From assembly GCF_006715635.1 (NCBI RefSeq), contig NZ_VFNP01000001.1, forward strand, positions 1,984,001 through 2,048,000: DNA of 64,000 bases. The letters are read 5' to 3'. The position numbers and the translations under genes were made by a program. This document shows, one piece after another, positions 1 through 64,000 of this stretch; position 1 is the stretch's first letter; each line of letters opens with the position of its first letter. The DNA is from Streptomyces sp. SLBN-118 (GTDB taxonomy: Bacteria; Actinomycetota; Actinomycetes; Streptomycetales; Streptomycetaceae). Under the pieces are notes generated by a model, which was not told where the DNA came from, did no database searches, and was given only the letters and a program-made list of their open reading frames with translations.

Positions 1-585
1 CATCAGCAGCACAGCCTTCACGATCTGGATCCAGGTGGTGGCTCGCATCCCTCCCAACGACACATAGATGACCATCAGTGCACCCACGCCGACGACGGTC
101 CACGAGCGTGCGGCTTCGCTCGTACCGCCCAGCAGCAGCGCGACCAGGCTGCCGGCCCCCACCATCTGCGCCACCAGATAGAGAACGGACACGGTGACCG
201 AAGAAGTTCCCGCGGCGATACGCACGGGGCGTTCGCTCATCCTGGAGGCAAGGACGTCCGCGAGCGTGAACCGGCCGCAGTTGCGGACGAGTTCGGCCAC
301 CAGCAGCAGGACGACCAGCCAGGCGACCAGGAAGCCGACGGAGTAGAGCATTCCGTCGTAGCCGTAGAGGGCGATGAGCCCGGAGATACCAAGGAAAGAG
401 GCGGCGGACATGTAGTCGCCTGCAATGGCGAACCCGTTCTCCAGGGGGGAGAACAGCCGCCCGCCCGCGTAGAACTCCTCAGCCGAGCCACGCCTGTTCC
501 GGCTCACCCAGGTGGTGATACCGAGCGTGACCGCGATGAACGCGCTGAACAGCAGCAGCGCCAGAGTCTGGTGGTGGCCGCTCAA
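1..585 (-). CDS. Sodium:solute (cation acetate, ActP-like) symporter, 3' end outside window
   Basis: Only the first 195 codons are present; the gene continues past base 1. The start is TTG at 585, which overlaps the stop of the upstream DUF485 gene as TTGA, so the two are probably translationally coupled. Residues 7-24, about 50-75, 78-97 and 125-150 are membrane segments. The stretches EEFYAGGR and GDYMSAASFLGISG are typical of the solute:sodium symporter family, subgroup of cation/acetate symporters, which import acetate or other short monocarboxylates with Na+. The DUF485 partner supports an ActP-type assignment. The true substrate cannot be read from this fragment. Confidence 0.9.
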   Translation of the reverse strand, partial: MSGHHQTLALLLFSAFIAVTLGITTWVSRNRRGSAEEFYAGGRLFSPLENGFAIAGDYMSAASFLGISGLIALYGYDGMLYSVGFLVAWLVVLLLVAELVRNCGRFTLADVLASRMSERPVRIAAGTSSVTVSVLYLVAQMVGAGSLVALLLGGTSEAARSWTVVGVGALMVIYVSLGGMRATTWIQIVKAVLLM

Positions 586-1058
586 CGCCCGGCCCCCCGC
601 GTCAACTCCTGTGTGTCCCAGCGCAGATCGAGGGCCGCCCGGTCCCGGTGCAGGCGCGCATGCCGTGCGTACGCCCAGGTCAACAGGAAGGTGGTGAGGA
701 ACTGACCGAGCCCGGCGACCATCGCCGTATTCACCGCTCCCGCCACCGGCCTTGCCATCAGCTCCGGCGCGGTCGTCGCTGCGACGACATACGCCAAGTA
801 CCAGGCGACAAAGGCGAGGACGGCTGGAATCACGAACCTGCGGTAGCGGCGGCGCACCTCCTGGAAGGCGGCGCTGCGCTGCACGTCCAGATAGATGTCG
901 GCGGCGCTCGGTCCACGCTCGGGGAGTGCGGGTCCGGCCGACGCGACGGGGGCTGGGGCGCCCGTGCCGTCCAACTCCCCCCAGCCGGAAGCCAGGGCGT
1001 CGTACCACGGGTCCTCAAGCCGTACCGTCGCGGCGTCCCGCCGTTCGGGCTTCTCCAC
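582..1058 (-). CDS. DUF485 membrane protein, partner of the symporter
   Basis: 158 residues from a GTG preceded by GGAGAGCTGACAG. The first 70 residues are hydrophilic. Two membrane helices follow at about 75-97 and 106-130, with a charged tail. This two-helix arrangement upstream of an acetate symporter is the YjcH/DUF485 family, often co-transcribed with actP and thought to assist it. The N-terminal extension of about 55 residues is longer than in the enterobacterial YjcH protein but common in actinomycetes. It lies first in a two-gene unit with the symporter. Confidence 0.88.
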   Translation of the reverse strand: MEKPERRDAATVRLEDPWYDALASGWGELDGTGAPAPVASAGPALPERGPSAADIYLDVQRSAAFQEVRRRYRRFVIPAVLAFVAWYLAYVVAATTAPELMARPVAGAVNTAMVAGLGQFLTTFLLTWAYARHARLHRDRAALDLRWDTQELTRGAGR

Positions 1059-1159
1059 CTGTCAGCTCTCCTTACACACAGCGAACCGTTTCGGCCGCAT
1101 GCACAAGGATGGACAGAGCGGGAAGATCCCGGACTCTTCTCCCGCCGGTCTTCACCCCA

Positions 1160-1834
1160 TCAGGTGATGCCCGACCCGGGTGGCTGCGCAAGACCTTCCC
1201 GGTAGGCGTACCGCACCGCCTGAGCGCGGTCGTGGATACCGGTCTTCGAGAAGAGATTGTTGATGTGGGTCTTCACGGTGGCCGTGGAAATGTGCAGCTT
1301 GCGCGCGATGTCGGCGTTGGTGAGCCCCTCCGCGATCAGGGTCAGCACCTCGCCCTCCCTCGCGGTCAGTCCGTCGGGCAGCCTCGGCCCGGCCGGTTCG
1401 GGCGCGGATGTGACCTGCTCGAGCAGCCGCTGCTGGACGACCGGTGAGAGCCCGGCGCGACCTGCCATGACGTCCTGGATGGCCCGGACGATCTCGTCAC
1501 CGCCGGCGTCCTTGGTGAGATAGCCGCGCGCTCCCGCCCGCAGCGCGGGGAACAGCGAGTCGTCGTCGGCATAGGTGGTGAGCACGACGATCTGGGTGCC
1601 CGGGTGTTCGCTGCGGATGCGGCGGGTCGCCTCGACGCCGTCGCAACGGGGCATCCGAAGATCCATCAGAGCGACGTCGGGGGCGAGTTCGGCGACGAGG
1701 GCGACCGCCTCCTCGCCATCCTTGGCCGAGCCGACGACCTCGATGCCGGGCAGCAGCCCGAGGAGCATCACAATCCCCTCGCGCACGACCGCCTGGTCGT
1801 CGACGACGATCACTCTGGCGTTCTGCGCCGTCAC
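1160..1834 (-). CDS. NarL/FixJ-type response regulator
   Basis: 224 residues. The receiver domain occupies 1-120, with acidic residues VDD at 11-12, the phospho-acceptor Asp58 in ALMDLRMP and the conserved Lys in LTKDAGG. A LuxR-type helix-turn-helix lies at about 155-210 (LTAREGEVLTLIAEGLTN ... TVKTHINNLFSK). The GTG start overlaps the stop of the histidine kinase gene (GTGA), so the pair is coupled. The unit lies just upstream of the DUF485/symporter genes on the same strand, so control of organic acid uptake is a reasonable guess, not shown by sequence. Confidence 0.93.
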   Translation of the reverse strand: MTAQNARVIVVDDQAVVREGIVMLLGLLPGIEVVGSAKDGEEAVALVAELAPDVALMDLRMPRCDGVEATRRIRSEHPGTQIVVLTTYADDDSLFPALRAGARGYLTKDAGGDEIVRAIQDVMAGRAGLSPVVQQRLLEQVTSAPEPAGPRLPDGLTAREGEVLTLIAEGLTNADIARKLHISTATVKTHINNLFSKTGIHDRAQAVRYAYREGLAQPPGSGIT

Positions 1835-2991
1835 GCCGGCACCCGCAGCCGCACTACGAAGCCCTCTCTCTCGGGTCGTGCTTCCAGGGTGCCGCCGAGC
1901 AGTTCGGCCCGTTCGCGCATCCCCAGCAGACCGTACCCGCCACCGGATGCCGCGAGTTCACCGCCGTGCGTGCCGGCGCCCGAGTCCCGTACTTCCAGGG
2001 CCACTTCATCCTTCTCGTAGGCGAGCAGGATGCGCACCTTGGCGCCGGGCGCGTGCTTGCGCACGTTCGTCAGCGCCTCCTGCGCCACGCGCCGTACCGC
2101 CTGCGAGGCCTCGGCTGTCAGCTGCCGCCGCTCCCCCGTCACCTGCGTCTCCGCTCCGTCCGCGGCGGCGAGCTCGCGCAAGTAGTCCTCTACGGGAGCC
2201 ATCTCGCCGCGCAGCGCGGAGAGCGCCTGCCGGGTCTCGGCGAGCCCCTCGCGGGCCATCACCCGGGCCGCCACCACCCGTTCCAGAATCTGTTCCCGAA
2301 ACGGCCCCTGCGGTCCGCGCTCGATCTGGAGCCGGGCCGCCTCCAGGTGAACGAGCTGCGCCGAGAGGCTGTGCGCGAGGACGTCGTGGATCTCCCGTGC
2401 GATACGTGCCCGTTCGGCGAGGGCCGCGGATGTCGCCTCGGCCTCGCGGGCGGCCCGTTCCTGGGCCAGCAGCCGGAATCCGGCACCCCGCGCCTGGGCA
2501 TCGATCCGCAGTGAGTACCCGCCCAGCAGCACCGCGGCGATGGTGAAGTAGGCCCCGAACTCACTGTCGTCGGCGAGCACGAAGCCGATGGACATCACCG
2601 CCACGCTGCCCAGCCCTGCGAAGAGCGGGAGGCGTTCCACCGCCATGACGGAGGCCGAGATCCACAGCACCGTCGCGGGAGCCCCTGCCCCGGCGATGTA
2701 CGCCCCCGCTCCGAAGGCCGCGACGGCGGCGACCAGTCCGAGCGACGGTCCCAGCCTGTTGGCGAGGGTCGTTCGGTGGAAGCCGAGGATTGCCGCGGCG
2801 CAGCAGAGCAGACCCAGCGGCGGGAGCATCGTGCCCCAGCCGTGGAAGACCTTCGAGTCGTACGCGCTGTACACCGCCAAGGCCGCAAGGCCGGCGAACA
2901 CCGCGATGTCGAGGGCGATGCGGACGCGCGGTACGCCGAGGCGGGACAGTGCTTCCCGCGTCGGCCACACCGTCAACTTGCTGCTTCGCAC
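1831..2991 (-). CDS. NarL-family sensor histidine kinase
   Basis: 386 residues from GTG at 2991, chosen because GGAGGGGGATCT lies just upstream. The reading frame opens earlier, at 3075, but that start lies inside the parE terminator hairpin and is unlikely. Several membrane helices fill residues 20-160 with no large extracellular domain. The HisKA_3 dimerisation helix has His202 in ARE-IHDVLAHSLS, followed by a HATPase_c domain (QEALTNVRKHAP; GGGYGLLGMRER). It should autophosphorylate and pass phosphate to the overlapping response regulator. The signal is unknown; membrane-embedded sensing is suggested by the topology. Confidence 0.92.
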   Translation of the reverse strand: MRSSKLTVWPTREALSRLGVPRVRIALDIAVFAGLAALAVYSAYDSKVFHGWGTMLPPLGLLCCAAAILGFHRTTLANRLGPSLGLVAAVAAFGAGAYIAGAGAPATVLWISASVMAVERLPLFAGLGSVAVMSIGFVLADDSEFGAYFTIAAVLLGGYSLRIDAQARGAGFRLLAQERAAREAEATSAALAERARIAREIHDVLAHSLSAQLVHLEAARLQIERGPQGPFREQILERVVAARVMAREGLAETRQALSALRGEMAPVEDYLRELAAADGAETQVTGERRQLTAEASQAVRRVAQEALTNVRKHAPGAKVRILLAYEKDEVALEVRDSGAGTHGGELAASGGGYGLLGMRERAELLGGTLEARPEREGFVVRLRVPA

Positions 2992-3050
2992 GTCAGATCC
3001 CCCTCCGTCACCCCCGATGCTACGGAGGAGGAGCCGGACCCGGGATCGGA

Positions 3051-3081
3051 CCGGGGGTGGAGCCACGGGCTCCACCCCCGG
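3051..3081 (-). terminator. Strong hairpin after parE
   Basis: A perfect 14-bp stem (3051-3064 with 3068-3081) and a 3-base ACG loop, placed 13 bp after the parE stop and before the histidine kinase start. There is no long T-run, as usual for Streptomyces terminators. Confidence 0.8.
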
Positions 3082-3093
3082 GTGGGGCCGTCG

Positions 3094-5211
3094 TCAGGCG
3101 TCGATCCGCGAGCGGTCCAGCGTCGCCGCGGAGCTGGTGATGAACTCCTTGCGGGGCGCGACCTCATTGCCCATGAGCAGGTCGAAGATCTGCTCGGAGG
3201 ACTCCAGGTCGCCGATGTTGATCCGGCGCAGGGTGCGGTGACGCGGATCCATGGTGGTCTCCGCGAGCTGATCGGCGTCCATCTCGCCAAGGCCCTTGTA
3301 GCGCTGGATGGAGTCCTTGAAGCGGACCCCCTTGCGCTGGAACTCCAGCAGGGTCTGGCGCAGTTCGCTGTCGGAGTAGGTGTACACGTACTTGTCCTGG
3401 CCCTTCTTGGGCTGGACCAGCTCGATACGGTGCAGCGGCGGCACCGCGGCGAACACCCGGCCCGCCTCCACCATCGGCCGCATATAGCGCTGGAAGAGCG
3501 TGAGCAGCAGACAGCGGATATGGGCGCCGTCGACATCGGCGTCGACAAGCAGGACGATCTTGCCGTAGCGCGCGGCGTCGATGTCGAAGGTACGGCCGGA
3601 CCCGGCTCCTATGACCTGGATGATCGCGCCGCACTCCGCGTTCTTGAGCATGTCCGAAACGGACGACTTCTGTACGTTGAGGATCTTGCCGCGGATCGGA
3701 AGCAGCGCCTGGAACTCGCTGTTCCGGGCGAGCTTGGCGGTGCCGAGCGCGGAGTCTCCCTCGACGATGAAGAGCTCACTGCGCTCCACGTCGTCGCTGC
3801 GACAGTCGGCGAGCTTGGCCGGCAGCGAGGAGGTCTCCAGCGCCGTCTTCCGGCGCTGCGCCTCCTTGTGCTGGCGGGCCGCGATGCGGGTGCGGGCCGC
3901 GGCGACGGCCTTCTCCAGCACCGCTCGAGCCTGCGCCTTGGCGTCCCGCTTGGTGGAGGTCAGAAAGGCCTTGAGTTCCTTGGCTACGACATTGGCCACG
4001 ATCCTGTTGGCCGCCGAGGTGCCGAGGACCTCCTTGGTCTGGCCCTCGAACTGCGGCTCGGCCAGCCGGACCGTGACCACGGCGGTGAGGCCCTCCAGGG
4101 CGTCGTCCTTGACGATGTCGTCCTCGGCGACGCGCAGCAGCTTGGTGGAGCGCAGCACCTCGTTCATCGTCTTGGTGACGGAGCGCTCGAAGCCGGTCAC
4201 ATGGGTGCCGCCCTTGGGGGTGGCGATGATGTTCACGAACGACTTCAGGGTGGTGTCGTAGCCCGTGCCCCAGCGCAGGGCGATGTCGACGCCGAGCTCC
4301 CGGGTGACCTCGGTGGGGGTCATGTGGCCGCGGTCGTCGAGGACCGGGACGGTCTCCTTGAAGTGGCCCTGTCCGGTCAGCCGCAGCACGTCACACACGG
4401 CCTTGTCCTGGGCCAGGTACTCACAGAACTCGCTGATGCCGCCGTCGAAGCGGAAGGTCTCCTCACTCTTGCCCTCTCCCTCCAGGTCCCGCTCGTCACG
4501 GACGACGATGGTCAGGCCGGGTACCAGAAAGGCGGTCTGGCGGGCACGCTGGTGGAGGTGGTCCAGGGAGAGCCTGGCGTCCTTGAGGAAGATCTGCCGG
4601 TCCGCCCAGTACCGCACGCGCGTGCCGGTACGGGTCTTCGGGACGCGCTTGCCCTTGAGCAGCCCGTTCGCGGGGTCGAAGGGGGCGTCCGGGCCCGACT
4701 CGGTGAAGATGCCGGGGACCCCGCGCCGGAAGCTGATCATATGCGTCGCGCTGCTGCGGTCGACCTCTACGTCCAGGCGGGCCGAGAGGGCGTTGACGAC
4801 GGACGCGCCCACCCCGTGCAGACCGCCGGACGCCGCGTACGAACCGCCGCCGAACTTGCCGCCGGCGTGCAGCTTCGTCATCACGACCTCGACACCGGAC
4901 AGGCCGGTCTTGGGCTCCTTGTCGATGGGGATGCCCCGGCCGTTGTCCTTGACCTCGACGGATCCGTCCTCGTGGAGGATCACCTCGATGTGGTCGCAGT
5001 GGCCCCCCAGTGCCTCGTCGACGGAATTGTCGATGATTTCCCAGAGGCAGTGCATCAGGCCGCGGCTGTCGGTGGACCCGATGTACATTCCGGGGCGCTT
5101 GCGGACCGCCTCGAGCCCCTCGAGTACGAGCAGGTGCCGCGCGGTGTAATTGGACCCGTCACGGTCTGCGGTCAGTACCGCACTGGACGGCACGGACGTT
5201 TCGGCGGTCAC
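3094..5211 (-). CDS. parE: DNA topoisomerase IV subunit B (ATPase subunit)
   Basis: 705 residues from GTG at 5211, with GAGGAGCG upstream. The GHKL ATPase domain shows EIIDNSVDEAL, DNGRGIP and GGLHGVGASVVNAL in the first 140 residues. It is followed by a transducer domain, a TOPRIM domain (EGDSALGTAK; DADVDGAHI) and the GyrB C-terminal domain ending RYKGLGEM. Both gyrB and parE share this layout. The assignment to parE rests on the location beside hrdB, far from the dnaA-gyrB region, as in S. coelicolor. With ParC it decatenates daughter chromosomes, which matters in sporulating hyphae. Nothing in it looks altered. Confidence 0.93.
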   Translation of the reverse strand: MTAETSVPSSAVLTADRDGSNYTARHLLVLEGLEAVRKRPGMYIGSTDSRGLMHCLWEIIDNSVDEALGGHCDHIEVILHEDGSVEVKDNGRGIPIDKEPKTGLSGVEVVMTKLHAGGKFGGGSYAASGGLHGVGASVVNALSARLDVEVDRSSATHMISFRRGVPGIFTESGPDAPFDPANGLLKGKRVPKTRTGTRVRYWADRQIFLKDARLSLDHLHQRARQTAFLVPGLTIVVRDERDLEGEGKSEETFRFDGGISEFCEYLAQDKAVCDVLRLTGQGHFKETVPVLDDRGHMTPTEVTRELGVDIALRWGTGYDTTLKSFVNIIATPKGGTHVTGFERSVTKTMNEVLRSTKLLRVAEDDIVKDDALEGLTAVVTVRLAEPQFEGQTKEVLGTSAANRIVANVVAKELKAFLTSTKRDAKAQARAVLEKAVAAARTRIAARQHKEAQRRKTALETSSLPAKLADCRSDDVERSELFIVEGDSALGTAKLARNSEFQALLPIRGKILNVQKSSVSDMLKNAECGAIIQVIGAGSGRTFDIDAARYGKIVLLVDADVDGAHIRCLLLTLFQRYMRPMVEAGRVFAAVPPLHRIELVQPKKGQDKYVYTYSDSELRQTLLEFQRKGVRFKDSIQRYKGLGEMDADQLAETTMDPRHRTLRRINIGDLESSEQIFDLLMGNEVAPRKEFITSSAATLDRSRIDA

Positions 5212-5644
5212 GCGGTTCGCTCCTCGCTGAATTTGAGATGTGGCCCGGTGGGGTAAAGGCTCGGCGTCGGTCGCCGGTCAGAGGGTACCGAGGCCTGGTA
5301 GAGCCGATGTAACGCCACCCTCGTGATTTCTCATGCTAGTCCAGTGTCGTATAGGTGTTCGATCCCTCGATGGAGTGACGTGCACATCACGTTCCCTTCC
5401 AGGCATGAACCATTTAGGCTCCGGGCACGTCCTCATGAACAACCGGCAACCCAGCCGGGAGGGCCAAACGAGACAAGCAACGCGAAATCCGTAGAGCGAA
5501 GCAATACGGCTCATTCGCCGCCAACCGGCAGCAGACAGCCACCTTGACAAGAAGTTTCGAGGAAATGCCACGAGCGGGAACGTTTTCGGCCTGGTTGGAT
5601 GTTGACCCTGGTACGACAGCTCGTCGAGCTAGAGAAGAGGCGAC
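5212..5644. other. 433-bp intergenic region between parE and the zinc-ribbon gene
   Basis: This divergent region must contain the promoters of parE (leftward) and of the small zinc-ribbon gene (rightward). Possible rightward -35 elements are TTGACA at 5544-5549 and TTGACC at 5602-5607, but neither has a convincing -10 partner. No RNA gene or repeat was recognised. Confidence 0.5.
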
Positions 5645-5875
5645 GTGACTACTGTTCTGACCCCCGCGAGCCCCCTGACGGCCGCAGACCGCTGCGACCG
5701 CTGCGGCGCCCAGGCGTACCTGCGCGTCGTCCTGACAAGCGGCGGTGAACTGCTCTTCTGTGCCCACCACGGGCGCAAGTTCGAGCCGGAACTCAAGAAG
5801 ATCGCCGCGGAAATACAGGATGAGACCGACCGACTCACGGCCGTCCCGGCCGCTGCCGGTGAAGAGGAACACTGA
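5645..5875 (+). CDS. Small zinc-ribbon-like protein (DUF7455 type)
   Basis: 76 residues from GTG, with AGAAGAGGCGAC upstream. It has a CDRCGAQ motif (CxxC) near residue 17 and a second metal-binding pair in FCAHHGRKFEP near residue 39, followed by an acidic tail. This fits the short actinobacterial family now listed as DUF7455, of unknown function, conserved next to parE and hrdB in streptomycetes. The CxxC/CxxH pattern suggests one structural zinc. It appears monocistronic, with a strong hairpin downstream. Confidence 0.85.
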   Translation: MTTVLTPASPLTAADRCDRCGAQAYLRVVLTSGGELLFCAHHGRKFEPELKKIAAEIQDETDRLTAVPAAAGEEEH

Positions 5876-5923
5876 CACCTCGCATCCCACGACGAGCCAA
5901 GGGCCGGTCCCGGACCGGTCGAC

Positions 5924-5958
5924 GGGCGGCCGCCCCTGAACACCAGGGGCGGCCGCCC
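5924..5958. terminator. Bidirectional hairpin between convergent genes
   Basis: A perfect 15-bp stem (GGGCGGCCGCCCCTG at 5924-5938 and its complement at 5944-5958) with a 5-base loop. It lies between the zinc-ribbon gene (+) and the trypsin gene (-). Confidence 0.85.
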
Positions 5959-5998
5959 GCTCTCATACCGTGACCGCGGCGGCGGTCCTTTGCCGGCC

Positions 5999-6820
5999 TC
6001 AGTCCGACGGCAGGGCCACCGCCGAGATCCGGGTGTACACCCCGGGGCTGCCCGCCCGCCCGCAGCCGCTGCCCCAGGAGACCAGGCCGATGAGCATCCC
6101 GCGGGCCACCAGCGGCCCTCCGCTGTCCCCCTGACAGGCGTCCTTGCCACCGCCGGTGTCTCCTGCGCAGAGCATCGTGGCGGCCACGTAGCGCCCGCCG
6201 AGACCGCCTGGGTAGGCCTGTCCGCAGGCCTGGTCCGGGAGCACGCTCACCTGCGCGGCCCGGAGCGATGAGGCATAGCTGCCATCGCCTCTCGTATCGC
6301 CCCAGCCGTAGACGGTGGCGCTCGTGCCCGGTTCGTACGCCGGATCACCGGCGCCCGCCCGAGGGATCACCTGCGATGCGGGCAGCGCCTCGGCCAGCGT
6401 CAGCACCGCCATGTCCGAACTGTTGGTGAGCGGGTTGTACCCCGGAGCGACCCAGCTGTCGCTGATCGCGATCTCCCGGCCCTCGGTGCCGAGCAGCTCC
6501 GAGCGACCCGAGATGACCCGCAGATCCCGGACCTCTTTCACCTCCTGGCCGAGCACGGTCCGGCTCAGACAGTGGGCGGCGGTCATCACCTTTGTCGGCG
6601 CCACCACCACACCACCGCAGAACTGACCGGCGCGCGTTCCCCCGAACCGGTCACGGCTGGCGAGTGCGACGACCCATGGAGCCTGGGTGGCGATGATCGG
6701 ATAGCCGCCGATGACCACACTGTCGGCACCGGCGGGGACGGGCGATGTCAAGGGCGCCACTGCCGCCGCGGTGACAAGCGACAGCGCCCCGGTCAGGGCT
6801 CGGGCGAGGGAACGACGCAT
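5999..6820 (-). CDS. Secreted trypsin-like serine protease (S1A)
   Basis: 273 residues from ATG at 6820, preceded by AGGAGG at ideal spacing; the frame is open further upstream but without a good site. A signal peptide (MRRSLARALTGALSL ... PAGA) covers about 1-32. The mature chymotrypsin fold has an IGG-type N-terminus (VVIGGYPII), catalytic His in TAAHC, Asp in NSSDMAVLTL and Ser in GDSGGP, plus six cysteines suited to three disulfides. It probably cleaves after basic residues, since an Asp precedes the ACQGDSGGP box at the S1 position. It is single-copy and not related closely to the two lipoprotein proteases near 38-40 kb. Confidence 0.93.
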   Translation of the reverse strand: MRRSLARALTGALSLVTAAAVAPLTSPVPAGADSVVIGGYPIIATQAPWVVALASRDRFGGTRAGQFCGGVVVAPTKVMTAAHCLSRTVLGQEVKEVRDLRVISGRSELLGTEGREIAISDSWVAPGYNPLTNSSDMAVLTLAEALPASQVIPRAGAGDPAYEPGTSATVYGWGDTRGDGSYASSLRAAQVSVLPDQACGQAYPGGLGGRYVAATMLCAGDTGGGKDACQGDSGGPLVARGMLIGLVSWGSGCGRAGSPGVYTRISAVALPSD

Positions 6821-6899
6821 GCGGCCTCCTGACTCTGCGTTGTAGGAATTCCACTCAGAGTCAGCCACCTCGCGCCCACCCGCACCCGCGAACACGACG

Positions 6900-6933
6900 A
6901 AGGGCCCGGTTCCTGGACGGGATCCGGGCCCTT
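6900..6933 (-). terminator. hrdB terminator hairpin
   Basis: Ten-base arms AAGGGCCCGG and CCGGGCCCTT (6900-6909, 6924-6933), 40 bp after the hrdB stop. Confidence 0.8.
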
Positions 6934-6973
6934 TGCCGGCGTACTTCTACGGCTTCTTGCGCAGCGCCGCGAC

Positions 6974-8533
6974 CTAGTCGAGGTAGTCGCGCAGCACCTG
7001 CGAACGCGACGGGTGGCGCAGCTTCGACATGGTCTTCGACTCGATCTGACGGATGCGCTCACGCGTCACGCCGTAGACCTTGCCGATCTCGTCGAGGGTC
7101 TTCGGCTGACCGTCGGTGAGACCGAAGCGCATGGACACCACGCCCGCCTCGCGCTCGGACAGGGTGTCGAGCACCGAGTGCAGCTGCTCCTGCAGAAGCG
7201 TGAAGCTGACCGCGTCGGCCGGCACGACCGCCTCGGAGTCCTCGATCAGGTCACCGAACTCGCTGTCGCCGTCCTCGCCGAGGGGGGTGTGGAGCGAAAT
7301 CGGCTCGCGGCCGTACTTCTGGACCTCGATGACCTTCTCGGGGGTCATGTCGAGTTCCTTGGCCAGCTCCTCCGGGGTGGGCTCGCGGCCCAGGTCTTGG
7401 AGCATCTGGCGCTGCACACGCGCGAGCTTGTTGATGACCTCGACCATGTGCACCGGGATACGGATGGTGCGGGCCTGGTCGGCCATGGCGCGGGTGATCG
7501 CCTGACGGATCCACCAGGTGGCGTACGTGGAGAACTTGTAGCCCTTGGTGTAGTCGAACTTCTCGACCGCGCGGATCAGACCGAGGTTGCCCTCCTGGAT
7601 CAGGTCCAGGAAGAGCATGCCGCGGCCGGTGTAGCGCTTGGCCAGCGAGACGACCAGGCGGAGGTTGGCCTCCAGCAGGTGGTTCTTGGCGCGGCGGCCG
7701 TCCTCGGCGATGATCTCCAGCTCGCGCTTCAGCTTCGGCGCGAGCTTGTCGGAGTTCCCGAGCTTGTCCTCGGCGAACAGACCGGCCTCGATGCGCTTGG
7801 CGAGCTCGACCTCCTGCTCGGCGTTGAGGAGGGGAACCTTGCCGATCTGCTTGAGGTAGTCCTTGACCGGGTCGGCGGTGGCACCGGCGACGGCGACCTG
7901 CTGGGCGGGCGCGTCGTCCTCGTCGTCGTCGGAGAGGACGAAGCCCTTGCTCTCGCCCTCGGCCTCTTCCTCTTCGCCCTTGCCACCGGGCTGGACCTCG
8001 TCGAGCGGCTCTTCGCCCTCGGCGGCCTCGTCGGCGTCCTTCTTGCCCGTGGTCTTCTTGGCCACGGTCTTCTTGGCGGCGGTCTTCTTCGCCGCCGTCT
8101 TCTTGGCCGCCGTCTTCTTGGCGGCCGTCTTCTTGGCAGGCGCGGTTGCCGTGACCTCTTCGTCGGCCTGGACGTCGACGGTCTCGGCCGTCGGCGCCGC
8201 GGTGGCCGCGACGGTCTTGGCCGTGGCGGTCTTGGCCGCGACGGTCTTGGTGGCGGTGCGCTTTGCCGGGCTCTTCGCTGCGACGCTCTTGCGGGCGCGC
8301 TTTGGCGACTCCGCGGCACTGACCATCAGCGTCACACCCTCTTCCTCGAGGATCTGGTTGAGGCTGCGCAGAACATTCTTCCACTGGGTTGGCGGAATCT
8401 GGTCAGCCTCGAAGGCCCGACGCACGTCATCGCCGGCGATCTGCCCATCAGCCTTTCCCCGCTCGATGAGCGCCATCACAGACTCGGACTCGGCGATCTC
8501 CGGCGGGAGCGTACGGGATGTGCTGGCCGACAC
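6974..8533 (-). CDS. hrdB: Principal RNA polymerase sigma factor HrdB
   Basis: 519 residues from GTG at 8533, matching the N-terminus [15 protein letters not shown] of S. coelicolor HrdB as I recall it. Order: region 1.1-like N-terminus; a long Lys/Ala-rich linker (about 75-190) containing AAKKT repeats and an acidic stretch; then regions 1.2 ([12 protein letters not shown]), 2 ([43 protein letters not shown]), 3 and 4 ([19 protein letters not shown]). This is the essential vegetative sigma factor that recognises TTGACA/TATAAT-like promoters. It is monocistronic, with its own promoter at 8699-8726 and a terminator downstream. Confidence 0.98.
8051..8140 (-). repeat. Six 15-bp repeats inside hrdB encoding Ala-Lys-Lys-Thr units
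   Basis: Six consecutive in-frame 15-base units encode AAKKT or close variants in the linker before region 1.2. The DNA copies differ mainly at third codon positions. Confidence 0.9.
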
Positions 8534-8562
8534 GAACAACCTCTCGGAACGATGGAAACGGC

Positions 8563-8591
8563 TTCCGGCCCCGCCCATGATCGGGCCGGAA
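8563..8591 (-). promoter_or_regulatory. Hairpin in the hrdB 5' leader
   Basis: Nine-base arms TTCCGGCCC and GGGCCGGAA flank an 11-base loop, ending 30 bases before the hrdB start codon and downstream of the promoter, so it would be transcribed in the leader. Function unknown. Confidence 0.45.
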
Positions 8592-8698
8592 CCGACGACC
8601 AACCGGCTGCGGATGTGCCGGCGGCGCGGGCTGAACCTCGGATTTGCACAGCGCGCTGAATGGCGGCTGTATTCCCTCCTCGGCTGTCACCTCTTAGG

Positions 8699-8726
8699 TC
8701 ATCGCGCTGTTTCGAGGAGTGTTACG
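8699..8726 (-). promoter_or_regulatory. hrdB promoter, ECF-sigma type
   Basis: On the minus strand CGTAAC (8721-8726 complement) is followed after exactly 16 bases by CGATGA (8699-8704 complement). This is not a vegetative promoter. It matches the GTAAC/CGATGA pattern of extracytoplasmic-function sigma factors, and hrdB is known to be driven by the ECF factor ShbA in streptomycetes. The leader would be about 160 bases. Confidence 0.7.
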
Positions 8727-8876
8727 CCCAATCCACGTGGCCCGAGTCACACCTCATTCGCGACGAAACGGCCAGATGGGGTGTTCACCACACAATCGTG
8801 CCGCCGGATCCCGTGGAATCCGGCGACATGCGATGCGTACGCCTCCGTGCTTCCTGGCCGCGTCCCGCCCCCGCGC

Positions 8877-9764
8877 TCAGTGCTCGCGCGGCGCGGGAAC
8901 GACTCGCTCCACTTCCGGGTGGACGGTGAGCAGTTGACGCATGGCCGATTCCGCGGCGTGCGCGTCGCCACTCGCGAGAGCGTCGGCGATCCGTGCGTGA
9001 TGAGCGAGGGATGCCTCGGTGGGGCGGTCACAGCCGGTGACCGGGCCGCCGGAGACCTGGAGGGCCGCGGAGACGATCCCGGAGAGGTGCTCCAGCATGC
9101 GGTTGCCCGCGAGCTGGATGAGGAGGGAATGGAACTCGGCGTCCGCCCGCGAGAAGGTGATTCCGTCACCCTGAGTGAGGGCGTGGTTCATGATCTCGAC
9201 CATGTCGACGAGCCGCTGCTGGACATCCTCACGGCCGTGACCCGCGGCGAGGCGGGCGGCAAGCGGCTCGATGGTCCAGCGCAGCTCGCTCAGCTCCCGG
9301 CGCTGGTCGTCGCGCTGGGGGCCGAACGCGCGCCACTCGATGATGTCGGGGTCCAGCAGGTTCCAGTCGCTGACCGGACGGACCCGGGTGCCGACATTGG
9401 GGCGGGCGCTGACCAGGCCCTTGGCCTCGAGGACCCGCAGCGACTCCCGCACGACGGTGCGAGAGACCTCGAAGCGCTGGCCGATCTCCTCCGGGACGAG
9501 CGGGCGGTCGGCTCCCAAGTCGCCCGAAACGATCATCTGGCCGAGCTGCTGGACGAGTTGGCCGTGCAGTCCGCGGCCCCGGCTGCCTGCCGCGCGGCGG
9601 CCGACCCGGCCCAACTCGGCGTCGGCGCCTTCCCAGGACGGGGGGCCGACGCGGTCGGCGACAGGTGCCTCCGCGTAGGGGTATCGGTCGAGTTCGCCCG
9701 GGCCGGCGAGGCCGGACTCGGCGGGGCGGGCGGCGGTCATCATGGTGTGCGCAAGGGTACTCAC
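8877..9764 (-). CDS. whiH: GntR-family sporulation regulator WhiH
   Basis: 295 residues from GTG at 9764 (AAGGATGC upstream). A disordered N-terminus of about 65 residues precedes a GntR winged helix (RGLHGQLVQQLGQMI ... FEVSRTVVRESLRVLEAKG), then a helical FCD-type ligand domain. The domain still has plausible metal or ligand residues: Asp and His in ADAEFHSLL, and His in LAHHARIADAL. Family, size and position next to hrdB agree with whiH, which acts in aerial hyphae before septation. A sigma-WhiG-like promoter lies upstream. Confidence 0.9.
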   Translation of the reverse strand: MSTLAHTMMTAARPAESGLAGPGELDRYPYAEAPVADRVGPPSWEGADAELGRVGRRAAGSRGRGLHGQLVQQLGQMIVSGDLGADRPLVPEEIGQRFEVSRTVVRESLRVLEAKGLVSARPNVGTRVRPVSDWNLLDPDIIEWRAFGPQRDDQRRELSELRWTIEPLAARLAAGHGREDVQQRLVDMVEIMNHALTQGDGITFSRADAEFHSLLIQLAGNRMLEHLSGIVSAALQVSGGPVTGCDRPTEASLAHHARIADALASGDAHAAESAMRQLLTVHPEVERVVPAPREH

Positions 9765-9856
9765 GCATCCTTTGTCGGCGTGGCTCCGGCGGCCCTTGAG
9801 GTCTTTGGTGAAAAGCACACGAAAGGGTGATCGGCGCTGGCCTCGCAATTGACGCC

Positions 9857-9883
9857 TTATCGGAAGGAAACGGGCGACCTCAA
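9857..9883 (-). promoter_or_regulatory. Candidate sigma-WhiG promoter of whiH
   Basis: Minus strand TTGA, 15 bases, TCCGATAA. The sigma-WhiG consensus is TAAA-N15-GCCGATAA, so spacing is exact and 7 of 8 bases of the -10 match. whiH is known from S. coelicolor to depend on sigma-WhiG. Confidence 0.6.
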
Positions 9884-9923
9884 GGGAGTTGTGGACAGAT
9901 CGCCGAGTCCCGGTCGATCATGA

Positions 9924-11708
9924 TCACCAACGGGCGCTGCGACGAAGGCCCGTGAACAGATATGCGCAGATCAAGGCCGACAACGACAACGCCAGTGCCG
10001 CCCCGACGGGTTGGACGAGCAGATGCAGCCCGGCCATAAGCCAGTTGTCCGATTGCTGGGGCAGTCGCACCCAGGTCAGTTCACGCAGCCTGCCCGGAAG
10101 TCCGGTGATCGAACGAACGGACGGAGCGCTCAGTGCCTTCTGCACGAGAGGGACGATGAGGACCGGTACGGCGAGGACGGCGGCCACTCCGGCGGCGGTG
10201 ACCCGGAACACCGCCGCTCCCAGTACCCCGGCCCAGGCACAGCCGACCGCGAGACCGCTCCAACTGGCCATCAGCGCCGACCAGTTCTGCGGCATCGGCG
10301 GTGCGTCGCTGCCGTAGACGAGGCGAAGCGCCTGGAAGTCGGCCACTGCGACGAGGAGTGCGATCAGCAGGGCCGCCGCTGCGGTCACCGTGAGCTTGGC
10401 GAGGAGGAGTCCGAAGCGGCGCGGCACGGTGCCGCGGGCGGCGGCAAGGGCGGGATAGCGGAACTCCTCGCCGAAGGAGCGCGCTCCGAGCAGTCCGGCA
10501 CCGAAGGCAGCGGGCGGCAGCGGAAGGAACTCCGGCCAGGCGGCGAGCAGGGCCGGGAGCGGAGTTTCGCCGGTGCGGCCGAGCAGGACGCACAACGCGG
10601 CAGACGAGACGAGGACGGCGGCGAGAACGAAAAGGGCAGTACGGACACCGAGGAGGCGGCGGAGTTCGTAGCGCAGGGGCCACAGGGGGCTGCGGACGGG
10701 GCGTGGCAGACAGGAGGGCTGAGGGGGGACAGAGGGACGAGGGGCTTGCTCGGCGGGTGCGGGCGGTTCTTGATTGGGGGTCGAAGGGGACGGTTGAGGG
10801 GCCGGCCCGGGGACGGGCGCGGGCTCCGGCTCGGGGCCCGCGTCTCCCACCTCGTCGGACAGCCCGTGGACGAGCACGCCGTGCCGGAAGGCCGTGTCGC
10901 CGACCTCGGCGCAGGTGCTTCCGTAGACGGACAGCAGGCTGCCGCTCTCGGTGACGACCTCGACGGAACGCTGAGCGGCGCGCGCCTCGCGGGCGACGAG
11001 GGCGGCCAAGCGGGCGGCGTGCGGAGAACGGACGGCGACGCGGGGGCGGAGTCTGGTGCGGGAGAAGGCGGCCGCGTCCTGGTCGGCGACGAGGCGGCCC
11101 GCGTCGAGGGTGACGACCCGGTCGGCGAGGCGGGCGGCTTCCTTGGGGTCGCTGGTGGTGCACAGGACGGTGCCGCCATGGGCGGCGTGCGCGCGCAGCA
11201 GTCCGTACAACCAACTGTTCTCCCGGGGCGAGAGCCCCTTCGCGGGCTCGTCGAGGATCAGTGTCTGCGGATCCCCGAGGAGGGCGGAGGCGAGCCCGAG
11301 CCTACGGTCCATGCCGAGCGAGAGCATGCCGAGACGCTCACCGCCGAGGCCCGCCAGACCGACGACCTCGAGCATCTCGTCGGCGCGGGAAGCGGGCACT
11401 CCGGTGGCGGCGCAGAGCATACGCAGCTGCCCCCGGACCGTCCGCGCCGGATGACCGGGTACGTCGCCGAGGAGCACTCCGACCTCACGGGCCGGGTGGG
11501 CGATGCGGTGGAGAGCGTTCCCGCGGAAGTACGTGATGCCCCGGCCGGCCTCGAGTTGGAGCATCAGACGCAGCGCCGTCGTCTTGCCGGAACCGGACGC
11601 GCCGAGGAGGGCAGTAACGAGGCCGGGCCGGGCCTCGAACGTGACGTCGTCGACGGCGGGCTGCTGGTTCCGGCGGTGGGCGCTGGTCAGTCCGATGGCC
11701 TGGAGCAT
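9924..11708 (-). CDS. ABC transporter with ATPase and membrane domain in one chain
   Basis: 594 residues from ATG at 11708. Residues 1-220 are an ABC ATPase with Walker A GASGSGKTT, Walker B TLILDEPAKGLSP and a non-canonical signature MLSLGM in place of LSGGQ. The ATPase is of the drug/ABC-2 export type. Residues 300-350 form a Pro/Glu-rich linker. Residues about 360-590 hold five or six membrane helices (LFVLAAVLVSSAALCVLL; LLIALLVAVADF; VAAVLAVPVLIVPLV). Usually these are separate genes. No partner subunit is adjacent, so a homodimer is likely. Substrate unknown. Confidence 0.82.
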   Translation of the reverse strand: MLQAIGLTSAHRRNQQPAVDDVTFEARPGLVTALLGASGSGKTTALRLMLQLEAGRGITYFRGNALHRIAHPAREVGVLLGDVPGHPARTVRGQLRMLCAATGVPASRADEMLEVVGLAGLGGERLGMLSLGMDRRLGLASALLGDPQTLILDEPAKGLSPRENSWLYGLLRAHAAHGGTVLCTTSDPKEAARLADRVVTLDAGRLVADQDAAAFSRTRLRPRVAVRSPHAARLAALVAREARAAQRSVEVVTESGSLLSVYGSTCAEVGDTAFRHGVLVHGLSDEVGDAGPEPEPAPVPGPAPQPSPSTPNQEPPAPAEQAPRPSVPPQPSCLPRPVRSPLWPLRYELRRLLGVRTALFVLAAVLVSSAALCVLLGRTGETPLPALLAAWPEFLPLPPAAFGAGLLGARSFGEEFRYPALAAARGTVPRRFGLLLAKLTVTAAAALLIALLVAVADFQALRLVYGSDAPPMPQNWSALMASWSGLAVGCAWAGVLGAAVFRVTAAGVAAVLAVPVLIVPLVQKALSAPSVRSITGLPGRLRELTWVRLPQQSDNWLMAGLHLLVQPVGAALALSLSALICAYLFTGLRRSARW

Positions 11709-11809
11709 CGCTTCTCTCGCGGAAGATGAGACCGCTCGGCGGCAGGTCGGGTACCGCAGCAAGATAACGCGACATTTAGGACTTTTTGCGCAGCGGCCGG
11801 GCCCGGGTG

Positions 11810-12574
11810 TCAGACTTCCGGACGCAGCATCGGGGGGTTCAGCACGGTGGCGCCACCGGCCCGGAACAACTGCGCCGGGCGGCCGCCCTGACGGGTGGTC
11901 GTACCGCCCGCGGGCACCAGGAAGCCTGGAGTACCGGTCACCTTGCGGTGGAAGTTCCGGGGGTCGAGCGCTACGCCCCACACCGCCTCGTAGACGCGTC
12001 GCAGCTCGCCGACTGTGAACTCCGGCGGGCAGAAAGCGGTGGCGAGCGAGGAGTACTCGATCTTGGAGCGGGCCCGCTCCACCCCGTCCGCCAGAATTCG
12101 CGCATGGTCGAAGGCGAGCGAGGCGGCCTGATCGTCTTCGCGCCCGAACCCGTTCTCCTGGCCAAGGAGATCCTCGACCGCGGCCCAGCGGGCACTGTTG
12201 GCATCGCCACCCGCCCGGGGGGCGGGCAGGTCGGGCGCGAGCACCAGATGGGCCACGCTGACCACGCGCATGCGGGGGTCCCGCTTGGGGTCTCCGTAGG
12301 TGGCCAGCTGCTCGAGATGCGCGCCGTTCCCAGGTGCCGGGGAGGCGGGGTCGTGCGCGCACAGTCCGGTCTCCTCGGCGAGCTCGCGCGCCGCGGCCGC
12401 CGCCAGATCCTCGTCGCCCCTGACGAAGCCGCCGGGCAGCGCCCACCGGCCCTGGAACGGCGGCTCTCCGCGGCGTACCACCAGCGCACAAAGCGCATGA
12501 CGACGCACGGTGAGCACGACCAGGTCGACGGTGACAGCAAAGGGTGGAAAGGCCGACGGGTCGTAGGGAGACAT
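11810..12574 (-). CDS. NUDIX-domain transcriptional regulator (NrtR type)
   Basis: 254 residues. The N-terminal Nudix domain (10-150) has the box GGFVRGDEDLAAAAARELAEETGL, split here as GGFVRGDEDL and RELAEETGL, with the REx2EE core intact. The C-terminal part, from about 165 (SLATAFCPPEFTVGELRRVYEAV ... NFHRKV), is the winged-helix domain of NrtR-like regulators. These bind ADP-ribose or related nucleotides and control NAD-linked genes. ATG at 12574 has no ribosome binding site but sits about 7 bases after a TATGAT, which suggests a leaderless mRNA. The regulated genes are not evident nearby. Confidence 0.82.
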   Translation of the reverse strand: MSPYDPSAFPPFAVTVDLVVLTVRRHALCALVVRRGEPPFQGRWALPGGFVRGDEDLAAAAARELAEETGLCAHDPASPAPGNGAHLEQLATYGDPKRDPRMRVVSVAHLVLAPDLPAPRAGGDANSARWAAVEDLLGQENGFGREDDQAASLAFDHARILADGVERARSKIEYSSLATAFCPPEFTVGELRRVYEAVWGVALDPRNFHRKVTGTPGFLVPAGGTTTRQGGRPAQLFRAGGATVLNPPMLRPEV

Positions 12575-12580
12575 GCCGTG

Positions 12581-12602
12581 ATCATAGTCGTCTGCCTGAC
12601 GA
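12581..12602 (-). promoter_or_regulatory. Leaderless promoter with inverted repeat before the NUDIX regulator
   Basis: The -10 TATGAT (complement of 12581-12586) ends 7 bases before the ATG at 12574. Immediately upstream is TCGTC-N5-GACGA at 12588-12602, between -10 and -35, a likely autoregulatory operator. Confidence 0.5.
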
Positions 12603-12842
12603 TAAACACACTCTTCGCGATCTGCGTCGACTGTTTCTTCATCAACTCCCGCGCCCCCGCACCTCACAGCCCCCGCGGCCGCCGGAACCCGGCCGGCACG
12701 CGGCGAGGTGCGGCCCAGGTCCGCCCCCTGCCGTGCGCCGCTCGCTCGCGGACATCTCGGGCGGCCGGGGACTTCATCGAGAACGGCGGGACACCGCCAT
12801 GACGGTGAACGACAGCACAGGCGACCACATGGCCAGTCACCG

Positions 12843-14207
12843 TCATCTCCCGCTCCTCGTGCCGCCCTCCCCGCTGCCGCTGCGCCTGCTCCCCCGGACC
12901 CCGTCGGCGGACGCCGCCTTCGCGGGGCGCGTTCCGACAGGCGGAACTGCCTTCTTGCCCAGGGGTCGCCCAAGCCTCTTTGCCCGCGGGCGGGACCGCG
13001 CCGCCTTGCGTCGCACGTCCACACGTAGCCCGCCATCCCCTCGCGCGCCCTTGTCCGGCCCGCCGGAGCCGGAGGAAGCCCGGGAGCTGCCCGCCGCGCG
13101 CAGACAGCTGCGCAGCGTCTCTGGATCCAGGCCCTGATTGCACGCTTCATGCAGGAGGCGGGCGAAGACGTAGTCCGGGTCGACCTGCAGCGCCCGTCCC
13201 AGAGCGACCCGCGCTCCGGGCTCGTCGCCGGACGACCAGGCGACCCATCCGGCCAGGGTGAGCGGTGCGGCGGAATGCTCGCAGTAGGGCCCGACACAAC
13301 GGCGGGCGAGCGCCCGCCAGAGTCGAAGCGCCGGACCGGCGTCGGGGCCCTCCATCCATTCCGCCGCCCGGTCCCGGGTGTCCCGGTCCTGGATGCCGAG
13401 GATCACGGCAGCGGCCTCGTCGTGATGGACAAGCCGGTCGTCCGCGACGTCCGACTCGGCCCAGCCCCCGGACCGCGGTGATTCGGCGATGCGCTTCATC
13501 AGCCGTCGGGCCAATGCGAGCGTCTCCGCAGCGACCTGCTCACGCCCCTCCTCGTCCAGGATCCTCGGCGTCAGCGTGGCGCCCGCCGTGTCCAGTGCCT
13601 TTTCCTGGCCGGCAGCGGCCGCAGTGGTCAAAGGCGCGAGCCGCCCCTCCATCTCCCGCAGGGATCCCCGCACTTGGACCCCCGCGTAGGCGGCCGCCGC
13701 CGCCATGACCGAGGTGCCGGGCAGCGCCAGGGCGCTGCCTTCGGGTGGACAGCAGCGCGCGTCGGGGCAGCAGTAGGACCAGAAACGGCTGTCGGAGATA
13801 CAGAGAGCCTCGTAGACGGGCACCTCGAGGGTGCCGCAGGCGGTCCTCAGTCCTTGCGCGAGCGGGCGCAGCCGCTCCATCACCCGGCGGCTCGTCTCGC
13901 CCTCGGCCGGGTCCTGGCAGAGGAAGACGACAATGCCGTCCGGTCGGGAGCCACGGCGCTCGCTGCCCTCGATCAGACACTCAGCCAGCTGCTCCGCCAC
14001 GGGCGACCACTCGCGAGGCGAGCTCGGAATGCCTAGCCTCAGCCGCCCGCCGAAGCGGCCGCGTTTGCCATGCACGGCGACGAGCACGATCGAATCGTTC
14101 GGATGGAAACCCATCATGTACGGAAGGGCATCGGCCAGTTCGGCGGGTCCGCGCAGGGTGATCTGCTGCTCCTCGGCGGGACCGGTGGTTTCGTGGTGCT
14201 TGTTCAT
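12843..14207 (-). CDS. DUF4192 domain protein
   Basis: 454 residues. Residues about 15-350 match the actinobacterial DUF4192 family ([29 protein letters not shown] at the N-terminus, given here only in part: [17 protein letters not shown]). The family has no established function. The family body includes [32 protein letters not shown], a TPR-like region. The last 90 residues are a Ser/Gly/Arg/Lys-rich, low-complexity tail (many KR and RR pairs), suggesting nucleic acid contact. It is divergent from the RecQ-like helicase, with paired DnaA boxes between them. No good ribosome binding site is visible. Confidence 0.85.
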
Positions 14208-14245
14208 GGCACGACGGTCTCTCGGTGGTCCCGACCCCCGCGACC

Positions 14246-14269
14246 CCTGTGGATAACGTTATCCACAGG
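14246..14269. promoter_or_regulatory. Two head-to-head DnaA-box sequences in a perfect palindrome
   Basis: TGTGGATAA (14249-14257) and TTATCCACA (14260-14268) are separated by CG. Both are perfect matches to the DnaA box consensus TTATNCACA, in opposite orientation. The whole 24 bases are palindromic. It lies in the 111-bp gap between the DUF4192 and RecQ-like genes. Confidence 0.75.
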
Positions 14270-14318
14270 CCGACCGCCTCGTTCGCGCTTTGTCGGTGCC
14301 ATCGGGTTGCATGGGGGC

Positions 14319-16505
14319 ATGACCAACGCAGACCTCGACCTCGCCGACTCCGCGGGCCTCCGCGCCTCAGCCGATTCCGTACTCGCCCGTCTCGTCTCGG
14401 ACACCACGGGAACCGCCCGGCTGCGTGAGGACCAGTGGCGTGCGATCGAGGCGCTCGTCGCCGACAAGCGCCGGGCTCTGGTCGTGCAGCGGACTGGCTG
14501 GGGCAAGTCCGCGGTGTATTTCGTCGCGACCTCGCTGCTGCGCGAGCGGGGCAGCGGCCCGACCGTGATCGTCTCGCCTCTTCTCGCGCTCATGCGCAAC
14601 CAGGTCGAGGCTGCAGCGCGAGCGGGTATCCGCGCCCGGACCATCAACTCCTCCAACACCGAGGAGTGGGACACGGTTCAGGACGAGGTGGCGGCCGGAG
14701 AGGTGGATGTGCTGCTGGTGAGTCCCGAGCGGCTCAACAATCCCGATTTCCGGGATCAGGTGCTTCCCAAACTCGCAGCTGCGACCGGGCTCCTGGTCGT
14801 GGACGAGGCGCACTGCATCTCCGACTGGGGGCATGACTTCCGGCCCGACTACCGGCGGCTGCGGACCATGCTCGCGGATCTGCCGGCGGGGGTCCCGGTG
14901 CTCGCCACCACCGCCACCGCCAATGCCCGCGTCACTGCGGACGTCGCGGAGCAACTGGGCACCGGTGCGGGCACCGACGCCCTTGTGCTGCGCGGTGCGC
15001 TGGACCGGGAGAGTCTCAGCCTGAGTGTGCTCCAGCTCCCCGATGCGGCAACTCGCCTGGCCTGGCTGGCCGATCACCTCGGCGAGCTGCCGGGCTCGGG
15101 CATCATCTACACGCTCACGGTCGCGGCGGCCGAGGAGGTCACGACGTATCTGCGGCAGTGCGGTCACATTGTTGCCTCGTACACCGGCCGCACGGAGAAC
15201 GCCGACCGGCAGCAGGCCGAGGAGGATCTGCTGGCCAACCGGGTCAAGGCGCTGGTCGCCACGTCCGCCCTGGGCATGGGCTTCGACAAGCCCGATCTCG
15301 GCTTCGTCGTGCACCTGGGCTCGCCCTCCTCCCCCATCGCGTACTACCAGCAGGTGGGCCGCGCGGGCCGCGGTGTGAAGCATGCGGAGGTGCTGCTGCT
15401 GCCGGGCCGGGAGGACGAGGCGATCTGGCAGTACTTCGCGTCGGTGGCCTTTCCGCCCGAGGAGCTGGTGCGACGTACCCTCGGCGTTCTTGCCGAGGCG
15501 GGCAGGCCGCTGTCCCTGCCCGCGCTGGAGCCGCTGGTAGAGCTGCGGCGTACGCGACTTGAGACCATGCTCAAGGTCCTCGACGTGGACGGCGCGGTAC
15601 GCCGGGTGAAGGGCGGCTGGACCACCACGGGCCGGCCTTGGTCGTACGACTCCGAGCGCTATGCGTGGGTCGCGCGGCAGCGCGAGTCCGAGCAGCAGGC
15701 GATGCGCGACTACGCACGGTCGACGAGCTGCCGTATGGAGTTCTTGCGGCGGCAGCTGGACGACGAGGAAGCGGCTCCGTGCGGACGCTGCGACAACTGC
15801 TCGGGGGCCCGCTTCAGCGACAAGGTCTCCGACGGAGCTCTGGACGCCGCCCGCGGGGAACTGGGCAGGCCGGGCGTGGAGGTGGAGCCCCGCAAGATGT
15901 GGCCGACGGGGCTCGCGGCGGTGGGCATCAGTCTCAAAGGCCGTATCCCCGAAACGGAGCAGTCCTTCACAGGCCGTGCGCTGGGGCGGCTCTCCGACAT
16001 CGGCTGGGGCAACCGGCTCCGGCCGATGCTCGCGCCACAGGCCACGGACGGACCAGTTCCGGACGATGTCGTCACAGCCGTGGTGACGGTCCTGGCCGAC
16101 TGGGCCAAGGGCCCCGGAGGATGGGCGTCCGGCGCACCGGCCGCGCCGGCGCGGCCGGTGGGCGTCGTCACTGTTGCCTCGCACAGCAGGCCTCAGCTGG
16201 TCGGTTCCCTGGGGGCCCGGGTCGCCGAAGTGGGCCGGATGCCGCTGCTGGGGACGGTCGAGTACGCGGCGGAAGCCGGGGACGCGCGGATCTCGCGCAC
16301 CAACAGCGCCCAGCGAGTGCGAGGCCTGCATGAGGCGTTCGCCGTACCGCCCCGGTTGGCAGAGGCGCTGGCAGCGGCCGATGGTCCTGTCCTGCTGATC
16401 GACGATCTTTCGGACAGTGGCTGGACCCTCGCCGTGACAGCGCGACTGCTGCTCCGGTCCGGCGCGAAGGGGGTGTTTCCGCTGGTCCTTGCCGTTCAGG
16501 CGTGA
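14319..16505 (+). CDS. RecQ-family ATP-dependent DNA helicase with C-terminal phosphoribosyltransferase-like domain
   Basis: 728 residues from ATG at 14319 (GGGGGC upstream). The helicase core shows motif [11 protein letters not shown], motif II DEAH in [18 protein letters not shown], motif III ATTATAN and motif [12 protein letters not shown] zinc-type cysteine cluster (CRMEF ... PCGRCDNC, about 470-500) follows, as in RecQ. Residues about 590-728 look like a phosphoribosyltransferase fold, with the PRPP-loop sequence [18 protein letters not shown] near the end. Motif I has TGWGKS where RecQ usually has TGxGKS. Probable role in recombination or repair; the added domain suggests a nucleotide link. 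Confidence 0.88.
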
Positions 16506-16730
16506 CGTCAGGGGTCAGCGAGGCTCCGGATGGGCAGGCTAAGTGAAGGAATATGAGCCTCATACCCGCCGATTCCCGCCGGTGACGGCAAATTGCTCGT
16601 TGCCGCATGACCACAGGCCAGCAAGAATTGGAGCGCTCCCCGCGGGCCCGTTCGCAGCCCTGAAGGGCCGTGCCGCGGTGCGCCCGCACCCGTCCCTGCC
16701 CCCTGTGGGCGCGTATGCGAAGGGAGGAAC

Positions 16731-17360
16731 GTGACCTTCGGATTCGCTCCGTCCGCAGCCACTTCGATCAACACGCCGGCGCATTCCGCCAGCCGCCTCG
16801 CCAGGATGCTCGAACCGGCCGAGTGGGCGGCAGCGGGGATACCCCTGCTGCGCAACCCCCGCGAGGTCGTCAGTGGGCTGCACACACGGCATCGGCCGAA
16901 ACCGGCGACCGCTGTGGTCGCCGTGCTCGACCACGAGGAACGGCTCGCCGCCAGTGCGTCGTTCGCCCGGCGCTCCGCCCCTGTCGACGGCTGGGAGTTC
17001 CGCAACGTACTCCTGGCCCATCTGCGCCGGGTCATCCCGCACGACCTGCGTCGGCGCACGCCCGTACGCACGGCCGTGCTGCTCTGCTGCCGCGAGGGCG
17101 ACGAGCGCTGGACGGAGGAGGACGGGGCATGGATGTGGGGGCTGCGGGACGCGTGCACGTTGCATGGGCTGCGCTGCGGGGCGTACATCACGCTGACGCG
17201 CGGCGGCTGGCAGGTGCTCGGTGAGGGCCGCGGCGGGCGGCAGCCGAACTCCCAGTCGTCGCCGGGCGATCTCTCCGACGCCGGGACCGATGTGGAACCG
17301 CTGCCGCTGCGTACCGCGAGCGGCGCGGCCGAAGCTCTGCGGCGCACGGCCGCACGCTGA
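16731..17360 (+). CDS. Conserved hypothetical protein
   Basis: 209 residues from GTG at 16731, with AGGGAGGAAC directly upstream, a strong site. The protein is soluble, with no signal peptide or membrane helix. The central part (55-165) alternates hydrophobic strands and amphipathic helices, with CC in VLLCCREGDE and a Trp-rich WTEEDGAWMWGLRDACTLHG. The last 45 residues are low complexity. I do not recognise a family beyond conservation in streptomycetes. It is downstream of, and possibly co-transcribed with, the RecQ-like gene across 225 bp. Confidence 0.75.
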   Translation: MTFGFAPSAATSINTPAHSASRLARMLEPAEWAAAGIPLLRNPREVVSGLHTRHRPKPATAVVAVLDHEERLAASASFARRSAPVDGWEFRNVLLAHLRRVIPHDLRRRTPVRTAVLLCCREGDERWTEEDGAWMWGLRDACTLHGLRCGAYITLTRGGWQVLGEGRGGRQPNSQSSPGDLSDAGTDVEPLPLRTASGAAEALRRTAAR

Positions 17361-17501
17361 AAGACCACCGGGCCGCGTGGGCGAGTCGGTGAGTAGCCCC
17401 TGTCCGGCTGCCCGGACCGTGGGCCGCCCGATGCCATCCGATGCCTCCGACCGGCCGATCGGCAGAGACCGCGTGCTCCGCCAGGCCGGCGCGATCGCCG
17501 A

Positions 17502-17515
17502 AGACCGCGCGGTCT
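17502..17515. terminator. Self-complementary site between convergent genes
   Basis: AGACCGCGCGGTCT is a 14-base palindrome, with further GACCG/CGGTC copies around it, between the convergent genes ending at 17360 and 17568. A terminator role is plausible but weakly supported. Confidence 0.35.
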
Positions 17516-17567
17516 CAGCGGGCCTTACGGTCCGTGAACACCGCGCGGTCCATGGAGACCGTCCGGC

Positions 17568-18191
17568 TCAGACGCCCGTCCCCAGCACGGTGTTGATTCG
17601 CTTGGGGTCCCCGCACACGATCAGCAGAGCGGTCGCCTTCGCCAGCGCCGCGGGTAGTGCGCGGGCGGCGGCGTCGTCGGCGCCTCCGTTGATCGCGACG
17701 ACCACCACAGGACGAGCCGAGGCCCGGCCCACCGCGGCGGCGTCCGCGTAGAAGACGTCGTCACGGGCGTCGTGCTGGGCCCAGTAGGCCGCCTCGCCGA
17801 AGGACAGTTCGTGCGCCGCCCACGGGTGCTTTTCACCAGTGGTGAGCACCAGGACGTCGGCCGGGGCGCGACCGGAGTCGAGCAGAAGGTCGACGGCTTC
17901 GTCGGCGGCGTCGAGCGCGCCGTCGGCCGGAGCGGGGATCAGCTGGATCTGAGGAACTGAGGGCTTGGTCGGCCGGGGAGCCTGGGGCTGCCCGGCGGAG
18001 GTGGCAGAGGTATGCGTACGCGGCGGCACGGGCCTGGCCGGGCCGGGGCCCGGGTGTCCGGGACGCGGCGAGGCCGCGGAACGCGGACCGGGTACGGGAC
18101 GGGGGGTCGGCGCGGTGCGGCCTGCGGCCGGAGTAACGCGGGGACCCTGGGCACTCTCGTGAATCTGAGGCTCCTCGGGGATGAGAGGCAT
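17568..18191 (-). CDS. Hypothetical protein with Pro-rich N-terminus and UvrD_C-like end
   Basis: 207 residues from ATG at 18191 (another ATG lies at 18227; neither has a clear ribosome site). Residues 10-85 are Pro/Arg/Thr-rich and probably disordered. Residues about 100-207 (DVLVLTTGEKHPWAAHELSFG ... ARPVVVVAINGG ... ALLIVCGDPKRIN, partial strings) resemble the last strands of superfamily I helicase C-terminal domains, where the sequence ends in an LLVV-G-D pattern. No ATPase motif is present, so it is not a helicase. It follows rnhB on the same strand. The likeness is my inference. Confidence 0.65.
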   Translation of the reverse strand: MPLIPEEPQIHESAQGPRVTPAAGRTAPTPRPVPGPRSAASPRPGHPGPGPARPVPPRTHTSATSAGQPQAPRPTKPSVPQIQLIPAPADGALDAADEAVDLLLDSGRAPADVLVLTTGEKHPWAAHELSFGEAAYWAQHDARDDVFYADAAAVGRASARPVVVVAINGGADDAAARALPAALAKATALLIVCGDPKRINTVLGTGV

Positions 18192-18273
18192 GAGTGGATG
18201 TCTATCAAATGCCGACGCGGAAGGCATCGGCGGGTGGGCACATGGGTGCGACTGCCCTGACGGCAGGGCCGGT

Positions 18274-18975
18274 TCAGAATTCGAAGCCGAGCTGGCCCCC
18301 GCTTTCCAGTTCGGCCGCCTCGGCGGACAGGCGCACCTTCTTGAGGTGCCGCCACTGGGGCAGCGCGTCGAGATAGGCCCACGAAAGCCGGTGGTAGGGC
18401 GTGGGCCCCAGCACCTCGAGGGCCGCCTTGTGCACGGGCGAGGGGTAGCCGGCGTTGGCGTCGAACCCGAAATCGGCGCATTCGCTGCGCAGTTCGGCCA
18501 TCAGCGCGTCCCGGTGCACTTTGGCGATCACGGAGGCGGCAGCAACCGCGACGCAGGACTGGTCCCCCTTGATGACCGTACGGACCTTCCAGGGGGAGCC
18601 GAGGTAGTCGTGCTTGCCGTCGAGGATGACGGCGTCCGGCCGGACCGGGAGCGCGTCCAGCGCACGGACGGCGGCCAGCCGAAGCGCCGCGGTCATCCCC
18701 AGTTTGTCGATCTCCTCCGGCGAGGCCTGCCCCAGGGCGTGCGCCGTGACCCACTGTTCCAGCAGCCCGGCCAGCTTGGTACGGCGCTTGGGGCTGATCA
18801 GCTTGGAATCGGTGAGACCGGCGGGTGGCCGGCGCAGTCCGGTGATCGCTGCGCACACCGTGACGGGCCCGGCCCACGCCCCGCGTCCGACCTCGTCGAC
18901 ACCAGCGACGATCTTGGCGCCGGTGGTGGCTCTGATCGAGCGCTCGACTGTGTGGGTGGGTGGTTCGTAGGGCAT
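18274..18975 (-). CDS. rnhB: Ribonuclease HII
   Basis: 233 residues from ATG at 18975. The family's acidic active-site residues are visible: [11 protein letters not shown] (Asp, Glu) at about 27-37, Asp in LDGKHDYLG and the last Asp in [11 protein letters not shown]. The SVIAKVHRD motif is present. It removes ribonucleotides and RNA primers from RNA:DNA hybrids. GRGAWAGP instead of GRGPLAGP is an actinobacterial variant. Confidence 0.93.
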
Positions 18976-19071
18976 GGCGCCAGCAAGGTTACGCCGCCGC
19001 ACCCCACCCGCGACAACCGGATTGCAGGTGCCGCCACGGCGCCACCGCTCTCACCGGTTCCGCGCCGGCGA

Positions 19072-19698
19072 TCAGCCGCCGTGGGGACGCAGCAGCGGCA
19101 CCATCACCTGGTCGATCATCTCGGAGATGTCTTCATCGGGCCATTCGCTGCCGCACACCTTTGAGCGGTACATCATCAGGCCCGGAATCACGTCGAAGAC
19201 CAGGTCACCGGTGGCATCGGGCCGCACATCGCCCCGCGAGACACCGCGGTGCACCACCTCACGGAACAGCTGGTTGGACGGCTCCACGACCTGGCGCACG
19301 ATCACTCCGTGGAAGCGCTCGGCCGTGGAGCTGTCGCACTCGTGAAGCACCGAACGCAGGGCGAAGCCCGACCTGGAGTACATCGCGTCGCGCACGCGCC
19401 GGCAGAGCTGGAAGAGGTCCTCGCGGATGCTGCCGTGATCGGCGGCCTCGTCCAAGGCCGGCAGTCCTGCCTGCAGGGCGTCCGCGACAAGGTCCTCCTT
19501 CGACGGCCAGCGCCGGTAGACGGCCGCCTTGCCCGTCTGGGCGCCCGCGGCGACGCCTTCCATGGTGAGCCCGCTCCAGCCGACCGTACTCAGCTGTTCC
19601 AGAGCGGCCTCGAGGATCGCGCGTTCCAGCACGGGTCCTCGGCGGCGCAACGAGACCGGGGGTGTCTCGGTGGCGCCGGTGCAGCGCGAATTGCCCAT
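19072..19698 (-). CDS. TetR-family repressor of the adjacent efflux pump
   Basis: 208 residues, start at the second ATG (19698), with GGAGAG eight bases upstream. The N-terminal helix-turn-helix is at about 28-75 (LEAALEQLSTVGWSGLTMEG, VYRRWPSKEDLV), followed by a TetR_C ligand domain. It is divergent from the MFS transporter, and two identical-type operators lie between them, so it very likely represses both genes and is released by a pump substrate. Confidence 0.92.
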   Translation of the reverse strand: MGNSRCTGATETPPVSLRRRGPVLERAILEAALEQLSTVGWSGLTMEGVAAGAQTGKAAVYRRWPSKEDLVADALQAGLPALDEAADHGSIREDLFQLCRRVRDAMYSRSGFALRSVLHECDSSTAERFHGVIVRQVVEPSNQLFREVVHRGVSRGDVRPDATGDLVFDVIPGLMMYRSKVCGSEWPDEDISEMIDQVMVPLLRPHGG

Positions 19699-19727
19699 CT
19701 TCATCTCTCCGTTGGGGACAGGAGTTC

Positions 19728-19747
19728 AGTGAACGCTTGCGTTCACT
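19728..19747. promoter_or_regulatory. TetR operator 1
   Basis: AGTGAACG-N4-CGTTCACT, extended to perfect 12-base arms (19725-19750). It lies 30 bp before the repressor start. Confidence 0.8.
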
Positions 19748-19772
19748 GAAGGGGACTCTCTACGGTTGATGC

Positions 19773-19792
19773 AGTGAACGGCTACGTTCACT
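19773..19792. promoter_or_regulatory. TetR operator 2
   Basis: A second AGTGAACG-N4-CGTTCACT, identical in both arms to operator 1, with centres 45 bp apart; 23 bp before the transporter start. Confidence 0.8.
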
Positions 19793-19814
19793 AACTCACT
19801 TGTGGGGGACCATA

Positions 19815-21371
19815 GTGACAACCTCTCAGTTGACTGCTCCAGCCAAGCCGGGAGCTGCCCGTAGACAGGGACGCCCCGGGATCGCCCTCGCCGTCATCGC
19901 CGCCCTGCAGCTCATGGTGGTCCTCGACACGACGATTGTGAATATCGCTCTACCTCACATCCAAGGAGCGCTCGATTTCACCACGACCCAGCTCTCCTGG
20001 GTGGTCAATGCCTACACCCTCACCTTCGGCGGGCTGTTGCTGCTCGGGGGCCGGGCGGGCGACATTCTCGGCAGGCGGCGGGTGTTCGTCTTCGGCGTGC
20101 TGCTCTTCACCTTTGCCTCGCTGCTGTGCGGCGTCGCGCAGGAGCCCTGGCAGATGCTCGCGGCCCGCGCCCTGCAGGGCGTCGGCGGCGCCATCGCGTC
20201 ACCCACTGCGCTCGCACTCATCACCACCACTTTCCGCGAGGGCCCCGAGCGCAACCGGGCGTTCGGCATCTTCGCGGCAGTCTCGGCCAGTGGCGCGGCC
20301 ATCGGCCTGCTCGCCGGCGGCATGCTCACCGAGTGGCTGAACTGGCGCTGGGTGTTCTATGTCAACCTGCCGATCGGCATCCTGATAGCCGTGCTCGCAC
20401 CGATGTTCATCAATGAGTCCGAGCGGCACTCCGGCCGGTTCGACATCGCGGGCGCGCTGACCTCGACCGCGGGAATGGCTTCCCTGGTCTACGGCTTCAT
20501 CCGGGCCGCCGAGGACGGCTGGGGCGATCGGCTCACCCTCGGCGCCTTCGGGGCGGCGGTCGTGCTGCTCACGGCGTTCGTACTGACCGAGCGGCGAGCA
20601 AAGGAACCGATCACTCCGCTGCGGATGTTCGCCGACCGCAACCGTTCAGGTACGTATCTGATCATGATGAGCCTCGCCGCGGCGATGTTCGGCATGTTCT
20701 TCTTCATCGTCCTGTTCGTGCAGAACGTGCTGGACTACAGCCCGATCACCTCAGGTCTGGCGTTCCTGCCGGTCACGGTGATGATCGTGACCGCCGCCGG
20801 TATCTCGTCCAAGCTGCTGCCGGTGCTCGGGCCCAAGCCCTTCCTGGCCGCGGGCGCGGTGCTCACGGGGAGCGGCATGGCATGGCTGACGCTGCTCGAC
20901 CCGGGCAGCTCATATCTGGGCGGGGTTCTGGGGCCGATGCTCCTGTTCGGATTCGGCATGGGACTGGTCTTCGTGACGGCGACGCTCACAGCGGTCTCGG
21001 GCGTCGCTCAGCACGAGTCGGGTGCGGCCTCCAGTCTGCTCAACGCCACGCAGATGGTGGGTGGTTCCCTCGGACTGTCGATTCTCATGACCGTCTTCAG
21101 CACCGCCAGCCGCGAGGAGGCGGAACGCCAGATCCCGCACTTCCTCGCGGATGCGACAGCGGCCCAGAAGGAAGCCTTCGCCAGGACGCACGAGCTGCCG
21201 CCGCCGTGGGGCCACCAGGTGCTCGCGGAAGGCATCGCGACGGCGTTCTGGGCAGGAGTCGGACTGGTCGGACTCGCGGTGCTGACCGCGGTGTTCGTCA
21301 TCCGGGTGCGCAAGAGCGATCTGGAAGCGCTCAGCGGGGCGGTCGGCGCGGGCGGCGGCCACGCGGCGTAG
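19815..21371 (+). CDS. MFS multidrug efflux transporter, DHA2 (14-helix) family
   Basis: 518 residues from GTG at 19815 (GGGGGACCATA upstream); an earlier TTG is less likely. The first helix has LDTTIVNIALPHI, the signature of 14-TMS drug:H+ antiporters (EmrB/QacA/LfrA). The A-loop has GGRAGDILGRRRVF. Motif C-like RALQGVGGAIASPTAL is also present. Fourteen hydrophobic segments can be counted. It exports toxic hydrophobic compounds using the proton gradient. Its control by the divergent TetR gene is strongly suggested by the paired operators. Confidence 0.93.
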   Translation: MTTSQLTAPAKPGAARRQGRPGIALAVIAALQLMVVLDTTIVNIALPHIQGALDFTTTQLSWVVNAYTLTFGGLLLLGGRAGDILGRRRVFVFGVLLFTFASLLCGVAQEPWQMLAARALQGVGGAIASPTALALITTTFREGPERNRAFGIFAAVSASGAAIGLLAGGMLTEWLNWRWVFYVNLPIGILIAVLAPMFINESERHSGRFDIAGALTSTAGMASLVYGFIRAAEDGWGDRLTLGAFGAAVVLLTAFVLTERRAKEPITPLRMFADRNRSGTYLIMMSLAAAMFGMFFFIVLFVQNVLDYSPITSGLAFLPVTVMIVTAAGISSKLLPVLGPKPFLAAGAVLTGSGMAWLTLLDPGSSYLGGVLGPMLLFGFGMGLVFVTATLTAVSGVAQHESGAASSLLNATQMVGGSLGLSILMTVFSTASREEAERQIPHFLADATAAQKEAFARTHELPPPWGHQVLAEGIATAFWAGVGLVGLAVLTAVFVIRVRKSDLEALSGAVGAGGGHAA

Positions 21372-21507
21372 TGCCGCCGCAAACGGGGCCGCCGCGCAGG
21401 TGCCGCCGCGCAGATCCGAGGGTACGGGCCGACCACGGGGGTACGGCCCGTGCCTCACCCTGCGCCGTGTCCCCGGTGTACGAGACGACCAGTCGGGCGT
21501 CAGCGGC

Positions 21508-22416
21508 TCACAGCGCCTGCCGCGGCGGCACCCACTCCGGCAGCCGCTCGGTCCGCTCCACCCAGGCAGCCGGCGGCTGTCCCGACTTGCCCGCGGCGAT
21601 CACTCCGCAGGCGATGGCGCAGGTCGTGTCAACATCTCCGCCCACCTGGGCTGTCGTCCAGAAAGCGCGCTCGAAGTCACCGAGCGAGCGAGCCGCCGAC
21701 CACAGCGCGAACGGAACGGTGTCATGGGCACTCGTGCGCCGACCGCTGCCGAGGACCGCGGCGACCGTCCCCGCATCGTGATAGTCGAGCATGTCCCGCG
21801 CCCGGCGAAGACCTGCTCCCACGGCGCTGCGCGGTACCAGCGCGATCACGCCGTCGAGCAGGTCCTCGGCCGTCGGCGGCCCGGCCGCACCGGCGGCCAG
21901 TGCTGCGGCGGCCGCCACGGCCATCGCACCGACCACGGCCTCCCGGTGCTGGTGCGTGGTGTACGAGGAGATCTCCGCCTGGTGGGTGGCCTGCTCGGGA
22001 TCGTCGGCGTACCAGGCTCCGAGGGGCGAGATGCGCATCGCGGAACCGTTGCCCCAGGACCCCTGGCCCTTGAAGAGCGCGGCGGCGAGTTCACGCCAGT
22101 CGCCGCCCTCCCTGATCAGCCGGAGCATACGGTTGACGGCAGGGCCATAACCTCGGTCGAAGTCATGGTGCTCGGCGAAGGACTGGGCGAGTGCGTCCTG
22201 GTCCACCCGGTCATAGGCCGCCAGCACGGACAGCACCGAGCAGGCCATCTCGGTGTCGTCCGTCCACTGCCAGATGCCCGGCGGAAGGGCACGCTGTTTC
22301 AACAAGGGATAGTTCGAGGGTACGAAGAACTGGGAGCCCAGGGCGTCTCCCACGGACAGTCCGCGCAGGCTGTCCAGGGCGCGTTCGAAACGCCGGTCGC
22401 GAGAGGAATCGGTCAT
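21508..22416 (-). CDS. ADP-ribosylglycohydrolase family protein
   Basis: 302 residues. The two metal-binding signatures of the DraG/ARH fold are present: WTDDTEMA near residue 50 and GGDVDTTCAIACG near 265. GSMR-like GSAMRISPLG is in the centre. Such enzymes remove ADP-ribose from proteins or nucleic acid using two Mg ions. No ADP-ribosyltransferase partner lies nearby. It is 12 bp upstream, in map terms, of the histidine phosphatase gene, on the same strand. Confidence 0.9.
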   Translation of the reverse strand: MTDSSRDRRFERALDSLRGLSVGDALGSQFFVPSNYPLLKQRALPPGIWQWTDDTEMACSVLSVLAAYDRVDQDALAQSFAEHHDFDRGYGPAVNRMLRLIREGGDWRELAAALFKGQGSWGNGSAMRISPLGAWYADDPEQATHQAEISSYTTHQHREAVVGAMAVAAAAALAAGAAGPPTAEDLLDGVIALVPRSAVGAGLRRARDMLDYHDAGTVAAVLGSGRRTSAHDTVPFALWSAARSLGDFERAFWTTAQVGGDVDTTCAIACGVIAAGKSGQPPAAWVERTERLPEWVPPRQAL

Positions 22417-22428
22417 CTTCCTGCCACT

Positions 22429-23088
22429 CTAGCCGGTGACGCCGTAGGGCTCGGGGGTGCGCCACCGTTCGAAGGGCCGGTCAAGGGTGTAGCGGCCGTC
22501 CTTGCCGAGCTGCAGAATCCTGGTCTCGGCGTTGTCCGGATTGGAGAGGGATTCGAAGTCCGCGACCGACCAGTGGAACCAGCGCATGCAGAACAGCCGC
22601 ATGGTCAGTCCATGCGTCACCAGGAGAACGTTCGACGGATGATCCGGCGACTCGAAGCTCCGGTACAGGCTCTCCAGGAACGCCCCGACCCGGTCGTAGA
22701 CATCCGCTCCCGACTCCCCCTGGGCGAAGCGGTAGAAGAAGTGCCCATAGGCGTCGCGGTAGGCCTTCTGCAGCCGGACGTCCTCGCGGTCCTGCCAGTT
22801 CCCCCAGTCCTGCTCGCGAAGCCGCGGCTCCTCCCTGACTCGCACCAGCTCCGGGTCGAGGGCAAAGGCGCGGAAGGTCTCATGGGTACGGCGGTAGGGC
22901 GAGACGTAGACGCTGACGCGCTCGCGTCCGAACAGCTCACGAAGCCGCGCGCCCGTCTCCTCGGCCTGCCTCCAGCCGGTCGCGGTCAGCCGCAGCGCAT
23001 GGTCGGGCTCGCGCTCGTACACGGTGTCATCGGCGTTTCCCTCCGACTCACCGTGCCGGACGAGAACGATGCGTTGCGGTCGTGCCAT
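22429..23088 (-). CDS. Histidine phosphatase (phosphoglycerate mutase-like)
   Basis: 219 residues from ATG at 23088. The catalytic RHG motif is in LVRHGESEGN at 9-18 and the second catalytic His in LLVTHGLTMR. Two Arg residues bind phosphate (SPYRRTHET). It lacks the sequence features of true glycolytic dPGM and fits the broad-specificity phosphatase group. The start has no ribosome site, and TACTGT lies seven bases upstream, so the mRNA may be leaderless. It is followed by the ARH gene after 12 bp, probably one operon. Confidence 0.9.
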   Translation of the reverse strand: MARPQRIVLVRHGESEGNADDTVYEREPDHALRLTATGWRQAEETGARLRELFGRERVSVYVSPYRRTHETFRAFALDPELVRVREEPRLREQDWGNWQDREDVRLQKAYRDAYGHFFYRFAQGESGADVYDRVGAFLESLYRSFESPDHPSNVLLVTHGLTMRLFCMRWFHWSVADFESLSNPDNAETRILQLGKDGRYTLDRPFERWRTPEPYGVTG

Positions 23089-23179
23089 GTCACGACAGTA
23101 GATCGGTCCGGACTCGGCCGAGCAGTCGGGGCGGGTCCGACCGGCGTATCGGGCCGGTGAAGGGGCGCGGCGGTCGGGT

Positions 23180-23785
23180 TCAGACCGTCCAGGACGGTTC
23201 GAGCTGCACGACATCACCGGCGAGCGCAGCGACATCCGCCTCGGTCTGCGCACGCAGCAGGAGCCGCTCGACCCGCTCTCTGCGGTACTTCCCGTGCTCC
23301 GCCGCCGACTGCCACATGGACATCACCAGGAACTCGCTCCCCGGCGCCTCCCCGAACAGCCCGCGCACCATTCCCGGCGACCCGGCCATCGCCGGGTTCC
23401 ACACCTTCTCCTGCATCAGCGCGTAGTGCTCGACCCGGTCTTCGCGCACCCGGCAGTGTGCGACCCGTATGACATCGGCGTCCGTGAACCGCGGCTCGAA
23501 CCCGGTCTTCACATCGAAGCGATAGTCGAAGATCTTGGCCTGTTTGTCCTTGTACGTTCCTGTCTGCCCGGACGCCAGTCGGTCATGGGAGCGCGCCATG
23601 AACGAGTCGTAGAACGCCCGGCTCTCCCAGAAGGCAAAGACATGCGCGACATGCGGCCGCCCTTTGCTCCACCCGCCGCCCTGTCCCCGGAATCCCGGCT
23701 CACCCAGCAGCCCCGCCCACTTCCGCTGCCCCCGCTCGAACCCACGACGGTCCACGACGGTGCAGCGAATCCACTTGACCAGCAC
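23180..23785 (-). CDS. YdbC-type (DUF4937) protein with two dimeric alpha-beta-barrel-like halves
   Basis: 201 residues. The N-terminal half (MLVKWIRCTVVDRRGFERGQ) and the C-terminal half (VIRVAHCRVREDRVEHYALM) both begin with a strand followed by a helix and end in a Trp-containing strand (HVFAFWESRAFYD and LVMSMWQSAAEH). This is an internal duplication of a ferredoxin-like fold of the antibiotic monooxygenase superfamily. The family is DUF4937/YdbC, function unknown. It lies upstream of the phosphatase on the same strand. Confidence 0.8.
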   Translation of the reverse strand: MLVKWIRCTVVDRRGFERGQRKWAGLLGEPGFRGQGGGWSKGRPHVAHVFAFWESRAFYDSFMARSHDRLASGQTGTYKDKQAKIFDYRFDVKTGFEPRFTDADVIRVAHCRVREDRVEHYALMQEKVWNPAMAGSPGMVRGLFGEAPGSEFLVMSMWQSAAEHGKYRRERVERLLLRAQTEADVAALAGDVVQLEPSWTV

Positions 23786-23951
23786 CGCGCCATCGTACGG
23801 CGCAGAACGTGGCCCCGGTCACGGTCGGGCGGAGTCCGCCCGGACCAGCACTGGCGGCCGCCCTGCGCACTCACCCCTTCGAGGGCAGCGAGCCGTGACA
23901 GCATGGTCAACCGACGCAAACCTCACGGCAGTTACGGGGAAGGGGAATCTG

Positions 23952-24473
23952 GTGAGCAGTATCAACAAGGGGGTTCAGAAGGCTGAGGTGGACCTCCGAT
24001 GGGATCCGAGTCCGCTGGGTGAACCGGCGCATGATCTCGACATCGTCGCCGCGACGTACCGGGCGGACGGGCCGCACGGTGAACCGGCCTACGTCGTCCA
24101 CTTCGACAGCCGGTCACCGGATGGCACCATCATCCTGACCAGGGACAGCAAGACCGGTCAGGGCTTCGGCGCGGACGAGGTCATGACGCTCGAGTTCGAC
24201 CGGCTGGCTGCCACGTATGCCCGGGTCGTCGTCGGAGTGGTCATCCAGCAGCGGGACGGACGCCGGGTGTTCGCCGACATAGCGAACCCCCTCGTCCGCA
24301 TCCTCGAAGGCCACACCGAGCTGGGCCAGAACGACTTCGCAGCCGTCTCGGGATCCACCGCGGCAGTAGTGGGCGAGTTCGTCCGGGGCGAGGCGGGCGA
24401 GTGGCAATTCCACGAAACTGTCCGCGGTTTCGACGCCGACCCTCAGTCCTTCGTCGAGCTGATGGGCAGCTGA
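23952..24473 (+). CDS. TerD-family (tellurite resistance/stress) protein
   Basis: 173 residues from GTG at 23952, preceded by GGGGAATCTG. It has the TerD beta-sandwich pattern: KAEVDLRWDPSPLG, DLDIVAATY, DGTIILTRDS and the terminal FHETVRGFDADPQSFVEL. The Asp residues of the calcium loops are partly retained. TerD domain proteins bind Ca2+ and function in stress and differentiation in Streptomyces. It stands alone here, not in a ter operon, and is convergent with nrdJ. Confidence 0.88.
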   Translation: MSSINKGVQKAEVDLRWDPSPLGEPAHDLDIVAATYRADGPHGEPAYVVHFDSRSPDGTIILTRDSKTGQGFGADEVMTLEFDRLAATYARVVVGVVIQQRDGRRVFADIANPLVRILEGHTELGQNDFAAVSGSTAAVVGEFVRGEAGEWQFHETVRGFDADPQSFVELMGS

Positions 24474-24490
24474 TCAGCAGCGGGGAAGAA

Positions 24491-24528
24491 GGGAGGGGCA
24501 CCCGGCACGAAGGCCGGACGCCCCTCCC
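24491..24528. terminator. Bidirectional terminator between terD-like gene and nrdJ
   Basis: Arms GGGAGGGGC (24491-24499) and GCCCCTCCC (24520-24528), between two convergent stops. Confidence 0.8.
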
Positions 24529-24545
24529 TCCCGTTCACTGCGCCG

Positions 24546-27443
<2,898 letters not shown>

Positions 27444-27615
27444 GCCGCCTCCCATACATGGGCAAAAACGCCCTGAAGTGCCCAGTTCTTCCCGTGGCAC
27501 AGTTCTGTGTCTGATGCCCCGGGCGCCGCTCACAGCGCCCGTGACAGGTCTTTTGCCGCTCTGCCGGCGATCGGCGGGCCACCGGGGCGGGCCGAACCGC
27601 TCAGCCAGGTCTTGC

Positions 27616-28128
27616 TCAGTCGGCGGCGGTGGCGGGCACGGGGACCTCACAGGTCTCGCCGCTCCCGCATTTCTCTGCGGGAGGCCGGTGTTCGCGAAGT
27701 TCCGCGATGGCGGCCTCGAAGTCTTCGAGTGAGTCGAAAGCCCGGTACACGGACGCGAAGCGCAGGTACGCGACGAGGTCGAGTTCCTGCAGGGGGCCGA
27801 GTATGGCCAGACCCACGTCGTGGGTGGTCAGCTCGGCACTGCCAGTGGCGCGCACCGCTTCCTCGACCCGCTGGCCGAGCTTGGCGAGGGCGTCCTCGGT
27901 GACCGGCCGCCCCTGGCACGCCTTGCGCACGCCGGAGATGACCTTCGTACGGCTGAAGGGCTCGGTCACGCCGCTGCGCTTGATCACCATCAGCGAGGCG
28001 GTTTCCACCGTCGTGAAGCGGCGGGAGCAGTCAGGACACTGCCGGCGGCGCCGGATCGACGTTCCGTCGTCGGTGGTGCGACTGTCGACGACACGGCTGT
28101 CGGGGTGCCTGCAGAAGGGGCAGTGCAT
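27616..28128 (-). CDS. nrdR: Ribonucleotide reductase repressor NrdR
   Basis: 170 residues from ATG at 28128 (an in-frame ATG lies three codons earlier). The N-terminal zinc ribbon has CPFC at 3-6 and CPDC at about 34-37. It is followed by an ATP-cone ([19 protein letters not shown]) that senses ATP/dATP. The last 20 residues are Glu/Pro-rich with two extra cysteines. NrdR binds paired boxes upstream of ribonucleotide reductase genes; a fitting pair lies at 28241-28287. Confidence 0.96.
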
Positions 28129-28240
28129 GGCTCCCAACCCCCTCCTTCACAGCATGACTGAATAGCCCCGACAGGCTGGCCGAAGCCCTTCGAAGCAGCC
28201 CCAAGCATAGGCGATGGCCGAGGTCTTGTAGGACCGGGGA

Positions 28241-28256
28241 CCACAACTTCTGGGCT
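28241..28256. promoter_or_regulatory. NrdR box, copy near the gene
   Basis: CCACAACTTCTGGGCT; 12 of 16 bases agree with the second box. The spacing between box starts is 31 bp. Confidence 0.6.
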
Positions 28257-28271
28257 GCGGACACAATCCAA

Positions 28272-28287
28272 CCACTAGATCTGGGGT
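28272..28287. promoter_or_regulatory. NrdR box, distal copy
   Basis: CCACTAGATCTGGGGT, close to the NrdR consensus ACACWATATATWGTGT (11 of 16). It lies 31 bp from the proximal box, three helical turns, as in other NrdR-regulated promoters. Confidence 0.65.
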
Positions 28288-28680
28288 TCGGCCGCTTTTT
28301 CTGCTGTCAGCGCGTGTCGCGCGGCTCCGCCTGTACACAGCAGGCGTACGGGTGGTGACACCGCGCCATCGAAGCGGCAGGACCGGCCGGGCACCGACGC
28401 GGCACGCGGCACGGACGGGTACGGACGGGCCGGGACGGGCACGAAAATGTGGCGCGCACGCCGGCTGGGACCGGCCGCGAGATCCACGAGATTACGGGAA
28501 TCGCGCGGCTCCGTGGATTCCGGGGCCCCGAGTGCAAGACTGGGAATCACCCGGTAGCACCCCGCTCCACCGCGTACCGGCGGTGGAGGGTTACCGTAAT
28601 GGCCCGAATTGCCTGACGGCCCGATCGTTCGCACATACACCCAGCCCGGAGCTCATGTAAGGCAATCTGCGATTTTTCAC
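28288..28680. other. 393-bp non-coding stretch between nrdR and lexA control sites
   Basis: No convincing coding frame. One inverted repeat, ATCCACG and CGTGGAT, spans about 28480-28520. A cobalamin riboswitch was sought, since nrdJ needs B12, but the conserved B12 box was not found. Confidence 0.5.
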
Positions 28681-28696
28681 TCGAACGTGTGTTTGG
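28681..28696 (+). promoter_or_regulatory. LexA (SOS) box
   Basis: TCGAACGTGTGTTTGG matches the actinobacterial LexA box TCGAAC-N4-GTTCGA in 10 of 12 defined bases. It is 62 bp before lexA, indicating autoregulation. Confidence 0.8.
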
Positions 28697-28757
28697 CGCA
28701 ACCTTTCGAAACCCACTACCGTTGTCCAGCTAGGGAGACCATTCGAGAGGGGCCGAC

Positions 28758-29543
28758 GTGACCACCACCGCAGACAGTGCCACCATCACTGCCCAGGACC
28801 GCTCCCAGAACCGATTCGAGCCGGTGCATGCCATGAATGACGCAGCCACGACACCCGAGGGGCCCAAGCCCACGCGTTCGCTGCCCGGCCGACCTCCAGG
28901 GATCCGGGCCGACAGCTCCGGTCTCACGGATCGGCAGCGGCGCGTCATCGAGGTGATCCGTGACTCCGTACAGCGTCGGGGATACCCGCCGTCGATGCGT
29001 GAGATCGGCCAGGCGGTCGGGCTGTCCAGCACGTCCTCCGTGGCACACCAGCTCATGGCTCTGGAGCGCAAGGGCTTCCTGCGCCGGGACCCGCACCGCC
29101 CCAGGGCGTACGAGGTGCGCGGCTCCGACCAGCCCAGCACGCAGCCGACCGACACGACCGGCAAGCCCGCCGCCTCGTATGTGCCGCTCGTCGGCCGGAT
29201 CGCGGCCGGTGGCCCGATCCTCGCCGAAGAGTCCGTCGAGGACGTCTTCCCGCTCCCCCGCCAGCTGGTGGGTGACGGCGAGTTGTTCGTGCTGAAGGTC
29301 GTCGGCGACTCGATGATCGAGGCCGCGATCTGTGACGGCGACTGGGTGACCGTGCGCCGCCAGCCCGTCGCGGAGAACGGCGACATTGTGGCCGCGATGC
29401 TGGACGGCGAGGCCACCGTCAAGCGCTTCAAGCGGGAGAACGGCCATGTGTGGCTCCTCCCGCACAACGCGGCGTACCAGCCGATTCCCGGTGATGAGGC
29501 GACCATCCTCGGCAAGGTGGTGGCGGTGCTGCGGCGGGTGTGA
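28758..29543 (+). CDS. lexA: SOS repressor LexA
   Basis: 261 residues from GTG, AGAGGGGCCGAC upstream. A disordered N-terminus of about 50 residues, longer than in E. coli LexA, is followed by the winged helix ([33 protein letters not shown]). The autocleavage site Ala-Gly lies in RIAAGGPI, and the Ser/Lys dyad is in VGDSMIEAA and [10 protein letters not shown]. RecA filaments trigger cleavage and release DNA-damage genes. A LexA box is present upstream, and recA is also in the window. Confidence 0.97.
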
Positions 29544-29563
29544 CAGGCCCGTCGGCTCTGACC

Positions 29564-29596
29564 GGCCCCGGGACCCACTGCGCCGGTCCCGGGGCC
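29564..29596. terminator. Bidirectional terminator lexA/DinG-type helicase
   Basis: Perfect 12-base arms GGCCCCGGGACC and GGTCCCGGGGCC between convergent genes. Confidence 0.8.
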
Positions 29597-29642
29597 CAGT
29601 TGTTCCTGCCCGCGGTCGTTGCACCCAACTGCCGACCGCGTC

Positions 29643-31637
29643 CTACCTGCCGTCCGCCTTGGCCGAAGCGTCGATCGCAGCCAGCGAACGGCGCACCTGG
29701 TTACGGTCCGTCGTGTACCAGAAGTCGGGCAGCGAAGCCCGCAGATAGCTGCCGTACCGGGCATTGGCCAGCCGCGGGTCGAGGACGGCGACGACGCCCC
29801 GGTCGCCCGTGGCGCGGACGAGACGGCCAGCGCCCTGGGCCATCAACAGGGCGGCGTGCGTGGCGGCGACGGCCATGAAGCCATTGCCGCCCGCCTCCTC
29901 CACAGCCTTCTGCCGGGCGCTCATCAGCGGGTCGTCGGGGCGTGGGAACGGGATCCGGTCCATCACCACCAGCTGACAGCTGGCCCCCGGCACATCCACG
30001 CCCTGCCACAGAGAGAGGGTGCCGAACAGGCAGGTCTCCGGGTCGGCGGCGAAGGCCTTGATCAGCTCGCCCAGCGTCTCCTCGCCCTGGAGAAGGATCG
30101 GCTTGTGGATCCTGCCGCGCAGTTCCTCGGCCGCCGCCTGGGCGGCACGCATCGAGGAGAAGAGACCGAGCGTACGACCGCCGGCCGCCTCGACCAGTTC
30201 GGCGAGCTCGTCCACCATGTCGCCGCGGGAGCCTTCCCGGCCGGGCGTCGCCAGCTGGCGGGCGACGTAGAGGATGCCCTGCTTCGGATAGTCGAAGGGC
30301 GAGCCGACGTCGAGCCCCTTCCACTGCGGGCTCGTGACCTCGGCCCCTTCGCCCGTCGCCGCTTCCGCTGTGCCCTCGGGGGCCAGGCCGAGCGAGGCCC
30401 CGACTCCGTTGAAATCACCGCCGAGCTTGAGCGTGGCCGAAGTCAGCACCACCGAGCGCTCCGCGAAGAGCTTCTCGCGCAGCAGACCGGAGACAGAGAG
30501 AGGTGCCACCCGCAGGGACGCACCGAAACGATCGTGTCGCTCGTACCAGACGACGTCGTACTCGGAGCCCTGCGTGATGCGCTCGGTGACGTCGTGGATG
30601 TTCTCGACGGACGCGAGCGCTTGCTTGCGGACGGCGTCCTCGTCCTGGACCGACTTGTCACGGGTGCTGCCGAGGGCCGAGATGACCGTGCGTGCCGCGT
30701 CGCGCAGCGCCATCAGCGAGTATCCGAGATCCTCGGGGATCTCCTCGAGCCGACCGGGGAGCGCGAGCTCCATCACCCGCTCGAAGATCTCGGACGCCGT
30801 CTGCAGAGCGTCCGCCGCCTTCTCGTTGACCAGCTTGGCGGCGCGGCGCACGGCGCGGTTGACCTGGCCGGGGGTGAGCTCGCCGGTCGCCACGCCGGTC
30901 ACCCGGGAGACCAGCTCATGGGCCTCGTCGACGATCAGCACCTCGTGCTGCGGGAGCACCGGGGCGCCCTCGATCGCGTCGATCGCGAGAAGGGCGTGGT
31001 TCGTGACCACGACATCGGCCAGCTTCGCCCGCTCGCGGGCCGCCTCGGCGAAGCATTCCGCGCCGTATGCGCACTTCGACGCCCCCAGGCACTCCCGGGA
31101 CGAGACGGAGACCTGGGACCAGGCCCGGTCGGAGACGCCAGGGGTGAGATCGTCGCGGTCCCCCGTCTCGGTCTCGTCGGCCCAGTCTCGCATCCGGAGC
31201 AGATCCTGCCCGAGCTTGCTGGTGGGTGCGGCGGCCTCGAACTGATCGAAGAGGCCGTCCTCCTCTTCCTGCGGCACTCCCTCGTGGAGGCGGTGCAGAC
31301 ACAGATAGTTGGAACGCCCCTTGAGCATGGCGAACTCCGGCCGCCGGCGCAGCAGCGGGTGCAGCGCCTCGACCGTCCGCGGAAGATCACGCTCCACGAG
31401 TTGCCGCTGCAGGGCGAGGGTGGCCGTGGCCACCACAACACGCTCACCATGTGCCAGGGCAGGCACCAGATAACCGAGCGACTTTCCGGTGCCGGTCCCG
31501 GCCTGGACAAGCAGGTGGGAATTGTTGTCGACCGCTTCGGCGACAGCCTCGGCCATGGTGACCTGGCCTGGCCGTTCCACGCCACCGACGGCGGTGACGG
31601 CGGCGTGGAGGAGCTCGGGGAGGGATGGCTTCGTCAT
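29643..31637 (-). CDS. DinG/XPD-type ATP-dependent DNA helicase
   Basis: 664 residues. Walker A is QAGTGTGKSLGYLVP at about 44-58 and the DEAH box is LIVDEAHELVSR. Four cysteines between them (NYLCLHRL; ECLGASKCAYGAECF) fit the 4Fe-4S cluster of the XPD/DinG group. The C-terminal helicase motifs include SLWQGVDVPGA and QGAGRLVRA. It unwinds DNA 5' to 3', resolving damaged or R-loop structures. It is convergent with lexA, an association seen across streptomycetes. Confidence 0.92.
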   Translation of the reverse strand: MTKPSLPELLHAAVTAVGGVERPGQVTMAEAVAEAVDNNSHLLVQAGTGTGKSLGYLVPALAHGERVVVATATLALQRQLVERDLPRTVEALHPLLRRRPEFAMLKGRSNYLCLHRLHEGVPQEEEDGLFDQFEAAAPTSKLGQDLLRMRDWADETETGDRDDLTPGVSDRAWSQVSVSSRECLGASKCAYGAECFAEAARERAKLADVVVTNHALLAIDAIEGAPVLPQHEVLIVDEAHELVSRVTGVATGELTPGQVNRAVRRAAKLVNEKAADALQTASEIFERVMELALPGRLEEIPEDLGYSLMALRDAARTVISALGSTRDKSVQDEDAVRKQALASVENIHDVTERITQGSEYDVVWYERHDRFGASLRVAPLSVSGLLREKLFAERSVVLTSATLKLGGDFNGVGASLGLAPEGTAEAATGEGAEVTSPQWKGLDVGSPFDYPKQGILYVARQLATPGREGSRGDMVDELAELVEAAGGRTLGLFSSMRAAQAAAEELRGRIHKPILLQGEETLGELIKAFAADPETCLFGTLSLWQGVDVPGASCQLVVMDRIPFPRPDDPLMSARQKAVEEAGGNGFMAVAATHAALLMAQGAGRLVRATGDRGVVAVLDPRLANARYGSYLRASLPDFWYTTDRNQVRRSLAAIDASAKADGR

Positions 31638-31686
31638 AGCCAGTCCACCCTACGGGGCGCCACTGACAGCCCGGTCCAGGATCCGT

Positions 31687-33498
31687 TCATCGGGCCGGGC
31701 TCAGCGGATTGGGAACCCTGCCGTGGACTGCTGCATGAGGACGGTCGGGGCGGTCACGGTAGCCGTCCAGATGCAGCCGGTTGCGGTTGAGACACAGGCG
31801 CTCGATGTCCGGTGTGAGCAGGTCGAACATCTCGAAGCGCTCCTTGAGCTGCGGGAAGCGGGCCTGATAGCGCAGGATCTCCGCCCGTACGAGCGAGAAG
31901 AACTCCTCCTCCGGCACAACCAGTTGCTCTTCACACAGAGGTGCGAGGAAGCGGAAGACACCGACGAAGAGCCCAGAGTGGATGAATTGCGTCAGGAAGG
32001 CGGGCTCCTCGGTCAGAAGCGTCTCGCGTACGTCCTCGGGCATGGAGTCGTGCTCGGGGAGCGGCTGGGCACTGACGTTGACGTCGTCGACGAAGTCCTT
32101 GATCGCCAGACGGACCGGTACGTCGTGCTCGTCATGGACGACGATGGCGTTCTCGCCGTGAGGGGAGAAGACGGTGCCGTAGCGGTAGAGGAAGTGCAGC
32201 AGGGGCGGGAGCAGCGCCGAGAAGAGCCGCCGGAGCCAGACCGCGGGAGCGAGGCCGCTGCGGGAGACCAGCTCGGCAGTGAAGGACCGGCCCTCACGGT
32301 CGACGTGCAGCAGTGAGGCGAGAGTGCGCGCCCGCTCGCCGGGGGCGAGACGGGGCTGCAAGGGCTCGCGCCAGATCGCGCCGAGGAGTTCCTTGTACTG
32401 GTACGGCACCTCGGGGAGGTGGTCGTACAAGGGGTGCTCGACGGTGACCGATGCGACTTCGCCGAGCAGGATCACGCCACACTCGTCGCGCAGAAACGGG
32501 TCGGTGTCGCGCAGTCCATGAACCCAGCAGGTCACGGCGGGAGCGGCGAGGGTCCGCTCGGTGGGCAGGCCGCGCCAGACCAGGGTGTTCAGGATGGACA
32601 GCGGCAGCTTCACGGTGTGCCGGTCGGTGCGGTCCAGGTTCACGAAGGTGCGGATGGACTGCTGCGGCAGCCGCAGATCACCGTCCGTGGGGAGCGGAAC
32701 GATGGCTCCGTGTGCGATCACGGGGGCGAAGAGAGGCAGGAGCACCTCGTCCCACTGCCAGGGATGTACGGGGAGATAGAGATACCCGTCGGGGTCGAGG
32801 CCCTTGGCGCGCAGCACGGCGGCGAAGGACGCGGCGACGGGCGCGTCCAGCTCACGTGCGTACAGATCCTCGGGGCGGGACAGCCCGCAGACGCCTCGGT
32901 AGGCGGCGAGGCTGGAGCTGACCGCGATCCACGGGAGCTGGGCGGGCCGGCGGGACTCGGGCGACCAGCGGGCGGTGTCCGTGGCGGAGAAACCGATGCG
33001 TCCCTTGTTGAGGACGATCCATGGGTGGCCGGTCTGGTGGCCTTCGAGTTCGGCGTAGCCGAGGTCGGCGAGCTCCCGCGCGGTGAGTGCGTCGTGGTCG
33101 AGTCCGGTGTCGGAGACGAGGGTCGTGCTCAGCTCGCGGAGGAGATGGCCGAGGGTGGGGCCGTCGACGGCGAGCCGCTCGCGGGCCCGGACGAGGAACG
33201 CGAGCGGGTCGGTGAAGGGCCGGCCCTCGTGCTCGATGGAATCCGGATCGACTCGCCAGCTTCCGTACGCTCCGCGCCGGGCCCGGAAGGAGATGCTGCC
33301 ACCGTCGTCCAGAGCGAGTGTGTAGCGGGCGGGGGACGCCGGGACCGGCTCGATGATCTCTTCGTAGGCGAACTCCCCGAGCATTTTGGCGAGGAGGCGC
33401 CCGGCCGCCCGGTCCCAGGTCCCCGGGGTCAGGCCCGGCGGAGCGAAGGGGATCGCGGGTGGCTGTGCGGAGTCGCGGGTGGCAGGGGACTTCGGCAC
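31687..33498 (-). CDS. NIS siderophore synthetase (IucA/IucC family), second of the operon
   Basis: 603 residues from GTG at 33498, chosen for GAGGAGTCCCC; an alternative GTG at 33561 overlaps the upstream stop as GTGA. Family motifs in order: YLPVHPWQWDEVLLP, HTVKLPLSILNTLVWRGLP, and HGENAIVVHD with IKDFVDDVNV in the ATP-grasp-like core, plus the FhuF-like C-terminus. It adenylates a carboxylate (citrate or a citryl intermediate) and couples it to an amine or hydroxylamine. The motif set is like IucC/RhbF, the later step. Confidence 0.92.
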   Translation of the reverse strand: MPKSPATRDSAQPPAIPFAPPGLTPGTWDRAAGRLLAKMLGEFAYEEIIEPVPASPARYTLALDDGGSISFRARRGAYGSWRVDPDSIEHEGRPFTDPLAFLVRARERLAVDGPTLGHLLRELSTTLVSDTGLDHDALTARELADLGYAELEGHQTGHPWIVLNKGRIGFSATDTARWSPESRRPAQLPWIAVSSSLAAYRGVCGLSRPEDLYARELDAPVAASFAAVLRAKGLDPDGYLYLPVHPWQWDEVLLPLFAPVIAHGAIVPLPTDGDLRLPQQSIRTFVNLDRTDRHTVKLPLSILNTLVWRGLPTERTLAAPAVTCWVHGLRDTDPFLRDECGVILLGEVASVTVEHPLYDHLPEVPYQYKELLGAIWREPLQPRLAPGERARTLASLLHVDREGRSFTAELVSRSGLAPAVWLRRLFSALLPPLLHFLYRYGTVFSPHGENAIVVHDEHDVPVRLAIKDFVDDVNVSAQPLPEHDSMPEDVRETLLTEEPAFLTQFIHSGLFVGVFRFLAPLCEEQLVVPEEEFFSLVRAEILRYQARFPQLKERFEMFDLLTPDIERLCLNRNRLHLDGYRDRPDRPHAAVHGRVPNPLSPAR

Positions 33499-33557
33499 GG
33501 GGACTCCTCGGGTGGAACCGATGCGGGTCGAGCGGTGCACGTGGGGCGGCGGGTCGC

Positions 33558-34295
33558 TCACAGCAGGATGCGAAGCGCGCGATCTCGGACCATGAGGGCA
33601 GCTCGCTTGTCGGGGAGGTCGACTTCGGCGGAGAAGCGGAAGCCGGCGCTCAGAAAGGCGGACACGGAAGGGGTGTTGCGCAGATCGGGTTCCGCGATGA
33701 CGCGTGCACAGCGGGGGCGATGGTCGAGGACCAGGTCGGCCACTGCTCTGAGGAGGGCCGAGCCGACACCGCGGCCGCGGTCGGCGACGCCGCCGATGAG
33801 CAGGTGGATGCCGGTGTCATGGGGACGAGCCGGATAGTGCCGCGCGAGCTGGTCGAGGTCGGCGCGGTAGATCTCGAAGTAGCTCATGGGGATGCCGTCG
33901 AGGACACCGAGGCAGGGGACGCTCCGGCCGTCGCCGTCGAGCTGCTTGCGCAGATGGGCGGCCGTGACGGAGAGGGGGCCCGCCAGTTCCCAGAAGGCGG
34001 CCACGGCCGGGTCGTTCATCCAGCGGCTGATGAGCGCCACGTCGCGTTCGATGTGTGCGGGAACGAGCTGCAAGGAACCCGCGGAGGTGGCGGCGGGACC
34101 CCAGTCGGCGGGGGTGCCGAGCAGATCACCGGCTGCCGCGGCCTCCGACTCGTCGCAGTCCGCCGACGGCTTGCCCTCCCGGAAGAGCGCGAGGAGTTCA
34201 TCAGGGATGCGCAGGTCCAAGGTGTCCTCGGCACCTGCGCCGAGCGGGGTTGGCGGACCGGCTCCGGTGTCGGTGCTCGCGTCGGTGGGGGACAC
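33558..34295 (-). CDS. Siderophore acyltransferase (GNAT, IucB/RhbD type)
   Basis: 245 residues from GTG with GAGGAGAGCG upstream. Residues 1-70 are a variable, acidic extension. The GNAT domain of the Acetyltransf_8 type follows from about 75: LVPAHIERDVALISRWMNDP, the acetyl-CoA loop GVADRGRGVGSALLRA, and RVIAEPDLRNTPSVSAFLSAGF (partial). In aerobactin-like pathways it acetylates N-hydroxylysine or N-hydroxydiaminopropane. It sits between the two synthetase genes with tight spacing. Confidence 0.9.
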   Translation of the reverse strand: MSPTDASTDTGAGPPTPLGAGAEDTLDLRIPDELLALFREGKPSADCDESEAAAAGDLLGTPADWGPAATSAGSLQLVPAHIERDVALISRWMNDPAVAAFWELAGPLSVTAAHLRKQLDGDGRSVPCLGVLDGIPMSYFEIYRADLDQLARHYPARPHDTGIHLLIGGVADRGRGVGSALLRAVADLVLDHRPRCARVIAEPDLRNTPSVSAFLSAGFRFSAEVDLPDKRAALMVRDRALRILL

Positions 34296-34330
34296 AGTGG
34301 CGCTCTCCTCTCACAGGTCGGTCGTGTGGC

Positions 34331-36238
34331 TCAGGAACGGAGGGGGTTGGTGATCGTGACGTAGACGGACTGGGTGTCGACGGGACCGACGAGCTCGTCG
34401 AGGCCGCGCAGCCGGGTGAGCAGATTGGCCTTGGAGCGCAGAGTGGGGGCCTGAAGGAGCTGCGCCGGCAGGGGCGAGCCGAGCCCCGCCGTCGCCGTGA
34501 GGAACTGCCGGAAGGCGGCGAGGAGTACGCGCTCGTCTGCCAGGCGCTGCGAGCCGAAGGCTCCGATCAGGCCGAAGACGTTGTTGATGCCGAGGTAGTA
34601 GGCGAACCGCTCGTCGGTCACGTCGTCGGAGACGAAGGTGTCGCTGGCCGAGCCGATGCCGGGAAGACGGCGTTCCAGGTCGTCGCGGTGGGACTCGCGG
34701 AAGTAGTAACCCTGGTTGTCCCGGTAGCGGCCGCCGACGGGCCAGCCGTCGGGGTCGAGGATCACCAGGGTGTTCTGCTGGTGGGCTTCGAGGGCGATGC
34801 CCACCGTGGCGTCCAGCCAGAGCACCGGGCGTACGACGTGGTCGAGGTAGCGCAGGAACCACTCGGCCGCGATCGCTCCGATGGGCCGGCCGGTGCGTGC
34901 GGAGAGCCGGGCCACGATGTCGGCGAGGCGTGAGTGCATGCCGGGGCGGCCCGGCCAGGGGCGGGGTGCGGTCAGTCCCGCGATGCAGACGGCGTCGTCT
35001 CCCCGGCCGAAGGGGTTGTGGCGCAGCATGACGTCGAGTCCGGGCACCGGTTCGCCGTCGGTGGTGTCGACGGCGAGCCAGGCGGGGTCTCGCACGATGT
35101 CGAAGCCGGGGTGTGCGGACTGCCACTGCTTGGCGAGTCCGGTGCGCAGGAGACGGTGGACCTCCACGCCGCGGTGGAGTTCCTTGCGGAGGTTCTCGCG
35201 ACGGGAGTTGGTGATGCGTACGCCGAGGGACAGCTTGAGCATGGCCGGGGCGCCTGGACGGTGAACGGTGCGGACCGACGAGGTGGGGTACCAGAGGTTT
35301 CCACAGGGCCCGAGGTCGTGAAGGAGACCGGCGTCGAGGAGGGCGGTGACGGTGAGGCGGTGCCTTACTTCGCGAGCCTGCCAGGGGTGAAGCGGCAAGG
35401 GAACGGTGTGGTCGGGAAGTTGGAGGCCCCCGCAGAGGCGCGCGGCGAGCTGCTCGGCCGGCAGGGTGCGGCCCTGTTCGGTCCACGCCGAATCGGTGGC
35501 CAGTACCGACCGGTCGACGGCCATCCAGTGAAGGGGGAAAGAGCCGCGCAGCTCAGGTGAGTAGCGCTCGGCTTCGGCGTCGGAGAGGCCTTCACGGCTC
35601 TTGGGTGCCGGGTGCAGCGGGTGGCCGAGCAGGAGCGACTGCTCGGCGGTGAGGAAGAGGTCGGCTTCGGCACCGGGCTCGGGGTGGGCGCGGCGGTCGG
35701 TGATGAAGTCGGCGGTGTGTCGTACGGAGTCGGCGACCCGGCCTGCCAGGTCACCGACTTCACTCTGGCCCGCCTCCCGGCCGAGGAGGGCTGCGACGGT
35801 GACGGCGTCGGCGGTCGGCGCGTCGCGCAGTGCTCCTTCGAGAGCAGGCGGACCGAAGCGGTGCCAGCCGCCGGCCGACCAGTAGAGGACGGGGACGAGC
35901 AGTGCGGTACCGGTGGCATGCAGCGGGATGCGCAGGGTGTGTCCGTCGGGCTTGGCGAGGTTGCTCTCCCGTACCCAGCAGCGGAGCAGGTTCTCGACAC
36001 CTGCCGCGTCCGCGGCGCGGTAAGGATCCGGGTGGTCGAGGTGCTCGACGGCTCCCGCTGCCGCCGGCGGGCCGAGCGTGGGAGCGGTGATGTGCTGGTC
36101 GGTGTGACCCCCTGTCTGCTGGCGCGGCACCGTCGCCGACCCGGCCGTGGTGGGGTGGCGGCGTCCGCTCTGTCCACAGTGGTCGGCGGTGGGGCGGCCG
36201 TCGGCCCCGGGCACTTCGGGTGCGGGAGTGGTGTTCAC
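34331..36238 (-). CDS. NIS siderophore synthetase (IucA/IucC family), first of the operon
   Basis: 635 residues from GTG with AGAAGGAAGACCC upstream. The first 70 residues are a disordered extension. Motifs: PLPLHPWQAREVRHR, KLSLGVRITNSRREN, ALEAHQQNTLVIL and GGRYRDNQGYYF. The EAHxQN and RDNQG forms match the IucA/RhbC class that acts on citrate first. It lies 24 bp after the aminotransferase stop, so the four genes form one operon. Iron control is expected but only a half iron box was seen upstream. Confidence 0.92.
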   Translation of the reverse strand: MNTTPAPEVPGADGRPTADHCGQSGRRHPTTAGSATVPRQQTGGHTDQHITAPTLGPPAAAGAVEHLDHPDPYRAADAAGVENLLRCWVRESNLAKPDGHTLRIPLHATGTALLVPVLYWSAGGWHRFGPPALEGALRDAPTADAVTVAALLGREAGQSEVGDLAGRVADSVRHTADFITDRRAHPEPGAEADLFLTAEQSLLLGHPLHPAPKSREGLSDAEAERYSPELRGSFPLHWMAVDRSVLATDSAWTEQGRTLPAEQLAARLCGGLQLPDHTVPLPLHPWQAREVRHRLTVTALLDAGLLHDLGPCGNLWYPTSSVRTVHRPGAPAMLKLSLGVRITNSRRENLRKELHRGVEVHRLLRTGLAKQWQSAHPGFDIVRDPAWLAVDTTDGEPVPGLDVMLRHNPFGRGDDAVCIAGLTAPRPWPGRPGMHSRLADIVARLSARTGRPIGAIAAEWFLRYLDHVVRPVLWLDATVGIALEAHQQNTLVILDPDGWPVGGRYRDNQGYYFRESHRDDLERRLPGIGSASDTFVSDDVTDERFAYYLGINNVFGLIGAFGSQRLADERVLLAAFRQFLTATAGLGSPLPAQLLQAPTLRSKANLLTRLRGLDELVGPVDTQSVYVTITNPLRS

Positions 36239-36262
36239 GGGTCTTCCTTCTGAGTGTCCGGG

Positions 36263-37639
36263 TCAGCAGGACTGCCCGCTGTCGGTGCGGCGGTGCACCG
36301 AGCGCTCGGCGGCAGCCAGGGCGTCGGCAAAACGGTCGAGGACGGCCACGGCCTGTTCGTCGGTGAGGGTGAGGGGAGGCAGCAGTCGCACGACGCCCGA
36401 GTGGCGTCCGCCGAGTTCGACGATGAGTCCGCGGCTGAGGCACTCCTGCTGGACGGCGGCGGCAAGTGCTGGGGCGGGCGGCGGGACCAGTGCGTCCGGG
36501 GCGGCCGCGTCGGGGTCGACGAGTTCGACGCCGATCATGAGACCCCGCCCGCGTACGTCTCCGATGCACGCGTGGGCGGCGGCCAGGCCTTGCAGGCGGC
36601 CCAGCATGCGTGCGCCGAGGGTCGCGGCACGGTCGGCGAGCCGGTTCTCGCGCACGAAGGCGAGGGTGGCCGCACCCGCCGCCATCGCGAGCTGGTTGCC
36701 GCGGAAGGTGCCGGCGTGGGCGCCGGGTCGCCAGATGTCGAGTTCGGACCGGTAGACGATCACCGCAAGCGGAAGAGAGCCGCCGATCGCCTTGGAAAGG
36801 ACCATGACATCGGGCACGACACCGCTGTGCTCGACCGCCCAGAAGCTGCCGGTTCGACCGACCCCTGTCTGCACCTCGTCGGCGATCAGGGGGATGGAGC
36901 GGGCGGCGGTGATCTGCCGCATCCTGCGCATCCATGTGTCGGGGGCGGGGATGACTCCGCCCTCTCCCTGCACCGGTTCCAGGATCATGCCGGCGGGCCT
37001 GGGCACCCCGCCCTTGGGGTCGTCGAGGAGGCTCTCGGTCCAGCGGGCGCCGAGTTCGGCGCCGCGCTCGCCGCCGATCCCGAAAGGACAACGGTAGTTG
37101 TGCGGGAATGGCAGCCGGGTCACCCGTACGTCGGTGGCACCTCCCGAGGCTCCGAGCGCTCCGGCCGTCATGCCGTGGTAGGCGCCGGTGAAGGACAGAA
37201 GGCCGGTGCGGCCGGTCGCGGTGCGGACGAGTTTGAGAGCCGCCTCGACCGCGTCCGTGCCGGCGGGCCCGCAGAACTGAATGCGGGCGTCGTCGGCCAA
37301 CTCCCGTGGCAGCGTGGCGAACAGCTCGGTGGTGAAAGTGTCCTTGACCGGTGTGGCGAGGTCCAGGACATGCAGCGGCGCCCCGGAGTCGATCACCTTC
37401 CTGATCGCTTCGAGGACCACGGGATGGTTGTGTCCGAGTGCCAGAGTCCCCGCCCCCGAGAGGCAGTCGAGATAGCGCCGGCCGTCCGCTCCCTCGATCG
37501 TCAGCCCGCGCGCACGTACGGGAACGATCGGCAGCGAGCGCGCGTACGTACGGGCCGCGGACTCTCGCAGCGACTGCCGTCGCAGGATCGACTCATGTAC
37601 GGCGAGTGGTGCCACCGGAGCAGGTTCGGTCACGGCCAC
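36263..37639 (-). CDS. Diaminobutyrate-2-oxoglutarate aminotransferase (class III, RhbA type)
   Basis: 458 residues from GTG at 37639 (GGGAGGACC upstream); the frame is open to 37786. PLP-fold features: LSGAGTLALGHNHPVV, the PLP-stacking region FTGAYHGMT, Asp in IADEVQTGVGRTG and the Schiff-base Lys in LSKAIGGSLPLAV. It converts aspartate semialdehyde to L-2,4-diaminobutyrate. As the first gene of the NIS operon it supplies the diamine precursor. No decarboxylase gene that would convert it to 1,3-diaminopropane is present here. Confidence 0.92.
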   Translation of the reverse strand: MAVTEPAPVAPLAVHESILRRQSLRESAARTYARSLPIVPVRARGLTIEGADGRRYLDCLSGAGTLALGHNHPVVLEAIRKVIDSGAPLHVLDLATPVKDTFTTELFATLPRELADDARIQFCGPAGTDAVEAALKLVRTATGRTGLLSFTGAYHGMTAGALGASGGATDVRVTRLPFPHNYRCPFGIGGERGAELGARWTESLLDDPKGGVPRPAGMILEPVQGEGGVIPAPDTWMRRMRQITAARSIPLIADEVQTGVGRTGSFWAVEHSGVVPDVMVLSKAIGGSLPLAVIVYRSELDIWRPGAHAGTFRGNQLAMAAGAATLAFVRENRLADRAATLGARMLGRLQGLAAAHACIGDVRGRGLMIGVELVDPDAAAPDALVPPPAPALAAAVQQECLSRGLIVELGGRHSGVVRLLPPLTLTDEQAVAVLDRFADALAAAERSVHRRTDSGQSC

Positions 37640-37709
37640 GGCTGTTGGTCCTCCCGCTGTAACAGTTGCGTTCCACATCGGCACAGCACTGGCACACCCG
37701 CCCGGCCGG

Positions 37710-37728
37710 TCTGAAGGCTGACCTTGCG
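37710..37728 (-). promoter_or_regulatory. Possible iron-box half site upstream of the siderophore operon
   Basis: On the minus strand AAGGTCAGCCTTC contains AGGTCAG-CT, like the left half of the IdeR/DmdR box TTAGGTTAGGCTAACCTAA. The right half is not conserved, so support is weak. Confidence 0.25.
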
Positions 37729-37935
37729 TACTCCGTACGTACCAACGACGCCGGAAGCCGGAGATCACGGGCCATCGGAAGATCATTGCGGGGAGGGAAC
37801 CGCGGACCTGGTGCGCGCCGTCCCCATTGGCACCGGCATAGTGGGGGCCGCGCTCCGGCTCGGGTCACCGGCGCCGGGCGCAATTCAGACGGTCAAATCA
37901 GTTCAGCAGTACTGAAGTCCCAGGGGGATCACGAC

Positions 37936-39111
37936 ATGCGACCCATTCGCCCGACGCTGGCAGCGGCTTCCATCGCCGCCGTCCTCGCGCTGGCTGCCAC
38001 CGCCTGCGGTCCGAGCGAGGACAACGCGGGCGACAAGCCGAGCGCGCCCGCCAGCCAGTCCGCCGACGGCAAGATCACCATCCCGGACGATCTCAAGGAC
38101 CGGCTCAAGGAGCACGGGATCGACCTGGACAAGTGGAAGAACGGCGAGTGGAAGAACTGGGACAAGGACAAGTGGCTGCGTGAGGCGCAGGACTTCGTCA
38201 ACCCGATCATCGAGGGTCTGTGGGACACGGACCGGATGCGTGACGCCGAGAAGCCGCCGGAGAAGCCCGTCGACAATGACATCTCGGGCGACGAGGGTGT
38301 CACCGACCCGACGCCCCCGCCGGTCAACGCGCAGGCCGTGAAGGCTCCGTACCACTCCAACGCCGCCGAGGCCGGAAAGGTCTTCTTCGACGGGCCCGAG
38401 GGTTCGATGGTCTGCTCCGCGACCGTGGTGAAGGACCCCGCACACCCGGGCAAATCCAACCTGGTGTGGACGGCGGGCCACTGCGTGCACGCGGGCAAGA
38501 AGGGCGGCTGGTACCGCAACATCACCTTCGTGCCCGCGTACAACGACAGCGCCAGGCCCACCTCCAAGCTGAGGAAGGCACCGAAGGAGGAGGTGGCTCC
38601 GTACGGCCTGTGGTGGGGCGACTGGGCACAGACCTCCGAGCAGTGGATCTCCCAGGGCGCGGCGACCGGCGGCCAGGGCGCCCCGTTCGACTTCGCCGTG
38701 ATCCATGTCACCCCGGAGAAGGGTGGCACCGGCAAGTCCCTTGAGGAGACGGTCGGTTCGGCGCTTCCGGTGAACTTCAACGCCCCGGCCGTGCCGAAGA
38801 TCGACAGCATGACCGCCACGGGTTACCCGGCGGCGCCGCCGTTCGACGGCCAGAAGCTGTTCCAGTGCTCCGACAAGCCGGGTCGGCTCTCCATCACGGC
38901 CAATGACCCGACGATGTACCGCATCGGCTGCACCATGACCGGCGGTTCCTCCGGTGGCGGCTGGGTGGCCAAGGGCCCGGACGGCAAGCCTGCGCTGGTC
39001 TCCAACACCTCCATCGGACCGGTCACCGCCGGCTGGCTGGCGGGTCCGCGACTGGGCGAAGAGGCCAAGGGCGTCTACAACGCGGTCAGCAAGAAGTACG
39101 CGAGCCAGTAG
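37936..39111 (+). CDS. Lipoprotein trypsin-like serine protease, copy 1
   Basis: 391 residues from ATG at 37936 (CAGGGGGATCACGAC upstream). A lipoprotein signal peptide ends in LAATAC, so the mature Cys is at about residue 25. A charged, Trp-rich segment (HGIDLDKWKNGEWKNWDKD) at about 65-85 is shared with copy 2. The protease domain shows His in WTAGHCVHAG, Asp in FDFAVIHV and Ser in TGGSSGGGW, plus PAYNDS. It resembles the trypsin-like peptidases of the V8/glutamyl-endopeptidase superfamily. It is about 2 kb from, and clearly a paralogue of, the next gene. Confidence 0.9.
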   Translation: MRPIRPTLAAASIAAVLALAATACGPSEDNAGDKPSAPASQSADGKITIPDDLKDRLKEHGIDLDKWKNGEWKNWDKDKWLREAQDFVNPIIEGLWDTDRMRDAEKPPEKPVDNDISGDEGVTDPTPPPVNAQAVKAPYHSNAAEAGKVFFDGPEGSMVCSATVVKDPAHPGKSNLVWTAGHCVHAGKKGGWYRNITFVPAYNDSARPTSKLRKAPKEEVAPYGLWWGDWAQTSEQWISQGAATGGQGAPFDFAVIHVTPEKGGTGKSLEETVGSALPVNFNAPAVPKIDSMTATGYPAAPPFDGQKLFQCSDKPGRLSITANDPTMYRIGCTMTGGSSGGGWVAKGPDGKPALVSNTSIGPVTAGWLAGPRLGEEAKGVYNAVSKKYASQ

Positions 39112-39150
39112 GCGAGTTGCCCCAGGAGGGCATACGCACTCACGGACGGA

Positions 39151-39184
39151 CAGGGGCCCGCGGCCGGTTGGCGGCGGGCCCCTG
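39151..39184 (+). terminator. Hairpin between the protease paralogues
   Basis: Arms CAGGGGCCCGC (39151-39161) and GCGGGCCCCTG (39174-39184), 40 bp after copy 1, so each copy is probably transcribed separately. Confidence 0.75.
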
Positions 39185-39322
39185 CCCGTTGTCTCGTGGA
39201 GACTCCGTGCAGGTGGGGACCCATCTCAACTGCGCGGCGAGGCACCCGCCTAGAGTGGTGCCGCAGCAAGGGGCGGCCCCGGAAGGCCGCCCTTTCGCGT
39301 GACACGTTCATGGCATAAATCA

Positions 39323-39350
39323 CATTGCACATCAGGCATTGCACATCAGG
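39323..39350 (+). repeat. 14-bp perfect tandem repeat upstream of protease copy 2
   Basis: CATTGCACATCAGG occurs twice with no gap, ending 13 bp before the ATG. It is absent from the equivalent region of copy 1. Confidence 0.9.
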
Positions 39351-39363
39351 GGGAATCCTTTCC

Positions 39364-40521
39364 ATGCGATCCATACGCCCACTGCTGGCTGCCGCCGGCA
39401 TGGCCGCAGCACTCGCGCTGACAGCCACCGCCTGTGGCCCGGGCGAGGACAAGGGCGCCGATACGCCCGCGGCTTCCGGCACCGCCGCCGACAAGGGCGC
39501 CGACCTTCCGGGCCTGGCCGACAAGCTCAAAGAACACGGCATCGACCTGGACAAGTGGAAGAGCGGCGAGTGGAAGAACTGGGACAAGGACAAGTGGCTG
39601 CGTGAGGCGCAGGACTTCGCCAACCCGGTGATCGACGGCCTGTGGAAGACCGAGCGGATGAAGGAGGCCAAGGACCCCTCGAAGACGCTCGCCACGAAGG
39701 ACGCCCCGGTCGACTCGGGCACCGACCCGGAGCCCGCGCCGGTCAAGGCCGTGCCGGAGAAGCTTCCGTACCACGACTACGCGGCCCCGGTCGGCAAGGT
39801 CTTCTTCGACTCCCCCCAGGGCTCGATGGTCTGCTCCGGCACCGTCGTGAAGGACCCGCGCAACCCGGGCAAGTCCAACCTCGTGTGGACCGCGGGCCAC
39901 TGCGTGCACGCCGGTCAGGCAGGCGGCTGGTACCGCAACATCGTCTTCGTGCCCGCGTACAACGACAAGGGCAAGTCACCGGCCGCACTGGCGAACGCCA
40001 AGCCGCAGGAGATCGCGCCGTACGGCTCCTACTGGGCGGACTGGGCCTCGACGTCCAACGAGTGGATCAGCGCGGGCGGCCCGACGGGCGCCGGGGGTGC
40101 CCCGTACGACTACGCCGTCCTGCACGTGAAGCCCGAGAACGGCACCAAGTCCCTCGAGGAGACGGTGGGCAACGCCCTGCCGGTCGACTTCTCCGCCCCG
40201 GCGGCCTCGACCGTGAGCGCCATGGGCGCCTGGGGCTACCCGGCCGCTCCGCCCTACAACGGCCTGATCATGCACAAGTGCATCGACCGTCCCGGCCGTC
40301 TGACGGTGGTCCCGGGTACGCCCGCGATGTACCGCATCGGCTGCACCATGACCGGCGGTTCGTCCGGCGGCGGGTGGTTCCGGGTCCAGGGCAAGAACAC
40401 CGTACTGGTCTCCAACACGTCGATCGGCCCGGTCACCAACGGCTGGCTGGCCGGCCCCCAGTTGGGCAAGGGCGCCGAGCAGCTCTTCACCGTGATGAGC
40501 GAGAAGTACGGCGACAAGTAG
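39364..40521 (+). CDS. Lipoprotein trypsin-like serine protease, copy 2
   Basis: 385 residues from ATG at 39364 (GGGGGAATCCTTTCC upstream). It has a lipobox LTATAC; the segment HGIDLDKWKSGEWKNWDKD; His in WTAGHCVHAG; Asp in YDYAVLHV; and Ser in TGGSSGGGW. Many blocks are identical to copy 1 (KSNLVWTAGHCVHAG, YRIGCTMTGGSSGGGW), and the most variable part is the linker (about 90-130). The pair arose by tandem duplication. The substrates are unknown. Confidence 0.9.
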   Translation: MRSIRPLLAAAGMAAALALTATACGPGEDKGADTPAASGTAADKGADLPGLADKLKEHGIDLDKWKSGEWKNWDKDKWLREAQDFANPVIDGLWKTERMKEAKDPSKTLATKDAPVDSGTDPEPAPVKAVPEKLPYHDYAAPVGKVFFDSPQGSMVCSGTVVKDPRNPGKSNLVWTAGHCVHAGQAGGWYRNIVFVPAYNDKGKSPAALANAKPQEIAPYGSYWADWASTSNEWISAGGPTGAGGAPYDYAVLHVKPENGTKSLEETVGNALPVDFSAPAASTVSAMGAWGYPAAPPYNGLIMHKCIDRPGRLTVVPGTPAMYRIGCTMTGGSSGGGWFRVQGKNTVLVSNTSIGPVTNGWLAGPQLGKGAEQLFTVMSEKYGDK

Positions 40522-40554
40522 GCGACACAAAGCCGGCGGCCGGCACGAATGCGG

Positions 40555-40586
40555 GAGGCCCGCACCCCGAGCAGGGTGCGGGCCTC
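40555..40586. terminator. Bidirectional terminator between protease copy 2 and hflX
   Basis: Perfect arms GAGGCCCGCACCC (40555-40567) and GGGTGCGGGCCTC (40574-40586), between convergent genes. Confidence 0.85.
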
Positions 40587-40607
40587 TCGCGTTGCGCGGG
40601 GACGAGG

Positions 40608-42098
40608 TCAGCGGATCACCGGTACGTACGGCGCCAGCGCGGCGGCCAGCTCCTCATGCACCTGAGCCTTGAGCAACGTCCCGTCCGAGGTGTGCTCCTC
40701 GGAGAGGACCTCGCCTTCGGCATGCACCCGCGAGACCAGCCCACCCTCGGTGTACGGCACGAGAACGTCGATCTCGACCGCGGGCCGCGGCAGTTCGTCA
40801 TCGATCAGCGCCAGCAGCTCGTCGATGCCTCTGCCGGTACGCGCCGACACCGCGATCGCGTGCCGCTCGATGCGCATCAGCCGCTGCAGGACGAGCGGAT
40901 CGGCCGCGTCCGCCTTGTTGATCACCACAATCTCGGGCACGTCCAGAGCGCCCACATCGCGGATCACCTCGCGCACGGCGGCCAACTGCTCCTCCGGCGC
41001 CGGGTGCGACCCGTCGACCACATGCAGGATCAGATCGGATTCACCGACCTCCTCCATGGTGGAGCGGAACGCCTCGACGAGGTGGTGCGGCAGATGCCGT
41101 ACGAACCCGACGGTGTCGGCCAGGGTGTAGATCCGGCCGCTCGGCGTCTCGGCCCGGCGGACGGTCGGGTCCAGGGTGGCGAACAGTGCGTTCTCCACCA
41201 GGACACCGGCGCCCGTGAGGCGGTTGAGCAGTGAGGACTTTCCTGCGTTGGTGTAACCGGCGATCGCGACCGAAGGCACCTTGTTGCGACGGCGCTCCTG
41301 GCGCTTGATCTCGCGGCCCGTCTTCATCTCCGCGATCTCACGGCGCATCTTCGCCATCTTCTCGCGGATCCGGCGCCGGTCCGTCTCGATCTTGGTCTCA
41401 CCGGGACCACGGGTGGCCATGCCGCCACCGCCGCCGCCACCCATCTGCCGGGACAGCGACTGACCCCAGCCGCGCAGTCTCGGCAGCATGTACTGCATCT
41501 GCGCGAGCGCGACCTGCGCCTTGCCCTCTCGGGACTTGGCGTGCTGGGCGAAGATGTCGAGGATCAGGGCGGTCCGGTCGACCACCTTCACCTTGACGAC
41601 GTCTTCGAGTGCGATGAGCTGACCGGGGCTGAGCTCACCGTCGCAGACAACGGTGTCGGCGCCGGTTTCGAGCACGATGTCCCGCAGCTCCCGTGCCTTG
41701 CCCGAGCCGATGAAGGTGGCCGGGTCCGGCTTGTCACGGCGCTGGATGACGCCGTCGAGCACCAGCGCGCCCGCCGTCTCGGCGAGGGCCGCCAGCTCCG
41801 CGAGGGAATTCTCCGAGTCCTGCACCGTCCCGGAGGTCCAAACGCCGACCAGCACCACACGCTCAAGGCGCAGCTGGCGGTACTCGACCTCGGTGACGTC
41901 TTCGAGTTCGGTGGACAGGCCCGCCACACGCCGCAGAGCGGCGCGGTCGGTGCGGTCGAACTGATCGCCGTCCCGCTCGCCGTCGATCTCGTGGCTCCAG
42001 GCGACGTCCTCTTCCATCAGGGCATCGGCCCGAAGGCTCTCGGTGCGCGTCTCCGCGAAGCTCTGCTCGTCCTGGGAAGGGGATGAAGAGGAGGTCAT
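40608..42098 (-). CDS. hflX: GTPase HflX, ribosome-associated
   Basis: 496 residues from ATG at 42098 (AAGGATCCA upstream). The HflX N-terminal domain (ERVVLVGVWTSG; FIGSGKARELRDIV) is followed by a helical linker and Gly-rich QMGGGGGGGMATRGPGETKIE. The G domain has G1 AIAGYTNAGKSSLL, G3 DTVGFVRHLP and G4 VINKADAAD. It rescues stalled or dormant ribosomes under stress. A standard core copy. Confidence 0.95.
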   Translation of the reverse strand: MTSSSSPSQDEQSFAETRTESLRADALMEEDVAWSHEIDGERDGDQFDRTDRAALRRVAGLSTELEDVTEVEYRQLRLERVVLVGVWTSGTVQDSENSLAELAALAETAGALVLDGVIQRRDKPDPATFIGSGKARELRDIVLETGADTVVCDGELSPGQLIALEDVVKVKVVDRTALILDIFAQHAKSREGKAQVALAQMQYMLPRLRGWGQSLSRQMGGGGGGGMATRGPGETKIETDRRRIREKMAKMRREIAEMKTGREIKRQERRRNKVPSVAIAGYTNAGKSSLLNRLTGAGVLVENALFATLDPTVRRAETPSGRIYTLADTVGFVRHLPHHLVEAFRSTMEEVGESDLILHVVDGSHPAPEEQLAAVREVIRDVGALDVPEIVVINKADAADPLVLQRLMRIERHAIAVSARTGRGIDELLALIDDELPRPAVEIDVLVPYTEGGLVSRVHAEGEVLSEEHTSDGTLLKAQVHEELAAALAPYVPVIR

Positions 42099-42263
42099 TG
42101 GATCCTTACGTCGCTGGGAAATGTGAAGATCGGTGCCGGAGGGACATCCGGTACACCAGTCACAACGCGTAACGGATCCGGATGATTCCCGAGGGTTCCG
42201 GCCCCGGCCGCGTCGCCGACCTGTTGATGGTCGCACGCTCCTGCCAGGGCCGTCACCCGGGTT

Positions 42264-43724
42264 TCAGCCTGCCGCAGGGAGCATGGGAGCTGTGCTGCGC
42301 CAGTCCGGGTGCCCTGGCATCGGCGGCGTTCGCTTCGCGTAGAGCCACGCATCGAAGAACGCGGAGAGATCACGCCCCACGATCCGCGAGGCGAGCGCCG
42401 TGAAGTCCGCGGTCGTGGCCGTGGCGGCCCGGTGCTCTCGCACCCAGGCTCGTTCCAGCTGCTCGAAGGCGTCCGTCCCGATCGTCTGCCGCAGCGCGTA
42501 GAGGACCAGTGCGCTGCCGTCGTAGACCACCGGCCGGAACAGGCTGATCTTCTGCCCCGCCACCGGACGCTTCGGTGCCGCGGGCGGGCCGCCGTCCGCC
42601 CGCCACTGGTCGGACAGCTCGTAGGCCTCTCTCATCCGCGTCTGAACCGGCAGCTGCCCCTTGTCCTCCGAATAGAGCGCCTCGTACCAGGTGGCGTGCC
42701 CTTCGTTGAGCCACAGATCGGACCAGCTGCGGGGCGTGACGCTGTTGCCGAACCACTGGTGGGCCAGCTCATGCACCATGACCGAGTCGACGTACCACTC
42801 GGGGAAGTCCGTGGTGGTGAAGAGCCGGCGCTCGAAGAGCGAGAGGGTCTGCGTCTCCAGCTCGAACCCCGTGGTGGTGTCGGCGATCAGCACTCCGTAC
42901 GTCTCGAAGGGGTAGCGGCCGACCTTCTGCTCCATCCACTCCAGCTGCGCCGGTGTCTTGTTCAGCCAGGGCTCCAGCTTCTCCCGGTCCGCGGCGGGAA
43001 CCACATCGCGTACGGGCAGCCCGCCAGGCCCCAGGCGCCTGACGACGGCGGAGCGGCCGATCGAGACCTGGGCCAGCTCGGTGGCCATGGGGTGCTGGGT
43101 CCGGTACGCCCACGTGGTGGTGGAGCCCGTCCGCGCCTGCGCGGTCCGGGCACCACTGGCAACCACCGTGTACTCGTTCGGCGCGGTGACGCGGAAGGTG
43201 AAGTACGCCTTGTCGGAGGGGTGGTCGTTGGAGGGGAAGACCCGGTGTGCGGCGTCGGCCTGGTTCGCCATGGCCAGCCCGTCGCCGGTGCGCACCCAGC
43301 CCCCGGCGGTCGGCGGGCCGCCCGGGTCGCTGGTGTGGGTGACCGTGATGGTCAGCCGGGAGCCCGGCGCGACGGCTGCGTCCGGCTCGACGACCAGGTC
43401 TTCTCCGGCGGCCGTGAAAGTGGCCGGGTGGCCGTTCACCTCGACCCTGCGGACCGTGCCGTGGGTGAAGTCGAGGTTGATCCGCTCCAGTCGCTCCGTC
43501 GCCCGGGCATCGATCCTCGTGACGGCGTCCAGCGGCTTGGCGTTGCTGCCGCCGTAGGTGAGGGCGATGTCGTATGTGAGGACGTCGTATCCGGGGTTGC
43601 CCAGGTGTGGGAAGAGCGCATCACCGATGCCGAGCGGTGCGGGCGGGGGCAGGGCCGCGGCGACGAGGGTGGCCGAGGCGGCGGCCAGCAGAGCGGCACG
43701 CAGGCGGCGGGGAGTGAGCAGCAT
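42264..43724 (-). CDS. M1-family zinc metallopeptidase, secreted
   Basis: 486 residues with an N-terminal signal peptide (about 1-27). The catalytic zinc motif is HELAHQWFGNS, with the third ligand in NEGHATWYE 18 residues on. The N-terminal beta domain (YDIALTYGG ... RIDARATERLERINLDF, in part) precedes the thermolysin-like domain. The C-terminal helical domain of true aminopeptidase N is missing; the protein is about half that length, so it represents the short M1 forms common in Streptomyces. It is preceded on the map by hflX, same strand, with a 165-bp gap. Confidence 0.9.
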   Translation of the reverse strand: MLLTPRRLRAALLAAASATLVAAALPPPAPLGIGDALFPHLGNPGYDVLTYDIALTYGGSNAKPLDAVTRIDARATERLERINLDFTHGTVRRVEVNGHPATFTAAGEDLVVEPDAAVAPGSRLTITVTHTSDPGGPPTAGGWVRTGDGLAMANQADAAHRVFPSNDHPSDKAYFTFRVTAPNEYTVVASGARTAQARTGSTTTWAYRTQHPMATELAQVSIGRSAVVRRLGPGGLPVRDVVPAADREKLEPWLNKTPAQLEWMEQKVGRYPFETYGVLIADTTTGFELETQTLSLFERRLFTTTDFPEWYVDSVMVHELAHQWFGNSVTPRSWSDLWLNEGHATWYEALYSEDKGQLPVQTRMREAYELSDQWRADGGPPAAPKRPVAGQKISLFRPVVYDGSALVLYALRQTIGTDAFEQLERAWVREHRAATATTADFTALASRIVGRDLSAFFDAWLYAKRTPPMPGHPDWRSTAPMLPAAG

Positions 43725-43790
43725 GCCCTACGGCTATCAGCGTGCCCGGCGCAGGCCGTGACGGCGCGCGCCGTGCCCACCCGAACGAGG

Positions 43791-45869
43791 TCAGGCGGTG
43801 GCCGCCGGATGCTGGGCACGGCTCACGTCGTACACCCCCGGCACATCCCGCATGGCCCGCATCAGGGCGGGAAGGCCTGCGGAGTCCGGGAGTTGAAGGG
43901 TGTACGTGTGCCGAACACGTTGCTGGGTGGGCGGTTCGACGGTCGCCGAGACGATGGCCGCGCTCTGGGCGGCGATGGCCTCGGTGAGGTCGGCGAGCAG
44001 CCTGGGGCGGCCAAAGGCTTCGGCGATCAGGGTGACTCTGCACTCGGCCGAGTCGCCCCAGGTGACCGGGACGGGCTCCCGGTCGAGTCCTTTCATACGG
44101 GCCACGGCGGGACATTCCTCACGGTGAACCGTCACCGTGCCGCCGCGGACCGCGAAGCCGGTGACGGCGTCCGGCGGCACGGGCGTACAGCAGCCCGCGA
44201 GCCGGACGGTGGCGTCCGGGAGGTCGACGACGGCGTTGGCCGCGGCGGGCCGGTCGGCCATGACGGGGGCGGGTCTGCGAGGGGCGGCGGCCGGGATTTT
44301 CGTGCCCTCCGGATGAGCCGCGAGCCAGGAGGTGATGGCGATGCGTGCGGCGGGTGTGCGGGCGTGGTCGAGCCAGTCGGGCGAGGGGCCGGACGCGGCG
44401 TCCTGGGCCAGCAGCAGATGCACGGTGTCGCCGTCGCTCAGCACCGTACTCAGCGTCGCCAGGCGGCCGTTGACGCGCGCGCCGATACAGGCGTGTGCCT
44501 CCTCGCCGTACTGCGCGTACGCGGCGTCCACACAGCTCGCACCGGCGGGGAGTCCGAGCGTGCCGCCGTCGGCGCGGAAGACGGTGATCTCGCGGTCCTG
44601 GGCCAGCTCGGCGCGCAAGGAGGTCCAGAAGGTGTCGGAGTCCGGGGTGGACTCCTGCCAGTCCAGCAGGCGGGAGAGCCAGCCGGGCCGGGTCGGGTCG
44701 GCGCGCTCGCCGTCGGCCGGCTCCGCACCCTCGACGGGTACGTAGGGATTGCCGAGGGCGATCACTCCGGCCTCGGCGACCTTGTGCATCTGGTGCGTAC
44801 GGATGAGGACTTCGGCGACCGCGCCGTCCGGGCCGGCGACGGCGGTGTGCAGCGACTGGTACAGGTTGAACTTGGGCGCGGCGATGAAGTCCTTGAACTC
44901 GGAGATCACCGGGGTGAAGCATGTGTGCAGCTCGCCCAGCACGCCGTAGCAGTCGGCGTCCTCGCCGACCAGCACGAGGAGCCGCCCGAAGTCGGTACCG
45001 CGCAGCTCGCCGCGCTTGATGCGGATGCGATGCACGGAGACGAAGTGCCGTGGCCTGATGAGTACTTCGGCGGCGATGTCGGCTTCCCTCAGCACGGTCC
45101 GGAAGTTCTCCGCGATGGCGTCGAGCGCGTCCCAGGCGGTCGGGTTCTCCGCGATGAGGGCGCGGGTGCGTTCGTACTCCTTCGTGTGCAGGATCGCGAA
45201 GACCAGGTCTTCCAGCTCGGTCTTGAGTGCCTGGACGCCGAGGCGCTCGGCGAGGGGGATGAGGACATCGCGGGTGACCTTGGCGATGCGTGCCTGCTTC
45301 TCGGGCCGCATGACGCCGAGCGTCCGCATGTTGTGCAGCCGGTCGGCGAGTTTGATCGACATCACGCGGACGTCGTTGCCGGTGGCGACGAGCATCTTGC
45401 GGAAGGTCTCGGGCTCGGCCGCCGCACCGTAGTCGACCTTCTCCAGCTTGGTGACGCCGTCGACGAGATAGCAGACTTCGGCGCCGAACTCCGTCCTTAC
45501 CTGATCGAGCGTCACCTCGGTGTCCTCGACGGTGTCGTGAAGGAGTGAGGCCGTCAGAGTCGTTGTTTCCGCGCCCAGTTCGGCGAGGATCAGGGTGACG
45601 GCGAGGGGATGCGTGATGTACGGCTCGCCGCTTTTGCGGAACTGCCCGCGGTGGGAAGACTCAGCCAGGACATACGCCTTGTGCAGGATGGCGAGGTCCG
45701 CCTCGGGGTGGTGCGCGCGGTGCGCATCGGCGACATGACCGATCGCGTCGGGCAGCCGGTCGCGGGCTGCGGGCCCGAGGAGCGCGGCGCGACCCAGGCG
45801 GCGGAGGTCGATCCTGGGACGGCCGCGCCTGCGACTGTGGGCACCAGGGTTCGTGGCCTCTGCACTCAT
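43791..45869 (-). CDS. rshA: RelA/SpoT homologue RshA
   Basis: 692 residues from ATG at 45869 (GGAGGTGCCCC upstream). Order: HD hydrolase domain with HDTVED and KLADRLHNMRTL (intact), RelA synthetase domain (about 230-330), TGS domain, then a conserved Cys region (AGCCTPVPPDAV) and a C-terminal ACT domain. The synthetase domain retains FKDFIAAPKFNLYQSLHT and EVLIRTHQMH, but several positions differ from the usual Rel pattern (see findings). It is a second RSH enzyme, distinct from the main relA of Streptomyces. Known as rshA in S. coelicolor. Confidence 0.93.
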   Translation of the reverse strand: MSAEATNPGAHSRRRGRPRIDLRRLGRAALLGPAARDRLPDAIGHVADAHRAHHPEADLAILHKAYVLAESSHRGQFRKSGEPYITHPLAVTLILAELGAETTTLTASLLHDTVEDTEVTLDQVRTEFGAEVCYLVDGVTKLEKVDYGAAAEPETFRKMLVATGNDVRVMSIKLADRLHNMRTLGVMRPEKQARIAKVTRDVLIPLAERLGVQALKTELEDLVFAILHTKEYERTRALIAENPTAWDALDAIAENFRTVLREADIAAEVLIRPRHFVSVHRIRIKRGELRGTDFGRLLVLVGEDADCYGVLGELHTCFTPVISEFKDFIAAPKFNLYQSLHTAVAGPDGAVAEVLIRTHQMHKVAEAGVIALGNPYVPVEGAEPADGERADPTRPGWLSRLLDWQESTPDSDTFWTSLRAELAQDREITVFRADGGTLGLPAGASCVDAAYAQYGEEAHACIGARVNGRLATLSTVLSDGDTVHLLLAQDAASGPSPDWLDHARTPAARIAITSWLAAHPEGTKIPAAAPRRPAPVMADRPAAANAVVDLPDATVRLAGCCTPVPPDAVTGFAVRGGTVTVHREECPAVARMKGLDREPVPVTWGDSAECRVTLIAEAFGRPRLLADLTEAIAAQSAAIVSATVEPPTQQRVRHTYTLQLPDSAGLPALMRAMRDVPGVYDVSRAQHPAATA

Positions 45870-46099
45870 GGGGCACCTCCGGCAGCTTCGACCGGCGGTG
45901 GGAGGAGCAGGTGTGCCATCCGGGCCGGTGCTTGATGCTACCGAGCCCACCACGTGGCGCAGTCCGTCTCTCGCTCAGCGTGAAACGGATCACCCATTCG
46001 AGCGAAGCTCTATGCGATCACCGTTTCGCCTCCGGGCGAGGAGAAGCTACGCCTGAAGGGCTGCGCGAGGGCACGGCAAGATCCAAACAACAGGCTCTG

Positions 46100-46134
46100 A
46101 GCGAGGAGCCCCGGCTAAGCGAGGAGCCCCGGCT
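46100..46134. repeat. 17-bp direct repeat over the dapF stop codon
   Basis: AGCGAGGAGCCCCGGCT occurs at 46100-46116 and 46118-46134, one base apart. On the coding strand one copy encodes the last residues of DapF and the second lies after the stop. Confidence 0.9.
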
Positions 46135-46999
46135 CGATGTGGCCCTCGGCGACGATGACCGCGGGCCCGGTCATCTCGATCTCTCCGTCCGGATGCTCCG
46201 TGATCACGAGCCGCCCGCCGGGCAGATCCACGGTGTACGCGACGGGGGCGCCGGTGACCGAGGGGTCCACGCCGTCCCTGCGGGCCGCCGCCACGGCGAC
46301 GGCGCAGGCGCCCGTGCCGCACGAGCGGGTCTCGCCGGAGCCGCGCTCGTGAACGCGCATGGCGACATGTCGCTCGCCGCGGTCGACGACGAACTCGACG
46401 TTCACGCCGTCCCGATAGACCGACGCCGGGCTGTAGGCCGGTGCGCGAAAGAGATCGCCCGCGTGGTCCAGGTCCTCGACGAAGGCGACCGCGTGGGGAT
46501 TACCCATGTTCACATTGCGGGCGGGCCAGCTGCGGCCGTCGACGGTGACCGTGACGCCGTCCTGCGGGAACCGCGCGCGGCCCATGGAGACCGTGATGTC
46601 ACCCGCGGCGGAGCCGCTGCCCGACCCGGCCTTGGCAAGGTGCACCTTCTTGACGCCGCCGCGGGTCGCCACCGCCAGGTCGCCGGCCTCGACGAGTCCC
46701 GCCCGTTCGAGATACCGCGCGAAGACGCGTACGCCATTGCCGCACATCTCGGCGATCGATCCGTCCGCGTTGCGGTAGTCCATGAACCATTCGGCCGAGC
46801 CGGCCATGGCGCGCGCCTCGGGGTGAGCCGCTGACCGTACGACGTGCAGCAGGCCGTCGCCGCCGATGCCGGCCCTGCGGTCACAGAGTCTGGCGACCGC
46901 GGAGGCGGGCAGGTCGATGGCGTTGTCCGGGTCGGGGACGATCACAAAGTCGTTCTCGGTCCCGTGGCCCTTGAGGAAGGCGATCTGCGAGGTGCTCAC
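46115..46999 (-). CDS. dapF: Diaminopimelate epimerase
   Basis: 294 residues. The two catalytic cysteines are in AEMCGNGVRVF and RSCGTGACAVA. The N-terminus has KGHGTENDFV, as in actinobacterial DapF. It converts LL- to meso-diaminopimelate for lysine; in Streptomyces the wall contains LL-DAP and the meso form serves lysine. Normal length; the final GLLA lies within a short direct repeat. Confidence 0.96.
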   Translation of the reverse strand: MSTSQIAFLKGHGTENDFVIVPDPDNAIDLPASAVARLCDRRAGIGGDGLLHVVRSAAHPEARAMAGSAEWFMDYRNADGSIAEMCGNGVRVFARYLERAGLVEAGDLAVATRGGVKKVHLAKAGSGSGSAAGDITVSMGRARFPQDGVTVTVDGRSWPARNVNMGNPHAVAFVEDLDHAGDLFRAPAYSPASVYRDGVNVEFVVDRGERHVAMRVHERGSGETRSCGTGACAVAVAAARRDGVDPSVTGAPVAYTVDLPGGRLVITEHPDGEIEMTGPAVIVAEGHIEPGLLA

Positions 47000-47033
47000 G
47001 GATCAACTGTACGAGGGCCCGCCGACAACGCGG

Positions 47034-47483
47034 TCAGCGGAGGCGCGCCACACGCCACACGGCGAGTGCGACGAGCGCGGCGCCCACCCCGACGTACAGG
47101 GCGATCACTCGCCAGTCGGGGCGTTCGCCGGAGCCGAGGGGCGGCAGACCGGGCCAGGTGTGACCCACGCGACGGGCGGCCATCACACCCCAGCCCGCGG
47201 CGCAGCAGCTGATGAGCAGGCCCAGCATGGCGACGACGGCACCGCCGTCGCCGGTGCCGAAGGCGAGGGGAAACGCGAACATCAGCGAGCCGACAGCGGC
47301 GAGCCCCACGATGGGGGCGAGCTGCCAGATCCGCAGCCTGCGCTGCGGCCGCAGTTCGACCTCGACCTCGTCGGGAATCACGTCCTGGTCATCAGGACCG
47401 TCGGGACTGAGACGGGACGCGCTGTCCGCTGCGTCCCGTGCCTGCTGTGCTTCCCGTTCTCTGTCGCGAGGGCCGGCCTCCAT
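47034..47483 (-). CDS. Small membrane protein of unknown function
   Basis: 149 residues from ATG at 47483, GGAGGCGC nine bases upstream (an in-frame GTG is six bases earlier). The first 50 residues are charged and acidic. Three membrane helices follow: about 55-78 (LAPIVGLAAVGSLMFAFPLA), 82-102 (VVAMLGLLISCCAAGWGVM) and 128-147. Streptomycete-conserved, no recognised domain. It sits between dapF and miaA on the same strand. Confidence 0.8.
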   Translation of the reverse strand: MEAGPRDREREAQQARDAADSASRLSPDGPDDQDVIPDEVEVELRPQRRLRIWQLAPIVGLAAVGSLMFAFPLAFGTGDGGAVVAMLGLLISCCAAGWGVMAARRVGHTWPGLPPLGSGERPDWRVIALYVGVGAALVALAVWRVARLR

Positions 47484-47588
47484 CGCCACGCGCCTCCCAA
47501 CTCGGACTCCACGTCGATCGATGCTGCGATGATGGCACGCTCCCAGGTGCCGACATGACGCGCAGAGCGTCCCGATGCAATCACGTGA

Positions 47589-48527
47589 TCAGGCTGTGAC
47601 CGCTCGTTCGACCAACGTCAGCGCCAGGTGCGGAAGTTCCGCCCGGTCATCGGCGGCGCCGCTCAGCCAGTGCACTCGCGGGTCCCGGCGGAACCAGGAG
47701 TCCTGGCGGCGCGCGAAGCGCTTTGTTGCGCGCACGGTCTCCTCACGCGCCTGACCGTCGGTGCACTCCCCCGCGAGCGCCGTGAGCACCTGCTGGTAGC
47801 CGAGCGCGCGCGACGCTGTGCGCCCCTCCCGCAGACCCTGAGCCTCCAGCGCGCGCACCTCCTCGACGAGGCCCGCCTCCCACATCCGGTCGACGCGCAG
47901 CGCGATGCGCTCGTCGAGCTCGGGGCGGGCCACATCGACGCCGATCTGAACGGTGTCGTAGACGGCGTCGTGTCCGGGAAGGTTGGCGGTGAAGGGCTTG
48001 CCGGTGATCTCGATGACTTCGAGCGCCCGCACGATGCGGCGGCCGTTGCTCGGCAGGATCGCCTTTCCGGCCTCCGGATCGGCGGCGGCCAGCCGGGCGT
48101 GCAGGGCGCCCGGGCCGCGCACCGTCAGCTCCTCTTCCAGCCGGGCACGGATCACCGGGTCGGTGCCGGGGAATTCGAGGGCGTCGATGGCGCCGCGTAC
48201 GTACAGCCCGGAGCCGCCGACGAGGACGGGCGTACGGCCTTCGGCCAGCAGCCGGTCGATCTCCGCCCTGGCCAGTTTCTGGTACTCGGCGACGCTCGCT
48301 GTCTCGGTGACGTCCCAGATGTCCAACAACCGGTGCGGGACACCGCCGCGCTCCTCGGCCGTCAGTTTGGCGGTGCCGATATCCATCCCCCGGTAGAGCT
48401 GCATGGAGTCGGCGTTGACGACTTCGCCGCCCAGTCGCTGGGCGAGGAAGACGCCCAGATCGGACTTTCCGGCCGCGGTGGGACCGACGACGGCGATGAC
48501 CCGCGGCGCGGGAGCTGCACTTCTCAC
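47589..48527 (-). CDS. miaA: tRNA dimethylallyltransferase
   Basis: 312 residues from GTG at 48527, chosen by protein homology (VGPTAAGKSDLGV P-loop at 12-22); the reading frame is open to 48764. DSMQLYRGMDIGTAK and GGSGLYVRGAID are family hallmarks. It adds the isopentenyl group to A37 of tRNAs reading UNN codons, including the bldA tRNA that decodes TTA and controls Streptomyces development. miaB, which completes ms2i6A, lies 1.7 kb away. Confidence 0.95.
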   Translation of the reverse strand: MRSAAPAPRVIAVVGPTAAGKSDLGVFLAQRLGGEVVNADSMQLYRGMDIGTAKLTAEERGGVPHRLLDIWDVTETASVAEYQKLARAEIDRLLAEGRTPVLVGGSGLYVRGAIDALEFPGTDPVIRARLEEELTVRGPGALHARLAAADPEAGKAILPSNGRRIVRALEVIEITGKPFTANLPGHDAVYDTVQIGVDVARPELDERIALRVDRMWEAGLVEEVRALEAQGLREGRTASRALGYQQVLTALAGECTDGQAREETVRATKRFARRQDSWFRRDPRVHWLSGAADDRAELPHLALTLVERAVTA

Positions 48528-48709
48528 TGCCCCAGTCTCGCAAACCCGCGGGCATGTCCCCGAACGAGCGAGGTGACGGCACGGGACAAGGTTCGTTGCC
48601 TGTTGCGAGGTTCCGATCGCCGGTTTCCCGACCGGTGCCCGCGAGCGACGCAATGGAACGCTCCGGGCGGCAAGGAACTTCGCCCACACGAGTAGCCTAT
48701 GGAGTAGAT

Positions 48710-49039
48710 ATGGGTGTTTTTTCACGATTTCGTCGCAAGTCCAGCACGACTGTCGAGGCGTCAACCGAAGAGTCGACCGCCGGAACGCTGACGGCCGAAT
48801 CCTCGATCGCGAGCGGTTGCGACGCCGGCAGCGAGACGTCGGGTAACGACAACGTTCCCGAGTCGGGCCCCGAGTCGGGTCCGGAAGTGGAAGCAGCGAA
48901 GGACGCGGCGGCGGAGGTCACCGAAGCTGGGGAGGCGACGGTCGCCGATGCCCCGGTCGCCGAGAGCGTGGAGATCCCCAAGCAGCAGTCGGCCGACGAG
49001 GCGGCGGACAACGAAGCCGACGAGGGCGCCCGCAAATAG
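48710..49039 (+). CDS. Small acidic hypothetical protein
   Basis: 109 residues from ATG at 48710 (GGAGTAGAT upstream). It starts with a basic MGVFSRFRRKSS and continues as an acidic Glu/Ala/Ser/Val-rich, probably unfolded chain (PESGPESGPEVEAAKDAAA). It stops 31 bp before the antitoxin-like gene, same strand, so the two are likely co-transcribed. I recognise no family. Confidence 0.7.
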   Translation: MGVFSRFRRKSSTTVEASTEESTAGTLTAESSIASGCDAGSETSGNDNVPESGPESGPEVEAAKDAAAEVTEAGEATVADAPVAESVEIPKQQSADEAADNEADEGARK

Positions 49040-49070
49040 TTCCGCAGTCCCCATACGAGGGAAGTGACCC

Positions 49071-49325
49071 ATGGGCTTCATGGACTCGTTGAAGGTCAAG
49101 CTCACCCCGGCCAGGAACAAGGTCTCCGACTTCGCGCAGCAGCACGGGGACAAGATCGGGCACGGGTTGGAAAAGGCCGCGAGGACGGTCGACGCCAAGA
49201 CCAAGGGCCGGTACAGCGGCAAGATCGAGTCTGGCACCGGCAAGGCCAAGGACGCCTTGGACCGCATTGCTCACAAGTCCGGGACCCCACACAAGGACGA
49301 CGGCACCATGCCGCCGCCTGCCTGA
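49071..49325 (+). CDS. MT0933-type antitoxin-like protein
   Basis: 84 residues from ATG with GAGGGAAGTGACCC upstream. Sequence features match the actinobacterial antitoxin family named after M. tuberculosis MT0933: LTPARNKVSDFAQQHGDKI, a central VDAKTKGRYSGKI and a Lys/Gly-rich end. No toxin gene follows; the next gene is on the other strand. Whether it neutralises a toxin here is unknown. Confidence 0.78.
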   Translation: MGFMDSLKVKLTPARNKVSDFAQQHGDKIGHGLEKAARTVDAKTKGRYSGKIESGTGKAKDALDRIAHKSGTPHKDDGTMPPPA

Positions 49326-49342
49326 CCGGTTCAGCACATCGA

Positions 49343-49380
49343 CGGACGGCCGCGGAACGCTTTCTTTCCGCGGCCGTCCG
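49343..49380 (+). terminator. Terminator after the antitoxin-like gene
   Basis: Arms CGGACGGCCGCGG (49343-49355) and CCGCGGCCGTCCG (49368-49380), with a 12-base pyrimidine-rich loop. Confidence 0.8.
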
Positions 49381-49433
49381 CCGTTGCCGGCTGCGGTTGC
49401 GGGACGCGGTTGCTGTCCGCGGGTGCTCCTCCG

Positions 49434-50138
49434 CTACGACCAGGCGGCCACGAAGTACCCGACGCCATAGGGGGCGTCCTCGTAGAGCAACTGCCCTGCC
49501 ATGCCTGCCCCCTCGGCCGCCCCGGCAAGCACCTGCCAGGGCGCGCGGCCCGCCGCTTTGACTTCGTACGCCAGTGTCACGTCCAGCGCCGCGAGTGCCT
49601 CCACGTCAGCCGCGCCCAGTGCCTGAGCGGCCCGCGCGTCGAAGCCGGCCGCCCGCTCGTCCAGATAGCCGGGTGCCTTCAGCGTGCGGCAGGCGCTGCC
49701 GTCGCCCATCACCAGCAGTGCGACGCGCGCGGCCCGGGCGCCGAGTTCCCTGCCGACGGCCAGGCAGCGCTCCGGGGCGAGTGACTCGCGGACACCCAGG
49801 CCCTCCACCGGGGAGTCCCACCGGGCGCGGGTCAGCAGCCAGGCTCCGACGGCCAGGGACGGCGGGAGCGGCCGCTCCTGACCCTCGCCCGTCCCCAGCG
49901 TCACGTCGATGTCGACGCCGAAGCCATGGAAGGAACCGGCCGCGCCCGCGGAATGCGGACCACGGCCGTGCTCGCCGGCGGGCCCGACCACGACCAGCAG
50001 ATCGGGACGGGCAGCGGCGAGCACCGCGAGGGCGTCGGAGCATGCGGTACGCGCCGCGTCGAGTTCCGGCGCGGCACCGGCGGCGACATCGGGCACGAGC
50101 AGCGGTGGGCAGGGGCACACGGCGGCGGCGACAAGCAT
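49434..50138 (-). CDS. LigB-like class III extradiol dioxygenase-fold protein
   Basis: 234 residues. The N-terminus (VCPCPPLLVPDVAAG, PDLLVVVGPAGEHGRG) has the beta-alpha layout of the LigB/Memo fold. The usual His in HPPLL at the N-terminus is replaced by Cys (CPPLL), but HG in GEHGRG and others remain. Substrate unknown; dioxygenase activity is doubtful with an altered metal site. It is adjacent to miaB on the same strand. Confidence 0.72.
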   Translation of the reverse strand: MLVAAAVCPCPPLLVPDVAAGAAPELDAARTACSDALAVLAAARPDLLVVVGPAGEHGRGPHSAGAAGSFHGFGVDIDVTLGTGEGQERPLPPSLAVGAWLLTRARWDSPVEGLGVRESLAPERCLAVGRELGARAARVALLVMGDGSACRTLKAPGYLDERAAGFDARAAQALGAADVEALAALDVTLAYEVKAAGRAPWQVLAGAAEGAGMAGQLLYEDAPYGVGYFVAAWS

Positions 50139-50183
50139 GATCGGCAGCCTAATGCGCGCTCATGAGTGGCTCACCGACGCCGG

Positions 50184-51674
50184 TCAGTCGCAGCCGCACC
50201 CCGGCGCCGCGGCGGCCGGCAGCGGCTCAGGAACGCCGATCCTCGGCAGGCCCAGCATCACTCCGGCGGGCTTCACAGCAGCCTCGGCGTTGCGCTTCTC
50301 CCAGGCGTCGCCCGCGCGGGTGCGCCGTACGGATGTCACAGCGCCCTCCGCAAGCAGGTGGTGCGGTGCCGCGTACGTGATCTCGACCGTCACCACATCG
50401 CCGGGGCGCACGTCCTGGTCCGGCTTCGCGAAGTGAACGAGCCGGTTGTCGGGCGCACGCCCGGAAAGACGGTGTGTGGCCCCGTCCTTGCGGCCCTCGC
50501 CCTCAGCGACCATCACCTCGAGGGTCCGGCCGACCTGCTTCTTGTTCTCGTCCCAGGAGATCTCCTCCTGGAGAGCGACCAGGCGCATGTACCGGTCCTG
50601 GACGACCTCCTTGGGGATCTGCCCCTCCATGGTCGCCGCGGGGGTGCCGGGGCGCTTGGAGTACTGGAAGGTGAAGGCGTTCGCGAAGCGCGCCTGCCGC
50701 ACGGTGTGCATGGTCTGCTCGAAGTCCTCCTCGGTCTCGCCGGGGAAGCCCACGATGATGTCCGTGGAGATGGCGGCGTGCGGAATCGCGGCGCGCACGT
50801 TCTCGATGATGCCGAGGAACCGCTCCTGCCGGTACGAGCGGCGCATGGCCTTGAGCACCGTGTCCGAGCCGGACTGGAGCGGCATATGGAGCTGCGGCAT
50901 CACGTTCGGCGTCTCGGCCATCGCGGCGATCACATCGTCCGTGAAGTCGCGGGGGTGCGGGGAGGTGAAGCGGACCCGCTCCAGTCCCTCGATCTTTCCG
51001 CAGGCCCGCAGCAGCTTGCTGAAGGCCTCGCGGTCACCGATGTCGGAGCCGTACGCGTTGACGTTCTGTCCCAGCAGGGTGATCTCGCAGACGCCCTCGG
51101 CGACGAGCGCCTCCACCTCAGCCAGGATGTCGCCGGGCCTGCGGTCCTTCTCCTTGCCGCGCAGCGCGGGCACGATGCAGAAGGTGCAGGTGTTGTTGCA
51201 GCCGACCGAAATGGACACCCAGGCGGCATACGCCGACTCCCGGCGGGTCGGCAGCGTCGAGGGGAATGCCTCGAGCGACTCCGCGATCTCGACCTGTGCC
51301 TCTTCCTCGATGCGGGCGCGCTCCAGCAGGACCGGCAGCTTGCCGATGTTGTGCGTGCCGAAGACGACGTCGACCCAGGGCGCCTTCGTGACGATGGTGT
51401 CGCGGTCCTTCTGGGCCAGGCAGCCGCCGACGGCGATCTGCATCCCTGGCCGCTTGGTCTTCATCGGCGCGAGCCTGCCGAGATTGCCGTAGAGCTTGTT
51501 GTCGGCGTTCTCCCGCACCGCGCAGGTGTTGAAGACGACGACGTCGGCGTCGCCGTCGGCGCCCTCGGGCGCGCGGACATAGCCCGCCTCCTCCAGGAGG
51601 CCGGACAGGCGCTCGGAGTCGTGGACGTTCATCTGGCACCCGTAGGTGCGCACCTCGTAAGTTTTCGCACTCAT
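50184..51674 (-). CDS. miaB: tRNA-2-methylthio-N6-dimethylallyladenosine synthase
   Basis: 496 residues from ATG at 51674. The UPF0004 domain carries Cys in [15 protein letters not shown] and GGCLAQ, and the radical SAM domain holds [13 protein letters not shown] domain at about 380-450 is followed by a variable tail ending in GCGCD. It adds the methylthio group to i6A37 made by MiaA. Start assigned from homology ([13 protein letters not shown]); the open frame extends upstream without support. Confidence 0.95.
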
Positions 51675-51773
51675 CGCGCCAACCAGGGTACGGGGTCGCA
51701 CTGACGCCCCGCGTCTCCCGTCCGCGAGGAGGGGCCTGGCCATCACAGGGAGTGAACTGGCAGGATCGCGGCC

Positions 51774-52775
51774 ATGTTCCCCGCCCCCTCCCGCATCAGC
51801 CGCCGCCGCGCCCTGCAGGTGTCCGCGGCCGCCCTCGTGGTGTTCGGGCTGCTCGCGTGGTGGCTGCTGCCCATCGGGCAGACCTCCCCGAAGGGGAAGC
51901 TGACTTTCAGCACGGGCTCTCAGAACGGCGTCTACCAGCGGTACGGCGTGCTCTTGAAGGACGCACTCGCCCGCGATCTGCCGGATGTGTCGATAGACCT
52001 GCGCACCAGCGAGGGCTCGCAGCAGAACCTCGCGCGCGTGGCCACCGGCGAGGCCGACTTCACCATCGCCACGGCCGACGCGGTCGCCAAGTACAAACGG
52101 GACAGGAAGCCCGGCGCCGACCGGCTGCGCGGCTGTGCCCGGCTGTACGACGACTACGTTCAGCTGGTCGTCCCGCGCGGTTCCCAGGTGCAGTCGGTGC
52201 GTGACCTGCGCGGCAAGCGGGTGGCCATCGGGCAGGCGGGCTCCGGTGTGCGGCTGATCGCCGAGCGGCTGCTGACGGCCGCCGGCATCGACCCGAAGAA
52301 GGACATCACCCCGCTCCCGGCCGGGATCGACACCGTCCTCGGGCGCCTGGAGGCGCACGAGCTGGACGCCTTCTTCTGGTCGGGGGGACTGCCCACGGCT
52401 GCCGTCGAGGCGTTGTCCGAGCGCTTCCAGATCCAATTGGTGCCACTGGACGCCGCGCTCGTCGAGAAGCTGCACTCCACCAGCAGCGACACAACGAGCT
52501 ACTACCGCGCGGCCGTGATGCCCGCCGACGCCTATCTGGAAGCCCAGGGCGGACTGCCGGTACCGACGGTGGCAGTGGCGAATCTGCTGGTCACGACCGA
52601 CCGGATCGACCCGGCGATGGCGGAGGGCTTCACCCGCACGGTGATCAAGAGCCGGGACCGGATCGGAAACACCGTGCACCCGGCGCAGCTGGTGGATCTG
52701 CGGACCGCCGTCTACACCGATCCGCTGCCCCTGCACGAAGGAGCCCGGCGCTACTACCGCTCGGTCAAGCCGTAG
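51774..52775 (+). CDS. TAXI-family extracytoplasmic binding protein
   Basis: 333 residues with an N-terminal membrane anchor (about 15-35) preceded by SRRRALQ, which resembles a Tat signal. Periplasmic-binding folds: [16 protein letters not shown] (TAXI family signature), [14 protein letters not shown], and [20 protein letters not shown] proteins usually serve TRAP transporters, but no TRAP membrane genes are near. It is convergent with gluK with an 11-bp overlap. A Thermus TAXI protein binds glutamate or glutamine, so this might be a glutamate sensor linked to the neighbouring GluK. Confidence 0.88.
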
Positions 52776-54156
52776 GGCATGTACGCGGGACGGTCACGGT
52801 CACCCGCAGACCGTGCGGCTCGTGATGGGCGTACGTAATCGAGCCGCCGCCCGCCGCCAGCAGGGCGCGCGAAATGGACAGGCCAAGGCCCGAGCCCTTG
52901 ACGTTCTGGTGGTGGCCGCTGCGCCAGAAGCGGTCACCGATGCGGGTCAGCTCCTCGTCGCTCAGGCCCGGGCCGCGGTCGGTGATCACGATGCTCGACG
53001 CTCCGCCGTTGGACGCGGCCGAGACGGTGACCTGCTCCCCGCTGGGCGTGAACTTAAGGGCGTTGTCGATCACCGCGTCCAGGGCGCTGGAGAGCGCGAT
53101 CGGGTCGGCCCAGGCGGTGATCGCAGCAGCGTGTTCGGTGAGCCGCACCCCCTTCTCCTCGGCCAGGGGACGCCAGGCGGCGACCCGTTCGGCCGCGAGC
53201 GCACCGATGTCGGTGAGCTTGAGGTCCGCCGAGGCATGCTCGGCCAGCGCCAGGTCCAGCAGGTCGTCGAGGACCTGGGCCAGGCGCTTGCCCTCGGTGC
53301 GGACCGAGGCGATCTCCTCATTGCCTTCGGGGAGTTCGAGCGCGAGGAGCTCGATGCGCAGCAGCAGTGCGGCCAGCGGGTTGCGCAGCTGGTGGGAGGC
53401 GTCGGCGACGAACGCCCGCTGCTGTTCCAGTACTTCTTCGACGTTGTCGGCCATCTCGTTGAACGAGCGGGCCAGGCGTCTGAGTTCCGGCGGGCCGCCG
53501 GCCGCCACGACACGGGAGTTCATCTGCCCGGTGGCGATGTCGTGGGTGGCCGCGTCCAGGACCCGTACGGGCCGCAGCACCCATCCCGTGAGGCGGAAGG
53601 CGGCCCCGACGGCGAGCAGCATCGCCGCACACTCGCCCGCCGCGATCAGCATCCAGGCGTTCAGCACGCGCGAGCGCATCTGGCCGGTGGGCGAATCGGT
53701 GACCACGACGGCGACGACGTCCCCGTCCCGTACGACCGGAGAGGCGACGATCAGCCGGGCGCCCTGCTGCCACGGCCAGACCTGCGGCGGATCCTGGCTG
53801 CGCCGGCCGGACAGGGCCTCCTCGAAGGCCTCGCGGCCCCGGCCGATCGGCGGTACCGCCCAGGTCTCGGGTGCGCGGGCCATGACGCCGTCGTCGCGGT
53901 AGAAGACGCCGCCCCTGACGTCGTACGTCCCGTGGTAGCGGTCGAGCTGTTCCTGGAGCGTGGAGCGCCGCTCGTCCGGTCCCGTACCTTCGGCGACGTA
54001 CTGGGCCAGGGCCGCGAAACGCACCGTGTCGTCAATACGGTCCACGACGACCCGCTGCTGCTGCGCGGCCGCGACGCTCACGGCGAGCGGGAAGCCGAGC
54101 GCGAGCAGCACGCCCGCCATGAGGACGATGAGGAGCGGGAGAAGTCGGGTACGCAC
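52765..54156 (-). CDS. gluK: Sensor histidine kinase, probable GluK
   Basis: 463 residues. TM1 at about 5-30, an extracytoplasmic sensor domain at 32-165, TM2 at about 172-192, and a HAMP domain. The HisKA domain has the phospho-His in [11 protein letters not shown]. HATPase motifs are [18 protein letters not shown] and [13 protein letters not shown]. The gene adjoins the divergent gluABCD operon, and in S. coelicolor GluK/GluR in this position sense glutamate. It lies 15 bp after the regulator stop on the same strand. Confidence 0.88.
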
Positions 54157-54171
54157 CGGGGTGTACGGGCC

Positions 54172-54879
54172 TTACGGGGTGGCCGGCGCGACGAGCCGGT
54201 ATCCGACTCCGCGCACGGTCTCGATCAGAGCGGGCATCCGCAGCTTGGAACGCAGGGACGCCACATGCACCTCAAGGGTGCGGCCTGTCCCTTCCCAGCT
54301 GGTGCGCCACACCTCGCTGATGATCTGCTCCCGGCGGAAGACGACGCCGGGCCGCTGCGCGAGCAGCGCCAGCAGGTCGAACTCCTTGCGGGTCAGCGAT
54401 ACGGTCTCGCCGTCGACACTGACGCGCCGGGTGGGCAGCTCGATGGTGACCGGACCGAGGCGCAGCGCATGCTCGGGCTCGGCCGCGGCGGCGTCGTCAC
54501 CGCTCGCGGTGCGGCGGCTGACGGCGTGAATACGGGCCAGCAGCTCCCCGGTGTCGTACGGCTTGGTGACGTAGTCGTCGGCCCCGAGGTTGAGCCCATG
54601 GATCCGTGAGCGGACGTCGGCGCGCGCGGTCACCATGATCACGGGCGTGGAGGTGAGCTTCCGGAGCTTGCCGCACACCTGGTAGCCGTCCTGGTCGGGC
54701 AGACCCAGATCGAGGAGTACGACTCCGAACGGCGGCTTTTCGGGATGCGTGGCGGGCAGCACGGCCTGCAGAGCCTCCTCGCCGTTGCGGGCGTGGACGA
54801 CCTGGAAACCGTGCTTGGCGAGCACCGCGGACAACGCGGCGGCGACGTGGTCGTCGTCCTCGACGAGCAGCAGCCTCAT
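54172..54879 (-). CDS. gluR: OmpR-family response regulator, probable GluR
   Basis: 235 residues from ATG at 54879 (GTAGGGGGGCC upstream). Receiver: acidic EDDDH at 7-11, phospho-Asp in VVLLDLGLPDQDG and Lys in YVTKPYDTGE. The winged-helix output ends RLKMPALIETVRGVGYRLV-like (here LRSKLRMPALIETVRGVGY). Divergent from gluA, with an inverted repeat in the 274-bp gap. It is expected to control the transporter. Confidence 0.88.
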   Translation of the reverse strand: MRLLLVEDDDHVAAALSAVLAKHGFQVVHARNGEEALQAVLPATHPEKPPFGVVLLDLGLPDQDGYQVCGKLRKLTSTPVIMVTARADVRSRIHGLNLGADDYVTKPYDTGELLARIHAVSRRTASGDDAAAAEPEHALRLGPVTIELPTRRVSVDGETVSLTRKEFDLLALLAQRPGVVFRREQIISEVWRTSWEGTGRTLEVHVASLRSKLRMPALIETVRGVGYRLVAPATP

Positions 54880-55094
54880 GGCCCCCCTACGGTCGCACGG
54901 TCGGGCATCCCGGTCACGGATGCAGTCAAGGATGTACCAGGGAATCAAGGCCGATGCCCACCCGGCCAGTCAAGGGGGTACCCGATACCTGCCCGTTTCC
55001 GTTACCCACCCGGTACGCCGTCCACGACCCTGTTCACGCATAGTGTCCGACTGAAGCCGGATCGTTATGCTCAATTTCCGCTCAGATGTAATGA

Positions 55095-55108
55095 CACTGG
55101 TCGCAGTG
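55095..55108. promoter_or_regulatory. Inverted repeat upstream of gluA
   Basis: CACTG-GTCG-CAGTG. It lies 46 bp before the gluA start, a plausible operator for GluR or another regulator. Confidence 0.4.
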
Positions 55109-55118
55109 CATGAATAAC

Positions 55119-55140
55119 GTCCTCCCAACCGAGGAGGACG
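55119..55140 (+). promoter_or_regulatory. Leader hairpin just upstream of gluA
   Basis: Arms CGTCCTCC (55119-55126) and GGAGGACG (55133-55140). The 3' arm contains GGAGG, which is ribosome-site-like, 13 bases before the start codon. It may tune translation. Confidence 0.4.
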
Positions 55141-55153
55141 GAGCAAGAAGCCG

Positions 55154-55936
55154 ATGAGCGGAGTTTCAGTGACCAAGGGCGTCGAGGACGCTGTACCCGC
55201 GGGCGACCTGGTCGTGCTGAGCAACGTCAACAAGCACTTCGGCGCGCTGCATGTGCTCCAGGACATCGACCTGACAATCGCCCGTGGCGAAGTCGTGGTC
55301 GTCATCGGACCCTCCGGGTCCGGCAAGTCCACGCTGTGCCGCACCATCAACCGCCTGGAGACGATCGACTCCGGCGCGATCTCGATCGACGGCAAGCCGC
55401 TGCCCGCCGAGGGCAAAAAACTCGCCCGCCTGCGCGCCGACGTCGGAATGGTCTTCCAGTCCTTCAATCTCTTCGCACACAAGACGGTGCTGGAGAACGT
55501 GATGCTGGGCCAGCTCAGGGTCCGCAAGACCGACAAGAAGGCCGCCGAGGACAAGGCGCGCTCGCTGCTCGACCGGGTGGGGGTCGGCTCGCAGGCCGAC
55601 AAGTACCCGGCGCAGCTCTCCGGTGGTCAGCAGCAGCGCGTCGCGATCGCCCGTGCACTGGCAATGGGCCCGAAGGTCATGCTCTTCGACGAGCCGACAT
55701 CGGCCCTCGACCCCGAGATGATCAACGAAGTTCTCGAGGTCATGCAGCAACTTGCGCGCGACGGGATGACGATGGTGGTTGTCACCCATGAGATGGGCTT
55801 CGCCCGCTCTGCCGCCAACCGCGTCGTCTTCATGGCGGACGGCAGGATCGTCGAGGAGGCCACTCCGGACGAGTTCTTCAGCAATCCGCGCAGCGACCGT
55901 GCTAAGGACTTCCTGTCGAAGATCCTGCACCACTGA
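55154..55936 (+). CDS. gluA: Glutamate ABC transporter, ATPase
   Basis: 260 residues. Walker [13 protein letters not shown]-loop [12 protein letters not shown], signature [13 protein letters not shown] and Walker [14 protein letters not shown] are intact. It energises uptake of glutamate (amino-acid ABC family, PAAT type). First gene of gluABCD. Confidence 0.95.
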
Positions 55937-55994
55937 CGACCGGCGCTCCCGCACAACCGACGACCGGCGACTTACGACACAAGGGATGTTCATC

Positions 55995-56825
55995 ATGAAG
56001 CTGCACAAGGCAAGCGCCGCGGCCGCCGCGGCCCTCGTCCTCTCCCTGACCGCGACCGCCTGTGGTGGCGACAGCGACTCGGGCGACGGCGGCGGCAAGA
56101 AGATCACCGTCGGCATCAAGTACGACCAGCCGGGCCTCGGCCTGAAGACGCCGGACGGCAAGTTCACCGGTTTCGACGTCGATGTCGCCACGTACATCGC
56201 GAAGGAACTCGGCTACGACGCCAAGGACATCACTTTCAAGCAGGCCCCCAGCGCCGAGCGCGAGAACCTGATCAAGAACGGTGACGTCACGTTCGTCGCC
56301 GCCACCTACACGATCAACGACAAGCGCAAGGCCGAAGTCGACTTCGCCGGTCCGTACTTCCTGGCCCACCAGGACCTGCTGGTCCGCGCGGACGACAACT
56401 CCATCACCAAGGCCACCGACCTCAACGCCAAGAAGCTGTGCTCGGTGACCGGCTCGACCTCGGCGCAGAACGTCAAGGAGAAGCTCGCGCCCAAGGCCGA
56501 CCTGCAGCAGTACGGCGGCTACTCGGAGTGCATCACCGGCCTGGAGAACAAGGCCGTCGACGCACTCACCACCGACAACTCCATCCTGGCCGGCTTCGCC
56601 GCGCAGAAAGAGCACCAGGGCAAGTTCAAGCTGGTGGGCCTCAACCTGAGCGACGAGCCCTACGGCATCGGTCTGAAGAAGGGCGACACCGAACTTCAGA
56701 CCAAGATCAACGCGGCCCTCAAGAAGATGGTCGACGACGGTTCCTGGGACAAGTTCGTGAAGGCGAACTTCGGTCCGGCCAACTACAAGGCAGAGCCTGC
56801 CCCGAAAATCACTGAAGGCAGCTGA
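55995..56825 (+). CDS. gluB: Glutamate-binding lipoprotein of the ABC transporter
   Basis: 276 residues from ATG at 55995 (AAGGGATGTTCATC upstream). The signal peptide ends in LTATAC, a lipobox, so the mature protein starts at about Cys23. The SBP fold shows the family pattern FTGFDVDVATYIAKELG and DVTFVAATYTINDKRKAEV (in part). Binds glutamate outside the membrane. Follows gluA by 58 bp. Confidence 0.95.
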   Translation: MKLHKASAAAAAALVLSLTATACGGDSDSGDGGGKKITVGIKYDQPGLGLKTPDGKFTGFDVDVATYIAKELGYDAKDITFKQAPSAERENLIKNGDVTFVAATYTINDKRKAEVDFAGPYFLAHQDLLVRADDNSITKATDLNAKKLCSVTGSTSAQNVKEKLAPKADLQQYGGYSECITGLENKAVDALTTDNSILAGFAAQKEHQGKFKLVGLNLSDEPYGIGLKKGDTELQTKINAALKKMVDDGSWDKFVKANFGPANYKAEPAPKITEGS

Positions 56826-56835
56826 GTCAGCAGTG

Positions 56836-56865
56836 ACGCGCCGCCGGCCGAGGCTGGCGGCGCGT
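56836..56865 (+). promoter_or_regulatory. Stem-loop between gluB and gluC
   Basis: ACGCGCCGCCGGCC paired with GGCTGGCGGCGCGT (one G-T pair), directly after gluB. Such hairpins stabilise the binding-protein part of the transcript or cause partial termination, keeping gluB expression above the permeases. Confidence 0.6.
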
Positions 56866-56899
56866 TCCCACCAGCCAACCTGGGAGAGCGCGGGGCAAC

Positions 56900-57574
56900 G
56901 TGTTCGATTTTCTTGATTCCGGGCAGTACGACGTGCTCGGAGCCTTCTGGGTGACGGTTCAGCTCACCCTCTACTCCGCCGTCGGGTCCCTCATCTGGGG
57001 CACGATCCTGGTGGGCATGCGGGTCAGCCCGGTTCCGCTGATGCGGGGCTTCGGCACCCTCTACATCAACCTCGTCCGCAACACCCCGCTGACGGTGATC
57101 ATCGTCGCTTGCTCGCTGGTCCTGAACCAGACGCTGGGCTTCGCACTCGGCGGCGACAACTTCAAGGACATCGGCTTCCGGCTGGCCGTCCTCGGTTTCA
57201 TCGCCTACACCGGCTGCTTCGTCTGTGAGGCCTTGCGGTCCGGTATCAACACCGTGCCCGTCGGCCAGGCGGAGGCTGCCCGTGCGATGGGGCTGAGCTT
57301 CTTCCAGGTGCTGACGCTGATCGTCCTCCCCCAGGCGTTCCGTTCGGTCGTCGCGCCGCTCGCGAACGTGCTCATCGCACTGACGAAAAACACCACGGTG
57401 GCCGCGGCGATCGGCGTGGCGGAAGCAGCACTGCTGATGAAGGAAATGATCGAGAACGAGGCCGACGCGCTCTTCGCCGTCTTTGGGATCTTCGCTCTGG
57501 GCTTCATCGTTCTCACCCTCCCGACCGGTCTGCTGCTCGGATGGGTGGCCAAGCGCGTGGCGGTGAAGCGATGA
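56900..57574 (+). CDS. gluC: Glutamate ABC transporter permease
   Basis: 224 residues from GTG. Five or so membrane helices with the permease EAA loop EALRSGINTVPVGQAEAARAMG and its continuation LTLIVLPQAFRSV, given in parts. It forms the translocation channel with GluD. Its stop overlaps the gluD start (ATGA), indicating coupled translation. Confidence 0.95.
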   Translation: MFDFLDSGQYDVLGAFWVTVQLTLYSAVGSLIWGTILVGMRVSPVPLMRGFGTLYINLVRNTPLTVIIVACSLVLNQTLGFALGGDNFKDIGFRLAVLGFIAYTGCFVCEALRSGINTVPVGQAEAARAMGLSFFQVLTLIVLPQAFRSVVAPLANVLIALTKNTTVAAAIGVAEAALLMKEMIENEADALFAVFGIFALGFIVLTLPTGLLLGWVAKRVAVKR

Positions 57575-58482
57575 CCTCCGTTCTCTACGATGCCCCCGGC
57601 CCCCGCGCCAAGCGGCGGAACATCATCTACACGATCGTGTTCCTCGTCGCGCTCGGTCTTGCCATCTGGTGGGCGCTGTCGGTCATGGCCGACAAGGACC
57701 AGCTGACTGCGGACAAGTGGAAGCCGTTCGTCACGGACTCCCAGGTCTGGACGACCTATCTGCTGCCCGGTCTCTGGCTGACCGTCAAAGCGGCATTCTT
57801 CGCCATCGTGATCGCGCTGCCGCTCGGCGCGCTGCTCGGTATCGGTCGGCTGTCCGACCACAGGTGGATCCGCGTTCCGGCGGGTGCCGTGGTCGAGTTC
57901 TTCCGCGCCATCCCGGTGCTGATCCTGATGTTCTTCGCCAGCGCGCTGTTCGTGCAGTTCACGGACATCGAGTCGGAGATCCGGCCGATGTACGCCGTGG
58001 TGACCGGTCTCGTGCTCTACAACGCCTCGGTCATCGCCGAGATCGTCCGGGCGGGCGTCCTCTCGCTGCCGCAGGGGCAGACCGATGCCGCGAAGGCAGT
58101 CGGCATGCGCAAAGGCCAGATCCTTTCGCACGTTCTGCTGCCGCAGGCCGTCACAGCGATGCTGCCGGCCCTCGTCAGCCAGCTCGTCGTTATCGTCAAG
58201 GACACCGCACTGGGCGGCGCGCTGCTCGGTCTCGCCGAGCTGCTGTCGCAGGCCCGCACGATCCCGGCGAACTACGGCGCGAACACCATCGCCACGCTCA
58301 CCGTGATCTCGCTGATCTTCATCGCTCTCAATTACCTGCTCACCACGCTTGCGAGCTGGCTGGAGGGCAGGGCGCGCCGCACCAAGAAGGGCACCGGCGC
58401 GGTCCTCGGCGCCGAGGAGGTCGATGAGCTCAACGTGCCCCACGCGGGCGAAGAGGCCGGAGGGGGCGGCGCCGAGAGCTGA
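57571..58482 (+). CDS. gluD: Glutamate ABC transporter permease
   Basis: 303 residues, ATG at 57571 overlapping the gluC stop. The N-terminal helix is followed by the permease domain with the EAA loop EIVRAGVLSLPQGQTDAAKAVG (in part) and HVLLPQAVTAML. A 30-residue acidic cytosolic tail (GAEEVDELNVPHAGEEAGGG) ends the protein. Final gene of the operon; a strong terminator follows. Confidence 0.95.
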   Translation: MTSVLYDAPGPRAKRRNIIYTIVFLVALGLAIWWALSVMADKDQLTADKWKPFVTDSQVWTTYLLPGLWLTVKAAFFAIVIALPLGALLGIGRLSDHRWIRVPAGAVVEFFRAIPVLILMFFASALFVQFTDIESEIRPMYAVVTGLVLYNASVIAEIVRAGVLSLPQGQTDAAKAVGMRKGQILSHVLLPQAVTAMLPALVSQLVVIVKDTALGGALLGLAELLSQARTIPANYGANTIATLTVISLIFIALNYLLTTLASWLEGRARRTKKGTGAVLGAEEVDELNVPHAGEEAGGGGAES

Positions 58483-58552
58483 CAGCACTGGGGACCTGCC
58501 CCTGGCCCAGCTCGATGGCAGCACAAGCAGAACAATTGAATTCTGAGCACGG

Positions 58553-58585
58553 ACGGCGGGTGGCAGAGTAATTGCCACCCGCCGT
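58553..58585 (+). terminator. Rho-independent terminator of gluABCD
   Basis: Perfect 13-base arms ACGGCGGGTGGCA and TGCCACCCGCCGT with a 7-base loop, followed by TTCTT. Confidence 0.9.
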
Positions 58586-58679
58586 TTCTTCATGCCCGCC
58601 CCGGCGGGCTGACGCGGGCGGGCGCACCGGGCCCCACCTCACCTTTCCGCCTGCCCCTTCGGGCCCCAGGAGTCACGCC

Positions 58680-58903
58680 GTGGACCCGGTGATCATCGTC
58701 GGGGCCGGGCCGTCGGGCTCGCGCTGGCCCTGGCGCAGCAGGAGGTGCCCTCCGTCGTACTCGACGAAGGCACCGGCAAGGACGAGACGCGGCCCGCTCG
58801 CACCGTCGTGCTGCGGTCCGACACGGCGGCCATGGTGGAACGGCTCGGCTGCGCCACAGTCCGTGACGAAGGCGCCCGCTGGGCCGGCTGGCGCTCGATG
58901 CGG
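58680..58903 (+). pseudogene. Decayed 5' copy of the adjacent flavin monooxygenase gene
   Basis: This 223-bp stretch aligns with the first 230 bp of the intact gene at 59395, from GTGGACCCGGTGATCATCGT through GCTCGATGCG. It has a one-base deletion in the GxGxxG region (GGGCCG against GGGCCCG) and a six-base loss in the Ala-Leu repeat, which break the frame; the length difference of 7 bases equals these two changes. The ribosome site GGAGTCACGCC upstream is kept. After base 58903 similarity ends abruptly. Confidence 0.9.
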
Positions 58904-58944
58904 TCGCGGAGCTCGCCTGGTAGAGGGCGCGACCGGGCAGGTCT

Positions 58945-59129
58945 GACGCCCGGCGGCGAACTCACCCGACCCAGCGCACGGTCAACCGCGCACTGGCCCA
59001 GGCCCTGGCACACGTCGAACGAGGGATGGCACGGCTGAAGTCCTGGCACATCTTGCGCAGGTCACGCAGCAGCCCAAACCAATGACGTCAGTCGCCGCAG
59101 CCATCCCCACCCTGGAGCGGCAACGCTGA
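58945..59129 (+). pseudogene. Transposase C-terminal remnant
   Basis: From about 58972 the frame reads QRTVNRALAQALAHVERGM and ARLKSWHILRRSRSSPN, the tail of DDE (IS5/Tnp_4-type) transposases of streptomycetes. After one frameshift it continues MTSVAAAIPTLERQR and a stop at 59127. The upstream part of the transposase is missing and no terminal inverted repeat was found. It directly follows the broken monooxygenase copy, so an old insertion and deletion probably created this junction. Confidence 0.75.
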
Positions 59130-59394
59130 AAAGGCTCACCGACTCGCATGTCTGCCGTAGTCAGTGGCAGGCGCGCTTTCAAAGGGCTTGTCGCCGTTAG
59201 AGCTCGGTGGGCAACCGCAACTGAACCCGGTGCAGCAAGCAACCACCCACCCTCGGCCGCGCAAAGCCGACCAACGCCGCGTTCCTTCGTCGCTTGACGC
59301 GGGCGGGTGTAGTGGGTTGCATGCGTGCTGTGATCGTGCACCGGGCTCCCCTTGCTATCTTTCGTTCCGTCAGCAAGTCAGAAGGAGTCACGCC
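59130..59394. other. Non-coding region before the intact monooxygenase
   Basis: 265 bp without a supported frame. TTGACG and TATCTT-like elements occur near 59293 and 59357 but are unconvincing as a promoter. GAAGGAGTCACGCC at the end is the ribosome site of the monooxygenase. Confidence 0.5.
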
Positions 59395-60990
59395 GTGGAC
59401 CCGGTGATCATCGTCGGCGCCGGGCCCGTCGGGCTCGCGCTCGCGCTGGCGCTGGCGCAGCAGGACGTGCCCTCCGTCGTACTCGACGAAGGCGCAGGCA
59501 AGGACGAGCCGCGGCCCGCTCGCACCGTTGTGCTGCGCTCCGACACTGCGGCGATGGTGGAACGGCTCGGCTGCACCACCGTCCGTGACGAAGGAGCCCG
59601 CTGGACCGGCTGGCGCTCGATGCGCCGGCGCCAGGACGTACGGCAGCTCCCTCTCGGCGACGAGGCCGCCCCCGCGCCGCTGCACATCCCCCAGCACGCC
59701 CTTGCGCGCGGCCTGCGGGACGCCGCCGCCGGACAGAAACTCATCCGGGTCGCCACAGGAAGTCGCGTCGACTCGCTGGAGCAGGACGCGAGCGGCGTCA
59801 GCGTGCACACCCGTGGGCCCGCGGCGACATGGTGGCGCGGAAGCCACCTGGTCGGGTGCGACGGTGCGAGGTCGACGGTCCGCAAGCTCCTCGGCATCCG
59901 CTTTCCCGGGCGTACGGCCGTGGAACGGCATGCGGTCGCCGCCCTGCGCACCGAACTCCCCTGGCCCAACGAGGCGTTGCTACACCGTCAGCCGCCGTGG
60001 CGCACAGGCGGCGAGGAGGTCACCGCCCGGCCGCTGCGGGACAGCGTATGGCGGCTGGACTGGCTGCTGGCGCCCCGCGGCGAACTGGTCACGCCCGACT
60101 CCCTGGTGGCGCGCCTGCGCGACACCTTGGCGGGCTGGTGCGATCAGGCACCGGCGTACGAACTCCTCGACACCGGCGTCTACACCCTCCACCACCGGCT
60201 CGCGCGGCGCTGGCGGGTCGACCGGGCCTTCCTCGCGGGCGACGCGGCGCATCTGCTGGGGGCGCTCGGCACGCAGGGGCTCGACGAAGGGCTGCGGGAC
60301 GCGGACAACCTGGCCTGGAAGCTGGCGCACTGCTGGCACCACGGCCCGTCCGAGCCGCTGCTCGACAGTTATCAGGCGGAGCGGCGGACGGCTGTGGCCT
60401 CGCGGCTGCGCGCCGCCGACCAGTCGCTGCCGATACTCCGCAGCAGCGGCGCGCTGCGTACGTACCTCCCGGGTGCCGCGCGCGGGCACGACATCCTGCT
60501 TGCTGACGGCCATCTGGGGTACGGCCCGCTGGGCGCGCCCCCCGTATACACGCACTCCCCCCTGGCGCCCGAACGCGCTCCTTCGCAGACCCTCGTCGGT
60601 ACGGAGGCGGGCGCGCCCGTCGCGGATGTGCGGGTAACCGTGCCGGACGGGACGAGCGCGCGGCTGCGCGACCGGCTGGGGCAGGGGCAGCTGGTGGTGA
60701 TTCTCGTCGCACCCGGAACGGGAGTGTGGGACCGGCGGCACTGGGTGAGCGCGGGCGTGATGCCGCGACTGGCCGCGGCGGTCAGTGCGCTGCCGGTGCG
60801 GGCGGAGCTGCTGGTCACGGAGGGCTACCCAGGGGCTTCGGCCCACACAGTGCTGCTGGTGCGGCCCGACGGGCACCTGGTCGCGTCGTTCGCGGGCGTG
60901 CGGCCCGCCGAGCTGTACTCAGCGGCGGACACGGCGCGCGGTGGCGCCCCCTCAACGGTGCGCAGTGACCGTACTGCGGACATCAATTGA
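59395..60990 (+). CDS. FAD-dependent aromatic monooxygenase (PheA/TfdB type)
   Basis: 531 residues from GTG (GAAGGAGTCACGCC upstream). The dinucleotide-binding motif GAGPVGLALALALAQ is at 8-22. The FAD/NADPH motif DG in LVGCDGARSTVRKLLG and the GD motif FLAGDAAHLLGALGTQGLDEG (in part) place it among class A flavoprotein hydroxylases, related to rifampin monooxygenase-type enzymes. The C-terminal thioredoxin-like domain (LVVILVAPG) is present. Substrate unknown. A 5' broken duplicate lies just upstream. Confidence 0.88.
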   Translation: MDPVIIVGAGPVGLALALALAQQDVPSVVLDEGAGKDEPRPARTVVLRSDTAAMVERLGCTTVRDEGARWTGWRSMRRRQDVRQLPLGDEAAPAPLHIPQHALARGLRDAAAGQKLIRVATGSRVDSLEQDASGVSVHTRGPAATWWRGSHLVGCDGARSTVRKLLGIRFPGRTAVERHAVAALRTELPWPNEALLHRQPPWRTGGEEVTARPLRDSVWRLDWLLAPRGELVTPDSLVARLRDTLAGWCDQAPAYELLDTGVYTLHHRLARRWRVDRAFLAGDAAHLLGALGTQGLDEGLRDADNLAWKLAHCWHHGPSEPLLDSYQAERRTAVASRLRAADQSLPILRSSGALRTYLPGAARGHDILLADGHLGYGPLGAPPVYTHSPLAPERAPSQTLVGTEAGAPVADVRVTVPDGTSARLRDRLGQGQLVVILVAPGTGVWDRRHWVSAGVMPRLAAAVSALPVRAELLVTEGYPGASAHTVLLVRPDGHLVASFAGVRPAELYSAADTARGGAPSTVRSDRTADIN

Positions 60991-61015
60991 CCGTCGAACG
61001 CGCACATGGTGTACT
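60987..61015 (+). promoter_or_regulatory. Promoter of the cysteine leader peptide/dioxygenase operon
   Basis: TTGACC (60987-60992), 17 bases, TGTACT (61010-61015). The expected start of transcription is at about 61022, so the GTG at 61023 would be leaderless. It overlaps the end of the monooxygenase gene. Confidence 0.65.
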
Positions 61016-61022
61016 CCGGAGC

Positions 61023-61109
61023 GTGACTGACACCGATGTGCGCCTGTGGCGGAGGGTCCATATGGACCTCGTCCGCTACGCGGGCTGCGTGTGTCGTCCG
61101 TCCTGCTGA
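61023..61109 (+). CDS. Cysteine-containing leader peptide
   Basis: 28 codons from GTG at 61023, or 23 from the in-frame GTG at 61038. The reading is VRLWRRVHMDLVRYAG then CVCRPSC and stop: three of the last seven residues are Cys. Short peptides of this kind (RLWRRVHMDLVRYAGCVCRP) are annotated as putative leader peptides in Streptomyces upstream of sulfur genes. It ends 70 bp before cysteine dioxygenase. Its role in regulation by cysteine is inference from Cys codons near the stop and the promoter. A conventional ribosome site is not visible for either start. Confidence 0.75.
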   Translation: MTDTDVRLWRRVHMDLVRYAGCVCRPSC

Positions 61110-61179
61110 ATTCGCTTTTCCCGCGCGCTGTGACCCGCTGAGCCGGCGCGCTTTCCCGCGAACCTCCAGGACGGTTTCC

Positions 61180-61731
61180 GTGTCCCAGTCTGTCTCCGCT
61201 CCTTTTGACTCCCCACCGGTCGCCACCCGTGACTCGAGCGCGCCGACGGCCGCTGAGCTGCTCGATTTTGTACGGCGCTCCGCCGCCGACCAAGAGCTCA
61301 TCGCCTCGCTCCCCCTCGACCCGGAAGGGCGTACCTGGGTACGGCTCGAAGGCCCGGGGGGCAGCGAGGCCTGGCTGATCGGCTGGCCCCCGGGCACGGG
61401 TACCGGATGGCACGACCATGCCGAGTCGCACGGCGCGTTCGCCACGGCCGCCGGCGAACTGAAGGAGAACTCCCTCGCCGTACGCCTGCCCGCGAGCGGC
61501 TGGAGGACTCTGGAGCTGGACGAAGGGGTTGACCGCGAAAGGCAGTTGGGGCCGGGCGGCGGCCGGGCCTTCGGGCAGCACCATGTGCACGAGGTGCTGA
61601 ACGAGTCGGTCACCGAACACGCCGTCTCGGTGCATGCGTACTACCCGCCGCTGCCGCTGATCCGCCGCTTCAGCCGGTCCGGTGCGGTGCTCCGCCTTGA
61701 GCAGGTCGAGCGTCCGGAGGACTGGCAGTGA
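61180..61731 (+). CDS. Cysteine dioxygenase
   Basis: 183 residues from GTG at 61180 (CCAGGACGGTTTCC upstream). The cupin fold shows iron ligands in GTGWHDHAESHG (two His) and the third His in HHVHEVLNE; the substrate pocket Tyr is in SVHAYYPPLP. It oxidises cysteine to cysteine sulfinate. Its stop overlaps the rhodanese start (GTGA). Regulation by the leader peptide upstream is likely. Confidence 0.9.
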   Translation: MSQSVSAPFDSPPVATRDSSAPTAAELLDFVRRSAADQELIASLPLDPEGRTWVRLEGPGGSEAWLIGWPPGTGTGWHDHAESHGAFATAAGELKENSLAVRLPASGWRTLELDEGVDRERQLGPGGGRAFGQHHVHEVLNESVTEHAVSVHAYYPPLPLIRRFSRSGAVLRLEQVERPEDWQ

Positions 61732-62114
61732 GCGAGCGGACAGGAATCGACGAACTTCTGGAACGGATCCGCGAGGATCTCGACCGCGTCGAGCCGAAGG
61801 AGGCTCATGCGGCGGCCGCGGACGGCGCGCTCCTGGTGGACATCCGGTACGCGGCCCTGCGCGAGCGGGACGGCCTGATCCCCGGTGCGCTGGTCGTGGA
61901 ACGCAATGAGCTGGAGTGGCGCCTTGACCCCCGGGGCAGCCACCGCGCACCGGAGGCGGTGAGCCACGATCTGCGGGTCGTCGTGATCTGCAACGAGGGC
62001 TATGCCTCGTCTCTGGCGGCAGCGTCCTTGCGCCAGTTGGGCCTGCACCGCGCGACGGATCTGATCGGCGGTTTCCAGGCATGGAAGTCGGCCGGCCTCC
62101 CGGTGGAACAGTGA
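61728..62114 (+). CDS. Rhodanese-like sulfurtransferase
   Basis: 128 residues from GTG, overlapping the dioxygenase stop. The rhodanese fold has LLVDIRYAALRERDGLIPGAL (in part) and the active-site Cys in VVICNEGYASSLAAA, followed by GGFQAWKSAGLPVE. The catalytic loop is CNEGYAS. It probably handles sulfane sulfur in the same pathway as the coupled cysteine dioxygenase. Confidence 0.92.
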   Translation: MSERTGIDELLERIREDLDRVEPKEAHAAAADGALLVDIRYAALRERDGLIPGALVVERNELEWRLDPRGSHRAPEAVSHDLRVVVICNEGYASSLAAASLRQLGLHRATDLIGGFQAWKSAGLPVEQ

Positions 62115-62293
62115 CGGTTCAGATCTGAGAAGGGCCTTTCGCCCGACGGCAGCCGGGTGACGACCGGTGCGAAGGGGAGGACGGACCGCCAGTCACCCCG
62201 TGCCGAAGGGGCCGTCCCTGCTCACCCTCCGGCCGGGCGAGCCCGGCATGCTCCGCCGGGCGGCTCTCCCCAGCACGATCCGAAGCGACACCT

Positions 62294-62866
62294 CTAGATC
62301 CCGCCCTCCTCCGGCCAGCCCCCCAGGTCCTCGCCCTCTTCCTCCAGCGCGCGCTTTACCACCCTGAGGGCCATGCCCTCCGGGTAGCCCTTGCGGGCCA
62401 GCATGCCCGCCAGGCGGCGCAGTCGCCGGTCGCGGTCCAGGCCCCGCGTCGAGGCGAGCCTGCGGGCGACCAGCTCGCGCGCCGTCTCCTCCTCCTGATC
62501 GGAGTCGAGCTGCCCGACCGCCTCGTCGATCAGGGCGGATTCCACGCCCTTGGTGCGCAGCTCCCGCGCAAGTGCGCGCCTGGCAAGCCCCCTGCCGTGG
62601 TGCCGGGACTCCACCCACGCGTCCGCGAAGGCCGCGTCATTGATCAGTCCCACATCCTCGAAGCGCGAGAGAACCTCCTCGGCCACCTCCGAGGGGATCT
62701 CACGCTTGTGCAGCGCGTCCGCGAGCTGCTTACGGGTGCGTGGGGTCCCGGTGAGCAGACGCAGGCAGATCGCCCGCGCCCGCTCCGCCGGGTCCTGGGG
62801 CGACAGCTCCTTCTCGGCCCTCGACGAGGAGGCGCTGTCACCCGGCCATTCGGTTCGCCGGGCCAT
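62294..62866 (-). CDS. recX: RecA regulator RecX
   Basis: 190 residues, starting 3 bp after the recA stop, hence co-transcribed. RecX helical repeats: ICLRLLTGTPRTRKQLADALHKR, LSRFEDVGLINDAAFADAWV and ARRALARELRTKGV (in part). It inhibits RecA filaments. Typical length. The C-terminus is acidic (EEEGEDLGGWPEEGGI). Confidence 0.95.
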   Translation of the reverse strand: MARRTEWPGDSASSSRAEKELSPQDPAERARAICLRLLTGTPRTRKQLADALHKREIPSEVAEEVLSRFEDVGLINDAAFADAWVESRHHGRGLARRALARELRTKGVESALIDEAVGQLDSDQEEETARELVARRLASTRGLDRDRRLRRLAGMLARKGYPEGMALRVVKRALEEEGEDLGGWPEEGGI

Positions 62867-62869
62867 GGC

Positions 62870-64000
62870 TCAGCCCTTGGCCGCCGCCGACTTGGCCGAC
62901 TTGGCCTTCGAGGCGGGCGCGGCCACCGACTTCGCCGCGTCCTCGGCCGGAGCCGCCGCACCGGTGCCGGCGGCGTCCGCGCCGGGCTCGGCCGCAGGGG
63001 CCTGTGGCCTCACGCCGACGCCCAGCTTCCCCTTGATCTTCTTCTCGATCTCATTGGCGAGATCGGGGTTGTCCTTGAGGAAGTTGCGGGCGTTCTCCTT
63101 GCCCTGGCCCAGCTGGTCACCCTCGTACGTGTACCAGGCGCCGGCCTTGCGGACGAAGCCGTGCTCCACGCCCATGTCGATCAGACCGCCCTCACGGCTG
63201 ATGCCCTGGCCGTAGAGGATGTCGAACTCGGCCTGCTTGAAGGGCGGCGCGACCTTGTTCTTCACGACCTTGACGCGGGTACGGTTGCCGACCGCGTCGG
63301 TGCCGTCCTTGAGGGTCTCGATGCGGCGGATGTCGAGCCGCACCGAGGCGTAGAACTTCAGCGCGCGACCACCGGTCGTGGTCTCCGGCGAGCCGAACAT
63401 CACGCCGATCTTCTCGCGGAGCTGGTTGATGAAGATCGCGGTGGTCTTCGACTGGTTCAGCGCACTGGTGATCTTCCGGAGCGCCTGGCTCATCAGCCGC
63501 GCCTGCAGACCCACGTGCGAGTCGCCCATCTCACCCTCGATCTCCGCGCGCGGTACGAGCGCGGCGACGGAGTCGATGACGATCAGGTCGAGCGCGCCGG
63601 AGCGCACCAGCATGTCGACGATCTCGAGCGCCTGCTCGCCGTTGTCCGGCTGGGACAGGATCAGGTTGTCGATGTCGACGCCCAGCTTCTTCGCGTACTC
63701 GGGGTCGAGGGCATGCTCGGCGTCCACGAAGGCCACGGCGCCGCCCGCCTTCTGGGCATTGGCCACGGCGTGCAGGGTGAGGGTCGTCTTACCGGAGGAC
63801 TCCGGGCCGTACACCTCCACCACACGGCCGCGCGGAAGGCCGCCGACGCCGAGCGCGACGTCGAGCGCGGTCGACCCGGTGGGGATGACCTCGACGGGCT
63901 CGTTCGGCCGCTCGCCGAGGCGCATCACAGCGCCCTTGCCGAATTGCCGTTCAATCTGTGCGAGCGCGGCGTCGAGCGCCTTCTCGCGGTCGGTTCCTGC
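62870..64000 (-). CDS. recA: Recombinase RecA, only the start codon outside the window
   Basis: 376 codons visible. The first, Ala-Gly-Thr-Asp-Arg-Glu-Lys, follow an initiating Met that lies just beyond base 64000. Walker [29 protein letters not shown] (in part) and NQLREKIGV are conserved. The C-terminal 40 residues are Ala/Lys-rich, as in Streptomyces RecA. It forms the nucleoprotein filament for recombination and activates LexA cleavage. It is followed by recX. Confidence 0.98.

Follow-up and report, generated by a model that had tools for sequence, protein, structure and literature searches.

The cysteine-rich leaders of mycobacteria are among the described systems close to the locus presented here. 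Polycysteine leaderless short open reading frames (ORFs) are said to have been described in Mycobacterium smegmatis by Canestrari in 2020, reportedly together with a predicted sequestration of the Shine–Dalgarno (SD) sequence, a prediction shared with the leader analysed here. Like them, the present leader is a short and probably leaderless ORF with Cys codons near its end and a sulfur gene downstream, but its Cys residues are not contiguous (C-V-C-R-P-S-C) and the downstream gene is catabolic. According to PMC9031893, mycobacterial leaders whose Cys codons are contiguous act by translational attenuation; polycysteine leaders are also treated in PMC9094748. Against the NCBIfam model of one of these Cys-rich leaders, Ms5788A (NF042933), the present leader reaches 18.3 bits where the cut-off is 45, the two being only weakly similar in the C-terminal half.

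Two further systems invite comparison. TnaC is likewise a conserved leader peptide placed before an amino-acid-degrading enzyme; the present leader differs in that it gives no sign of free amino acid sensing and carries a fixed synonymous codon instead. The uORFC-8-2 motif upstream of cysS in Rhodobacterales is also a predicted Cys-codon attenuator but, as described in PMC8632094, UGC dominates and an intrinsic terminator is modelled, whereas here UGU is fixed and such a terminator was not found in the leader region.

As judged by profile search, the leader peptide is a member of an already catalogued family, the ‘putative leader peptide’ cis_reg_atten model NF042934 of NCBIfam (37.1 bits for a curated cut-off of 27, E = 1.7e-9). 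Its motif does not differ from that of the family; what sets it apart is its position before a Cys-degrading enzyme, and no description of a leader of this kind ahead of a cysteine dioxygenase (CDO) was found in the open-licence papers searched.

The leader and its genomic setting

The leader lies in the window, i.e. the whole 64 000-nucleotide stretch of Streptomyces sp. SLBN-118 DNA that was analysed, and all features are on its forward strand unless otherwise indicated. The preliminary description had proposed a 28-codon frame ending in CVCRPSC, and this frame is borne out: read from its GTG, 61023–61109 translates to the 28 residues VTDTDVRLWRRVHMDLVRYAGCVCRPSC, followed by a stop, exceeds the cut-off of the family model, and is conserved upstream of CDO in Streptomyces and sister genera. 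The NF042934 motif spans 19 residues and ends at the second Cys (codon 24, family position 19), hereafter the focal Cys. In keeping with the family definition, the short ORF is immediately followed by a gene in the same orientation: 70 nt separate it from the GTG of a type I CDO gene (61180–61731; PF05995, 167 bits), whose stop is overlapped by a rhodanese-like sulfurtransferase gene (61728–62114; PF00581, 51.5 bits). A terminator scan of the leader region recognised no intrinsic (U-run) terminator, and a search of Rfam over 60800–61400 returned only IRE_II, on the other strand and below its gathering score, which was treated as chance.

The promoter-like layout is exactly as first claimed, with TTGACC (60987–60992), 17 nt, TGTACT (61010–61015), 7 nt and the GTG. 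A script seeking T[GC]TA[CA]T and TTGA was applied to 81 loci, namely the window and the best 80 of 434 named loci, and both elements were retrieved in all of them, with a spacer of 17 nt in 71 loci and of 18 nt in 10. The distance from the −10-like element to the leader start was 7 nt in 78 of these 81 loci (in L032 the start picked by the script is out of frame), and no SD-like string precedes the leader start in any of them; a stricter pattern of the same layout matched 18 of 21 loci from a sample of the class. A generic promoter scan recognised nothing at the leader, owing to a −10 element whose second base is not the customary A. Judging from this spacing, the leader mRNA is probably leaderless, with its 5′ end at or beside the GTG.

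The leader is present upstream of CDO in all of the best 80 of 434 named Streptomyces loci, a sample that consequently favours orthologues. Motif and focal Cys are kept in 79 of these; in the remaining one (L035), the leader is broken after the first Cys, the frame continuing past CV with loss of the focal TGT. In L058, the stop comes a codon sooner and the third Cys is missing. The class sample contains 28 genomes of the genus; 22 of them, counting that of the window, have a CDO orthologue (E below 1e-83), and a leader was retrieved at 21 of 22 CDO loci besides the window, the exception (L111) being a CDO fragment. Among sister genera, 59 genomes gave a CDO match, and 34 of the 40 loci examined carried the leader; the pattern search for it had no match in L242, L250, L251, L252, L253 and L255.

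The family itself is widespread in the class. NF042934 matches occur in 199 of 296 class-sample genomes (177 over the cut-off) and in none of 14 control genomes; with E relaxed to 1, six control genomes display matches, none over the cut-off. In the present genome, four other leaders over the cut-off precede genes that from their translations read as cysO/cysM-like, sulfite/nitrite reductase, thiosulfate sulfurtransferase and flavin reductase-like.

Predicted pairing of the leader end with the CDO Shine–Dalgarno region

In the minimum free energy (MFE) structure of 61092–61190, the last leader codons CCGUCCUG (61098–61105) pair with CAGGACGG (61167–61174), the SD region of CDO. Inside this helix, UUCGC (61111–61115) pairs with GCGAA (61158–61162), with 89.5% of cells paired, and a G+C-rich hairpin (61123–61151) forms the tip. 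The same SD-sequestering helix is predicted in the longer fold of 61023–61200, with a z-score of −3.0 as against −1.8 for the shorter fragment. In silico, the leader is thereby followed by a structure that hides the ribosome-binding site of the next gene.

This arrangement is conserved. The GGACGG of the SD region is found downstream of the leader in all 80 loci used (the window and the best 80 of 434, L035 left out), and the CDO start codon follows its first G by 11–12 nt. Both complementary arms persist in these 80 loci, even though the spacer between them spans 54–159 nt and aligns poorly. Arm cells are paired in 93.4% of cases, versus at most 46.0% when the arms are slid, and arms of at least 8 bp (G-U allowed) are possible in 68 of the 80 real loci versus 3.8% of shuffled arms. 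In 77 of 80 loci, three or all four bases of the SD core pair with the leader tail; the MFE structures of L036, L039 and L077 are free from SD–leader pairing. When the leader arm is covered, the mean probability that the SD core is unpaired increases from 0.02 in free RNA to 0.20; it is higher in 78 of 80 loci, with no gain in the other two, and the mean reaches only this 0.20.

Evidence from covariation is thinner, because both arms are nearly invariant. Once seven sister-genus loci, picked for carrying the SD motif, were added to the 80 (87 loci, L035 left out), 671 of 696 arm cells were paired, for a mean of 668.3 when SD arms were shuffled, and this value was reached in 8 of 5000 shuffles. 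A double change from U-A to C-G in three g126 loci and U-G pairs in two g129 loci both support the helix. Within Streptomyces, no covariation excess was detected: a single cell shows a change in both partners, a number that does not exceed that of the shuffles. The helix was seen only in Streptomyces and four near genera; by eye, it is absent from g116 loci and from those of the sister genus g120, the latter still keeping UGU.

The CDO leaders of g120 (within L218–L239) mostly end in CVCTAAR and, in several of them, a CGTTCAC farther downstream appears by eye to be the complement of the GTGAACG leader start.

An anti-SD rule for the whole NF042934 family was considered and rejected. Once 11 of 85 loci devoid of a recognisable downstream start are set aside, the SD pairs with the leader tail in only 18 of 74 leaders, and the longest tail–SD complement averages 5.04, versus 4.92 for shuffled tails. 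A subset (L147, L159, L203, L204, L207, L209 and L211) does exhibit an anti-SD arm of 6–11 bp. Four of these, L147, L203, L207 and L211, are leaders of another branch, and the genes read downstream of them are presumably DUF4395-like membrane genes.

We consider it probable, on the strength of sequence conservation and modelled folds, that the leaderless leader peptide acts as a ribosome-mediated, Cys-responsive translational attenuator of CDO. The mRNA would begin at the GTG or next to it, and its 28 leader codons would be translated by a 70S ribosome. With Cys-tRNA plentiful, the ribosome would pass the UGU and leave at the UGA, and the freed leader end would pair with the SD region, so that CDO and the overlapping rhodanese gene would be poorly translated. 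With Cys-tRNA in short supply, it would instead wait with UGU in its A site while its front edge covered the anti-SD arm, leaving the SD open and CDO made. The front edge of a ribosome lies about 12–13 nt ahead, and the anti-SD arm starts 6 nt downstream of the U that opens the UGU codon. The leader, the promoter-like layout, the fixed UGU and the complementary arms are seen in the sequences and their conservation, and the fold is predicted; the stall itself, its direction and cysteine as the signal are what we infer.

If a stall in the leader frees the SD, cysteine shortage should turn CDO on. Such an induction is unexpected because CDO degrades cysteine: were its role purely catabolic, an attenuator that responds to starvation would act in the direction opposite to the one anticipated. 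A Cys-degrading enzyme under an apparent cysteine-shortage switch thus questions the role of CDO and its rhodanese partner in Streptomyces. In Streptomyces coelicolor, the orthologue of the present CDO is, presumably, SCO5772 rather than SCO3035, which we take to be the second CDO of this species; the assignment probably holds by synteny with recX and recA. SCO5772 is named a ‘putative cysteine dioxygenase’ in PMC3087709. Under H2O2, it is up 8.0-fold in Table 1 of PMC4991794, in which cysI (9.3-fold), cysA (8.3-fold), cysM (8.5-fold), the ssu genes and SCO3035 (6.5-fold) also increase. The induction of SCO5772 alongside Cys-biosynthesis genes agrees with shortage turning CDO on. These changes are at the RNA level and, as the authors attribute them to SenR (PMC4991794), they support co-regulation and do not prove attenuation. 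In the available part of an NdgR study (PMC4340878), no SCO57xx gene was found.

The same stall could also be the switch of a different output, in which leader translation governs transcription instead, a closed SD leading to Rho-dependent polarity or to decay of the RNA. The RNA-level change of SCO5772 (PMC4991794) and the 70-nt untranslated gap after the leader would suit this possibility, which nevertheless appears unlikely, given that no intrinsic terminator was found and that the conserved helix closes exactly the SD.

Cysteine codons and the codon at family position 19

The earlier proposal had treated the three Cys codons together as an attenuator. The SD-sequestering helix does complete them into a ready attenuator, but the codons are not equivalent, and only the second is invariant. 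In 79 leaders (the window and the best 80 of 434 named loci, minus L035 and L058), the first Cys codon (codon 22, 61086–61088, TGC in the window) is TGC in 77 cases and TGT in two, whereas the focal one (codon 24, 61092–61094) is TGT in all 79. It is also TGT in the 21 CDO leaders of the class sample and in the 34 sister-genus leaders, eight of which have the focal Cys as their sole Cys. The third (codon 28, 61104–61106, TGC in the window) is variable, replaced by TTC in three and TCC in one of the 79 leaders, and also replaced in four of the 21 class-sample loci. Since it overlaps the anti-SD arm and is lost in these four leaders as well as in L058, this codon seems dispensable as a codon and better explained by base pairing; in the Phe-ending loci L024, L046 and L055, an 11-base pairing is possible in a shifted register.

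The preference extends to the family. In 86 aligned NF042934 leaders across the class, taken among the best-scoring matches listed, the window's own included, and related rather than independent, the Cys at position 19 is encoded by TGT in 85 and by TGC in one (L213). Four leaders shorter than the rest, with an off-centre match (L128, L139, L142 and L145), were omitted from this alignment, and L008, whose match ends at position 16, from the count of the focal codon. By contrast with position 19, TGC prevails at positions 12 (54 versus three TGT) and 17 (27 versus 10); at position 20, which lies in the poly-Cys runs, TGT predominates (12 versus five TGC). Taken together, leader Cys other than that of position 19 amount to 45 TGT versus 135 TGC, and Cys codons of the downstream genes to 20 TGT versus 253 TGC. 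In the window, TGT represents 23 of 106 Cys codons in 24 large ORFs, a rough figure in which stop-to-stop flanks are counted as well. Because the neighbouring codons vary, TGT at position 19 seems to reflect a rule on the codon itself and not a longer motif. No report of such a rule was found in the open-licence papers searched, which did not include the original mycobacterial leader study.

This near-invariance bears on what the ribosome would sense. In a TnaC-like arrest peptide, the nascent chain RRVHMDLVRYAGCVC would stall the ribosome in the presence of excess free cysteine or a related thiol, thereby opening the CDO SD. Such a device would suit a catabolic downstream gene, and the peptide is indeed strongly conserved beyond its Cys codons, with a motif common to the NF042934 family. 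It is rather improbable all the same: a near-fixed synonymous codon would be unexpected if the amino acid alone mattered, the same motif precedes Cys-biosynthesis genes, and SCO5772 rises along with biosynthesis genes (PMC4991794). With TGT in 85 of 86 cases at position 19 and TGC in 54 of 57 at position 12, the codon pattern favours decoding, rather than the nascent peptide, as the signal of the attenuator. The near-invariant UGU makes this choice directly testable, as one synonymous change should weaken the response.

As to how UGU is read, two tRNA-Cys genes were identified in the genome, both with the anticodon GCA, among 66 matches to Rfam RF00005 then passed to ARAGORN (one match, L315, gave no ARAGORN gene); a hand-written tRNA-Cys pattern had produced no match. 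With this anticodon in both genes, UGU should be decoded by wobble. The second gene (L300, G000:C2:2953234-2953305) is divergent; a BLAST search of 41 genomes gave matches to it (E ≤ 0.001) in 23, of which 21 belong to the genus.

A family-wide version of the attenuator would have a single position-specific UGU, wobble-read by tRNA-Cys(GCA), as its sensor, at the place where the waiting ribosome just covers the regulatory arm; the upstream Cys codons would mostly be UGC so that ribosomes reach the UGU. We put this forward tentatively, as possible but doubtful. Much less likely still is its boldest form, in which decoding of UGU would in addition reflect whether base 37 of tRNA-Cys carries its sulfur-dependent modification. 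The products of miaA and miaB modify this base in tRNAs reading UNN codons, and, were the idea true, the leader would read sulfur status besides charging.

Genes named miaA-like and miaB-like from their translations lie on the reverse strand of the window (47589–48764 and 50184–52736), 8–13 kb from the leader.

Selection, the HP1 hairpin and overlapping frames

Over 1000 random pairs, the leader displays a pN of 0.026 and a pS of 0.16, versus 0.115 and 0.42 for the CDO gene; the lowest 21-codon window of CDO has a pS of 0.275 (150 pairs). Such ratios indicate that the leader peptide is under purifying selection and, both values being low relative to CDO, that peptide and nucleotides are constrained alike. 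Thus, the initial view of a Cys-related and probably leaderless leader ahead of CDO gains support from purifying selection, from the family model and from the SD-sequestering helix. The present analysis identified three sources of the nucleotide constraint, namely a hairpin in the coding region (HP1), the focal codon and the anti-SD arm.

HP1 (61045–61080) is predicted to fold within the leader coding region and includes the palindrome GGTCCATATGGACC (61055–61068). The share of its cells that are paired is 99.0% over 81 loci, as against 86.9% for 26 sister loci and 50.8% for eight others; over 54 distinct sequences, 92.5% are paired, versus a mean of 89.8% and a maximum of 91.5% for shuffles. 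According to the predicted folds, the leader RNA carries two conserved hairpins.

The palindrome could alternatively be a protein operator bound by a repressor, given that it is perfect over 14 bp and that synonymous sites are constrained. As the operator of a regulon it was rejected, with 39 forward matches in the genome (at most two mismatches) versus 48 for a control pattern, i.e. no enrichment. Moreover, the outer HP1 pair 6–33 changes on both sides (G-C in 35 and C-G in 13 of the 54 distinct sequences) and the central bases of the palindrome vary (CAC, CTG), which makes binding by a repressor very improbable. Finally, DNA as G+C-rich as this abounds in short ORFs (58 within 6 kb are 25 aa or longer), but a chance ORF has a negligible probability here, contradicted by the NF042934 match and by conservation, which confirm the leader as a real gene, far beyond chance.

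Other starts and frames overlap the leader. A longer form from an in-frame TTG at 60987 (60987–61109) overlaps the −35-like element. The frame of CDO, which differs from that of the leader, is already open at 61036 and runs through the leader (61036–61731); both starts misfit the conserved layout. Within the leader, inside HP1, a GGAGG stands six bases 5′ of an in-frame ATG (61051–61064), from which translation of a 15-residue form might begin.
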